DNA from: Zygnema cylindricum
Lineage: Eukaryota; Streptophyta; Zygnematophyceae; Zygnematales; Zygnemataceae
Assembly (NCBI GenBank): GCA_037447655.1
Contig: JBBHKE010003115.1
Coordinates: forward strand, 248,001 to 312,000
Direction of reading: 5' to 3'
DNA: 64,000 nucleotides
Numbering within the stretch: position 1 is the stretch's first letter; each line of letters starts with the position of its first letter. The notes beneath the pieces are model-generated. The model was not told where the DNA came from. It made no database searches and worked only from the letters and a program-made list of their open reading frames with translations. Position numbers and translations under genes: made by a program. Of the stretch, positions 1 through 64,000 are shown piece by piece.

Positions 1-59
1 TCATAAAATTCATGGAATTTGTATACACTAATCATATTTATACAAGTGACACAATCGTT

Positions 60-205
60 AGGTCGGCAAGCGTTGTTATTGTTTCGTAGAATCTATTTTT
101 TGGCATGTCCCAATCTTGGTAAAATTGAGTCGGTCAGGGCACGAACCTGGGAAGTTTTATTCTGGTTGTCAACGCGCTAACCACTGCGCCACTATCCTGA
201 TAACG
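60..205 (-). mobile_element. tRNA-derived SINE-like segment
   Basis: Read on the minus strand, this segment has a pol III A-box-like motif (TGGCGCAGTGGTTAG, around 178-192) and a B-box-like motif (GGTTCGTGCCC, around 137-148), at tRNA-like spacing. The same layout recurs near 7700-7820 and in 33548-33700. That pattern is typical of a tRNA-related SINE head. No poly-A tail or target duplication was found, so the limits are approximate. Confidence 0.45.
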
Positions 206-744
206 GGTCTTGCGGGTCCATACTGTCATTTTTTTGCGTCATTTCGAGTGTGGGTGGACGTATACTACATCATCATAATTGAACGATAATTTGTGTACAA
301 TTCTAAGATCGCCATTAACCCATTGAACGGGATCAAGGATTTCGATAAAGAAGAAGTCATGAAGGTCTTTCGCTAGGATAGCAAAAGCATAAGATATTAT
401 TGTTCAAGACATTGAAATGTACGTTTGGTGTAGAATACATACAAAACATTGAATCAGGGTACGAAAAGAAGTGGATAAAAAAAAATTGCAACTACGGAAA
501 AATCCTTATAAAAAAAAGAAAAAACATATTTGGGTATCTTATGCTGTTGACAAAACTTTTGTATGTAAGATGCACAATGAAAATTATACAAACAGTTGCA
601 GTTAACAAAACCTTATTTATGGTCACCGTGACGAAAGCATTTGGGAGAAAAATAGCAAGGCACAAGTACTACTTGAAAAAAAAACTTAAAAAAAGGAGAG
701 CAAATTATGACTATCGGAAAGCGGACAAACGAAATTAATGAACT

Positions 745-1281
745 ACACCGTGAATAGCTACAAATGTTAATTACAATAATTCGGCGCCCCTATATTTTTA
801 CCCTCAAACCTAAAATAGAATTTATGACTCTTTTTTTTCCTTTGTCTTAATATATTTACAGTGTAATTATTGTCAAGTACACTACTTTTGGGAAATTGTT
901 GAATAGCGTGGTGTAAAAAATGCGAAGGTCCGTATTAAAATGGCTCATTATTTCCTACAATCTTACAAAAAAAGCCTCGAATAATGCAGTCAAGGCGGGA
1001 AAGTGAGTGGTGTTGACAGGGGAAAGCGCCCTAAGAGTTGATTCTTTCTATTAAAAACGGGGGAAAATGTTTGAATGTGTTCTCACATGTTGGAATGTTG
1101 ACTATGAGAAAATAACATATAGTGGCTACACTAGGGAATGTGTATCCAAATTAGTGTTGAAAAATTATGAATTAGCGTTTATTTTTTTGTTGGCGATAGG
1201 CCTTCAACCCAAAATAGAGTTAATAAAACTATTTGTTTCTTTTCACTAATATTATTTTTACAGAAAAGCTATTCACGGTGG
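745..1281. mobile_element. MITE family III (ACACCGTGAATAGCT termini)
   Basis: The left end reads ACACCGTGAATAGCT and the right end reads AGCTATTCACGGTG, forming short terminal inverted repeats around about 535 bp of AT-rich non-coding DNA. Related copies lie at 8370-8892, 28564-29806 (with an internal insertion) and 46540-47057. A flanking TA is compatible with a Tc1/mariner-type insertion but is not proof. Confidence 0.6.
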
Positions 1282-1450
1282 ACTTACAAACACTTGTAAA
1301 ACGGGTTTCCATGAAAGTCTGAAATCCGAATTTTAGAATCTCTATTGGTGCTTACAAAGTATAGACAACTACAATAGACACGAACTTGACTTGGCCAATC
1401 GTATGCGTCTACTGATGGATCCTCAAAACAATGTGGATCGTCGATATATT

Positions 1451-1561
<111 letters not shown>

Positions 1562-1885
1562 TGTTGGTATCCTAGGCACCTGCATGTTAGCTCAGAAATT
1601 TAGTGTAGGCATGGTTTGGAGTATCTTTTTACGAAAGTAATTCCAACAACCTAAGGTGGGCCTTGTCGACGACATTTTGTTTTTGCCATTGACGATCATG
1701 TCGTAGGAAGCGTAATATTGAGAGCACATCCTGGAAAGTGTGAAAATAGTAATAATCTATGCTGTGCTTATTTGATGAAAGCAATCTACTGGATTTGTAC
1801 TTCTATAAAATCCGCGGTCAAGAAATATTGTAGTGATTTACTGCTCGCTGCTACAAACAGCTAGCTGTACTAAAGTTAGTACAGT

Positions 1886-2386
1886 ACACCTCGAATCGTA
1901 ATTAGAGTAATATACGCTAATTCTGTCACCCCAAATTTTGACTCTATCACCATAAATAGAGTACATTATTCTAAATTATTCTTTACTTTATATAAGGTAC
2001 TTTTTGAATGAGCGCTAATAACTCTAATACAGTGCCGTTTTAAATAGTGTGGCGTACGGTCGGTGTCTGACCGTGCAAAATTGTACTTTATTAAGTAAAA
2101 AGTACAAATAACGATTTAATACAGGCCGTTATCATGTAACTACGTTTTAGCGATCCGCGTAGTGCAAACGTCATAGTGACGATAAACTGTACGTTTTGTC
2201 AAATTCTGTACGAACACCTAATTTACAGTAGAGATATTCAGCGCGTCAAATTAGAATACTTAAATAAATTAGAGTAAATTCCTTTTTGAAAAAGTTCTAT
2301 CACACAAATTAGAGTTCATAACTCTATTTTTTTTTTCTCTTTTTTTACTCTAATTTTTTCTTTACTCTAATTACGATTCGCGGTGT
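1886..2386. mobile_element. MITE family I (ACACCGCGAATCGTAATTAGAGTAA termini)
   Basis: Terminal inverted repeats: left ACACCTCGAATCGTAATTAG, right CTAATTACGATTCGCGGTGT, flanked by TA on both sides. The sub-terminal regions carry many copies of TTAGAGTAA or its complement, a layout typical of transposase-binding repeats in non-autonomous elements. There is no coding capacity. A second copy is at 47765-48405 and a right-end fragment ends near 51055. Confidence 0.75.
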
Positions 2387-2389
2387 AGT

Positions 2390-2774
2390 GATGTGTATAG
2401 AGAGCATCTTAGCGATATTCGATATGTATCGATGATCGATATTTTGGTCTGGTATATCGAGAAGGCTAATATCGCGATAAAAATTACGATGTATAGCAAT
2501 TGTTTTTAGGGTCGTTATCTATCGCGATACCTCCTTACGTTGGCTTGCCGAAAAAAATTTAAAATCCTCGCCGGGCCCTTTGGGGGCAGGCGATGTGGTT
2601 TTTTTCCGTACATTATTTCCACTGCATGTGTACGGACGCCCACATGCACCAAAATAGATTACGATAGCTCTTTGTTGGTCCCCGAGCGATATATCGTATC
2701 TCCTGACCCTTCGATAGTCGATATACCAAATATCAAATTTACAGCGAGAGGAAATTGCCCGATACACAACACCA
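2390..2774. mobile_element. MITE family IV (GTGTATAGAG ... GATACACAAC termini)
   Basis: The left end ATGTGTATAGAGAGC and right end GATACACAACACC are inverted relative to each other. The interior is rich in ATCGAT/TATCGCGATA palindromes and has a short GC-rich core. Copies with the same ends are at 9396-9818 and 16309-16627. Overlapping open frames on both strands (2540-2983, 2519-2767) are by-products of this repeat and match nothing known. Confidence 0.55.
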
Positions 2775-2924
2775 ATGGTTGGTTCAAAGTAAAAGAATCA
2801 AAACTGTCTCCGTCGCTGTACGGCCGCGGGTACAAACAGCTTCCGACTTTCCAACTTTTGGCGACTCTGGTTCACAGAACGCCAACAGCCGGGCAGCGCG
2901 TCGAAATTAGCCGGGTGAAACGGC

Positions 2925-2932
2925 TGACGTCA
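2925..2932. promoter_or_regulatory. TGACGTCA palindrome upstream of G1
   Basis: A perfect TGACGTCA palindrome inside CGGCTGACGTCAGCAACT, about 400 bp upstream of the G1 start codon. It is a classical plant bZIP (TGA/as-1 or C-box type) binding core. It is kept unchanged at 30697, 49312 and 51249 in the promoters of paralogous copies and is mutated to TGACGTTA in decayed copy G3 (17251). Confidence 0.6.
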
Positions 2933-3187
2933 GCAACTATGGAAAGTGACGCCGGCTCTCACATAGAACATGGACAAACTTAACAGAGAAGGTCAGCTTT
3001 CTTGGCAGCATCTCCGCAACTTGTGCATCCTCGAGCTGCAATAGGTTCCAACTGTGACAAGAGTGCCGTACTTGGAAGACATGATAGCAGTACGGAGGTC
3101 CACCGTGCGACAGCAAAATCGGACAACAAAAGCCGTACTCTTCAGGTATGCACCGGCACCGACAAATTACTGTACCTTCCATCCTCC

Positions 3188-3195
3188 CTATATAT
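3188..3195 (+). promoter_or_regulatory. TATA box of G1
   Basis: TATATATT in the context CCCTATATATTCCACTTC, about 150 bp upstream of the G1 ATG. The same block is found before G3 (near 17506), G4 (near 30959), the promoter duplicate (near 49599) and G5 (near 51536). Transcription would be expected to start about 30 bp downstream. Confidence 0.65.
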
Positions 3196-3340
3196 TCCAC
3201 TTCAACCCGCTTTCCACCTCATCTTCTCACTACACACTCCTTGGCACTCTCTCCCCACCCTACCTATTGCCCCACTGCTCCTCGCAAGCAATCCGTATCC
3301 TTCTCATTCTTACCTCTTACCATCCTCCTCCATCACCACA

Positions 3341-4409
3341 ATGAAGCTGTCTTTTGCGACTTTCATAGCAGCAACAATTCTCGTGCTGACGTGGCAACCG
3401 GCTGTATTTGCCCAGAATGGTACAACATGTCATCCCATGCCCTGTAGCGCCGGATACGGCGAGGGAGTGTGCTCGAGTACCGTAAAGGGATCTCTTGTGG
3501 AGGAAGGCGCGGGATGGATCGGAATGTTCACATCCCTGCAAACCGGGGCGGACGTGACAGGTCCGGAAAGTTGTTGCGAGGGATGTGCGGCGGAGCTCGG
3601 GTGTTCATACTGGACTTTTACGCTATTGGACGACCTCACACGTAAGAGAATCCTAACTCTAGTACCGTGATTCTGGAAAATTGGGGATACTTTGAAGCTT
3701 GGGAAATTGAGAGTTTAGGAAAATCGGAATATTGTCAGAAAAGGAATTTTGGGGAAAGTGAGAGATTCGAAAGATTTTTTGAGGAAATTGGGATTTGTGA
3801 GAAAGAGGAAACTTTGGAAAATTTGAGACCCTCAGGACGTTAGGGAAGTGAAAGTTTGTGAAGAAGAGGAAGGTATGGGAAAGTTGAGAGTTTGGAAATG
3901 AGTTTGAGGAAATTGGGATTTGTGAAGAAGAGGGAATTTTAAGGAATTTGAGACTTTGAGCAGTTTGGTAGTTCGGGGGAATAGTGGGAGCATAGAAATT
4001 TTGATGGAAAGGATGTTGAATTTTTTTTTGTAGAGAGGTCGATTTTTTTTTTGGCATTAATTTTGTATGGACTTGTCACACACAGTGTTGTGTTTGCCCG
4101 ACCTTATTTTTCATGAAACTATCTCCGTATGGTCCCGGTTGAATTTTTTTCTTATTCAAATTTGGGGGTCAACTGTACGCGTGTGTCTGACACGTGTGAG
4201 AGAGTTGGCGTTTCCCTGTGGCAGCCGCTTGTTACTTTTACAACTCCGCGGCTTGCGATAGCAGCAGCAATTTCATTCCAGACCTTACATCAGACCAGCT
4301 GGCCTTGGGTCAGAGCTTCACAACTGGTTCTATGTGCAAATCGGATCCCAACTTTGACTTTGTTGGATATTGTCCAAGTTGCTCGAATGTTGCGAGTACC
4401 GGCGGGTAG
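3341..4409 (+). CDS. G1: short secreted Cys-rich protein derived from a Root cap family gene
   Basis: Predicted two-exon gene, 3341-3641 joined to 4225-4409, giving 161 residues. The ATG opens a signal peptide (basic MKLSF start, hydrophobic core, VFA/Q cleavage at about residue 25). The mature N-terminal part has paired cysteines in an Apple/PAN-like pattern (ESCCEGCAAELGCSYWTF). The donor is CAC|GTAAGAG and the acceptor GGCAG|CC, with matching phase. Exon 2 gives PACYFYNSAACDSSSNF and ends with a tail GYCPSCSNVASTGG and a stop. Compared with G5 it lacks about 17 codons including GDPHYTG and has lost the exon-2 donor, so the Root cap domain is cut off. The frame is intact, as in G4, so it may be expressed; function unknown. 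An acceptor at GTGAG (4201) in the same phase is an alternative. Confidence 0.55.
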
Positions 4410-5274
4410 GCCGAAGTCGAGCGAAGTCACATTATATGTGTCTTGTTTTGTGCCCGTTGATGCTTCTTTCGGTTTCGTGTGCCGTGCTGTCGTAATGTCG
4501 TTTCGTTTGGTTTTATGTTATTACGTGTTTAGTCTTTGGTATAGTGTCTTCGGGCCAACGCACATGAATGTTTTGGGTAGTTTGTATTTAATTGGGAGAT
4601 TGATGATTAACACATTAACAGGGGGGAAGTTAGGTTTAAATCACTGTCAATGTTGATCTCAATTTTAAAAATTTGGTTCGCTAATAGTGCGGTTTAATTT
4701 TTTGTTTACTGTTTAAGTTAAGCTGTACGTACAAGACTTAGTTTTGCGTCTTTTATTTTTAGGTAAGGTTGAGTTACTACCTTTGCTTGTCGTTATGCAC
4801 TCTGTTAGTCTACAAATAGAGTGTTCTAATGTTCAGGTTGACAGGTGGCATGCTTTTTGGAGGTTTTCGGACAGCACACGTTCACACATGTCGCCCCATC
4901 TTTCCTTTATTTATCGGTAAAAGTGGTTGAATGCAATTCTAGTAATTCTAGTGGAACAGGGTTAAAATGCAGCCTGTGGTGGAAGTAGGAGAGTGAGAGG
5001 AGTGAAGAAAGATTGTGTAATTGGTGGAAATTCTTTTTAAGTTCTACTTCTTCAATGTGATGCAATGTTGATGAAATTTGATTGCTTCCGCTGTTATGAC
5101 TATTTTCTGGTGATCATTGAGTACAAAACTGAGCCTTTCAGACTTCACGGCTTAGAAGACATCGTTTTTTGCGAAATTAGTGTGAGACACACCTTGCTAA
5201 CTAAATTTCCGAAGTTATGTAACCGGAGTAGTGGAAACAAAAACTGAAATTGGTCCCCATTTCTCCGTCCCACA
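4410..5274 (+). other. Former intron 2 region of G1, non-coding
   Basis: This stretch lies between exon 2 and the exon-3 remnant. It matches the equivalent places in G3 and G4 closely, including a block around ACTCTGTTAGTCTACAAATAG. Open frames such as 5065-5247 carry no recognisable motif. In G5 the same intron is only 126 bp, so this DNA was inserted into or expanded in the shared ancestor of G1, G3 and G4. Confidence 0.5.
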
Positions 5275-5695
5275 AGTCTCCCGGGCAAATTGTACTGTCT
5301 CTTGACTGAAGCCCATCTCCACATTAATGTTTTCCATGATGGTCGATTCAACCAATGGGGCAAAATGACGTGGATTCGTTGTTAACCTGAAGGCTCATAC
5401 GGAACCCCCCTTGGAATAAGGAACTCGGTACATGGAATCCATAATGATCGAAAACTATTCTACCAATCTTTTGCCCGAACAAAAGGTCAGTTTTGTAGAA
5501 GGTCAAATAGGGATTCAGTGAGTTTATGCCGACAAAAACAATGGAAACGATGAGATCGATGTTTACGAGGTAAAAGTTAGCAACGTTTTGCGAACGGTTT
5601 TGAGAATTTGACCAAAATTGCTTACTTCGAACTGCGAAGATGGCGCGGTACGTTTTGGATTCGAAATACCCGAGGTTGTTGTTTCCTCCATTTTC
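5275..5695 (+). pseudogene. G1 exon-3 remnant (Root cap domain)
   Basis: Decayed counterpart of G5 exon 3. Recognisable pieces are LPGKLYCLL, AHLHINVFHDGRF and QWGK, followed by a deletion, TWIR and a stop. Further along, pieces matching IDVYE and FGIEIP occur in shifting frames. No exon 4 follows; the sequence runs into a 120-bp block shared with G4 and then into module B. The piece is no longer connected to an open frame. Confidence 0.75.
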
Positions 5696-5814
5696 CAGAC
5701 ATAACGTTTCTGCGGTTAATAAATTGGCCACGTGTAATTGTGGTGTTCCAATAATATGTCGCGTTACGTCGATTCGTTAAGATATCTTGAAATTGCGACT
5801 TTATTAGAGTTAAT

Positions 5815-7618
5815 ATTATAATTCGAGAGAATGGGTGTTGATTGAAGAGATGTACCAGACAATATAAGTTTGTGACGTATGGGAGGAACAAGACGATTTT
5901 ACTTTGGTTTTGTTGGCTAGTCAACTGAAGAGTCAACAAAGCTCGATGTTATGATTTCACTACAAATTATAGGCGAGGAGGATATATTAATACGCACTTT
6001 CATCGCTGTGGTTGTGAGGCTGATCCTTAACGCTAGGATTGTCTATCGAGTATCCTCCATCGAGTATCCTCTCCATCTTAAGCAAATGTAGAGATCTTGG
6101 CATCATTCATTCGCTGTGTGATGATCATGGTGTTTAACTCGTAATTCAACAACACCTTGAGGACTTCGTTCCTTCTACAGGCGGTCAAATCCTTATGATC
6201 GAGCAACTGAGCAGCTGAAATATCCTTGTATTGCACAGTAACAATCACAAGGTGATCTTGGTGCCATGGAGAGGTTGAGAAAAACCTAGTTAGCTTCAAG
6301 CAGCATGTTTACATAACGTGATGCGTAGGCAACCATTGATGTGACAGATTAATATAGCCTTCCCACGAGGACTTTGCAAGTCACCAACTTTGTGTGTGGA
6401 TTCGAGTGCCTCCCATATCTCCCATAATCATTTTATTCCTGTCATATTTACTGCTTCATTGTTAAAGAGTCCTAAAATGAGTATATATTTGGCTTTCACT
6501 TCTCGAAAGTTCCTCTCGGGTATCAATTTATTCTCCAAATAAGTTTTTTTTTACCATCTCCAAGGACGGATCAAGGTAGACGTGGAATAGGATTCTTTAG
6601 AAATTTGCCTCATCAAAGGTCGCTTCAATTCAAAACCCTTATAATTGTGAGTCCGCTCTTCCAAATTCGTCAAGGTAAGCTATAGGCCCATAACTTGAAA
6701 ATCAGATTCAACCGTGCGAACAAACCGACAACAACTTTGGTAACTACACATGATTGAAGCCGAATCACGCCAAACATAAATAACTACGTTAACACACTAA
6801 GGGGTGAGGTATCAATTAAAGGTAGATTCACATCATTAATCCACATGAATGCAAGTAGACAACTAATATCATATTAGGTAGTAAATAAGTATCTAGCAAG
6901 TAACTCGAATATATTGTATTGAGTGCTGAAAGAGCTTACAATAGACGGACATAACTTCCAAACTCCAGAAAAGACCTAACAAAAAGTAAACGTCGGGCAT
7001 ACTTTCACCAAAGTCTCTAATTGGCACAAACTTGTGCATGAGTAACTTGTGTCACTCACCAATTCATTTTTTCATTTTATTCTTGCACCCTATTTTATTA
7101 AATAGCCATTAGCCACTAACATGTCAACGCTCTTCTTACAATGTTGCTAATCACCTCATGATGTGTAGACGACACGACAATTGATTGTACTTTTTCTTAT
7201 GTGTCTCTCGTAAATTTTGAAAACTTGTCTTTTGTGCCCCTAACGATGATTTATAAGAATATTTGACACTTCAGGTATCAAACTAGCCACAAATTGGTGG
7301 GAATGCTTCAGCTGAGTATGCACAAAACAACTAAAGGTAGATATCACAAGTCTTTCAACTGGAACTTTTTTCTTACTAGGTTGTGAAAGATATAGTTCGT
7401 TCAAATTACCTCACCCGAAATACGAGCCTTTTCCTTATTATAACCCAAGACCAACCAATCGCTAACCAGAATAGGAGCTAAAGACGACGACTTAAATTGT
7501 TTGTGTATATGTTCAACTCAATTTATTTGGCCACCTTTAATTCATTTGTCTGGGTAAGAAAGTTATAAAAGTTATAAAAGGTCATCGTAACATGTTGATC
7601 ACATGCTTATTTAGCGTC
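5815..7618. repeat. Tandem-unit module B, copy B1 (left part missing)
   Basis: This copy matches the second half of module B2 (from about 13717) and ends exactly where module A2 starts. The first half of module B and exon 4 of the gene are missing here, so unit 1 carries a deletion. Weak open frames occur on both strands (5622-5939, 6078-6299) but they shift frame between copies. No gene called. Confidence 0.7.
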
Positions 7619-9395
7619 TCATAAAATTCATAGAATCCGCATACAATAATCAAATTTATACAAGTGGCAGAACCGCTAGGTCGGCAAGCTCTGTTATCAT
7701 TCCGTAGAATTTGTGTTTTGGCATTTCAAAATCTCGGGATAATTGAGTCGGCCAGTGATTGAACTTGGGACCTTTGACTGTGGTAATCAATACGCTATTG
7801 GGCCATTATCCCGATGTCGGGTGTTGAGGGTCTGTAATATTTTCTTTTTTACGTCATTTCGAGTGTGGGTGGACACATATAACACCATAATATTGAGCGA
7901 TAACTAGTAAATAATTCAAGGATCGCCCTTAACCCATTGGAAGGGATGAAGGATGTCAATAAGGAAAAAGTCATAAAGGTATCTTGTCGGGATAACAAAA
8001 GCATAAGAAATTAGTATCCAGGACATTGAAAAATATCTTTTGTGTAGAATACATACAAAACATCGAATGTGGGGATGAAAAGAAGTGGATTAGAAAAAGT
8101 GCAACTACGAAAAAATCCTTAAAGTCTCAAAAGAAAAAAACATGTTCGGGTATCTTATGCAACAAACATAACTTTAGTATGTAAGATGGAGAATGGAAAA
8201 TATACAAATATTTGTAGTTAACACAACTTTACTTATGGTCACCGTGATGAAAGCAATTGGGAACAAAATATCAAGGCACAAATATTACTTGAAAAAAAAG
8301 CTTAAAGAAAGGAGAGCAAACTATGACTATCACAAAGTGGACGAACAAAATTATGGAACAAAGTTAATAGCTATATTTGTTAATAACTCCAATTCAACGC
8401 CCCTATTTTTTTAACCTCAAACCTAAAATATAATTTGTAATTATATTTCTTCCTTTAAGATAATATATTTATTGTTTAATTAGTGTCAATCACACTAATT
8501 TGGGAAGTTAATAAATAGCGTGGTGTAAAAAATGTGAGGGTCTGTATTATAATTGTTTGTTATTTCGTACAAACGTACATAAAAAGCCTCACATAATGTC
8601 TTTAAGAAATGAAAGCGAGTGGCGTTCACACGCGGAAGCGCACTTAGAGTTGATTCTTTGTATTAAAAACAAGGATTTTTTTTGAACGCATTCTCACATA
8701 GAACGTCGAGTTTGTGAACATAAGGTAAAGTGGCTACACTTGGGAATGTGTATCCAAATTAATGTTAGAAAGTTATGAATTAGTGTTAATGTTTTGTTGA
8801 CGATAGGCCCTTGAACCCAAAATAGAATTAATAAGACTATTTGTTACTTTTTTTTGAAATACATTTGTTTACATCAAAAGCTATTCACGGTGGACTTACA
8901 AAAACTTGCAAAACGGGAACCCATGAAAGTATAAAATCCAGCTTTTGGAATCTCCATTGACGCTTATAAAGTATAGACAAGCTCATTAGGCGCGAACTTG
9001 ACTTGGCTAATCGTGATCGTTCACTAACGGAAACCTTAAAATAATGTGCATAGTCGATATCTATTAATAAAAAAAATTGGTAGCCTATGCCCTTGCATGT
9101 TAGCTCAAAAATTTAGTGTGGGCAAGATTTGGAGTGTCTTTGTACAAAAGTAATTCCAACAACCTAGGGTGGGCCTTTTATGACGACAATTTGTTTCTAC
9201 CACTGACGATCAGGTCGTAGGAAGCGGATTATTTAGAGCACACCCTGAAAAGTGTTAATGTAGTAGTAAAGTATGTTGTCTGGATTTGTCAAAAGCAATC
9301 TACTCGATTTGTACTTCCATAAAATCTGCGGTCAAAAAATACTGTAGTGATTAACTGCTTGTTGCTACAAACAATTAGCTATACTATAGTTAGTA
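7619..9395. repeat. Tandem-unit module A, copy A2
   Basis: Diverged copy of 1-2385. It contains the SINE-like segment (about 7670-7820, minus strand, weaker boxes than copy 1) and the family III MITE (8370-8892). It lacks the family I MITE and the TA expansion, which marks those as later additions to copy A1. The open frame at 8193-8414 is the counterpart of the one near 600-738 and is not a recognised gene. Confidence 0.75.
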
Positions 9396-9818
9396 GTTTT
9401 GTGTATAAAGAGCCTCTTACCGATATTCGATATGTACCTTTTTTTACCTACCGATAATCGATATTTTTTCCCGTTATATGGAGAAGGCTAATATCTCAAT
9501 GAAATTACGATGTATCGCGATTGTTCAAGGGGTCAATATCTATCCCGATACGTCTCTAAGTTGGGTTGCCAATAAATTTTTAACGCACCACCCCTCCCCC
9601 GCCGCGCTGGCCCTTTTGGGAGGAGGCGAGGGGGTTTTCATCTGTACGTTTTCCCGTACATTATTTCCACTGTGTGTACGGACGCCCACATCCACCAAAT
9701 AGATTGCTGTGATTTTTTGTTGGTTTTGGAGCTATATGTTGGGTCGTCTGACCGCTCTATATTCGATGTATCAAATAGCGAATATATAACAATAGGAAAT
9801 TGCACGATACACAACACC
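9396..9818. mobile_element. MITE family IV, second copy
   Basis: Starts TTTGTGTATAAAGAG and ends ACGATACACAACACC, like 2390-2774. The GC-rich core (CCCTTTTGGGAGGAGGCGAG, around 9610) is kept. Non-coding. Confidence 0.5.
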
Positions 9819-9829
9819 AATGGTTGGGA

Positions 9830-10200
9830 GAGGTCATAATTGGGTACCCGAATCCGTACCCAACCCGTACCCTGCTGGCCGCGTCAGATCCGGAACGGAT
9901 TCGCGTGCCAAATTTTGAGGGCTGGCCGGATTCTTCCTGGTGATTAAAAAATAATAAAAAAGTAGGGTTCGGCCGGGTAAGCAAAAAACGGAAAAAAAAG
10001 AATATGAGAATGAATGTGTTTTGTCGGTACGTACTACTACTGTACTGTATTTTAGTGTACTTTACAGTACTGTAGTGTCCATACTATCCGACAATATTCT
10101 AATTTGTACCACTAACTTTGTACTTAATCGGATACGGGTAGTCGCGAGAAATCGAGTTTCGGTTAAAACTCTTTTTTTGTTGTAAACACGTGTCGCGTAA
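9830..10200 (-). mobile_element. hAT-type non-autonomous element, inverted fragment
   Basis: Reverse-orientation relative of 47151-47609. It shares the GGGTACCCGAATCCGTACCC segment, the GATCCGGAACGGATTC palindrome, the GGCCGGATTC block and the GTCGCGAGAAATCGAGTTTCGG block. Both ends look eroded and no target duplication was found. Confidence 0.55.
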
Positions 10201-11679
10201 CCGAGTAAAAATTATTGTTCTTTGGTCTACAAAAGACCGCAAAACCGACCCAAACTATCAATCGTAAAGCTAAGCAAATCTAGTCCAATGAACAATCCTT
10301 TGAAATGAATGTCCTCCAAATAAGTGAATGCATTCCCAGATGCATTGCTAGAAAAATCTCCATCAGACACAATAGGTTTGCAAATCTGCGGAAAACCTAG
10401 GACCACCCTAGGACAAATGCATACAGAGACGCATTATACAACAAAACAAATACATGCACAATGCATGAAAAACAAACATAAAATAACATATATAAATAAT
10501 AATAAACAATACATCACACATAAACAAAAGTATAATCCAATAATCAATGTATCATTTAAATGCATGACCTAATCGACAACCCTAAATTACTACATCTTTT
10601 GGTCCCTATTTTTCTAACCAGCATTGATGATTTCGCTAACAAATCTCATAGCTATATATACACTTGTAAGCTGTCAACCAATCACGTAACTGTTACTAAG
10701 TCCTATTTAAGCGTAATAAACTACTATTAAGGGTACATCTCCATGTAAGTGATACTTTGAAAAAGTATTTTGGACTGTAGTGAAGTGTTCCGTACTACTT
10801 TGAAAAGCGTCCCTATGTGCGAAAATGGAATCGGAACTTTGAAATGTGACGGGTGCAGACGCAGGTACAACTTTGTGACGGTTGACGACGATTACGAAAT
10901 TGTTGACGCCAACAAAAACAGCGACAGTTGTAGACGTCTACAATTTTGTAATTTTGTGACATGGCAGATGTTTAGGGTTTTGTAATATTGTGACGTCACG
11001 CTCACTTGTGACGTCACAGATTCAAGAACTTCGGCCATTGATACCCGATTTCGTGTTCTCAACCTTTTTAGCTCTACTTGCCATAAAAATATACATAAAG
11101 GTAGTCAAAAGAATTAATTTTCAAATATCTTTCATTTCATACCAGTTTTGTCGTGCCTCATTCTAAAAAGTGTGAGATAAATGTGATAGTGTGAGAGGGA
11201 GAGGGGAGAGGGGACGACGATGCAAAATTCTACCGAGGACCCATGAATGAAATTGGAGGTCCGAGACCCCTGCAGATTTTTTTCCGTACATCCTCGTCTT
11301 TTCCGTACATGCACGTGACGGGCAGGGAGAAAAATAGCGAGTACTCTCCCTCGTCCTAAAACTTTCCCACTCGTGTGGCGTCTGCTCCTACATGCCTTTT
11401 TTTAGACGTCCCCAGAGCCTGGAGGTTAAAGTAAGTACCCAGGAGCCATCTTAAAACGTAGCAGCAGGGGAGAGGGGAGAGGGAGAGTGTGATAGTGTAA
11501 ATAGAGTGTGAAAAATCTTACTCCGTGCTGTTTTGACCATACTTTACTTTCTATAAACTTTTAATTAAGAAAACTGATGGAAATACATATAAAAATACCG
11601 TTCATCTCGATTTTTCCAACTCTTGTGCTTTAGCCCATAGTTACCGGCTTCAAGAACTTAGACACTGCAGTGTTCACTC
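10201..11679. other. Unit-2 specific DNA replacing the G2 promoter and exon 1
   Basis: No homologous stretch is apparent elsewhere in the window. It has an AT-rich segment (10430-10560), a palindromic cluster of TGACGTCA sites (10991, 11009), and two purine-rich tracts of GAGGGGAGAGG type (near 11197 and 11468). The frames at 10324-10572, 10770-10985 and 11132-11314 are low-complexity or unrecognised. It ends at an assembly gap, so some sequence may be missing. Confidence 0.4.
10991..11016. promoter_or_regulatory. Paired TGACGTCA palindromes
   Basis: Two copies of GTGACGTCAC (cores at 10991-10998 and 11009-11016) lie 10 bp apart, with a further TGACG-like word upstream. This is a dense bZIP-type motif in DNA without an obvious downstream gene other than broken G2. 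Confidence 0.35.
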
Positions 11680-11689
11680 NNNNNNNNNN
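11680..11689. other. Assembly gap (10 N)
   Basis: Ten undetermined bases just upstream of the surviving G2 exon. The true gap length is unknown and may hide a collapsed repeat. Confidence 0.99.
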
Positions 11690-11782
11690 CCGGTTTGTCT
11701 TTTTTCGTAGTTTCCTGTGTTTTGTTCTGTGTGACAACATGTGTCTGACACGTGTGAGAGATATGGCGTTTCCATGTGGCAG

Positions 11783-11967
11783 CCGCTTGTTTATTTTACA
11801 ACTCCGCGGCTTGCGATAGCAGCAGCAATTTCATTCCAGACCTTACACCGGACCAGTTGGCATTGGGTCAGAGCTTCACAACTGGTTTTATGTGCAAATC
11901 GGATCCCAACTTTGACTTTGTTGGATATTGTCCAAGTTGCTCGAATATTGCGAGTACCGGCGGGTAG
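11783..11967 (+). pseudogene. G2: lone exon 2 of the Root cap-type gene
   Basis: Equivalent to G1 exon 2, with the same acceptor (GGCAG|CC), the same missing GDPHYTG segment and the same tail (DFVGYCPSCSN, then a stop at the same place). Exon 1, exon 3 and exon 4 are absent, and an assembly gap lies 93 bp upstream. With no signal peptide or promoter it is most likely dead, unless exon 1 lies in the gap. Confidence 0.75.
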
Positions 11968-12149
11968 GCCTAAGTCGAGCGAAGTCACATTATGTGTGTC
12001 TTGTTTTGTGTCCTTTGATGCTTTTTTCTGTTTGGCCCGTCGTGTTGTCATAATATTGTTTCGTTTGGTTCAATGTTATTAAGTGCGTAGTGTCTGGTAT
12101 AGTGTCTTCGGGCCAACGCACATAAATGTTTCGGGTATTTTGTAATTAA

Positions 12150-15100
12150 CTGTCTTTTGTTTGGTGTAAGGCAAGAGAATGTTTTTTAAAGAGTATGGGT
12201 TGGATAGCCAGACAAGATCCAAAAAAATAGCAATTTTGAAGGGCTCTACATTAAGAACTTTGTTGTATGTGTTGGTTTTTTCATTTTTTTCTTTTTTCTA
12301 TTGCTTGTGTGAAGCTCCATTGGTAGTCGACTAGGAATTTACCCTCACAAAGGGCCTTAAATGCTACATGCACATTTGACTAGAAGTACACGTCGTTGAC
12401 TAGGAAGTAGGTGTATAGCATCAAATCCTACTTGGAAGAATATCAATTTCCAAAACCCTTTTTGCCGTAAACTCCCTTCTTTGGCGTGCCTTTACCTTTT
12501 TGCTGTTTGCCTTTTGTAATAACCCTAGTTTACCTCCTGAAGACTCCGTTTCCCACTTCCCCTACTTTCTTTGACTCTTGTTGCGTCTCCAATTCCTACT
12601 CTACCGGATGTCGTCTTAAGGGGACTAAGATCACTGAGATCGTCAAAAAGAGAGACAATACAAGTGACTGTGCAAATTTGCATGAAATTAGGGCATTATT
12701 TTGAAATTTACATATGATAGCGTAATGTTGCTCGAGTGAAGGTTTGTGAAAGCGGATCTGATGGGCCATTCATGCAGTCGGTACATTTCTTATGAAATGG
12801 TTTATATTCTTGTTTCAACTAGTGTAGATCACGCAGGCGATTGATGCAAATTTTCTTAAGAAATTGGGAAAATTTTGAAAATGATTTGTGATAGCCAATT
12901 TCCAATTAAATTTTCCTAGAGATATGCTAGATTCAACTTATGACATGATTCTTGCTATGTGTACGGAACATTAGTGACCATCCGCTTAATCTTTTTCTTT
13001 ATTGAATTTATTACTTGAGTGAGTTGTTGTGGAGCATGTTTGTTACATGTATAATTTATTTTTTCAACTACATGGTTATTTCCTTTGATATCAAAGGTAC
13101 GGAAGAAACAAAAAAATATTTGCATTCGTTGTTTAGGTCAATTAAGAAGTTAAACAGCCTTAGGAGTGTGGTTTTAGCCATAGTCAATAAATAACCATTA
13201 TTTGGCATCATGCATGTTGTCCATAAAAACTTATCCACAAGATTATATCGTAATATGCCTCGAAATATTCCACGTCTACACTAATTTAAGCATACAATTC
13301 GATTGGTCTGTACATCGATGCTTGGCTTATGAAAGTTCCAATATCGCACACGTCGCACACAACTGAAGGATTTGTAACAGTGAATCTTTTACGGTTGCAA
13401 ATATGATCTATGGCTTTTTCAACCTTGGCGACTTCGACAATTATGCCTTATTGTGATGTTATTTTACTTTGGAAGATGCTCGTTTAAAAATGGAAAAATT
13501 TGGGGAAAACATTCAGGTTATCGGATGGTTGTCCAATTTGCTACCCAATGTGCTCTTTGTTTCCGCAATTCAATTTGCAAATAGTAAGGCCACAATTATA
13601 ATTCCAGCTTTCCAATTTATCTTGGTCAAAATAATTTCCAGGGTCCATAGGAAAGAATAAGTGGCGTCGATTCGTAAAATCGTCTAGACCAAAATCAGGT
13701 CAAGTACTTTTGTGTCAAGAATAATTCGAAAGAATGGGTGATCTTGGAAGATATGTACTTGTTAGTATACATTTATAACGTAGGCGAGGAACAAGTCGAT
13801 TTTAATTCAATTTTGTGGATTATCCAAATGAAGAGCCACAAAGCTTCGTCCAATGATATCACTACAAGGTATAGGTGAGGAGGATGTGTTTATACGCATT
13901 ATCATTGCTGTGGTTCCAGTGGTATCTTTGACGTTGGGATAGTCATTGAATTTTCCTCCATCTTCAGGCAAATGTAGAGATCTATAAATCCTTTTTTCGT
14001 TGTGTCATGATCTTGGTGTTTAATCTGTACTTCAACAACACCTTGTGAAATTTTTCATTCCCAAGTGGTAAATTCTTTATTATCGAGCATCTCAAAATAT
14101 CGTTGTATCGCACTAAGAATTGTAACAATCACAAGGTGATTTTGGTGGCATGGGGAGGTTGAAGGAAACCTAGTCGGCTTCAAGCAGCTTGTTTGCATAA
14201 CGTGATCCATATGCCTCCACAAAGGCAATATTAATATAGCTTTCCTACGAGGATTTTGCAAGGCACCTCGAACACTTTGTGTGTGGACTCGAGTGCCTCC
14301 CATATCTCCCATGATCATTTTAGCCTTGTCAAGTTTTTTGGCTGATTGTCAAATAGTCCTCAAATGATTGTATTTTTGGCTTTCACTTTTCAAATGTTTC
14401 TCTCGTGTATCAGTTTGTTCTCTAATATGTTATTGTTTTATCTTTTATAGGGAGAGATTAAGATACATTTGGACTACGATTTGTTAGAAATTTGCCTCAT
14501 CTAAGGCCGCTTTAGCTCCACGACGCTAAATTTGGTAGACAGCTCGTCTGAATTCGTCAAGGTAACCTATGGGCCCATAAGTTGATGATCAAAATCCACC
14601 ACTGCGATCAAACGGACAACCTCCTTCGTAACTACAAATGATAGAAGCCAAATCAAGCCATAGATAAATAACTCCGGTAAGACACAGTGGGGTAAAATAT
14701 CAATAAAAGGTAGATTCATATCGTTAATCCACATGAAAGCATGTAGACGACTCATCTCATCTTATGTAGGCACTGGATAAATAAGAGGTAACACGAAAAT
14801 GTTGTAGTGAGTGCCAAAAGAGCTTACAGTAGATGAACAACAGTTCAAACTCCAAAAAGACCCTAACAGTAAAACTTCTTGTATACTTTGACAAAAATAT
14901 CTGATCGCTACAAAATTGAGCATGGGGTGACATGTGTCTCTCACCAATTCCTTTTTTGATTCTATTCCTATACGCGGTTTTATTATTTAGCCACTAACCA
15001 CTAACTGTCAACGCATTTCTTACAATGTTGCTAATCACCTTATGATATGTCGACAACCCAGGGATTGACCTTACTTTTTTTTATGTGTCCCCGGTAAGTT

Positions 15101-15484
15101 TTAAAAACCTGTCTTTCATGCACGCATCCATGCGTCATAAGAATATTTTAACACTTCCGATATCAAAATCGGAGGTTGTCCCCAAAATTTGTGGGAATGA
15201 TTCTTGCTCGATTTGCGCGAAAATGCTAAAGGTAAAGACATCACAAGTCTTTCAACTGAAACTTTCATCTCAAGATGTTGCGGAAGGTGAAGAATGTTCA
15301 AATAACCTCACCTGACACGAGCCTCGGCCTAATCGTCACCCAAAACAAATGCCTCGTTAGCCGGGGTGGGAGATCAAGATGATTACCCAACTGGAACACG
15401 TATATGTTCAATTGAACTAAATTGGCCACCTTTAATTCACTTGTTGGGGTAAAAAGTTGTGTGCGGTCATTGTAACATGTTAGT
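12150..15484. repeat. Tandem-unit module B, copy B2 (most complete)
   Basis: The longest uninterrupted copy of module B, about 3.3 kb. Counterparts are 5815-7618, 20700-22849 and 36290-36984 plus 43132-46121. The plus strand around 13290-13460 matches the stretch that is an open frame at 21904-22199 in B3, but is frameshifted here. The minus strand around 14055-14318 has a weak frame that recurs at 6078-6299. Neither is identified. No gene called. Confidence 0.7.
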
Positions 15485-15740
15485 ATCAGGGTTTTTACTA
15501 TTTTCCCGAGGGTTCAGTGAGAAAAGAGAGTTATTTTTAGGATGATGGGTAAACCTTTCATCGCTATAAACTTAAAGTTAAAAACTTTCAACAATAACAT
15601 TTTATTATAATCAACTACACTAAATTACGTCAGTGAATAATTACCGTTGACGCAATATTGTTATTGACCACACTAAAAATGTTAGTAAATAATTAGCTTT
15701 AATACTTTATTAAAATAATACATTATTAAAAATTTGAAAT
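15485..15740. other. AT-rich junction DNA between B2 and A3
   Basis: About 250 bp, very AT-rich, without coding signal and without a match to the other B/A junctions. It replaces the start of module A. Probably an insertion or a deletion scar. Confidence 0.4.
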
Positions 15741-16308
15741 CAAGTACATTAACCCTCTAGCTCGATGGCGGGTCTAGCCGGTCCGTATTGTTGTCTCTTT
15801 GCCTCAGTTGAGTGTGGGCAAACCCTCACTACACCACGATATTGAACCGCAACTATTGCAGAATTCAGCTATTGCTAGTAACCCATTGTGCGTAAACAGC
15901 GATGTCAAAAAGGAAGAAGTCATGAAGGTCTTATGTTGGATAGCAAAAGCATAAGATACTAATATCCAAGACGTTGAAACGTACATTTGGTGTGGAATAT
16001 ATATAAAACATTCAATTTGGGTATAAAAAGAAGCGGATCGAAAAGAGTGCAACTTCCAAAAATTCTTTGGAGTCTCAAAAAAAAAAAACAAGTTTGGGTA
16101 TCTTATGCAACATGCACAACTTTATTATATAACATGCACAATGACAAATATACAAATAGTTGTAGTTAACACAACCTAACTGATGGTCACAATGACGAAA
16201 ACATATGGGAACAAAAGCGCAAGGCACAAATACGACTTGAAAATAAAATCCTCGGTAAGAATACATAGGTCATTTTGCTATGAAAAAATAGTTACACTAT
16301 ATTTGGTA
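15741..16308. repeat. Tandem-unit module A, copy A3 (truncated)
   Basis: Matches the part of module A around 240-680 (block around TTGAACCGCAACTATT, then AAAGCATAAGATAC and AGAAGCGGAT). The family III MITE region is deleted, and the copy runs straight into a family IV MITE. Confidence 0.65.
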
Positions 16309-16627
16309 GTGTTGTGTATCGAGAGCCTCTTGCCGATATTCAATATGTATCTTTTTTTACCCATCGATCATCTGTATATCTGTCCTGTATATCGAGAAGG
16401 CTAATATCGCGATGAAATTACGATACATCGCGATTGTTTATAGGGATCGATAACTATCCCGATATAAATTTTTAAAAGCGCCCCCACTCCCCCCCCGCCC
16501 CAGCCCCTTAGGGGGGAGGGGCGGGAGTTTCTTCCATACGTTTTTCCGTACATTTTGTACATTTTTCCTACTGTATGTGTACAGAAACCCACATCCACCA
16601 AATATATTGCTATTTTCCTTTGTTGGT
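16309..16627. mobile_element. MITE family IV, third copy (right end lost)
   Basis: Starts GTTGTGTATCGAGAG, has the TATCGCGATG-type palindromes and the GC-rich core, and stops at 16627 where a hAT-type element begins. The missing right end indicates truncation at that junction. Confidence 0.55.
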
Positions 16628-17105
16628 CAGAGATCGCAAAAGTCAAAATTTCCGATACCCGAATTGACATATTTTTTTTTCTTCAAAATCTGAACACCCA
16701 AAATCCGCCCGCGTTATGTCACGCTCCAAAATTGTTACCCGGTACCCGATACGCGTTTATGAAAGAAAAAGTTAACCGAAACTCGATTTCTCGCGACTAC
16801 TGTACCCGCCCGTACCCAAATAAGTACAAAATTAACGGTATTGTACATCTCCCTCATACCTTCCAGGATACCAAGAGTACAAAGTACAATAATGTTGTAT
16901 AGTATGGACAATACTGTACAGTACTGTAGTGGGACGTACCTACGAAACCTTCAATTATTTTCGTTTTTTGCTTACCCGGCCGTACGCCAATTTGTTTTTT
17001 TTTTTTTTGAATCACCCGCCCGAATCTGGCCGGCCCCCAAAATTTGGCACCCGAATCCGTTCCGGATCCGACGCGGGCGGTCGGGTAACGGTCGGACACA
17101 TACAC
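16628..17105 (+). mobile_element. hAT-type non-autonomous element, second copy
   Basis: Begins CAGAGATCGCAAAAGTCAAA, close to the intact copy at 47151 (CAGAGGTCGCAAAAGTCAAA), and shares its interior, including the run of T, the GGCCCCCAAAATTTGGCACC block and GATCCGACGC. The right terminal repeat is not recognisable. Open frames across it (16555-17170) are accidental. Confidence 0.6.
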
Positions 17106-17159
17106 TATGCCTACTCTGCGCGAGTTTTGTGCGTCTACCAAAGGCATACCTTAAAAACG

Positions 17160-17656
17160 CCTACATTTGAATTATGGTACAAACAGCTTCTTTCTGGTTC
17201 ACAGAACACCAATAGACGGGCAACACGTCGAAATTAGTGAGGCCAACGGCTGACGTTAGCAACTGTGAAATGGGACGCCAATTCCCACATAGAGTGTGTA
17301 CAAACTTAACAGTGAACGTCAGCTTTCTTGGCAGCATCTCGTCGGCTTGTGCATATTCAACACAGTTGCGACAAGAAAGCCATATTGGAAGACATGCAGT
17401 ACAGAAGTCCACCGTCACGAAATAGCAAGCGACAGCAAAATCGGACAACAAAAGCCGTACTCTTCAAATATGCACCGACATCGGCAAATGACCTTCTATG
17501 CTCCCTATATATTCCACTTCAACCCACTTTCCACCTCATCTTCTCACAACACACTACTTACCACTCTCTCCTCACCCTTTCTATTGCCCCTCTGCTCCTC
17601 ACAGCAATCCGTATCTTTCTCATTCTTAACTTTTATCATCTTCCTCCATCAGCACG
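17160..17656 (+). promoter_or_regulatory. Decayed G3 promoter and leader
   Basis: Homologous to 2820-3340: ACAAACAGCTTC, GGTTCACAGAAC, a mutated bZIP core TGACGTTA at 17251, the CAGCTTTCTTGGCAGCATCT block and a kept TATA box (around 17506). The overlapping frames here are by-products of this shared promoter sequence. Confidence 0.55.
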
Positions 17657-20553
17657 ATGAAACTCTCTTTTGTGAATTTTATAGCTGCAACAATTCTCAT
17701 CCTGACGTGGCAACCGGTTGTATTTGCCTAGAATGATACAACATGTCCTCCTATGCCCTGTAGCGACGGATACGGTGAGGGCGTGTGCTTGAGTACCGTG
17801 CCGGGATCTCTTCTGGAGTTAGGTGCGGGATGGATCGGAATGTTCACATCCCTGCAAACCGGGGTAGACGTGACAGGTCCGGAAAGTTGTTGTGAGGGAT
17901 GTGGTGTGGAGCCCGGGTGTTCATAATGGACTTTTGCGCTATTGGACGACCTCACACGTGAGAGGATCCCAACTCTTGTGCCGAGATTTTGGGAAATTGG
18001 GGAGTTTGGTAGTACGAAGCTGGGGAAATTGGGAGGTTAGGAAAACGGAAGATTGTGGAAAGAGAATTTTGGGGAAAGTGAGATTTTCGGAATTTTTTTT
18101 TGAGGAAATTGAAGTTTGTGAAGGGAAGGAAAGCATGGGGAAGTTGAGAGTTTGAAAATGGGTTTGAGGAAATTGGGATTTGTGTAAAAGAGGGAATTTG
18201 AAGGAATTTGCGACTTTGAGCAGTTTGGTAGTTCGGGGGAATAGTGGGAGTATGGAAATGTCGACGGGAAAGATGTTGAAATCCGTTTTGTAGAGTGGTC
18301 GTTTTTGTTTTTGGCATTAATTTTATATGGACTTGCCACTCACAGTGTTGTGTCTGTCCGACCTTATATTTAATGACACTATCTTCGTATGGTCCCGGCT
18401 GAACTTTTTTCTTATGAAATTTGGGTGTCAACTATGCACGTGTGTCTGACACGTGTGAGAGAAATTGCGTTTCCATGTGGCAGCTGCTTGTTATTTCTAC
18501 AACTCCGAGGCTTGCAGTAGCACCAGCAATTTCATTCCAGACCTTACACCGGACCAGTTGGCATTGGGTCAGAGCTTCACAACTGGTTATTTGTGCAAAT
18601 CGGATCCCCGCTTTGACTATGTTGGATATTGTGATCATCCAAATTGCTCGGATAATGGGATTATCGGCGTATAGGCCAAAGGCCAGCGATGTTACGTTAG
18701 ATGTGTCTCGTTTTGTGTCGGTTGATGTTTGTTGCGGTGTCGTGTGTCGTATCGTCGTAAAGCTGTTCCGTTTGGTTTTATGTTATTACGCGCGTAGTCT
18801 TTGGTGTAGTGTCTTCGGCCTGAGCACATGAATGTTTCAGGAATTTTAGTGGGAATGATGATTTGCTTATTGAGAGGGAAAATGCCAGGTTTTGCATTGA
18901 GAAAATCATTATCAGTGTGGATGTTAATTTAAAATGTTGGTTCGCTAGTGTGATTGAATTTGGCTAGGCGTCACATCGCTCATTTTGTTTAAGGTTTAAG
19001 TAAGGCTTCACGTACAGCACTTGGTTTGCGTCTTTTTTTATTATGTGCGGTTGAGTTACAATCTTTTGCTTGTCGTGATGCGCTCTGTTAGTCTACAAAT
19101 AGAGTGTTCCAGTGTTCAGGTCGACAGGTGGCAGGTTTTCTGGAGGTTTTCGGAAGCGCACGTTCAAACGTGTCGCCCCATTTCTGTTTTGTTAATATAT
19201 GATGGTAGTAGTGGTAGAATGCAATTCAAGAAACTCCAGTGGAATCGGGTTTAAAGGCAGCCTTTGGAGGAAGTAGGAGAGTGAGAGGAGGAGTGAAGAA
19301 AGATTATGTAATTTCCGGTTTTTTCTTATAATGGGGGAAATTATTTTTCTAAAAAATTTCATTCTTTGTCAATGTGATAATATGCTGATGAATTTTGATT
19401 GCCTCCGCTGTTATGACTATTTTTTGGTTATCATTGAGTGCAAAATCGATCCTTTCAAACTTCACGGGTCAATTTACATCTCTTTTTGCGAAATTAGTAT
19501 GAGACTCACCTTGCTAACTAAATTACCGCAAGTTATGTAATCGAAGTAGTTGAAACAAAAATTGAAACTGGTCCCCATTTCTCCGTCCCACAAGTCTCCC
19601 GGGCAAATCGTTACTGTCTCCTGAGAGAAGCACATCTCCACATTTATGTTTCCCATGATCATCGAATCAACCAATGGGTCCAAAACCCCAACAAGTCGCT
19701 GACGTGGATTCGTCAGGTGTCAATCTGTTGGGGCCATCACATTGTTAACCTGAAGGATTGTCCGGGACCCACCTCGGAATACGGAACTGGATACATGGAT
19801 CCCATAATGATCGGCAACTATTATATCATTCTTTAGCCAGAAAAAAAGGTCAGTTTTGCAGAAGGTCAAAACGGAATTCAGTGGGTTTCTGCCCGCCAGA
19901 AAAGTGGAGACGATGAGATCGATGTTTACGAGCTGAAAGTTAGCAACGTTTTGCGGATGGTTTTGAGAATTCAACCAGAAAGCGCTTTACTTTGAACTTC
20001 GGAAGATGGCGTGGTACTTTAGAAACGAAATACGCGAGGTTGCTGTTTCTCCCAGAGTCATGCAGTTTTGGGACAGACTTTTCGCGATGACGGCAAAAAC
20101 CGGCTGTGAGTTTTATTCCATGTTTCGATTTCAAATGATTGGAATGTTTTTCTGATACGCTTAGAAGCGAAGTGCAGATTTTCTCTGGATGATACGTATT
20201 TGATCCTTTTAATGTTCTATTATATAAAATATGTCATAATGATTTCTCAGCTTCAACATTTTCTTTTTGTACTCATTTTTCTGTTTTGTTTGTTTTCCCT
20301 GAAAATGTTTTGCAGTGCACTCCAAAACGTGGAATACAGCGAGCATCTGAAAGTTAAAGTCATTCCCGGAGAAAATGCTGAAGGATTTTTAGATGTGGAC
20401 GAGAAAACTCACGAAACAACGTCTGTTTTGACTTCCGATTGTGCTTATTTCCGATTCGCTCGATCGAAAAACATAGATACTGAGACTGCCCTAGCCATGA
20501 GTCGATCGAAGGCAAAAGCGGGTGTTTTTCCTCGGAAAATGGGTGGAAAATAA
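17657..20553 (+). pseudogene. G3: four-exon Root cap-type pseudogene
   Basis: All four exons can be followed: 17657-17957, 18484-18674, 19594-20105 and 20316-20553. Exon 1 has two stops: TAG just after the signal peptide (Gln codon in paralogues) and TAA at the codon that is Tyr in G1 and G4. Exon 2 lacks the GDPHYTG segment and its donor, and ends DYVGYCDHPNCSDNG then stop, two codons longer than G1. Exon 3 is frameshifted. Exon 4 is an open frame ending in GVFPRKMGGK and still has the TSDCAYFRFAR motif that closes Root cap domains. The promoter is also degraded. Not expected to make a protein. Confidence 0.85.
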
Positions 20554-20699
20554 AATAAAATGAAGTGGAAAGAAAAGTAATCGGTGGAGCGAACAATGAA
20601 AAAATATGATAATGTTAGGCATTGTATAGGACGAACAGTGAAAGAGAAGTCATGGTAAGCGAAAGCACAGAAGTTGAATCCATGCATCAGATTTTGAGG

Positions 20700-22849
20700 A
20701 AAGGGTTAATCCTTAAAATTACTTTTGTTTTGGTGCAAGGCAAGTGTATTCTGTTTCTAAAGAGAACGGATTGGATAGTCAGAAAAGACTTAGAACAATA
20801 GCAATTTTGAAGGGCTTTACATTGGGAACTTTATTGCTACTTTAGAATTGTTATTTCGTGCTAGTTTTTTCAGATTTTTTTCTTTTTTCTATTCATTATG
20901 TGAATCTCCATTGGAAGGTCGTTGACTAGCAAGCTGACGCGCACAAAGGGCTTTAAAAGCGACATGCACAGCTGACTAGAAGTTCACGTTGTTCACTAGG
21001 AAAATTGGGGTACAGTATTGGCCTCAAACTTGGAAGATTTTCAATTTCCAAAACCCTTTTTGCCGGAATTCCCTTCCTTTTTCGGCCATGCTTTACCTTT
21101 TTGTTGTTTGCCTTTTTTATCGACTATGCCTTCTTCTTCCCCAAGGAATTCTCCTCTTCTATTAGACCCTAGTTGACCTACTATAGACTCTCTTTCCCGC
21201 TTCCCCTACTTTCTATCACTCCTATTGCGTCTCCAATTCTTACTTCCCCTGATGTCGTCTTTATGTGACTCAGATAGACTGAGATCGTCGGAAAGATAGA
21301 TGACACAGGTGACTCATGCGAATTTGTGTGAAACTAGGGCATTTTTTTAATTTGACATATGATAGCGTAATGTTGCTGCAATGAAGTTTTGTGAAATTGG
21401 ATGAGATGGTCCATTCATGTAGTCGGTATACTTCTTATCAGATGGTTTATATTCTTGTTTCAAGTGATGTAGATCACGCAGGCGATTGATGCAAATTTGC
21501 CTGATAATTTGGGAAAATTGTGAAAATGATTTGTGATAGCCTAACATTTTTCCATTCGAATTTTCCGAGAGCTACACTAAATTTGACCGATGAAATGGTC
21601 CTTGCTATGCGTTCGGAATATTTATGACCGTTCGGTCAATCTTTTGTTTTATTGAGCGTATTAATAATTGAGTGAATTATTGTGGAGCATGTTTGTTATA
21701 TTTATGAATTAATGTTGCAAAAACATGGTTATTTCTTTTGAAATCAAAGGTACGCAAGAAACTAATGACAATTTGCATCGGTTGTTTGGATCAAACAAGA
21801 ATTCTAGCAATCTTAGGAGGGTGGTTTAAGCCATAGTCGAAAATTAATCATTTTCTCGCATTGCGAATGCTGTCCAAAGAAGCTTATCCACTGTATAATA
21901 TCGTTATGTGCCTAAAATATTCCATGTCTGCACTAATTCTGGCGTACGGGTGGATTGGTTTGTACATTGACGCTTGGTTTGTGAAATTCCCAATATTGCA
22001 CACGCCGCATACAACTGGAGGATTTGTAACAGTTGGAATCTTTTATACTGTTGCAAATATGATCTACTACTTTCCAACTTTGGCGACTTCGACACCAAGG
22101 CCTTATTGTGATATTATTTTAGTTTGGAAGATGTTCGTTTTAAAATGGAACAATTACAAATGCGCTCATTGTTTCCACATTACAATTTGCAATAATTAAG
22201 GCCTCGATTATATTTACACCTTTCGAAAACGTCTTGACCACAATATTCTCCAAGGTCTATAGGAACGAATAACTGGCTTGGATTCAAAAAATTGATCCAT
22301 GACATCATACCAAAACCAAGTTAAGTACTTCCGTGAAAACTATGGGTCAAAAGAACTCGTGATCATTAAAGAGAAGTAACTTAAAATATAAGTCTATGAT
22401 ATAAGGGAGAAATACCTCGATTTTACTTTGGTTTTGGTTATTTTTCAAATGAAGAGTCAATGAAGGTTGATCCTATGATATCTCCACAAGGTATAGGTGA
22501 GGAGGATGTGTTAGTACGCATTATCATTGTTGTGCTTGTCAGGTTGATCTTTCATGTTTGGATTATCATCAAGTTTTCTCCATCTTGAGGCGAATAAAGA
22601 GATTTTTGCATCATTTATACCTTGTCTCATGATCTCGGTGTTTAATACGAATTTCAACAACCCCTTGAGGACTTCGTTCCAAATCTAAGCGGTCAATTGT
22701 TCATGATCGAGCTACTCAAAATGTTCTTACATTGCACTAATATCGGTAACAATCACAAGGTAATATTCGTGCCATGGAGAGGTTGGACGAAACTTAGTCT
22801 GCTTGCATAACATGATCCATGCGCCTCTATGGATGCGCCAGATTTATAT
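20700..22849. repeat. Tandem-unit module B, copy B3 (cut by copia-1)
   Basis: Homologous to 12150-14230. The copy is interrupted at 22849 by the 5' LTR of copia-1. Beyond copia-1 the sequence continues with module A4, not with the rest of module B, so a deletion accompanied or followed the insertion. Confidence 0.7.
21861..22199 (+). other. Open frame in module B, function unknown
   Basis: A 112-codon frame with an internal hydrophobic, aromatic-rich stretch (LILAYGWIGLYIDAW, then TTGGFVTVG and TLATSTPRPY). The same stretch reads through in module B4 (43709-43912: LILAYKWIGLYIDVW, TLATSTIRPY) but is frameshifted in B2. I do not recognise the family. It may be a relic of a gene carried in module B or chance. 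Confidence 0.25.
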
Positions 22850-22977
22850 TGTTGAAAAGGATAATTCGTAGTCTCCTATAGACTCTTGATATAGAGAGAG
22901 AGAGCTTAAGAGAGAAGGAAACCATGGCTGCCTTGTTGGCAGTCAAAGTTGGTAGACTTAGACAGAGGACAGAAGTC

Positions 22978-23050
22978 GGGACCGGATTTGATCCAAGGTC
23001 CTTACAAAGTACAAAGAAAGCTTGCCGCTCTATCCATTAAGTCGTTGTAA
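22978..23050 (-). other. tRNA-like sequence next to the copia-1 5' LTR
   Basis: The minus strand reads as a tRNA relative: an A-box-like GACTTAATGGATAGAGCGG, then a B-box-like GGATCAAATCC followed by GGTCCC. It directly abuts the end of the LTR-like sequence (AGAAGTC), and is absent from the equivalent place at the 3' LTR. It could be a SINE fragment or a copy of a tRNA. No proper fold was established. Confidence 0.4.
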
Positions 23051-23725
23051 AATCGTTACAATTAATGGGTAAGATAGGTTAATAAAGACTTACGCGGCGG
23101 CTAATTCATTTCACGGTACAAAACTGACGTAGCAAGCATGTGAACCGACTGCATGCATTCACATTACAGGCGCGAATCGAGCCATGTAAATATATTTGAT
23201 AGGACGGTCGGTGTTACAGCCGCCAACCCGGAATGAACATTTTGGCGGCTTTTAGAGGTAGCGTCACACGATGCCACGTGGCGGCATAAAATGGGATACC
23301 GGAGAAGACGGGAGGAGGAACCATGGCTCTCGAGTTGACAAACCAATTTGCCGTACAAGAAGTACAATGGCCAATGTACCTTTCTTGTACTATACAGTCT
23401 TTCTATTGGCCTAGGATTTAGTAGTAGGCGTTTGTGAGTAGGCAGACAATGACTTAGGAAATTTAGTCGCCTCCCTCTCGAGGCTGACTTTGAACAACCA
23501 TAACTTACTGCTTTGGGGAGCATATTCAGTGATTCTTTTTGCGTTCAGATCATGGGATTCGGGCCCTCATAGGGGTGAGGGTGGTCAAAATATTTGTGTG
23601 CTTGGTGGCACTTATTCAGTGAGAAAGGGGAAAGGTACATATTAACCTAAAGGCTTTATATAAGCTGCATACTTTGTGGGCCAATGGAGGCCACATAGTT
23701 TCAGGTTACGGGCCCACCCACTAGG

Positions 23726-26700
23726 GTGCCTATATTTGATGGATCAGAATATCTTTATTGGAACACTATGAAAGAAGGGGCTCTATTTGAGAAGCACCTA
23801 TGGGGCTTAGCATCCACACATATTCGATTTCCACCACCACCGAGGTTTGGAACTATGGCCGACAGAACATCTACCACTATCACGGAGGATAGTGAGGAAG
23901 GGGAGTAAATTGTCATTGAGGGAGAAAAGGGAGGAGCCACATCTCGAGGAACTCCATTGTCATGGACAATATCAGCAACAACACCACCAGCAACGGTGAC
24001 CCAGCAACGGTGAAAAGGGTCAGAGTATGAAAAGTGGCACTATAAGAACACCGTTGCTAAACACTTAATTCTTAAAAGTGTAGTCCAGGGCATTGTTGTT
24101 CCCCTTATAAAAATCAGATCTTCTTCTCAGATTTGGGAGTCACTAGTAAAAAAATATAAAAGTGGTTCTTTCCAGTAGTAACATCTGGCAAAAAATAAAA
24201 TTTTCAGCTTATACTTACAGGGGAGGAAGCATCAATGATTATTCCAATGACTTAGGAGACTTATTTGGAGAGCTTGTAGGTAACCCATAGTCTGAGAGAC
24301 AAAGAGTATACACATTAATGATGAAACTACCTGAAGAGTATGAGAATTTAATAAACATATTCCAAGATATAGGTGATAGCAATTGGAATTGGGATGATAC
24401 TGTCGAGATGATTTTAGTCAAAGAAAACACCGTAGAATTAAGGAGAGAATCCGAGTGTGCAAGCAGAGAATGCGAGTGTGCAAGCAGTAAAAGCAAGATC
24501 TGATTCGCAGTAAGGGAAAGGATCCTTATCGAAATTTTGGGGGATGAGGAGAAGGAGGTGGCAGATTTGCCCAACAGGGGAGAGGAGCTCCACAAGGTGG
24601 ATTATGCCACTTTTGCAAAAAACCGAGACACTTTATGCCAGATTGTGTTAGACGTTCAGATCTCCAACTGAAAGGTGGACAAGAAACATCAAGGGATGGA
24701 GGAAAGAAAAAGGCTTTTTTTACTCTGGTTCATGAAAGGCAAGAAGATGAGGCAACCGAACCGGAAGAAGAGCTTGAGGAGCTCCTCCTCAATCCGAAAA
24801 CCACTACAATTCCAAAGAGACATAAATGTGCTTTCGAAGGTAAGAGGCATCCACCCGAGGAGGGATGGACCATTGACTCGGAGGCCTCCATGCATATGTG
24901 CAACAATAAGAGGTGGTTCACTAAATTGAGGAAAATTCCAACAGTTGAGATAGAGTACGGAGAAAGTAGAATAGAAACCACAAGTCTTGTTTGATCTGTT
25001 GAATTAAAAGTTTTAGTTGATGGGAAGGCCTCAATTGTAACTCTCTCAGATGTTCTTTAAATTCCACAGCTCAGTAAGAATCTTGTATCTACATCCGTAC
25101 TAGATGAAAAAGAGTTTGAAACAAGAACTAGGAAAGGAATCTTCACAACTAGCTTTGATGATTAGGTTTATTTCATAGTTGAGACACGAAGTCAAGAAGT
25201 TTTCAGTGTTGTAGTTTGTAATGAAAAGAGTGTTCTCTACTCGTGTGAAAGTCATATGATGTTATAGAAAAAAAAAGTTGGGGCGTGTGCATCTAGATAG
25301 ACTAAAAAAAAACCAAAAAAATAGAATTGTGGATAGGATTTAAGTTTAGAGCTAATTAAACTCTAGATGATTCCAGTGGATGTGCTCAAGGAAATATTGA
25401 TAAACTTCCATTCCCAAAGGCATCCACATTTAGAAGAGAGAAAGTGTTAGATCTTGTACACACTGATGTTTGGGGAACTGCTAGGTATGTTTCACATGGG
25501 GGGAAGAGATGGATGCTAACCATCACAGATGATTGGTCTAGATACAAAAAGGTATACTTTCTCAGACATAAGTCAAAAGTATTAGGATACTTTAAAGAAT
25601 ATACAATATGGAGTGAAAAATTACATGAGACCTCAATAAAACAAATAAGAAGTGATAATGGGAAATAATACACCTCAAGGGAGTTTGAAGAATTTCTTAA
25701 AGGGGAAAGAATTCATCATGAAAAAATTGTCCCCTACAATCCAAAACAAAATGGAGTAGCAGAAAGAGTTAATAGAACTCTGAAGATATATCCAGAAGTA
25801 TGTTAATTGATAAAAGGATAGGATTGTAGTTTTGGGCCAAGTCTATGAACTAGGCTAACTTCATAAAAAATAGAGTTTTAACTTCAACAAATAAGGAGGA
25901 AACCATCTGTGAGAGGTGGACAGGAAGAAAACTTGATTTGTCTAGTTTGAGAGTGTTTGGAAGTCAAGTCTACAGTTTGGAATCCAAAAAAACTAAATGG
26001 AAGTTAGAGGGACGAAGGAAACCGGGATATCTTGTAGGAAATGATGAAATCACTAAAGGATACCGAGTGTATGATTTGAAAAAAGAAAGATATAATTTTG
26101 GTAAAACACATAGTGGTGATGAATGAAGGAAAATCCATTGATCCATTCAAATATAATAAAGAAGTCAAAATCAGATTTGTAGCGGATCAGTTTTTTGACT
26201 TTGACTTTGGAAATGATGAGAAGGAAGATGAAGAAAGGGAAGAATCTGCAAATATATCAAACGAGAAGGAGGAAAGAACAACATCTGAGATGACATCTCA
26301 ATACGAAGTGCAAACCAATGAGGCACTTGATGAGATACCGGAATTGGGAGAAAGGGGAGCAAAAAATCTTCCTAAACAAAACCCGAGGATACCTTCTATA
26401 GCGACGTCATATTTTGAAGGGGGAAGAAGAAGTAGCAAACGGCTCCAAGGAAGACAAGAAAACAAGCAACTCACAAATATGTCTCACTCCGATGAGCCTC
26501 AAACATACATAGAGGCCATAAACACTCCAAAAAATAGCCGATGGTAAACTTGCATAAATGAGGAAATGGCTTCCATTATGGAAGCCAATACACAGAGTCG
26601 GTAGATTGTCTACCAGACAGAAAACCGATTAAATGTCAGTGGGTTTTTAAACTTAAGCTAAACCCAAATAATACCATTGAGAGATATAAGGCTAGATTGG

Positions 26701-28089
26701 TTGCTAAAGGTTTCACTCAGAAAGAGGGAATAGACTATGAAGAAACCTTTGCACCAGTAGTCCGATCTGTCTCAGTTAGAATCCTCTTAAATCTAGCCAC
26801 ATCCTCTTAAGTCTAGCCACAACAGAGGATATGGAAAAACACCAAATGGATATCAAAACCGCCTTCTTACACAGAGAGTTACAAGAATAAATTTACATGA
26901 TGGAACCGGAAGGATTCGTGGAAAGTGAGGAAGAAAGGAAGGTGTGCAAACAGATAAAATCACTTTAAAGCCTTAAATAGGCTTTAGGGCAATGGAATAT
27001 TAAACTAGACAAATTTCTAACCGGTTTGAGGTATATAAGAATTAGCTCAGATCTTTCTATATGTTTGTTTGAGGATGAGAATGGAGTAATATTCGTTGCT
27101 ATTTAGGTGGATGATTTGTTGGTCTTTAGCAAGTCCTTAGATAAAATTAACAAACTGAAACAAGATCTTAGAAGTCTGTTTAACATGAAAGACCTCAGTG
27201 AGGCAAAATATATTTTGGGAAGTTAGATGGAGAGAGATACAACGAATAGAATAATCAAACTTACTCAAAAAATGGTATTGGAAATATGCTAGAAAATTTT
27301 CAAATGGAGAAAGAAAATGGATGACCTACTCCCATGGATCTGAAGAAAGTGTCTGAAGGGAGTGAAGAGGGAGGAATATTGATCATTAAGGCTGAGATGG
27401 ATGAGGAAGAAAGAAGATTTATGGAAAACATTCCTTATCGGCAGATTGTAGGCAGTTTAATCTTTTTTATGAACTGTACCCGGCCGGATATAGCTGCAAC
27501 TTTAGGAGTCCTCAGTAGGAGCCTAAATGAACCCTGAAAGAGAGACTGGGAGGCAACTAAAAGGGTGATGAGATATTTGGTGGGCACAAGGGAATTATGG
27601 TTGCATTTGGGAGGGGAGCACACTCACATCACTACATGGAGTGATGCCATCACTACATGGAGTGATGCCAATTATGGAGATGTGCCTTTAACACGATGCA
27701 CAACTGGATGTGTATTGCAAATTGGATTTGGTGCATTTTGTTGGAGTAGTAAGCAACAAAAAGTAGTTGCTCAATCCACTATTGAGGCTGAGTATATGGC
27801 TTCCTATACTGCCACCAAAGAATTAATGTGGGTGAAATCTCTTCTTGAGGAACTTGGATTTATGAAGATGGAAACTCAGAATGTGTTTTGTGACAATCAA
27901 GCTGCTATCTCTATTGGAGCAAATCCAAAACTTCACTTTAAAGCTAAGCATATGGATATCAGATCGAGTTTTGTTTGGGAGAAGGTTGAAAATAAAATTA
28001 TAAAATTGGTTCATAAATCAGACAAAGAAATGATTGCACATATGATGACCAAACCGGTACCTTCTGCGAATCTAATTTATTGCAGATAG
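23726..28089 (+). pseudogene. copia-1 gag-pol remnant
   Basis: Recognisable landmarks along the frame: Gag start VPIFDGSEYLYWNTM (about 23726), Gag middle MKLPEEYENLINIFQ (24318), zinc knuckle CHFCKKPRHFMPDC (24605-24646), protease region WTIDSEASMHMC where the usual DSGA is DSEA (near 24875), integrase KVLDLVHTDVWG to YNPKQNGVAERVNRTL (25440-25790), reverse transcriptase [22 protein letters not shown] (near 26690) and *VDDLLV (27104), and RNase H with IEAEYMA and FCDNQAAI (27565-28089). There are many stops and frameshifts, including a TAG in place of the Tyr of the YVDD active site. Inactive. Confidence 0.85.
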
Positions 28090-28132
28090 AATTGTGGGCT
28101 AAAATTAAAAAGGGACTAAGAATTAAGGGGAG

Positions 28133-28171
28133 TGTTGAAATGGATAATTCGTAGTCTTATGTAGACTCTTG

Positions 28172-28223
<52 letters not shown>

Positions 28224-28301
28224 AGGGAGAAGGAAACCATGGTTGCCTTCTTGCCAGTCAAAGTTGGTAGACTTAGACAGAGGATAGAAGTCTCCTTAAC
28301 A
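28133..28301 (+). repeat. copia-1 3' LTR with (TA)n(GA)n tract
   Basis: Starts TGTTGAAATGG after the polypurine tract. It carries an expanded TATATA/GAGAGA run near 28173-28220, much longer than the same place in the 5' LTR (22898-22912). The right limit is approximate. Confidence 0.7.
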
Positions 28302-28563
28302 AAAAGGGTGAATGAGTGCAACTACAAAAATATGATTAGAGCTCAAAAAATGAAAAACATAAATTTTGCAAAAAATCTTTGTTATGTAATGTGCACAATA
28401 AAAAAAATAGAATAGATGCAATTAACACAATCTTACTTATGGTCATCGTGACGAAAGCATACCGGAACAAAATAGCAAGGCACAAATATTGCTCGAAAAA
28501 AAACTTAAGAATAGGTAGGTAAAATGTGACGAGGGGAAAGTGGATGAACAAAATAGAGGAACT

Positions 28564-29806
28564 ACACCTTGAATAACTATCAATGTTAACAACACCAATT
28601 GGGCGCCCCTATATTTTGACCCTCGAACCTAAAATATAATTAGTAGTTCTATTTTTTCCTTACGTTAATATATGTACGGTCTAATTAGTGTCAATAAAAC
28701 TTATTCGGGAAGTTATTCAATAGCGTGGTGTGAAAAATGTGAGAGCGAGTACTATAATTGCTCGTTATTTTGCACAATCGTGAATAAAATGCACTAGGGA
28801 ACAGCGTCGAGATGAAAAAGTGAGTGGCATTGACACGTGAAAGCGTACTTAGAGTTGATCCCTATTAATAAAAACAAGGGAAAATTTCTCGAACCTGTTC
28901 TCACATGTTCGAACGTCGACAGAGTGAACATAGGCTGTAGTGGCTACACTATGGGAATATGTGTCCAAATTAGTGTTAGAAGTTATAAATTAGCGTTAAT
29001 TTTTTGTTGGCCATAGGCTCTTGAATCCAAAATAGTATCAATAACACTATTTGTTTCTTTACACAAATATTTTTTTTACAATAAGGCCGAAATTCCTTCG
29101 GGAGGTTTATGTAATTGTATGGATAACATTACTGGCTCTCATATTTTGGACAGGGGGACATCATATATTGTCTGTAAACAAGCTGTCGTATGTGTGTCCT
29201 GATGTGAGTGGTCATACTTGCGTTAAAAATTGGATATTAAAATTGTCAAAGATTTTTCACACCTATCAATTTTAATTTAAAATCTGCATTTGCGTACCAT
29301 GTACTTGTATACCAGTTACTATGTACTTGCTTACCAAGTCATTATACCTCAGAAATTCGTACTTTTTGCGCGGGAAACCACGAAGCTTGCAGGATGGCAG
29401 AAACGGCATTACGTAATATACTTCGGAAATGAATTTCGCTTAAATTTTGGTGGAGTCGAGTCCACCTAGTCCGAAGGCACATGACCTATGCAACTTTGAA
29501 AATTCCGGTGGTAGTCCTCGGTGACACGTGCCTTTTTCATCCACGTGTTGCGATTTTACACGCTATATAATTGACAAATCACCTCGGGGAGGTGGGTAGT
29601 TCTATTCCACAACCGAATGGAGCGTACAATCTAACGGTCATTGTTCCTTCCGGGACCTTTGGAGAATCTTGGTCAGAACCTATGTAATGATGTTTTGCTA
29701 AAAAAACAAAAAATAAGTACGGCATAGTACAAAAAGGTACGGATATATGTAATCAGCCTCAATCGTCGTCTGATGGAGCTTCTCCCTAATAGCTATTCAC
29801 GGTGTA
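28564..29806. mobile_element. MITE family III with a 700-bp insertion
   Basis: The left end is ACACCTTGAATAACT and the right end AGCTATTCACGGTGTA. From about 29086 to 29787 it holds DNA absent from the other family III copies, starting near AAGGCCGAAATTCC. This insertion contains a G-box-type CCACGTG word (near 29547) and no clear terminal repeats; its nature is unknown. Confidence 0.5.
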
Positions 29807-30059
29807 CTCACAAAAACTTGCAAAAAGGATTTCCATGGAAGTTTGAAATCCGGCTTTGGAAATTTCCATTGGCGCTTACAAAGTATGACATCTGGAAAGG
29901 TAAACTTGGCCAATCGTGACCGTCCGCTGATTGAGTCCTTCAATAATTTTGCACCGTCGATATATTCTAATCGAAATTGTTGGCTCCCTAGGCGCTTGCA
30001 TGTTAGCTCAGAAATTTAGTGTAGGCATGATTTGGAGTGGACTATACTGTTTCAAAAGT

Positions 30060-30283
30060 ACACCGAGAATCGCTATTAGCGTCAAGGTTTTTATTGCCAC
30101 TTAAAATATCTTTTCTCCGTACACACTTGTCGTATTTTCAATTTGGACCGCCAATCGGAAGCTGAGAATGTTACCTTTCAATCACAACCGTCAGATCTAC
30201 AATCCGACATGTGTGTACGGAGAAAAGATGCTTTAAGTGGCGAAAAAAGCCTTGACGCTACAGTAATAACGATTCGCGGTGTG
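30060..30283. mobile_element. MITE family II, short fold-back form
   Basis: About 224 bp with long inverted arms. The left arm holds ACACCGAGAATCGCTATTAG, GCGTCAAGG and CTTTTCTCCGTACACAC; the right arm holds GTGTGTACGGAGAAAAG, CCTTGACGC and CGATTCGCGGTGT. The RNA or single strand would fold into one large hairpin. The longer family II copy is at 48635-49155. Confidence 0.75.
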
Positions 30284-30696
30284 TACTTCCGGCAACCTAG
30301 GGTTTGTCTTTTATGCCGGCGCTCTGCTTTTGCCACTGACGGTTAGGCCGCGGGAGGCGGAATGCTGAGCGCACACCGTGAAATGTGCGAGCGTGGCAAG
30401 AATATGAGCTGTACGGATCTGATTAACGCAATCTACTGGATTTGTATTTCCAAATAATTCGCTGTCAATAAATACTTAACCGTACAATACTGTACTGTAG
30501 TGGTTTACTGCTCGCTGCTGTGAACATATGTTAGGGTTTAGCCGTACTATTTTGGTGCAAGTAAAAGTGTCAAAACAGTCTTTCTTGTGGTACGGCCGCG
30601 GGTACAAACAGCTTCCGACTTTCAAACTTTTGGCGACTCTGGTTCACAGAACGCCAACAGCCGGGCAGGGCGTCGAAATTAGTCGAGGCAAACGGC

Positions 30697-30704
30697 TGAC
30701 GTCA
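30697..30704. promoter_or_regulatory. TGACGTCA palindrome upstream of G4
   Basis: Same motif and context (CGGCTGACGTCAGCAACT) as upstream of G1, about 400 bp before the G4 ATG. A TATA box (TATATATT, about 30959-30966) follows at the conserved distance, so G4 keeps both promoter landmarks. Confidence 0.6.
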
Positions 30705-31100
30705 GCAACTCTAACAAGTGACGCCGGCTCTCACATAGAACCTGTCCAAACTTAATAGCTGGGGCAGCACCACGGCAACTTGTGCATCTTCGAGCTGCAA
30801 AATGTTGGATCCACGACAAGAGTGCCGTACTGGAAGACATGATAGCAGTACGGAAGACAGCCGTCAATCACGAAATAGCAAGCGACAGCAAAATCGGACA
30901 ACAAAAGCCGTACTCTTCAGGTATGCACCGGCACCGACAAATTACCTTTAATGCTCCCTATATATTCCACTTCAACCCGCGTTTCATCCCATCTTCTCAC
31001 TGCCCACTCCTTGCCATTCTCTTCCCACCCTTCTTCGCTCCTAGCAAGCATCCCATATCCTTCTTATTCTTACCTCTTACCATCCTCCTCCATCACCACA

Positions 31101-32142
31101 ATGAAGCTCTCTTTTGCGATTTTCATAGCTGCAACAATTCTGGTGCTGACGTGGCAACCGGCTGTATATGCCCAGAATGGTACAGCATGTCCTCCCATGC
31201 CCTGTAGCGACGGATACGGCGAGGGCGTGTGCTCGAGCACCGTGACGGGATCTCTTGTGGAGGAAGGCGCGGGATGGATCGGAATGTTCACATCCCTACA
31301 AACTGGGGCAGACGTGACAGGTCCGGAAAGTTGTTGCCAGGGATGTGCGGCGGAGCTCGGGTGTGCATACTGGACTTTTGCGCTATTGGACGACCTTACA
31401 CGTAAGAGGATCCTAACTCTTATGCCGAGATTTTGGAAACTTTGGTGTGTTTGTGTATGTCAAAGCTTGGGAAATTGGGATAAGGGAATTTGGGGAAAGT
31501 GAGAGTTTCCTAGGTTTTTTTGAGGAAATTGGGATTTGTGAAGAAGAGGAAAATTTGGGAAATTTGAGACTTTGAGGATCTTAGGGAAATTGATAAGAAG
31601 GAAGACGTGGGGAAGTTGAGTGTTTGGAAAAGAGTTTGGGGAAATTGGGATTTTTGAAAAAGAAGGAATTTTGAGGAATTCGAGACTTTGAGCAGTTTGG
31701 TAGTTCGGGGGAACATTGAGAGCATAGAAATGTTGATGGTACGGATGTTGAAATCCGTTTTGTAGAGAGGTCGATTTTGTTTTTGGCATTAATCTTGTAT
31801 GGACCTGCCACTCACAGTGTTGTGTGTTTCCGACCTTATATTTAATGAAACTATCTCCGTATGGTCCTGGTTGAATATTTTTCTCATTCAAATTTGGAGG
31901 TCAACTTTGCACAACGTGTCTGACACGTGTGAGAGAGATGGCGTTTCCTTGTGGCAGCCGCTTGTTATTTTTACAACTCCGCGGCTTGCGATAGCAGCAG
32001 CAATTTCATTCCAGACCTTACACCGGACCAGTTGGCATTGGGTCAGAGCTTCACAACTGGTTCTATGTGCAAATCGGATCCCAACTTTGACTTTGTTGGA
32101 TATTGTCCAAGTTGCTCGAATGTTGCGAGTACGGGCGGGTAG
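31101..32142 (+). CDS. G4: short secreted Cys-rich protein derived from a Root cap family gene
   Basis: Predicted exons 31101-31401 and 31958-32142, giving 161 residues with no stop or frameshift. Signal peptide (MKLSFAIFIAAT start, VYA/Q cleavage), then the Cys-rich segment ESCCQGCAAELGCAYWTF and, after the intron (CAC|GTAAGAG ... GGCAG|CC), PACYFYNSAACDSSSNF, the conserved FIPDLTPDQLALGQSFTTG and a tail GYCPSCSNVASTGG. As in G1 the GDPHYTG piece and the exon-2 donor are gone, so the frame ends in a new tail. The promoter keeps its bZIP core and TATA box. This is the best candidate for a working short gene. Its secretion is a confident guess; its role is not known. Confidence 0.6.
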
Positions 32143-33029
32143 GCTGAATTCGAGCAAAGTCACATTATGTGTGTCTTGTTTTGTGTTGGTTGAAGCTTCT
32201 TTCGGTTTCGTGTGACGTGCTGCCGTAATGACGTTTCGTTTGGTTTTATGTTATTACGTGTTTAGTCTTTGGTATAGTGTCTTCGGGCCAACGCACATGA
32301 ATGTTTCGGGTAGTTTGTATTTAATTGGGAGATTGATGATTTACACATTGAGAGGGGGAAAGTTAGGTTTAAATCACTGTCAATGTTGATCTCAATTTTA
32401 AAATGCTGGTTCGCTAATAGTGCGGTTTAATTTATTTGTTTACTGTTGAAGTGAAGCTTTACGTACAAGACTTAGTTTTGCGTCTTTTATTTTTAGGTAA
32501 GGCTGAGTTACTACCTTTTGCTTGTCGTTATGCACTCTGTTAGTCTACAAATAGAGTGTTCTAGTGTTCAGGTTGACAAGTGGCAGGGTTTTTGGAGGTT
32601 TTCGGACAGCGCAAGTTCACACGTGTCGTCCCATCTTTCCTTTATTTATCGGTAGACGTGGTTGAATGCAATTCTAGTTTTCTAGTGGAACAGGGTTAAA
32701 ATGCAGCTTGTGGAGGAAGTAGGAGAGTGAGAGGAGTGAAAAAAGATTGTGTAATTTCCAGTTTTTTCATATAATGGTGGAAATTCTTTTTAAGATTTTA
32801 CTTCTTCAATGTAATGCAATGTTGATGAAATTTGATTGCTTCCGCTGTTATGACTATTTTTTGGTGACCATTGGGTGCAAAACTGAGCCTTTCAGACTTC
32901 ACGGCTTAGTGGACATCGTTTTTTGCGAAATTAGTGTGAGACACACCCTGCTAACTAAATGTCCGCAAGTTATGTAACCGGAGTAGTGGAAACAAAAACT
33001 GAATTGGTCCCCGTTTCTCCGTCCCACAA
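32143..33029 (+). other. Former intron 2 region of G4, non-coding
   Basis: Close match to 4410-5274 of G1. No coding signal beyond short chance frames. Its near-identity to G1 suggests that units 1 and 4 separated recently or exchanged sequence. Confidence 0.5.
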
Positions 33030-33470
33030 GTCTCCCGGGCAAATTGTATTGTCTCTTGACTGAAGCCATCTCCACATTAATGTTTTCCATGATGGTCGAT
33101 TCAACCAATGGGGCAAAATGACGTGGATTCGTCAGGTGTCAATCTGTTGGGGCTATCACATTGTTAACCTGAAGGCTCATACGGGACCCGCCTTGGAATA
33201 AGGAACTCGGTACATGGAATCCATAATGATCGGCAGCTATTCTACCAATCTTTTGCCCGAACTCAGTTTTGCAGAAGGTCAAATAGGGATTTAGTGAGTT
33301 TCTGCCCACAAAAACAATGGAAACGATGAGATTGATGTTTACGAGGTAAAAGTTAACAACGTTTTGCGAACGGTTTTGAGAATTTGAACAAAAATTGCTT
33401 ACTTCGAACTGCGAAGACGGCGCAGTACGTTTTTGAATCGAAATACCCGAGGTTGTTGTTTCCTTCATTT
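33030..33470 (+). pseudogene. G4 exon-3 remnant
   Basis: Counterpart of 5275-5695 with LPGKLYCLL, a 1-bp deletion in the AHLHIN segment, QWGK and WIR. Several frameshifts follow. It cannot be joined to exon 2, whose donor has been lost. Confidence 0.75.
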
Positions 33471-33547
33471 TGCAGATATAACGTTTTTACGGTTAATAAA
33501 TTGGCTACGTGTAATTGTGGTCGTCCAATAACAGGTCGCGTTACGTC

Positions 33548-33868
33548 GATTCGTTATAAAAGCGGCACAACCGCTAGGTCGGCCATCTCTGTTATCATTC
33601 CGTAGAATTTGTGTTTTGGCATGTTCGAATCTTGGGAAAATTGAGTCGGTCAGTGATCGAACCTGGGACCTTTTACTGTGGTTGTCAATAAACCCGATGT
33701 CCGGTGTTGAGGGTCCGTACTGTATTTTTTTTTGCGTCATTTTGAGTGTGGGTGGACACATATTACAACATAATATTGAGCGATAACTAGTGAATAATTT
33801 AAGGATCGCCCTTAACCCATTGGAATGGATAAAGGATGTCGATAAGAAAAATGTCATTAAGGTATCTT
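33548..33868. mobile_element. Inserted module A fragment with SINE-like head
   Basis: A piece of module A (equivalent to about 7660-7990) lies between the exon-3 remnant and exon 4 of G4. It carries the minus-strand B-box-like GGTTCGATC (near 33655). Its left edge follows CGTCGATTCGTTA and its right edge joins exon 4 in mid-codon, replacing the first half of that exon. Confidence 0.6.
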
Positions 33869-34093
33869 GCCTTATTTTTGGACGGAGATGCGAAAAGTTA
33901 CGAAACGAAGTCTGTTTTTACGACAGATTGCGCTTATTCCCGATTCGCTCGATCGGAAAACTTAGATACTGAGACTGCCCTAGCCATAGAAATGAGTCGG
34001 TCGAAGGCAAACGCAGGAGTTTTCCCTCGTAAAATGGGTCTAAATGAATTGGAACTTAAAGTAAACAATAGAGGTAACAATGCAAAAATTTGA
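33869..34093 (+). pseudogene. G4 exon-4 remnant, 5' half replaced
   Basis: The open frame resumes with LDGDAKSYET and keeps TTDCAYSRFARSENLDTE, FPRKMGLNE and the stop used in G5. The first 35 or so codons of the exon (ALQNLEYSELLKVKV in G5) and the acceptor are gone, replaced by the module A fragment. Confidence 0.8.
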
Positions 34094-34869
34094 TACTGTT
34101 AGGAATTGTACGGAGTATGAGAGAAAAAAAAATTATATAAGCGGAATCCATGGCATCAGAGTTTTAGGAAAGGTAATCCTTCGAGGCATGGCTGTTTCTA
34201 AAGATTATGGATTGGATAGTCAAAAAAGATCCAGAAAAATAGCTGGCTATATTGAGGAGCTTGATATGGAGATCGTTTTTACTCTTGAGAATTTTGTATA
34301 TTCAGTTATTTCGTGATGGTTTTTTTAGTTTTTTCCCTTTTCCCATTGCCTGTGAAGTTCCAGTGACAGATAGTAAGCAAAATTTGTGTTATGGTCACTT
34401 GAATATAAAAATGTTTTGTTACTTCCATTAATATACAAACCTGTTTTTAAAATTGTTAATATGTCACTGTTCTTTTTTAGTTTATATTGCACACACACCT
34501 ACGATAATTGTGCAATCATTTTTTTTTTGTGGGCACTTAAAAATACATGATGGTCATGGTCTCCAAAAGGACAACCAGCAACCAAGCCGTCTTATCTGAA
34601 TTTCTGAATCGAGATGATTGTTTTTTTCCCTCCCCACCTGATTGTTAGCATGCTTAGGCGATGAAATGCATATAAACATTTTACATGTAAATGACTTTGC
34701 TCAGTCTCCGCTTCAAATGTCCAGCATATACTTGTGTAAAATGGATGTTCTCGAACCTTTTTTTCATAACATAGGCACGCAGTTTTCTGAGATCGAGTGT
34801 GCGTACTTCAATGCAGTATATCCATCAATGCCAATATTTATTGATTTAATGGCAATTGTCAAATGGCGA
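34094..34869. other. 3' flank of G4, non-coding
   Basis: Homologous to 54366-55150 downstream of G5, including blocks near CACACACACCTACGATAA and GAGATCGAGTGTGCGTACTT. Short open frames (34080-34316, 34642-34887) differ between the two copies. No gene seen. Confidence 0.6.
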
Positions 34870-36010
34870 CCGCTGGGCAATATTTGATGGTCAATATCTG
34901 ATGCGGATGTCGTATACATCTGATGTCCAATGTGTGATTTTACATGTCGGATGTCTGATGCCCAATGTCTGACACTAAATGTCGGATTTCCGATTTTCAT
35001 TCTCTAATATTAAACGTCAGATGTCTGATGCCCAATATCTGAATGTAAAATGTCGGGTATCTGATTTCCAATTTATATTGTTTAATGACAGATGTCTGAT
35101 TTCCAATTTCTGATGTTTTCGGATGTCCGATGTCCAATATCTGAAGTTAACTGCCGGATGTCTGATGTTCAATTTTCAATATTGAACGTCGTACGTCTGT
35201 TGTCCATTGTTTGATGCTAAATGTCAAATGCCCGATGCCCAAAATCTGATGTTAAATGTCGGATGTCTGATGTCCAATGTCTATATCGGCTGTTTGATGT
35301 TCAATATCGGATGCTAAATTTCGGATGTCTGGTGTCCAATCTCTGATGTTTGTCGAATGTATGTTTGTCGAATATCTGATGTCCATTGTTTGTTGTTAAA
35401 TGTCGGATGTCTGATGTCCGACCTCTGATGCGGAGCTGCGTATGTCAGTTGTCCAATGTCTATTTTCAAATGTCGTATGTTGGTATCCATTGTCTGATGC
35501 TATATTTCGGATGCCTGATGTCCGGCCTCTGATATAACATGTCGGATTTCTGAGGTCCACAGTCCAATATCTGATGTTAAAAGTCGGATGTCTTATGTCC
35601 ATTGTGTGATGCAATACGTCGGATGTCTAAAGTCCAATCTCTGATTTTAAATGTCGGATTGCTGATGTCCACTGTCAAATGTCTGATGCTATATGTCGGA
35701 TGTCTGATGTCCAATCTCTGATGCTAAATTCCGTATATTTTATGTCCAAACTCTGAAACTAAATGTTGGCTGTCTGGTGTCCAATTTTTGACATTAAAGT
35801 TCGAATTTCTGATCCTCAATGTTGGATGGCCGAAGTTCGTCACCGGATGTCAGATGTGCAAGTCTGATGTCTATTATTCGATGTTCAATACATGATGTAC
35901 AATGAATGCAATCATTTAATGTCAAATATCAATTGCAACATTCAAATGCCAGATGTGAGATGCTAGATTTTTTCCAATGACCGGCGTCCAATGTTTGATG
36001 ACCAATCTTC
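34870..36010. repeat. Degenerate minisatellite (GATGTCTGATGTCCAATG type)
   Basis: About 1.1 kb of imperfect tandem units around TGTCGGATGTCTGATGTCC and AATGTCTGATGCTAAA, roughly 35 bp per full unit. A second block, 55150-56050, lies at the same place after G5. The repeats give chance His/Ile/Arg-rich frames on the minus strand that are not genes. Confidence 0.9.
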
Positions 36011-36075
36011 ACAATATAGAAGAGCTCTTACTCTTAAAAAAGTAATCAAAAAATTAATGAAAAAATGTTTTGTAG

Positions 36076-36283
36076 TGCACTCCAAAAGCTGGAATACAGC
36101 GAGCTTCTGAGCGTTAGAGTCATTCCCGGAGAAAATGCGGAAGAATTTTTGAATGGAGACGCGGAAAGTTTCGAAACGACTTCCGTTTTGACGTCCGATT
36201 GCGCGGGTATTTTTCCTCGTAAAATGGGTCTAAATGAAGTGGATAGTAAAGTAATCAGTGGAGCTAAGAATGAAAAAATTTGA
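36076..36283 (+). pseudogene. Isolated second exon 4 with internal deletion
   Basis: Follows an acceptor-like TTTTGTAG, then reads ALQKLEYSELLSVRV, GENAEEFLNGDAESFETTS and TSDCAGIFPRKMG. An in-frame deletion removes the AYSRFAR to NAGVFP segment. No other exons of this copy are present upstream; the minisatellite takes their place. Probably a leftover of an unequal crossover between gene copies. Confidence 0.8.
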
Positions 36284-36289
36284 TAATGT

Positions 36290-36984
36290 TAGGCATTGTA
36301 TAGGAGGAACAGTGAAAAACAAGTCACGGTAAGCGAAATAACAGAAGCCAGATCCATGGCATCGGATTTTGAGGAAAGGGTTGTCCTTAAAATATCTCAT
36401 ATTTGGTATAAGATAAGAGTATTCTGTTCCTAAAGAGTATGAATTGGATAGCCAGAAAACATTCAAAACAATAGCGATTTTGAAGGGCTTTACATTAAGA
36501 ACTTTGTTAGTACTTTAGGAGTGTTGTTTATCAAGTCGTATGGTGCTAGTTTTTTCAGTTTTTTTCTTTTTTTCTATTGCTTGTGTGCAGCTCCATTGAA
36601 AGGTAGTTGACAAGGAATTTCACGTGCACAAAGGGCTTGAAAAGCGAAATGCACAGCTGACTAGAAGTACACGTCGTTGACTTGGAAATTGGTGTATATC
36701 ATCGACCTCATACTTTGGAAGATTTTCAATTTCCACAACCGTTTTTTCGGGAAATGACTATCTTTGGCATGCCTGCACCTTTTTGCCGTTTGCCTTTTGT
36801 AATGACTGCGCCTTCTTCTTCCCCGAGAAATTTTCCTCTTCTCTTAGACACTAGTTTACCTCCTATAGACTACATTTCCCGGTTCCCCTACTTTCTTTTA
36901 CTCCTATTGCGTCACAAATTCTTTATAACCCGAATGTCGTCTTTAGGAGATTGGGATTACTGTGATTCTCAGAAAGATAGACGA
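36290..36984. repeat. Tandem-unit module B, copy B4, left part
   Basis: Matches 20560-21285 of B3. It breaks at 36984 (AAAGATAGACGA) where copia-2 is inserted and resumes at 43132. Confidence 0.75.
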
Positions 36985-37547
36985 TGAAAGGATCGAGACT
37001 CAATTGGAATGCACAGAAAATTGACAAATTACACAATGCGGAAGCCAATTTAACTCAATGTCAATTATCAACCAGCTCATACACATTAAATTCTCATGAA
37101 CATAGATAGAGACAGACATATATAATTCAGAAGAAGAAATTCACATTAATTCTACACTAATTTCTTAGTGGTGTCTAATTTCCCTCACTGGCTAGCATTT
37201 TAACTTAGTCGCAGATTACATCTAGAAATCTAATTCTAGAAGCGTCACATGTACTTGGACGCAAAATAGAGTACGACGCAAACTGAAACTACTCGAAACG
37301 AAACATCTAGAAGTACAGTACTTAAAGTATAACTTAACCTACGCGATACTAAACTGCAAGAAGTACTACGCACGAACCGAAAGTACTAGAAGTCCCGTAC
37401 ACAAACGAAATAGACCAAACTGTTCACACTTAATCAATCGAAACTGGAAAGTACTAATGAAACGAAATGCGCGACGTGACGCGCGACAAAACTGACCCAC
37501 ACTAAAAACGAACCACATTGACAAAATCCTACATTGCAATCCTAACA
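36985..37547 (-). repeat. copia-2 3' LTR
   Basis: 563 bp. The next 66 bp (37548-37613) repeat the polypurine tract and the last 40 bp of the LTR end, so two tract-plus-LTR-end junctions stand in tandem. Confidence 0.85.
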
Positions 37548-37649
37548 TTCCCCCTCTCAATGTGAGGATTTAACGAACCAACATTGACAAAATCCCACAT
37601 TGCAATCCTAACATTCCCCCTCTCAATGTGAGGATTTATAATAACTACT

Positions 37650-40600
37650 GAACAAGCTCAAATTAACCCTAATTTAGGTCTCCCTTTAACAAATACATCA
37701 TGCATTGCACCTTTAGTTAACATATTTGCTGCCTCTTCTAAAGTAGGAACAAATATAAATTCTAACTCTTTATCCTTCACCAAATCTCTCACAAAATGTC
37801 AATGAATTCTAATATGTTTTGTCCTTTTATGAAACACCGGATTCTTCACTAAAGCAATACTACTCATATTGTCTGAATAAATCCTCATGCACTTCACAAA
37901 AATTCCTAACTCACTCAACATGTCCTTAATCCAAATTGAAGCCTTCCCCGCATGATAAGCCGCCATGTACTCAGGTTCAGTTGAACTTAAAGCCACCGTA
38001 GGCTGTAATCTGGAGCTCCATGAGATTGCCCCTCCACTCAATACAAAAGCATAACTAGAGGTGGACTTTCCTGTGTTAAAGTCTCCTCCCCATTCAACAT
38101 CGCAATATCCGAAGCAATCCAAATCATCTCCACTTCGATAAACCTGTCCAATGTTCCAGCCAAATACCTGAAAATTCGCTTGACCGATTCCCAAAGTTGC
38201 TCCTTTGGAGCTTGACTGTACCTGCTTACAATTGAAACACCTACAGAAATATCCGGTCTTGTCCCTACTCTCAAATACATTAGGCATCCAATTGCCTCTC
38301 TATAAGGGACATTAACAATTTCCTCATCATCAAATTTGCTAAGCTGTAATTTCGGGTCTAGAGGTGTGCTAAGGGGCTTAGAAACTAACATAGAAAACCG
38401 AGTAAGAACTTCTTTACAATGTTGTTCTTGTCTCAATTTAATACATCCAGATTTACTCCTAATAACTTCAATGCCCAATATATATTTTGCTTCACCTAAA
38501 TCTGTCACTTTAAAATGCTTCTTCAAATAAGACTTTAATTCCTTAATTTTCTCTAAACTATCTGACACCATAATGAAATCATCCACATAGACACTAAAAA
38601 TAATTTGATCCACTCCATTTCCTTTCACATATACACCGGAATCTGAAATTGTTCTTACAAATCCAAAATCAATCAAAACCTTATGTAAGCGTAAATACCA
38701 TGTCCTTGGTGCTTGCTTCAACCCATACAAGGATTTCTTTAGTCTCCACACTAAACCGGGTTTGGATGGTACTCCTTCCGGAATCTTCATATAAACCTCC
38801 TCTTCGAGATCTCCATTGAGGAAGGCGGTCTCCACGTCCATTTGATGGATGTGCTTCTTCCCGGCTGCCGCCAATGCGATGATCATCCTCAAAGAATCAA
38901 ACTTGACCACGGGAGCATAGGTCTCCGTATAATCCACTCCCTCTTTTTGCTGAAATCCCTTACAAACTAATCTTGCTTTATACTTAATCAATTCACCAGA
39001 AGCACCAGTTTTTGTCTTAAATACCCACTTAGAATCTATGGCCTTCTTTCCCTCAGGCAATTCTACTTCCTCAAAAGTCTCATTCTCAACAATAGATTTA
39101 TATTCCTTGTTAAATGCATCTTTCCACTTAGACTCCCAATCACCCGAATTTCTAGCTTCCGTATAAGATTTCGGGTCACCACCTACACTCTCTTGCAGTA
39201 AAAAGGAATTCATTTAACTTAGCCTCGGAAATAAAATTATGAGATTTATCACTAGCTTTCATTTGAAGACTTAATCGCTCAGGTGCCTTTCCCTTATTCT
39301 CTCGATTACTTCTCCTAACAATCACTCCTTCTTCCATTACATTCTATTCACTCTTTTCAAAAATTGATGGCAAGCTCTTTTCACTATTTTGACTTTTCAA
39401 AGATAATTTTGAACTCTACTTATCATCACTCAAATTGGATTCCAAATCAAAATTGTAAGAATTTGAAACTTTACCAAATTTATGTTTTCGTTTTGGAGTC
39501 TCATAATGATCGTCTTCCTCATCCGTCGAATCCGCTACTTCAAACTCCTCCAAACTGTTTTCTTCTTCAAAATCCAAACTTCGCTCCTTGCCGTTCGAAT
39601 ATTCCATGGCCGCCTTTAAATTCTTGTGGAAGTCAACATTCCGTAACTCCACTACGTTTCGCGTCACTGGATTGAAGATTCGGTACTGATTCGAATTCGC
39701 ACTATATCCGACAAAAAATCCACTCCAGCTTCGTGGACTAAACTTGCCGGTCCGTTTGTTTCGGTCAATATATACGGTCGCCCGGCAACCCCAAATTCTT
39801 AAATGTAGTACGGACGGAACCCGTCCACTCCAAAGTTCTAGAGGCGTCTTCTCGCCAGAAATCGAAGTCAATCTTTGATTACAGACATAGTTTGTCGTGA
39901 CTATGGTTTCTCCCCAAAGCTAAGCATTGTGCTTCGTGCTATGAATCATCGCATGCACCATTTCCTGCAACCTCCTGTTTTTTCTTTCGGCCACTCTATT
40001 AGATTCGGGTGAATAAGCGGCGGTAAATTGTTGCTTGGTTCCTCGCTTCTCACAAAACTCCGTAAATGCGATAAATTCTCCACCATTATCCAACCTCACG
40101 GTTTTCAATTTCCAGTCCGTTTCCCTTTCAGCCATCACAACAAACTTCTTAAAATAATCTAAAGCCTCCAACTTCCTTTTGAAAAGGTACACCCAACTCT
40201 TTCAGGAAAAATCATCAACAATCACAAAAATATATCTATTTCCCCCAAGACTCCTCGGCTTAATAGGTCCACATAGATCCACATGAACAAGTTCTAAAGG
40301 TTGACTCGCTCGAAATTGTACATTTTTGACAAGATGAGGTTTCCTCATTTGCTTCCCCTTGCTAAAACCATTACATCCATTCACCTTTTCTCCGGTCGCC
40401 AATTCCAAACCTCTCACCGAAGAATTCTTAATCATCCTTTTAATGTTTTCCTCCGAAGTGTGGCATTACCGATGATGCCAAAGGCTAAGGTCGCCTTTCT
40501 CCATCTCCACAGAAAGCATACAAGGTTCCTCTTTAACTGCTCGTTTCCAAATTAACTTACTAACCAAATTATCCGACACAAATCCTTCCCCAATTTGATT

Positions 40601-42452
40601 TCCTTCCTTACTTTTAATCATGATTCTAAAATCCTCCAAAGAAATAACTCTACCTCCGACCTTTTGAATTTGAGGAACACTAACCAAATTCACCACTCCA
40701 TTGGGAATAAACAAAGCATCATTCAACTTAGCTTTATGCACTCTAACATTTCCAAATTTATCTCTCACCGGTAAATCAATTCGGACTGTTCTAACCGTGT
40801 CCACCGGAATCACATGTCCACTCGCAACCGTGACATTATTTAGAACCGTAAGCTTCCTTGTATCCAAAAAATAGACTTAAATCTGTACACACATGATGAG
40901 TTGCGCCGGTATCAATAATCCAATCTTTTACACAATGATTACTACAAGCCGAATTCAAAATTGCTTCGGTTTTCTCGTCCAATAAAATAGTTAAATTGTA
41001 ATATCGCTCCTCAATATCTTTTTCAAATTCCGTATAGTTTCCTTGATAACCGGATCCTCTTAATTGGCCACGACCGCGTCCGCGTCCTCGGCCACGTCCT
41101 CGTCTATTTCTTCGATCGTCATAAAAGGAAGAATTTTTCCCTTCTCGTTGGAAACAATGAGAGCTCACATGTCCCCACTTGTGGCAAATATTGCATCTCT
41201 TCTCCTTATCCGGGCACTCGGCGGCAAAATGCCCAATTTTATGACATTTGAAACAAGTCTCGTTAGTGGTGTTAGATTTATCAAATTGACTTCTACTAAA
41301 TCCAACATTTTGACTTCTTCCTCTACCTTTTCCTCTAAAATTTCCTCTAATACCCCCTCTTCCTCGGTACAAATTTAGATCTGGGGAATCCAAAGTATTT
41401 ACATTATGGATTCCACTACTTTCAAAACCTCTACCTACACTCTCTCTAGACTTCTCAATGGACTTCAAATAATTCACCGCATATTCAAGTGTAGCCTTCT
41501 TTTTAGATTGAATTATTTCACTAGACGTAGAATATCTTTCAGGTAATCCCTCTAAGAACACTTGTAACTTTTCATTTTCGGGTACAATTTTACCAAGACT
41601 ACTCAATTGGTCCAACAAAATATAAAATCTTTTGACTCCATCATCTATTGACTCATTATGCTTAAACTTAAACTTAATGAAATCCTTGAACACATAATTT
41701 GCCTTATCTTTGACTCCTTTCTCCAAATGATTTTCTAACGCTTGCCAACATTTATATGCGGTATCATGAATAAGAAAATAATAATGGACCGATCCGGTAC
41801 AACTTTGAATCAACCCATTCATGGCCACCATATCTTTCAATCTCCACAAATTTTGCGCCTTGGGATCTTTTGGCATTTTCTCCTTGCCGTTGACGATCTT
41901 CTATAACTTCTTCAAGATGAGACTCGCTCTCATGTTCTTCTTCCAAATAGCGTAGTTCGATCTATCAAAGATAACCGGTTTGCCTCCCATTCGAAAATCT
42001 TGTTCTCCTTCCAACTCACTATCAAAATCAAAATCAAAATCAAAATCCTCTTCTATCTTTTTCTTTTTCTTTTTCTTACATTTTTCATCATCATCCGAAT
42101 TATCTGAGCTGCTACTAGAACTAGAGCTAGAGCTACCCTCGAATTCCTCTTTCACCGAAACATTTTCATTTTTCACCTTTTTATCCTTTTCTTTCATAAA
42201 TTTCTCCCACTCCTTATAAGTGTCTCTATCTAACCAAATGTTATAACTTTCCTTCTCTTTATGTTGATCCAATCCAAAGGGTTTAGCTGGCAATGACTCC
42301 TGGGACTTTGGCGCAATTCCTTCACCAAAACTGAATTCTAGTTCGCTCAGAACCCGAAGAGATGGCTCGGGTGTTGGCGGAGTTCCCGAGGTCCCCATAG
42401 GCATCCTCCGTCCGGATGGAGAGGGTGCGTTCTTCTTTTTCTTCCCTCCCAT
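37650..42452 (-). pseudogene. copia-2 gag-pol polyprotein, disrupted
   Basis: Gag starts at 42452 (MGGKKKKNAPSPSGRR), with a Ser run, Asp/Phe repeats and a Lys run, then two zinc knuckles (CFKCHKIGHFAAEC, CNICHKWGHVSSHC) followed by an Arg/Gly-rich tail. Protease has DTGATHHVC (near 40900). Integrase has LVHVDLCGP, VRLDNGGEF and NRVAERKNR (40440-39920). Reverse transcriptase 39213-38038 has ARLVCKGFQQKEGVDY, TAFLNGDLEEEVYM and YVDDFIMV. RNase H ends KTKHIRIH then TGA. In-frame stops occur at 41901, in LWHHR*CHTS, after VDDFS, and after KHNA. Frameshifts occur near 40866, between 39416 and 39213, and in RNase H. Motifs are otherwise intact, so the loss of function is fairly recent. Confidence 0.9.
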
Positions 42453-42485
42453 ACCTAACTCACTAGATCCTCAATGTGGAGCTAA

Positions 42486-42500
42486 CCCGCTCCGATACCA
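42486..42500 (-). other. copia-2 primer-binding site
   Basis: In element sense TGGTATCGGAGCGGG, two bases after the 5' LTR end. It resembles the usual plant initiator-Met primer site TGGTATCAGAGC with one change in the first 12 bases. Confidence 0.85.
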
Positions 42501-42502
42501 AT

Positions 42503-43131
42503 TGAAAGGATAGGGACTCAATTGGAATGCACAGAAAAATGACAAATTACACAATGCGGAAGCGAATTTAACTCAATGTCAATTATCAACCAGCTCATAC
42601 ACATTAAATTCTCATGAACATAGATAGAGACATATATAATTCAGAAGAGGAAATTCACATTAATTCTCACACATTAATTCTACAATAATTTCTTAGTGGT
42701 GTCTAATTCCCTGACTGGCTTGCAGTTTAACTTAGTCGCACATTGGCTTGCAGTTTAACTTAGTCGCACATTGGCTTGCAGTTTAACTTAGTCGCAGATT
42801 ACATCTAGAAATCTAATTCTAGAAGGGGCACATGTACTTGGACGCAAAATAGAGTACAACGCAAACTAGAACTACTCGAAACGAAACGTCTAGAAGTACA
42901 ATACTAAAAGTACAACTTAACCTACGCGATACAAAACTGCTACAAGTACTACGCACGAACCGAAAGTACTAGAAGTTCCGTACACAAACGAAATTTACTA
43001 AATTGTTCACACTTAATCAATCGAAACTGGAAAGTACTAATGAAACGAAATGCGCGACGTGATGCGCGATAAAGCTGACCCACACTAAAAACAAACCAAC
43101 ATTGACAAAATCCCACATTGCAATCCTAACA
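42503..43131 (-). repeat. copia-2 5' LTR with a 28-bp triplication
   Basis: 629 bp. It is longer than its partner mainly because a 28-bp unit (GGCTTGCAGTTTAACTTAGT plus CGCACATT) is present three times at about 42717-42800 and once in the 3' LTR. Confidence 0.85.
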
Positions 43132-46121
43132 TACGACACAAGTGACTCGTGCGAATTTGTGTGAAATAAGGGCATTTTACTTAAATGACATATGATAGCA
43201 TAATGTTGCTCGAGTGACGATTTGTGAAAGCGGATGAGATGGTCCATTCATGCAGTCGGTACACTTCTTATCTGCTAGTTTATATTCTTGTTTTATTTAG
43301 TGTAGATCACGCAAGATATTGATGCATATTTGCATGATAATTTGGAAAATTTGTGAAAATGATTTGTGATAGCCAAACATTTTTCCAGTCGAATTTTTCG
43401 AGAGCTACTCTAAGTTTGACAAATGAGGTGATTCTTGTTATGTGTTCGGACATTTATGACTGTTTGGTCAATGTTTTGTTTTATTGAGTGTATTAATAAT
43501 TCAGTTACTTTGGAGCAGGTTTGTTACGTATATTAATTATTTTTGCAAATACATGGTGATTTCTTTTGAAATCAAAGGTACGCAAGGGACTAATAACAAT
43601 TTGCATTGGTTGTTTGGAGGAAGGTAGTTTAGCCATAGTCAATAAATAACCATTATTTGGCATTATGCATGTTGTCTTTAGAAGCTTATCCACAATAGAA
43701 TAACGAAATTGCCTCTAAAATATTCCATTCCTAAACTAATTCTGGCGTACAAATGGATTGGTCTTTACATCGATGTTTGGCTTGTGAAATTTCCAACATC
43801 GCACACGTCGCATACAACTAGAGGATTTGTAACAGTTTCATCTCTTTCACCTGTTGCAAATATGATGTATGGTTTTTCGACCTTGGCGACTTCGACAATA
43901 AGGCCTTATTAGGATTTTATTTTAGTTAGGCAGATACTCTTGTTAAAATGGAACGATATGGGGGAAAGATACATGTCATCAAATGGTAGTCTAATTTGTC
44001 ACCCAATGCTCTCCTTGTTTCCACTATACAATTTGCAATAAGTAAGGCCTCAACTATATTTACAGCTTTCGAAAATATATTGACCACAATATTCTCCAAG
44101 GTCCATGGGAAAGAATAAGTGGTTTGGATTCGTAAAACCAATCAATGAAATCATACCAAAACTAGGTCAAATACAATCTTGACACGTATGATTCGGAAAA
44201 ATGGGCGATCATTGAAGATATGGATCTTGCAATATAATCTCTCACGTAGGGGTGGGAAAAGTCAATTTCACTTTGGTTTTGGTGACTATTCAAATGAAGA
44301 GTAAGCAAAGGTCGATCCTATGATATCACTAGAAGGCAAAGGTGACGAAGATGTGTTTATGCTCATTGTCATTCTTGTGGTTTTCACGATGATCTTTGAC
44401 AATTGGATTGTCAACAGATTTCCTCCATCTTGAGGCGGATGTAGAGATCTCAGCATCCTCTTTTTGTCATGTCATGATCCCACTGTTTAATTCGTACTTC
44501 AACGACTCCTTGAGGATTTCGTTCCATCTCTAAGTGGTTAATTCCTTATGATCGAGCCAACACAATCCATCCTTGTACTTTTCTAGACACGGAAACAATC
44601 ACAAGGTGATCTTGATGCCATGGGGAGGTTGAACGAAACCTCGTTGGCTTCAAAAAGCCTATTTGAATAACATGATGCGTCGGACTCCATGGATATTCCA
44701 TGTTAGCATAGCCTTTTAACGAGGATTTTGATTTTGCATTCACCTCAAACAATTTTTGTGTAGACTTGAGTGCCTCCCATATCTCCCATTTTCATTTTAG
44801 GCTTGTCATGTTTTTTGGTTGATTGTTGATGAGTCCTCAAAATAGTGTATATTTGGCTTTCACTTTTCGAAAGTTCCTCTCACGTATCAAATTTTATATG
44901 TTTTTTTGCTTTACCTTCTCAAAGGACGGATCACACACTTAGATTAAGATTCCTTAGAAATTGGCCTCATCTCGGGCCACTTTAGCTCTACAATGTTGTA
45001 ATTGGTAGTTCGCTCATCCGATTTTGTCAAGGCAACCTATAGGCCCGTAACTTGAAAATCGGAATTGACAATTGCAAACCAACGGACAACGACCTTAGTA
45101 ACTACACATGATGTAAGCTGAACCAACCGACACAAAATATTTGCGGTAACGCATCACAAAGGGGTAACATATCCCTAAATGGGTAAATTATTATCATAAA
45201 TCCATATGAAAACTAGTAAACAATTGATATCATCTTGCGTAGTCAATGTATAGCCAAGGGGTAACTCGACAATGTTGTTGTGAGTGCCAAAGAGCTTACA
45301 ATAGATGGACAAAAGTTCCAACTCCAAAACAACCCTATTAAAAAATGAATTTCTCGTATACTTTGAAAAACTCTAATTGTTACAAAATTGAGCATGGGGA
45401 TTTTGCGTCTCTCACAAATTCTTTTTTCATTTTATTCCTACACTTGGGTTTTATTATCTAGCCACTAACTAGTAACCTGTTGACACTTTTCTTATAATAA
45501 TGTTAATTAGTTCATAATGTGTCGTCGATCCAGCGATTCGCCGTACTTTTTGTGATGTGTCTCCGATAACTTTGGATCACCTTAATGCAATCTCTTGTGA
45601 CATAACAGATGTTGAAATCATTTGTCGATTTTTGTATCAATTCAGGTCTCAGGTCAATTCATATCTTTCCAACAATATATGCGTTAATTTACGATATTGC
45701 TTGTAGTTACACTTTCCATAATTATATCACAAGTTTAAGTCTCCTACAAGCAGTAAACACAAAGGTATTTTGAAACTATTAAAGTGCCCATTACTCCATG
45801 AACATTGGGAAAATTATGCAACAATACTTCGCGGTAGGTCATGTTGACTACATACCTTTCTGAACTCTATGTCACCACACCTACCTTTCATGCATGTATC
45901 GATGCTTCATTAGTATCTTTACAGGTTGAGATGTCAAACTGCAAGGTTTTCCCCAATTTTGTGGGTAAATTTTCAGTTCACTTTGCGTGAAACATCCAAA
46001 GGAAATTATCGCAAGTCGTTCAACTAAACATTTTTTCTCTGTACATTCCGAAAGATGCGATTTGTTCAAAAAACCTCACTCAAAAACGAGCCTCTCTTAA
46101 TCTTATCCCAAGACCAACGAT
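43132..46121. repeat. Tandem-unit module B, copy B4, right part
   Basis: Continues module B after copia-2 (ACGACACAAGTGACTCGTGC, as at 21302) and runs to the start of module A5. The frame at 43709-43912 is the counterpart of the B3 open frame. The remainder has only short chance frames. Confidence 0.75.
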
Positions 46122-46539
46122 TTGATTCTAACAATTGTCGATAACACATTCAACGGAAACAAGGTTGTTGGTAAAGAAGATGTCATGAACGTGTGTTGTC
46201 CGGATAGTAAAAGCATAATATACCAATATCTCAGATGTCCAAACAGACATTTGGTATGGAATACAAATAAATATGTGAGTATGAAAACAGGCGGACCAAA
46301 CAGAGTGGGAATACCGAAAAATCGTTAGAGCTTGTTTTTTTGCAGCAAACAAAACTTTGTGATAGAATGCACAATGAAAAATGAACAAAAAGTTGGATTT
46401 AACGCAACCTTACTTATGTTCATTGTGAAGAAAACATAAGGGACCGAAAAGGATAATCACAAACACTACTTCAAAAAAAACTTAAAAAAGGAGAGCAAAA
46501 CATGACTTGCAGAAAGTGGATGAACGAAATTGACAAACT

Positions 46540-47057
46540 ACACCGTGAAGCGCCATCAGTGTTAATAACACCAATTTGAGGCCCTTGAATTTTGACCTTT
46601 GAACCTAAAATATAATTAGCAATCCTATAGTTTCCTTTACGTTAATATAGGCACAATTTAATTAGTGTTATTTGCACTAATTTGTGAAGTTATTCAATAG
46701 CATGGTTTAAAAAATGTTCGAGTTTGTACTAGGATTGCTCTTTCTAAATGTATTTAAAAAGCTCAAATAACGGCTCCGAGACGACAGAGTGCGTTGACAC
46801 TGGAAACCGCACTCAGAGTTGATTCCTCGTAATAAAGACGGGTGAAGATTTCTTAAACTAGTTCTCACATGTTAGAATGTCGAATAGGTGAGCATAGGCT
46901 ATAGTGATTACAATATAGGGAATCCAAATTAGTGTTAGAACTTAAGAATTACCATAAATGTTTTATTGGCCTTTGGCCTTTAAACCCAAAATAGAATTTA
47001 TAACACTATTGGGTCCTTACACTAATAACTTCTTTACACATAGCGATTCACGGTGTA
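46540..47057. mobile_element. MITE family III, fourth copy
   Basis: Ends ACACCGTGAAGCGCC and TAGCGATTCACGGTGT, flanked by TA on both sides. Interior as in 745-1281. Confidence 0.6.
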
Positions 47058-47150
47058 GCTACAAAAACTTGCAAAACGGGTTTCCATGAAAGTATGTAAT
47101 CCGGCTGTTGCAATTTCCACTGATGCTTACAAAGTATAGACAACTGGAGT

Positions 47151-47609
47151 CAGAGGTCGCAAAAGTCAAAATTTAGATACCCGAAACCGACATTTTTTTT
47201 TTCAAAATCTGAACACCCGATACCTGACCGGGTATGTCACGCTCCTAAATTGTTAATCGTTGCTCTATACGCGTTTATGGAAATAAAAGTTAACCGAAAC
47301 TCGATTTCTCGCGACTACTCGTACCCGCCCGTACCTTAATATGTACAAACGTAATGGTACATTTCCCTCATACCTTCCACGATACCAAGAGTAGAAAGTA
47401 CAATAATATTGGATAGTATGGACATTACGAAACCTTCAATTATTTTCGTTTTTTGGTTACCCGACCGTATCCGATTTTTTTATTTTTTTTGTGAATCACC
47501 CGCCCGAATCCGACCGGCCCCCAAAATTTGGCACCAATCCGTTCCGGATCCGACGCCGGCGGTCGGGTAATGGTCGGGTACGGATTCGGGTACCCGATTG
47601 CGACCTCTG
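47151..47609 (+). mobile_element. Intact non-autonomous hAT-type element
   Basis: 459 bp with terminal inverted repeats CAGAGGTCGCAA ... TTGCGACCTCTG and a perfect 8-bp target duplication ACTGGAGT (47143-47150 and 47610-47617). Terminal CAGAG and 8-bp duplications are hallmarks of the hAT superfamily. It has no open frame, so it would need a transposase from elsewhere. Sub-terminal GGGTACCCGA and GATCCGGA motifs are inverted repeats. Confidence 0.9.
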
Positions 47610-47764
47610 ACTGGAGTGCTAGACACGATCTTCACTTAGCCAATCGCGACCGTCCGCTGATGATGTCCCCAAAGTAATGTGCATCGTCGATTTTTTCTAA
47701 TCAAAATTGTTGGTTGCCTCAAAAATTTAGTGCAGGCATGATTTGGAGTGCTGTCCTGTACTGT

Positions 47765-48405
47765 ACACCGCAAATCGTAATTAGAGTAATGAAAAAATTA
47801 GAGTAAAAATACCAAAAAATAACAATTAGAGTAATGAACTCTAATTTATGTGATAGATTTTTTTCACGGAGGAAGTTTACTCTAATTTATTTAAGTACTC
47901 TATATTGGGTTATGTCGGCGATAATTATCCGCGCTGAAATTATTAACACTAAATTACGTAGATGTACAATATCTTTCAGTCCGTATAGTTTTGACGTAAT
48001 TATGACGTTAGTATTATTTGTCGCGCTAGTTTTGACGTAATTATGACGTTAGTATTATTTGTCGCGCTGAATGTCAGTTAATGTTCACACAGACGACGAT
48101 GCTGTCGAGGGACGAGAGTTATGCGTCCGGCTTTTTCCCGATATGATTGATTTTTCGTTTAGTACGATTTTACGTGCGAGCGCGATTTTATTAAATCATT
48201 ATTTGTACCTTTTTACTTAAAAACGTACAATTTTGCACGGTCGAACGTCGTCCGTACTCCACACTATTTAAAACTAACCTATATTACAAATTTTTACGCT
48301 AATTAAACTTAAAAAATTAGAATCGTTTACTCTATTTGATGTCATAGAGTCGAAATTTCGAGCGACCGAATTAGAGTAATTTACTCTAATTACGATTCAC
48401 GGTGT
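47765..48405. mobile_element. MITE family I, second copy
   Basis: Left ACACCGCAAATCGTAATTAG, right CTAATTACGATTCACGGTGT, with TA on both sides. Many TTAGAGTAA-type words lie near both ends. A 40-bp stretch in the middle (TTTTGACGTAATTATGACGT plus TAGTATTATTTGTCGCGCTA) is duplicated in tandem at about 47989-48069. The frame at 47834-48040 arises from this repeat. Confidence 0.75.
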
Positions 48406-48634
48406 ACTGTTACAACAGTACTTCCGGCAACCTAGGGTTGGCCTTTTTACGGCGCCGCTCTGTTTTTGCCACTGACAGTTAGGCCGCGGGAGGCGGAATG
48501 TTGAGCGCACACCGTGAAAAGTGCGAATGTGGCAATAATATGAGATGCACGAATTGGATTAACGCAATCTACTGGATTTGTACATCCAAAAAAACTGCGG
48601 TCAATAAATATTGTAGTGATTCTTGCTCGCTGCT

Positions 48635-49155
48635 ACAGCGTGAATCGCTATTAGCGTGTTGGACGCTAATTGAGGTACCCTGCTTTTTTAGGCAAATTCT
48701 CAAATAGAATTAAACATTCTAAATGTTTCTACACGTTATTTGAGGTAGCCCATTAAATAGGATTCATGACTCCAATAAAGTGCCATTATAAATAGTGTGG
48801 TGTACGGTGTGTCAAAGACGTACTTTTTTGTACTTTTTCAAGTAGAAAAGTACAGAAAAGATATTCACGCTGTCCCGTAGTTGCGCTAACATGTAATTGC
48901 GTAAATATTTTCCGGCATTCACGGATGTAAAAAAAACGCGACGGCGTACGATTTGAACAATTTCGTACATGCACATATTGTAGTGTGGAGATATTCTGCA
49001 CCGAAAATTTGTACATAGCAGTTTACAAATTAGAATGTACAAAAAATTAGAATAAAAATTATTTCGAAAAAAAACGACATTTCCAATTAGCGTAAATAAC
49101 GCTAATTGTTTCATTACGCTATCTATTTCATTACGCTAATATCGATTCACGGTGT
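48635..49155. mobile_element. MITE family II, long form
   Basis: Left end ACAGCGTGAATCGCTATTAG, right end CGCTAATATCGATTCACGGTGT. Inner sequence has words TACGCTAAT/ATTAGCGTA in both orientations. Flanked by TA. Non-coding despite short minus-strand frames. Confidence 0.65.
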
Positions 49156-49199
49156 ACTAATTATAGCTATACTATATTTGGTTCAAGTAACAGTCTCCT

Positions 49200-49624
49200 T
49201 CGTGGTACGGCCGCGGGTACAAACAGCTTCCGACTTTCAAACTTTTGGCGACTCTGGTTCACAGAACGCCAACAGCCGGGCAGGGCGTCGAAATTAGTCG
49301 AGGGAAACGGCTGACGTCAGCAACTATGGAAAGTGACGCCGGCTCTCACATAGAACATGAACAAGCTTAGCAGTGAACGTCAGCTTTCTTGGCAGCATCT
49401 CCGCAACTTGTTCATCTTCAAGCTGCCTAGGTCTCAACTGCGACAAGAATATGGCACCGGTAAAATACGATAGCAGTACGGAATTCCGCCTCAGCCAAAC
49501 CGTCAGTCACGAAATAGCAAGCGGCGGCGAAATCGGACAACGAAAGCAGTACTCTCCACGTATGCACCGGCACCGACAAAGTACCTTCCTATCCTCCCTA
49601 TATATTCCACTTCAACCCGCTTAT
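49200..49624 (+). promoter_or_regulatory. Duplicate Root cap-type promoter without a gene
   Basis: Almost identical to 51137-51561 upstream of G5, with the bZIP palindrome TGACGTCA (49312-49319) and TATA box (49599-49606). It leads into a solo TRIM LTR and then unrelated DNA, so it has no coding exon. The frame at 49373-49630 is a by-product of this sequence. Confidence 0.7.
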
Positions 49625-49870
49625 TGTTAGAAATCGGCGATATTCAACTTATCGCAAGGGCGCCAAAGTGTTAACTTTGGAAAATGGCCAAGCCGGGGAT
49701 CGAACCCGGGACCTGTGCAAACCGTACACTAGCTCTACAAACTGAGCTACCCGGCCGATGTGTACGCAAGCGCCTAATACCGAATTTATACGGCTATGAG
49801 TGGCGCCCTGGCGAACCACCTTACAGCGCGATACACACGTGTGGAGTCCAAAGTGGACAGTTCTCCAACA
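49625..49870 (-). mobile_element. Solo LTR of the tRNA-containing TRIM
   Basis: 246 bp, same length and nearly the same sequence as the TRIM LTRs at 51562 and 51869. In element sense it starts TGTTGGAGAAC and ends TTTCTAACA. The bases before it are CTTAT, as at the full element, but those after it are CTAAA, so the target duplication does not match and the right flank has changed. Confidence 0.85.
49685..49756 (-). tRNA. tRNA-like gene inside the solo LTR
   Basis: 72 nt on the minus strand. Acceptor stem GGCCGGG with CTTGGCC (two G-U pairs), D arm GCTC/GAGC, T arm CCGGG-TTCGATC-CCCGG. Pol III A box TAGCTCAGTTTG and B box GGTTCGATCC are intact, and TTTT follows closely. The anticodon loop reads ACGGTTT with C instead of U at position 33, and its stem has one mismatch, so it is probably a tRNA-derived, not a decoding, gene. 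Confidence 0.55.
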
Positions 49871-50876
49871 CTAAAATAGATAAAATATTGGCTTGTTAAA
49901 CCTGTGAGAGATAATGTTAGTTTTAAAAAAAAAAAAAAAAAAAATAAACAATATAACAAATAAAATAAATTAATTAACACAAGTAAATTTATAAACAAAT
50001 AATAAACAAAAAAAAGTATTTTTGGCTTGGTAAAACTGTGAGTAGTGAAGTTAATTAAAAATAAATAAGTAAACAAATATACAAATAAACAAACAAACAA
50101 AAAACAAAGAAAACTGTTTCAAAATTGACAACTTTTTTTTCTATTGATTATGTTTTCAAATTAATCTTTTCTGTTTTCTCCGTCCCTCCCGCCCTCCCTC
50201 TCTCTCTCTCTTTCTGTTTAACTTTAATAGGTTTCCGGTTTCTTTGTTTCAAAAGTAAGTAATTAATTTTGATTTATTTTTTTCGGAGTTTTCAGTGACC
50301 TCAGCAGCAATTTTTTTGAGGGGGAGCTTCCGACAAATCTCACTTCCAAGCTTGTCCTTTTGTGAGAAACCCACTCTTAAACCCTTAAAATACCTAGAAA
50401 ACGACAAAAAACCTCTAACCAACTAGTAAAACTTCTAGATAAAATTCTTAAAAAACACTTCAAAACCCTAAAGCACATTAGAAAACACTTAGAAACCTTG
50501 AAAGATAGTGGAAAAACCTTAACGAAACCCAAAAATAACTCGGAAAATGGTTTTTCACTCGAGATTACTAAGAAAGCTCAACATCCATTTTGTTTTATTT
50601 ACCAAAAGGTGAAAGTTAAATCAACTAATTAACATGAAGCCAGTTATTATTTTGTTCAAGTTATATATATATATAGTAAGTTTATTTTTTTTTTCCTGCA
50701 GAAATCTCTCAAATAACAGTTTATCGGGTTCCTTGAAACCGATAATTGGACAGAGCGAAAATATAGAATTTTTGTGAGTATTTTTTTTCTTTAATAATAC
50801 GTTTTTAATTTCTTTATTGTTCTTTATTATTACTTTTTGTTGCTGTCTTTTGTTGTTGTTTTATTTTGTTTTTACG
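49871..50876 (+). other. Foreign segment with a LRR gene fragment
   Basis: About 1 kb between the solo LTR and a MITE I remnant. It begins with a poly-A run (around 49926-49945), has a CT microsatellite (near 50195), and holds the two exon-like pieces listed next. It has no counterpart beside the other gene copies. Confidence 0.6.
50296..50773 (+). pseudogene. Leucine-rich-repeat receptor-type gene fragment, two exons
   Basis: Two exon-like pieces with proper splice borders: 50296-50361 (66 nt, TTTTCAG| ... |GTGAGA), reading DLSSNFFEGELPTNLTSKLV, and 50702-50773 (72 nt, CCTGCAG| ... |GTGAGT), reading NLSNNSLSGSLKPIIGQSEN. Both match the plant extracellular LRR pattern LxLSxNxLxGxLP and share the same phase. 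The 66- to 72-nt LRR exons are typical of LRR receptor kinases in land plants. No kinase domain, start or other exons are seen, so this is a fragment. Confidence 0.75.
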
Positions 50877-51110
50877 GACGTCATCCGTACTCCACACTAT
50901 TTAAAACGAACATATATATAAATTAAAAACGCTAATTAAACCTTACCTTAAATAGTATAATTAAAAATTTAGAATCATTTACTCTATTTGATGTGATAGA
51001 GTCGAAATTTCGAGCGACCGAATTAGAGTAATCTACTCTAATTACGATTCGCGGTGTATCTATTTCATTTCGCTAATAGCGATTCACGGTGTACTAATTA
51101 TAGCAGTACT
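50877..51110. mobile_element. MITE I and MITE II right-end fragments
   Basis: 50877-51055 matches the right third of the family I MITE at 48239-48405 and ends TTACGATTCGCGGTGTA. It is followed at once by a family II right end (GCTAATAGCGATTCACGGTGTA, ending about 51094), as at 49136-49156. These belong to the duplicated block that also carries the promoter. Confidence 0.6.
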
Positions 51111-51248
51111 ATATTTGGTTCAAGTAACAGTCTCCTTCGTGGTACGGCCGCGGGTACAAACAGCTTCCGACTTTCAAACATTTGGCGACTCTGGTTCACA
51201 GAACGCCAACAGCCGGGCAGGGCGTCGAAATTAGCCGGGTGAAACGGC

Positions 51249-51543
51249 TGACGTCAGCAACTATGGAAAGTGACGTCGGCTCTCACATAGAACATGAACA
51301 AGCTTAGCAGTGAACGTCAGCTTTCTTGGCAGCATCTCCGCAACTTGTTCATCTTCAAGCTGCCTAGGTCTCAACTGCGACAAGAATATGGCACCGGTAA
51401 AATACGATAGCAGTACGGAATTCCGCCTCAGCCAAACCGTCAGTCACGAAATAGCAAGCGGCGGCGAAATCGGACAACGAAAGCCGTACTCTCCACGTAT
51501 GCACCGGCACCGACAAAGTACCTTCCTATCCTCCCTATATATT
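51249..51543 (+). promoter_or_regulatory. G5 promoter: bZIP palindrome and TATA box
   Basis: TGACGTCA at 51249-51256 and TATATATT at about 51536-51543 in the same arrangement as upstream of G1 and G4. The expected transcription start lies close to 51562, exactly where the TRIM is inserted, so promoter and coding exons are now separated by 553 bp of retroelement. Confidence 0.6.
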
Positions 51544-51621
51544 CCACTTCAACCCGCTTATTGTTAGAAATCGGCGATATTCAACTTATCGCAAGGGCGC
51601 CAAAGTGTTAACTTTGGAAAA

Positions 51622-51693
51622 TGGCCAAGCCGGGGATCGAACCCGGGACCTGTGCAAACCGTACACTAGCTCTACAAACTGAGCTACCCGGCC
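51622..51693 (-). tRNA. tRNA-like gene in the TRIM 3' LTR
   Basis: Same 72-nt sequence as 49685-49756: closed acceptor, D and T arms, intact A and B boxes, a TTTT terminator, but an unusual anticodon loop (ACGGTTT, C33) and one mismatch at the top of the anticodon stem. Confidence 0.55.
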
Positions 51694-51928
51694 GATGTGT
51701 ACGCAAGCGCCTAATACCGAATTTATACGGCGATTAGCGGCGCACTGGCGAACCACCTTACAGCGCGATACACACGTGTGGAGTCCAAAGTGGACAGTTC
51801 TCCAACACGCCCCCTCAGGATGTACTCCATCTCGTGTGGCTTGCCATCGCCCCCTGGCTTTGATACCATGTTAGAAATCGGCGATATTCAACTTATCGCA
51901 AGGGAGCCAAAGTGTTAACTTTGGAAAA

Positions 51929-52000
51929 TGGCCAAGCCAAGGATCGAACCCGGGACCTGTGCAAACCGTACACTAGCTCTACCAACTGAGCTACCCGGCC
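51929..52000 (-). tRNA. tRNA-like gene in the TRIM 5' LTR
   Basis: Differs slightly from the other copies: the D loop has the canonical AGTTGGTAG, while the T stem has two G-U pairs (CCGGG with CTTGG). The A box TAGCTCAGTTGG and B box GGTTCGATCC are both intact. A GTATAAAT word lies about 30 bp upstream (around 52028-52035) and TTTT downstream, as in real plant tRNA genes. Confidence 0.55.
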
Positions 52001-52199
52001 AATATGTACGCAAGCGCCTAGTATCGAATTTATACGGCTATGAGTGGCGCACTGGCGAACCAGCTTACTGCGCGATACACACGTGTGGAGTCCAAAGTGG
52101 ACAGTTCTCCAACACTTATCACTCTATCTCCTCGCTACACTCTACTTAGTCCATATCCTTCTCCCTCTCTACCTCTTACCATCTTCCTCCCTCGCCACA

Positions 52200-54365
52200 A
52201 TGAGGCTCTCCCTTGCGACCTTCATAGCCGCCACAGCCATTTTGGTGCTGACATGGCAGCCGGGCGCCTCGGCCCAGGCCGCGATGGCGTGTCCCTCGAT
52301 GCCCTACAGCGCGGGCTACGGCGAGGGCGTGTGCTCGAGCGGCGTGGCGGGGGCGCTGGTGGAGGAAGGCGCGGGATGGGTCGGGATGGTCACATCCCTG
52401 CAAACCGGGGCGGACGTGACACGTCCGGAAAGTTGTTGCCAGGGATGTGCGGCGGAGCCCGGGTGTTCATAGTGGACTTTTGCGCTATTGGACGACCTCA
52501 CACGTGAGAGGATCCCAACTCTTGGGCCGAGGTTTTGGGGAAATTGGGGAGTTTAGATATTTTGGAGCTTGGGAATATTTTGGTTAGGAAAATTGGAAGA
52601 TTGAGAGAAAGGGAATTTGGGGGAAATTGAGAGTTTCGAAAGAGTTGTTGAGGATATTGGGGTTTTTGAATACAAGGAAACTTTGGGGAATTTGAGATTC
52701 TGGGAATCATAGGGAAATTGAAGTTTGTGAAGAAGAGGAAGGTATGGGAATATGGAGGAATATGAGACTTTGAGCAGTTTCGGAGTTCAAGGGAATAGTG
52801 GGATCATCGAAATGATGATGGTCAGGATGTTGACATCTTTTTTGTAGGGAATTCGACTTTATTCTAGCATTAATTTTGTGTGGACCTGCCACAAACAGGG
52901 TCGTATGTTTCCGACCTTATCTTTCATGACATTACGTCCCTATGGTCCCGGTTTTAAGATTTTCTTATTCAAACTTGGGGTTGAACTGTGCACAAGGTGT
53001 GTCTGACACGTGTGAGCGAGATGGCGTTTCCATGTGGCAGCCGCGTGTCATTTTTACCGCTCCGAGGCTTGCGATAGCGGCAGCAATTTCATTCCCGACC
53101 TTACACCGGCCCAGCTGGCATTGGGGCAGAGCTTCACCACTGGTGCTTTGTGCAAATCGGCTCTCTCCGTCGTTGGCGATCCTCACTATACAGGCGCCGA
53201 CAACTCCCACTTTGACTTCACAGGTCAGTTTTTAACCATGTTTTCGGAAAGAAGTGCGGATACTCCCTTAATAACTCAATTTCTGTAAGTGTTATAACCC
53301 TAGTGTTCGAAACATAAACTGAAACTGAACGTGGATCTCCGTTCCACAGGTCTCCCGGGCAAGTCGTACTGTCTCCTGAGTGATGCCCATCTCCACATTA
53401 ACGTTTTCCACGATGGTCGATTCGACCAATGGGGCAAAAACCCCAGCAAGCCGCTGACGTGGATTCGCCAAGTGTCAATCTTCTGGGGCCACCACATTGT
53501 TCAACTGATGGCTCGCACAGGACCCTCCTGGGAGTACGGAACTGGATACATGAAATCCATAATGGTCGACACCTATTCTGTCAGTCTTATGCCCGGAGAC
53601 AAGTTCGGTTTTGCGGACGATCAAATTGAGATTCAATGGGTGGCTGCGCGCCAAAAAAGTGGAGACGATGAGATCGATGTTTACGAGGTCAAAATAAGCA
53701 ACGTTTTGCGAATGATTTTGAGAATTCGACCAGAAATCGTTTTACTTCGAACTCCAGAAGACGGCGTGGTACATTTTGGAATCGAAATTCCCGCGGTTGC
53801 GATTTCCCCCAGAGTCCATGGAGTTTTGGGACAGACTTTCCGCGATGATCACAAAAACCGGCTGTGAGTTTTATTCCCTGTTTCCCTGTTTCACATGATT
53901 GAAATCTTCTTCTGATACGTTTAGAAGCTAAGTACAGATTTTTTTTTTCTGCTTGACGCATATTTGATCATTTTAATGTTCTATAAAATAATCTGTTTTA
54001 CAGAGTTTTCAGCTTCAACATTTTTTTTTTTGTCTCGTTTTTTTTTTTGTTGGTTTTCCCTGAAAATGTCTTGCAGTGCACTCCAAAACCTGGAATACAG
54101 CGAGCTTCTGAAAGTTAAAGTCATTCTCGGAGAAAACGCGGAAGGATTTTTGGACAGAGACGTGGAAAGTTACGAAACGACGTCCGTTTTTACTACCGAT
54201 TGCGCTTATTCCCGATTCGCCCGATCGGAAAATTTAGATACTGAGACTGCCTTAGCCATAGAAATGAGTCGATGGAAGGCAAACGCGGGAGTTTTCCCTT
54301 GTAAAATGGGTCTAAACGAAGTGGAACCTAAAGTAAACAATAGAGGTAACAATGCAAAAATTTGA
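52200..54365 (+). pseudogene. G5: full-length Root cap family secreted protein gene with one premature stop
   Basis: Four exons in consistent phase: 52200-52503, 53041-53223, 53350-53863, 54077-54365, 430 codons with the stop. Signal peptide to about residue 26 (GASAQ), Cys-rich Apple/PAN-like part (ESCCQGCAAEPGCS), exon 2 with PACHFYRSEACDSGSNF, then a Root cap (Pfam PF06830-type) domain: GDPHYTGADNSHFDF at 147-161, GKSYCLLSDAHLHINVF, GVLGQTF near 320-326 and TTDCAYSRFAR near 373-383. These match the plant-specific family of secreted root-cap and LEA-like proteins. The only defect is TAG at codon 91 (52470-52472), which is Tyr in G1 and G4. With the TRIM in its leader the gene is probably silent or makes a 90-residue product, but the otherwise clean frame means loss is recent, or the stop is bypassed or mis-sequenced. 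Confidence 0.8.
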
Positions 54366-55149
54366 TATTGATAGGAATTGTACAGGAGGATGAGAGAAAA
54401 ATAATTACAGAAGCGGAATCCATGGCATCAGAGTTTTAGGAAAGGAAATCCTTCGTAGGATGTGTATTGTTTATTTGACAGCAAGGCATGGCTGTTTCTA
54501 AAGATTATGGATTGGATAGTCAAAAATTATCCGGAAAATAGCTGGCTATATTGAGGAGCTTGATATGGAGATCGTTTTTACTCTTGAGAATTTTGTATAT
54601 TCAGTTATTTCGAGATGGTTTTTTTAGTTTTTTCCCTTTTCCCATTGCCTGTGAAATTCAGTGGCAGATTGTAAGGCAAATTTGTGTCATGGTCACCTGA
54701 ATATAAAAATGTTTTGTTGATTCAGATAATTTACAAACCTGTTTTTTAAATTGTTAATTTGTCACTTTTCTTTTTCAGGTTATATTGCACACACACCTAC
54801 GATAATTGTGCAACCAATTCTCTTTTTGTGGTCACTTAAAAATACATAATGGTCTTGGTCTCCAAAAGGACAACCACGCTATCTTATGTGAATTTCTGAA
54901 TCGAGATGATTGTTTGTTTTCCCTCCCCACCTGATTGTTAGCATGTTTAGGCGATGAAATGTATATAAACAATGTAAATGATTTTGTTCAATCTCTGCTT
55001 CAAATGTCCAGCATTTATTGTGTAAAATGGATGTTCTCGATCCTTTTTTTCATAACATAGACACGCAGTTTTCTGAGATCGAGTGTGCGTACTTCAATGC
55101 AGTATATCCATCAATGCCAATATTTATTGATTTAACAGCAATAATCAAG
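54366..55149. other. 3' flank of G5, non-coding
   Basis: Homologous to 34094-34869 after G4. No gene or RNA seen. Confidence 0.6.
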
Positions 55150-56050
55150 GTTTAGTTTTTAATGGCGACCGCTGGGCAACATTTGATGGTCAATATCTGA
55201 TGCGGATGTCGTATATGTCTGATGCCCAATGTCTGACACTAATTGTCGGATTTCCGATTTTCAATCTTTAATGCTAAATGTCAGATATCTGATGTCCAAT
55301 GTTTGATGCTAAATGCCAGACGTCAGATGCCCAATGTCTGAATGTAAAATTTCGGGTATCTGATTTCCAATGTACATTGTTAAATGTTAGATATATGATT
55401 TCCAATTTTTGATGTTTTCGGATGGCGGATGTCCAATATCTGAAGTTAACTGCCGGATGTCTGATGTTCAATTTCCGATCTTAAACGTCGTACGTCGGTT
55501 GTCCTCTGTCTGATACTAAACGTCAGATGCCCGATGCTCGAAATCTGATATTAAAAGTCAGATCTCCGATGTCCAATGTCTTTATCGGATGTTTAATGTT
55601 CAATATCGGATGCTAACTTTCGGATGTCTGATCTCCAATGTTTGTTGTTAAATGTTTGATGTCTAATGGGGAGCGGCTTATGTCAGTTGTCCAATGTCTA
55701 TTTTCAAATGCCGAATGTTGGTGTCCACTGTCTGATGCTATATTTTGAATGTCTGATGTCCGATCTCTGATGTTACATGTCGGATTTCTGATGTCAACAG
55801 TCCAATGTCTGATGCTAAATGTCGGATGTCTTATGTCCAATGTGTCATGCAATACGTCAAATGTCTGAAGTTCAATCTCTGATGATAAATGTCAGATTGC
55901 TGATGTCCATTGTCAAATGTCTAATGTCCAATCTCTGATGCTAAATTCCGGATATTTTATGTCCAAACTCTGATGCTAAATTTTGGATATTTTATGCCCA
56001 AACTCTGATGCTAAACTCCGAATATTTTATGTCCAATCTTTGATGCTAGA
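55150..56050. repeat. Degenerate minisatellite, second block
   Basis: Same unit type as 34870-36010 (TGTCGGATGTCTGATGTCC, CAATGTCTGATGCTAAA) with more AT-rich units towards the end (CCGAATATTTTATGTCCAA). It ends at the first intron of G6. Confidence 0.9.
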
Positions 56051-58143
56051 TTCCAAATTGGAAAATTTGGAATTTGGCGAGCTTAGATATTTTGGAACTA
56101 TTTGGAACGTTAGGAAAATCGGAAGATGTGAGAAAGGAAATTTTGGGGATGAGATTCCAAGCTGACGACTGAAGATCTTTGGGAAAATTGAATTTTTTGA
56201 AGAAGTGGGAGGCATGGGAAAATTGAGAATTTAGAAAAGAATTCGAGGAAATTGGGATTTATAGAGGAGAGGGAACTTTGAGGATTTTGAGTCTTTCAAA
56301 ATCAGGTCAGGATGTTGACATCTGTTAGATGTTAGATGTTAGATGATGTTTTGTAGAGAATTCAATTTTGTTTCTAGCATGAATCTTGTGTGGAACTGCC
56401 ACACATAAGGTTGTATGTTGTTGGCCATATCTTTCATGACCACATGCTCTTTTAAGATTTTCTCATTCAAATTTGATTTTTAACTGACCACAGTGTGTGT
56501 CTGACACGTGTGAGAGAGATGGCGTTTCCATGTGGCAGCCGCGTGTCATTTATACCGCTCCGAGGCTTGCAACAGCGGCAACAATTTCATTACAGACCTT
56601 ACACCGGCCATTGCGCGTCCCTAACTGCCACGCTGCTTCGCTGCGCGCCTGTTCTTCAAAGTTGCTTGCGTGTCCTCCCCGTTGCTCTGCACGTCGTCGC
56701 ATGGACAAGCCGCCTTAGCACTTCTCTGCTTTTGCTGCGCCAGTGCAAGTGTGTCTGCTTCGGGCGCCCCACGTAGCATGCACTCGAGGGATACCTCGTC
56801 GCCCCACCAGACAAGCCGCCTTAGCACTTCGCTACTTTGTTTGTCGGAAAAGCAGCTAAAAGAAGAATAAGCGATGTCCGGTTCTTGCACACCTTCTTCG
56901 TGCCCGCTCCGGCCGCTCTCGGCTAAACGCACTTGCCGCTCTCGGTTAAACGCACTTGCTAGGGCAAAGCTTCACCACTAGTGCTTTGTGCACATCGGCT
57001 CCCTCCGTTGTTGGCGATCCCCACTATTCAGGGGCCGACAACTCCCACTTTGACTTCACAGGTCAGTTTTTAACCACATTTTGGAAACTAGTGCGAATAC
57101 TCCCTTGCTAACTCAATTTCTGCAGGGTTTGTAACCCTAGTATTCGGAAAAAAAACTGAAACTGAACATGGCGCCCGTTTCTCTGTTCCACATGTCTTCC
57201 GGGGAACTGAACATGTCTTCCGGGCAACTCGTACTGTCTTCTGAGTGATGCCCATCTCCACGTTAACGTTTTCAACTATGGTCACTTCGACCTATGGGGA
57301 AAAAACCCCAGCAAGTCGTTGACGTGGATTCGCGAGGTGTCAATCTTTTGGGAGCACCACATTGTTCAACTAATTGCTCGCACAGGACCCGCCTGAGAAT
57401 TCGGAACTGGATACATGGAATCCATAATGGTCGACACCTATTCTGTCAGTCTTATGCCTAGAGACAAATTCAATTTTGAGGAAGATTTAATCGAGATTCA
57501 CTGGGTCGCTGCGCGCCAAAAAAGTGGAGACCTGACGATCGATGTTTACAAGGTGAAAGTGAGCGACGTTTTGCGAATGGTTTTGAGAATTCGACCAAAA
57601 ATTGCATTACTTCGAGCTCCGAAAGACGACATGGTACATTTTGGAACCAAGATTCTTGAGGCTTCGGTTTCCCCCCGAGTCCATGGAGTTTTAGGACAGA
57701 TTTTTCACGTTGACCACAAAAACCGGCTGTGCGTTTTATTTTTGTTTCCTGATTTCACATGAATGAAAACTTCCTTTTCATACGTTTAGAAGCTAAATTG
57801 AAAATGTTAATTTAAAATTTTAGTTTATGTTTTAAACATATTTAATCGTTTTGATATTCAATCATATAACTTCACACAAATTTTCAGCTTCAACATTTTT
57901 TTTAGTTCTCGTCTTTTTTTTTTGTTTGTTTTCCCTAAAAAGGTTCAACACTTTTTTTTTGTTTGTTCTCAACTTTATATTATTCGTTTTCGTTGAATAT
58001 GTCTTGGAGTGCACTCCAGAAGTTGGAATACATTGATCTTCTGAAAGTTAAAGTCATTCCCAAAGAAATCGCTAAAGGTTTTTTGGACGGAGATGCGGAA
58101 ATTACGAAACGACTTTCGTTTTGACTTCCGATTGCGCTTATTC
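56051..58143 (+). pseudogene. G6: Root cap-type pseudogene without exon 1
   Basis: Begins inside intron 1; the minisatellite replaces exon 1. Exon 2 (56539-57061) is split by a 350-bp GC-rich insertion but keeps its end GDPHYSGADNSHFDFTG and donor, as in G5. Exon 3 (about 57208-57728) has a duplicated acceptor region and a TGA in place of Trp (PA*EFGTG), then reads well: SIMVDTYSVSLMPRDKF, WVAARQKSGD, GVLGQIF. Exon 4 (from 58010) reads ALQKLEYIDLLKVKV, then a 2-bp deletion, and is cut off at 58143 by a fold-back element. G6 is the closest relative of G5. Confidence 0.85.
56611..56960. other. GC-rich insertion in G6 exon 2
   Basis: About 350 bp, markedly more GC-rich than its surroundings, between ACCGGCCA and AGGGCAAAGC. 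It has internal direct repeats (AGCCGCCTTAGCACTTC twice, CGCTCTCGGTTAAACGCACTTGC-type twice). The minus strand has a 103-codon frame (56621-56932) with LRRLVWWGDEVSLECMLRG, not recognised. No terminal repeats or target duplication identified. Confidence 0.6.
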
Positions 58144-58400
58144 CTTTTAACTTTAACCTTAGCCCCTGGCCGAGGGTTAGGGTAGATAAACCTTTAGTAA
58201 ACACTAAGAAGGAGTGTTGCTATGTGCATCACAAGAGTTTAGAGTTGGAAGAAAAAAAGTAGATGAAGACAAAAGTAGATAAGTCGGGTTTAAAGCAGCT
58301 TTTGAGGAGAATTATTAAGAAGTTGGAATTACAATTGTCTCAAGGACATTCCTCTAATGAAGTTGGATTTCTCCTCTTATGACTAAATGTCTAATCTCTA
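58144..58400. mobile_element. Half of a fold-back element
   Basis: Matches one arm of the element at 63284-63642: TTAACTTTAACCTTAGCCCC, GGGTAGATAAACC, CACAAGAGTTTAGAGTTGGA. The second arm is missing. It truncates exon 4 of G6. Confidence 0.6.
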
Positions 58401-59380
58401 TGATCTGTGATCTCTCTGTATAATGTGTTTCTATGTAAATAATGCTAAACACCATTGTCTACCAAATTGCTTTAAAGCTTGTTCTATGAGAGATAATTTC
58501 TTCCTGTGTAATAATCTCTATTTGTATGGTTCTGCACTCTAATTCAATGATTAATGTGTGCACTCTTGTGGTCCAACTGCTACACGCCAAAATGTACAAA
58601 GTCAGCTGTCGGTGGCAAAATGCGTCAGTTTCACTGTAAAGTGTGTGTCGTGAAATCGTCCCTTGATTTCGTACGATCCGATTCCTCCGTCCGTACAATA
58701 TTAGCGCTCCGATATCCTTACATAATATCGGCCGAGATCGTCCAAAATCAGCACTCCCACTCGAGCTCGTGTCGATATTTTCCGCGCTCCTCGATTTTGT
58801 CGAATCGGTAAATTGTGGTTGGCGCTTCAGAGGTACTTTACTTGCGTAATCAATTTTGTACATTCTGTACCCTGATGAATCCACAAAATCTGCAATCTCG
58901 TTAGTACTTCAAAGATTTTGCTTTCCGTAGTAGTTTTGTCCGTTGGGACCACCTGTGGTCCTTTGAATCCTGGCCGCTCGTTCGTGGACCGTAACGACTT
59001 GTTTGCTGTACAAAGGAATTGCGCCGCTGGCGACCTCGTCCTCTGTATCTGACTCCTCAATCGGATTACTTGACGTGTAGTCCCTTTCAATCGTGCGATC
59101 CTCGAAATTAAAGATCCGTTCGATCTTTGGTTAACCTGAACCGTCGATTTCACTTTCGCAAAGTGAACTCGTTTCGACGTCGTAATACGTCGCTCGATCA
59201 AATTGTCATCGCTCGAGCAATTCCGATCGTTCGATGCTTGTACCTGTTTCCGCGAGGACGTCGCTCAAATGTCTAAAACCGTCCTTTTTCTTCGCGCCTT
59301 CGTCGCATGCTCTCATGTCGCTTCCATATATTGGGAGGCCGCTCTAACAGCTCTGTACTTTTGGGTTTTAGGTTTGTTTT
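58401..59380. other. Unassigned region
   Basis: No recognised gene. Two minus-strand frames (58459-58884 and 58827-59201) overlap in different phases and have no conserved motif. The segment 58600-59260 is richer in CGA/TCG words than its neighbours. It may be a remnant of a retroelement leader, but there is no direct evidence. Confidence 0.3.
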
Positions 59381-59381
59381 A

Positions 59382-60054
59382 TTAAAAACCCTCCCGTCTA
59401 AATTCATTTAAGTCTTTTTCTCTTCTGTGTAGGATGTCATAATTTAGACTCCCTCTATACCGTCGACTGGCATGACCTAAAGTTTTTCTCTGACTTAAGC
59501 TTCCCTCTTCCTCTAAGCTTTCAGCCCCCTTTTCCCCTCTTAATCCTTTTATCATGAGTTTACCAAGGGATTTAGAGTTTTGGAATTCCTTCCCCCTTCT
59601 CCCAACCACGGCTTTTGCTGCTCTTTCTATTTGGAGGCTTTCCTCTCTTGGAGATCTGAGGCGTCTCCCAATTTGTTCGATGGATTTTTAAGGTAAGATT
59701 GGCTTTCTTGCTTTTTGATGAGGTTGAAATGGTGAATTTTCGATCTCATTTTCTCTTTCCACTTCTGCCAAAGATGAGATCTTGTTTTCTTCCTTGGTTG
59801 TAGCTCGTGCAATTTGGTTTTGCTTGTGGAGTCTAGTTCTAAACATTGATGTTAGTTTCTTTTTGGTTGCTTCTAGTAACCCACTCACGCCTTCCGCTGT
59901 AAACATTGATGTTAGTTTCTCTTTGGTTGCTCCTAATAACCCACTCACGACTTCCGCTATGATTTGTCTTTGCATGTTCTCTTCTATGGGTTGCATGACC
60001 AGTTTAACATCAACCTTTGGCCGAATCGTTGAGAAGGAGATTTGGCGCGATTAA
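59382..60054 (-). other. Purine-rich open frame with one stop, unknown
   Basis: On the minus strand 59996-59382 is a single frame of about 205 codons broken once by TAA (59688-59690). It is rich in Lys, Glu and Arg and contains a 20-residue tandem repeat (VSGLLGATKEKLTSMF, VSGLLEATKKKLTSMF) and a hydrophilic end (RREKDLNEFRREGF). The composition recalls a Gag-like or coiled-coil protein, but no motif settles it. The plus strand is also open over the repeat, so the coding strand is uncertain. Confidence 0.3.
59841..59960. repeat. 60-bp tandem duplication
   Basis: Two units, 59841-59900 and 59901-59960, each starting AAACATTGATGTTAGTTTCT and ending CTTCCGCT, with a few substitutions. The length is a multiple of three. 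Confidence 0.95.
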
Positions 60055-63000
60055 TCGTCTCTTTGAATTCCGGTAAGTTTCTTTTCTCCCTCTTTTGAAG
60101 CTTTCCTTTGCCTAATGTATTGTTGTTTAGGGTAAGCAATACCTTTTTGTAAGTCTATAGAATCTTCTTGGCCTAAATTTTTGACATTCTACTTCCTTAT
60201 GCAGATTTGGCCTCAATTTTTCACAGGTTCAACTCGATTTGGGAGTTTGAGTCGATGTGCACTCCCACGATCGTCGGACTCTCGGCTCCCTTTTGGTGAG
60301 TCCCAATGAATTTTTTTGATTTTTGCTGGCATTTAACCGTCCGCTTTCTGCTAGCATTCTTTTTCTTCAGCGAGAGTTATGAGGGTTACTGTCATTCTTT
60401 GAATTCTTTACAGTTTTGCTAAAGTTCCCTTTGCTAAAATTCTTCATTTGTTGCAAATGTTATCTTTCCTGCAATTTTTGTGATTACTAATTCAGACTTC
60501 TCTTTTTCTCCTCTTTTGTTTGCAGATTTCCCATCTCTTTTGGTGACGTGAAAACATGTGAGGTCTTCTTTGATGGAAGTCTCGGTGGAGGATGTGAATG
60601 CTTTGGCATTCTGTTGGCGTTTTCGTTCCTCCTCCCTCGAGTTTTCTGATTGTAAGTTTCCCTTAATTCTTGAGTTGTCATTCTTCAGCTGTCAGTTTCA
60701 AGTTTAGACTCATATTTTGCTTTTCCTAGGGTTGTCTCCGATCCACATCTATGTGTGTCAGCCTTTAATATGAGTTCTTTTTTGTAACTTTCAGTTTTTG
60801 TTAACTTTAACATTTTTCTCTATGGTGTGTTAGTTTATGTTTTGGATATTTCTGACACCTTTCTCCATGTTTTTGCAGGACCTTTATCCTCTACAACACT
60901 TCGATTTTATTCACCAAAGTGATTTTTGTTGGTGATGGGCGAAAGAGGCTGGGAACTCTCGGTTGGTAAACGTCGTGTTTGATCCGTGGAGCTTTCTGTA
61001 GCCATTTCCATCTTTGGTGAGGATTCGACTTTCTTGCCATTGCTACTTCAGCAAGCCATTTCTATCTTTGGTGAGGATTCGATTTCCTTGCCCTTGTTGC
61101 TCTCATTGCTGCTTTTGCATTTGATAATGAGCTTGAGCTTGTTAGCATCAAAATCTGTGGTTTATGTTTTGTCTGTCATGTTTGTTGACAATTGCACTCC
61201 GACTACCTTTTTTACTTCTTTGTCCCTCCATTTTTTCCCATGTGTGTTTGTTGACAATTGCACTCCGACTACCTTTTTTACTTCTTTGTCCCTCCATTTT
61301 TTCCCATGTGTTCCCTTCTTAGCTAGAATACTTTTCAGGCCTCTTTTTCGTTTACTTCTTGCAGATAGACGATTCTACCATGGTCGATACGATTTCCATG
61401 GGTGACTAACTTATCTGTTGCTATGGCCCTTTAGCTACATCTTAGCCCTGTGGCCCTTTAGCTACATCTTAGCCCTTTAGCTACATCTTACTTATGTGTT
61501 CCCCACTCTTCCACGGATTTTGTTACCTACAGATCGGTAAGTTTCTAATATTTTGCCTTTAAGGGTTTTTGTTATTCTCAGTTTGCGATCGAACTATATC
61601 TGTGAATGCCTTCTATGCCTCTAGTTCTCATTTGTCCATTTTCTACTTCAATTTTTTTTGTTACTCTTTTGGATTTTTCCTTACTTTGGCATGACTTTCT
61701 TTGTGACAGATCGTTAATATCTGATCCGCTGGAGATTCTTGTTTCCGCGCTGGAATTTGAATGTGGAGGTGGAGCTAGAGGGACTTGGTGTTTTTGCAAC
61801 ACACGAATTTGTTAAGGCTCTGAATTGTTGTCCAATCGTTGATAACGATTTTCCTCGTACGTTCATCTTAATGTCTCCTTTTACCATTTCCTTTCCAGTT
61901 TTGTGATTTCTTGCAGTGTTTTGTGATATTTGCATCTGTGTTTGGTCTTAACATAAAATCTGGTTCTTTGCTCTTTGACTGATGGCTAATTGATTGTCGT
62001 TGTTTTTCTTGTGTTGGTGTGAAATGCATTGAGTTTTCATCTCTAAATCGGTATTTGACGATGACTTTTTTGTTTTTGAGTTGCAAATCTTGTATTTGCA
62101 TTAATTCGATTCTGTTGGAGCCGCCGTTTTGTGGTTTTGTTGCTATGGACGTTTTTTTTACTTTCTGTGCAACTTTTTAGCGAATTTTTGCATCTTTTGC
62201 TCGGCAAGCGATTCCTAACTAATCTTTAGTGATCTGTCTGTTGGAGTTTGGATTGCGACTGCTTTTGTTTGATGTGGATTTTTTTGAGATTCATATTTTC
62301 CTCGATCACTTTGTTTGTCGCCTCTGTTGTCTCCACTCTCCGTGAGCAAGTTGTGTGTCTGCATGAGGTTAAGAACCTTCTCGTCATTAGGGTCACCATT
62401 TTCTTTGTAGTGATTGTCGCTTGTGTCACTTGATTGTGACTCACTTACCCTCTTTCTTCTAGTGTTTCACTTGCAAGTGAACTGTTAGAGACATCAAAGT
62501 TTATGTCAACTTCGGACATGTTTGTGGTATGGGACCTGCATAAGCTCCTCCTCATGATTAAGGTCACATCATCATTTTTGTGACTCTCACTTGATTGTGA
62601 CTCACTTATCCTAGCTTTTCCTTTTGTTTCACTTGCAGTATATGTAAACTTCAGACATATTTCAAGTGATAGATTCGATTTTCACCAGTAGCTCCACAAC
62701 CTTGTTCCACTTGTATGTCTCCGAATTTTTCTCCTCCAAACAGGTGAAAATGATTTTGAATCTTTCATGTAAAGAGAGGATCAGTCATGTGATTTGTGTG
62801 GCTACTGAAATAAGTAGGCCTACACATTTCACTTCGGTTAGTAGTTTGAAGAGTTGAGTGATTTGTGTTTTGATGGACATTCTATGTAAGTAGGATATTT
62901 GCAAGATCCACTTGGTTAGTTAGGTCGTCTTTGAAAAGAACATGTGGGTATGGTTTGCTCTTTTGTGTTGGGATTGAAATGTGGTTTTCTTTTCCACCTA

Positions 63001-63283
63001 CGGAGTTTTTCTTTTTTCGCAATATCAATAGCATTCCTATTGACCATATCATATTTCTGATATGATCCCTCATAATCTTTCCCTGACGGAATGTTTGGTT
63101 CTCTGTGAGAGATATAGTTTTAGTTGAAACTGTTTTGTTTTTTCTTTTTGTTTGTTGTCTTTGTAGCTTTTGCAGATATCGATGGTGACTCTGCAATCAA
63201 CTCACTTCTCAGATTCGTTGGCGTTCAACTCCTCTACTCTAAAGACTCTAAAGGCACATGGGGCACCATTCGAACTAGGTTAT
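60055..63283. other. Pyrimidine-rich region with tandem duplications, no gene assigned
   Basis: The plus strand is T- and C-rich with many splice-like words (GGTAAGTTT, TTTGCAG), so it could be intron-dense transcribed DNA, but no exon chain emerges. Tandem duplications: 54 bp at 61001-61108, 66 bp at 61181-61312, a GGCCCTTTAGCTACATCTTA repeat at about 61423-61490, and a loose repeat around CTTGATTGTGACTCACTTA (62432 and 62590). The plus frame 60986-61405 and the minus frames at 61578-61802, 62226-62444 and 62882-63196 show no known motif. Confidence 0.35.
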
Positions 63284-63642
63284 ATCTATAACTTTAGGCG
63301 TTCACCCTAGCTCCTTTCTAGAGTTAGGGCAGATAAACTTAAAGTAGGCACTAGGAAAAAGTGATGTTTTGTGCCTCACAAGAGTTTAGAGTTGGAAGAA
63401 GAAAAGTAAATATAGACAAAAGTTAAAAGGCAAGTTTTAAACATCTTTTGAGTAGAATTATAAATTACAATGTTACTCAAAAGTTTATTTATTCCTACCT
63501 CATCTACTTTTGTCTACATCATTTTTTCATTTTCCATCTCAAAACTCTTGTGAGGCACATAGCCTCACCCTTTCCTAATGTATATTTAAGGTTTATCTAC
63601 TTTAATCCTCGGCTAAGGGCTAGGGTTAGCGCCTAAAGTTAA
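63284..63642. mobile_element. Fold-back MITE with 8-bp target duplication
   Basis: The two arms are long inverted repeats (TAACTTTAGGCG, AGATAAAC, GCCTCACAAGAGTTT against their complements), about 150 bp each. Flanks TAGGTTAT at 63276-63283 and 63643-63650 match perfectly, an 8-bp target duplication as made by hAT-type transposases. No open frame. Confidence 0.8.
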
Positions 63643-64000
63643 TAGGTTATGGGCCCACTTCGAGTGTTGCGCCGCGTTCCTTCAAAATCCATAGAGTACA
63701 AGAGTTGAACGCACTTGAATTCAAGAAGTGAGTCCATAACGTCTCCATCGATATTTGTTGAATGAGCAAAATCAATAAATGTAGATAAAAATCATAATAG
63801 TTTCAACTAAAAATGAATCTAGCACACACAACCAAATATTTCATAAAATCATGAGGGATCATGTCAAAAATGTAACATAGTCAATGGGGAAGCAGGAAGC
63901 ATCGCGAAAGACAAAAAGATCACTAGGTGCAAAAGATGACCATATCTGTCACAAAGACCCCAATGGTCTTTTGCAAAAAAGATTGAGCTAACCAAGAGAA
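63643..64000. other. Window end, nothing identified
   Basis: About 350 bp of mixed sequence after the fold-back element. No gene, repeat end or RNA recognised. Confidence 0.4.

Follow-up and report, generated by a model that had tools for sequence, protein, structure and literature searches.

TRIMs that carry a tRNA-derived sequence in their LTRs have been described from fungi, animals and plants under the name Helenus (Kojima 2024, PMC10886601). The sole plant family treated in that account comes from Selaginella moellendorffii and has LTRs of 120 bp and an internal part of 85 bp. According to the same source, the target-site duplication (TSD) measures 5 bp in the Helenus of fungi and plants, the fungal families are linked to Copia, and most families display the A-box motifs TRGCY and YGG together with the B-box motif GGTTC, with no complementarity of the tRNA-like part to the primer-binding site (PBS). 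Few Helenus families could encode any tRNA, although some from bivalves and fungi could encode tRNA-Thr, and use of pol III by the group is stated to be unproven (PMC10886601). Cassandra (Kalendar 2008, cited in PMC10886601) is, in Kojima's account, the one TRIM lineage for which pol III use has been validated. The paper has since been cited in a 2026 meeting report.

We analysed a 64-kb stretch of DNA from a zygnematophyte alga, hereafter the window. The interval 51562–52114 is very probably a Helenus-type TRIM, that is, a non-coding LTR retrotransposon with tRNA-derived LTR sequence. It lies on the minus strand, just downstream of the TATA box of a Root_cap-like gene, and is the single full copy in the window, which has in addition a solitary LTR. 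The element has no coding capacity, and its PBS and polypurine tract (PPT) lie at the two ends of the internal part (Table 1). We take the PBS to be of the initiator-Met type, pairing with the 3' end of initiator-Met tRNA. An earlier note on this DNA had described a TRIM of 553 bp with 246-bp LTRs, 61 bp between them, a CTTAT duplication, an initiator-Met PBS and a polypurine tract, and the anatomy bears this out in full. The two LTRs are identical at 233 of 246 positions, the 13 differences comprising 7 transitions and 6 transversions (K2P 0.055).

Table 1. Features of the TRIM, its additional LTR copy and the nearby Copia element, in window coordinates
Feature	Position in window	Position in element	Strand	Remarks
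Whole TRIM element	51562..52114		-	553 bp; LTR/TSD anatomy and three paralogous empty sites
5' LTR (element sense)	51869..52114		-	246 bp; TGTTGG...CTAACA
3' LTR (element sense)	51562..51807		-	246 bp; TGTTGG...CTAACA; 13 differences from 5' LTR
Internal part	51808-51868		-	61 bp
Primer-binding site	51853..51868		-	TGGTATCAAAGCCAGG; opens internal part
Polypurine tract	51808..51816		-	GAGGGGGCG; closes internal part, before 3' LTR
TSD, left	51557..51561		.	CTTAT
TSD, right	52115..52119		.	CTTAT
TATA-like box, 5' LTR	52028..52035	80-87	-	GTATAAAT
TATA-like box, 3' LTR	51721..51728	387-394	-	GTATAAAT
tRNA-like sequence, 5' LTR	51929..52000	115-186	-	72 nt; RF00005 36.6 bits; ARAGORN
tRNA-like sequence, 3' LTR	51622..51693	422-493	-	72 nt; RF00005 41.5 bits; ARAGORN
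Candidate pol III terminator, 5' LTR	51925..51928	187 onward	-	TTTT
Candidate pol III terminator, 3' LTR	51618..51621	494 onward	-	TTTT
Third LTR copy, alone	49625..49870		-	tRNA-like part 49685-49756, RF00005 41.5 bits; within 752-bp promoter + LTR duplication
Copia element	about 36985-43132		-	gag, zinc knuckle and RVT_2 matches; two LTRs; initiator-Met-type PBS

The element agrees with Helenus as characterised in PMC10886601 in its length below 1000 bp, the tRNA-like sequence in both LTRs, the PBS, the PPT, the 5-bp TSD, the A-box motif TRGCY, the B-box motif GGTTC and a tRNA-like part that, by eye, is not complementary to the PBS. Compared by layout, it departs from the Selaginella family in its host, a zygnematophyte alga, and in the sizes of its LTRs (246 versus 120 bp) and internal part (61 versus 85 bp). 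Cassandra likewise is a plant TRIM whose LTRs bear a pol III promoter derived from a small RNA, by the account in PMC10886601, although there the source is 5S rRNA and not tRNA; the earlier note had drawn this parallel, as does Kojima 2024 (PMC10886601). An Rfam scan of positions 49500–52300 up to E=1 matched tRNA three times and 5S not at all; its one other match was weak, unrelated and located outside the LTRs. Ajax shares with the present element the TRIM form, an LTR part derived from a small RNA and a 5-bp TSD, but has a partial 5S sequence and is known, in the same account, from two nemertean worms (PMC10886601). Canonical plant TRIMs are similar in size and anatomy, but the main text of the paper treating them mentions neither tRNA nor polymerase III (Gao 2016, PMC4717578).

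The suggestion of the earlier note that no family with this layout had been described therefore does not hold, Helenus having been reported in 2024 from fungi, animals and Selaginella (PMC10886601). What is notable here is the zygnematophyte algal host; among the papers listed by searches of the open-licence PMC literature, none was seen to describe an algal Helenus. The element extends the hosts of tRNA-bearing TRIMs in the plant line from the one spikemoss of PMC10886601 to an alga, and does so with a clean insertion in a gene promoter.

ARAGORN made three calls in the 64-kb window, every one of them a tRNA-Thr (GGT) within a copy of the TRIM LTR; the call in the 5' LTR (51928–52001) is 2 nt longer than the 72-nt part. 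On dinucleotide-preserving shuffles the program made no call in 60 windows and none in 5000 LTRs. All three copies exceeded the gathering score of the Rfam tRNA model (RF00005; 29), while a scan of the whole window with fast filters reported the 5' LTR copy alone. The proposed 72-nt tRNA-like sequence followed by TTTT is confirmed in each LTR. The further claim of an intact A box held for the 5' LTR (TAGCTCAGTTGG, matching the consensus) but not for the 3' LTR, where, as in the third copy, the box reads TAGCTCAGTTTG and has one substitution relative to the consensus. At the level of the Helenus motifs, the 5' LTR carries TAGCT, TGG and the B-box GGTTC; in the 3' LTR and the third copy YGG is missing (TTTG), and the other A-box motif and GGTTC are present.

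In the cloverleaf drawn by ARAGORN the acceptor, D and T arms are fully paired, G-U pairs included. The anticodon stem is topped by an A-A, and the position before the anticodon, a near-invariant U in tRNAs, is a C. Because of these two departures a functional tRNA-Thr is unlikely, and to call the sequence a 'complete' tRNA-like gene, as had been done, was too strong. It might still be supposed that the LTR copies represent an expansion of a tRNA gene useful to the host and supply functional tRNA-Thr, given that ARAGORN assigns all three (3/3) to Thr-GGT with a cloverleaf; in view of the altered anticodon stem and loop, and of the small number of Helenus families that could encode a tRNA (PMC10886601), we consider this extremely improbable.

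Folded freely, the 72-nt part of the 5' LTR had a distorted T arm and a z-score of -1.00, 26 of 200 shuffles doing as well. For the 3' LTR and the third copy the z-score was -2.16 (8/200 shuffles doing as well). Taken alone, these values are weak evidence. In the 5' LTR, downstream of the TTTT, two hairpins are discernible on the minus strand at 51881–51924 (CCAAAGT...ACTTTGG and GCGATA...TATCGC), and the 60 nt at 51869–51928 have a free-fold z-score of -2.69, with 3 of 200 shuffles as good.

The tRNA-like part occupies the same LTR coordinates, 115–186, in 3/3 LTR copies of the window. Both LTRs of a retrotransposon are copied from one template, and since the part lies at the same place in both, it is older than the insertion and did not block copying. 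These observations weigh against the chance capture of a tRNA gene or tRNA-derived SINE in a single source copy, which would then be no family trait, as does an anticodon loop and stem unlike those of a working tRNA. Such a capture would be compatible with the small sample, there being just three LTR copies, all tracing to one insertion and two of them joined by segmental duplication, but we regard it as very unlikely.

Three viral contigs share the initial 25 nt of the tRNA-like sequence, each time within a tRNA-Phe gene; we read this as the D-arm common to tRNAs and as no clue to origin. One LTR-PBS junction pattern, two tRNA-core patterns and one PPT-LTR junction pattern had no exact match in collections of viral and prokaryote contigs.

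As judged from its motifs, the TRIM is somewhat more likely than not to be transcribed by pol III. The internal A and B boxes would drive pol III from a start near position 115 of the 5' LTR, so that the tRNA-like part would serve as a promoter and not as a working tRNA. The polymerase would read through the single weak TTTT of the 5' LTR and terminate at its counterpart in the 3' LTR. The predicted product is, by arithmetic, a 383-nt RNA with a terminal repeat R of 76 nt made up of the tRNA-like part and TTTT. A reverse transcript begun at the PBS would extend through U5 and R and then be transferred to the 3' end on R. The enzymes would presumably come from an autonomous Copia-type element copying the TRIM in trans, with initiator-Met tRNA at the PBS and the purine tract as primers. 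The tRNA-like part was itself considered as the primer and rejected, as by eye the PBS fits initiator-Met tRNA and not the 3' end of the tRNA-like part.

In favour of pol III, the 553 bp contain just two TTTT runs in sense, and each directly abuts a tRNA-like part without a gap. One or two such runs in 553 bp are unsurprising by base composition, on a rough estimate, so that it is their position alone that is suggestive. Several observations point the other way. A pol II TATA box would be just as good a reading of the GTATAAAT that precedes the tRNA-like part; the TTTT of the 5' LTR would end transcription early unless leaky; two of the three LTR copies have a substituted A box; and the free fold of the 5' LTR part, with its distorted T arm, is no better than that of many shuffles.

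In a different account the element is an ordinary pol II TRIM. GTATAAAT would then set a pol II start at about LTR position 111, while the tRNA-like sequence would be a relic, for instance of a SINE that landed in the LTR, with no promoter role, the element still being Helenus by layout. TATAAAT starts 34 nt upstream of the tRNA-like start in both LTRs. TATA-like boxes are, however, also found upstream of plant tRNA genes, so GTATAAAT does not decide between pol II and pol III. The damaged A box in 2/3 copies fits this account, as does Kojima's statement that pol III use by Helenus is unproven (PMC10886601), but the abutting TTTT does not, nor does the outcome of a sense motif search in which neither AATAAA nor ATTAAA was found in the 553-bp TRIM. 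A pol II element is thus an appreciable possibility that falls short of being probable.

Returning to transcription by pol III, the TRIM offers a testable RNA prediction (383 nt, with the tRNA-like part as R) on the use of this polymerase by Helenus. A more far-reaching proposal, that a streptophyte-algal Helenus lineage uses the tRNA-like part as the whole of R, one LTR giving rise to an RNA of tRNA size as well as to the 383-nt template, is tentative and rather doubtful. Were it true, the first strand transfer would be set on a tRNA fold, and tRNA-bearing TRIMs could date in the plant line from before the land plants.

The insertion itself can be followed in the paralogous promoters of the window. 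Five copies of the promoter region align, two with the LTR (49120–49871 and 51057–51808) and three free of the element (2802–3212, 17193–17529 and 30574–30980). When the flanks of the TRIM are joined with a single CTTAT, they align without gaps for about 30 bp on each side of the junction to all 3/3 element-free promoters, with gaps farther out; therefore the TRIM and one CTTAT were added to the promoter. The TRIM is a real insertion with a 5-bp target duplication, which settles in the affirmative whether the CTTAT repeats are of this nature.

The TATATATT box of the gene lies at 51536–51543, the TRIM starts 18 bp downstream of it and the ATG is at 52200. From these distances the element sits at or near the likely transcription start of the gene, in the opposite direction, and separates the core promoter of the Root_cap-like gene from its coding sequence.

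The third LTR copy belongs to a 752-bp duplication (49120–49871 versus 51057–51808) that is 98.1% identical and breaks at the LTR edge. Of its 246 positions, 4 are unlike the 3' LTR and 11 unlike the 5' LTR. Divergence is lower across the duplication than between the paired LTRs of the TRIM, so the promoter and LTR were probably duplicated together after the insertion. The third LTR lies between CTTAT (left) and CTAAA (right), and the sequence past the right flank is unlike the gene side; the break at the LTR edge and these flanks would fit recombination between LTRs at two sites. With the known copies masked, searches of the window for more TRIM copies gave just 17-nt matches at one place with blastn (E 0.35) and none with nhmmer.

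A Copia element with the same kind of PBS as the TRIM (TGGTATCGGAGC) is located some kilobases away (Table 1). Its purine tract, GAGAGGGGGAA, precedes TGTTAGG, and its TSD-like flanks, TCGTA and TCGTC, are alike in 4 of 5 letters. From the shared kind of PBS, the similar purine tract and the TSD-like flanks, a Copia of the type needed for copying in trans is present in the neighbourhood. This particular element was nevertheless rejected as the helper of the TRIM: what the two have in common is the type of PBS and the purine tract, and no LTR or internal similarity was seen by eye or by blastn on the masked window. Relatives of its reverse transcriptase are mixed, e.g. Tanacetum, Aphanomyces and Hibiscus, and give no guidance on the host. 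Near 37507–37638 its purine tract and LTR start occur in tandem copy with a 66-bp step. Open frames resembling, by eye, pieces of a second Copia-type element lie on the plus strand at 24.2–28.1 kb.

The window is rich in copies of the gene with the Root_cap-like exon, at about 3.2, 17.5, 31.0, 52.2 and 56.5 kb. The Root_cap assignment derives solely from the exon at 53304–53864, which matched Pfam PF06830 with 23.1 bits, below the cut-off of 27; two other short pieces of the gene had no Pfam match. With the 187-aa exon as query 13 relatives were retrieved, and a profile search extended these to 173. Among the best 120 of the 173, identity reached 47% to Closterium strains, 56% and 39% to EukProt entries labelled Mesen1, 36% to an entry labelled SM000093 and up to 49% to other EukProt relatives, the highest value overall being 62%. 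We take the labels Mesen1 and SM000093 to denote Mesotaenium and Spirogloea, respectively, and on these relatives the host falls within or close to the Zygnematophyceae. A run of 10 N at 11680–11689 is probably an assembly gap. The gene array also harbours a pair of minisatellites, at 34907–35868 and 55215–56079, which are related to each other, have 35-bp steps and are separated by about 20 kb.
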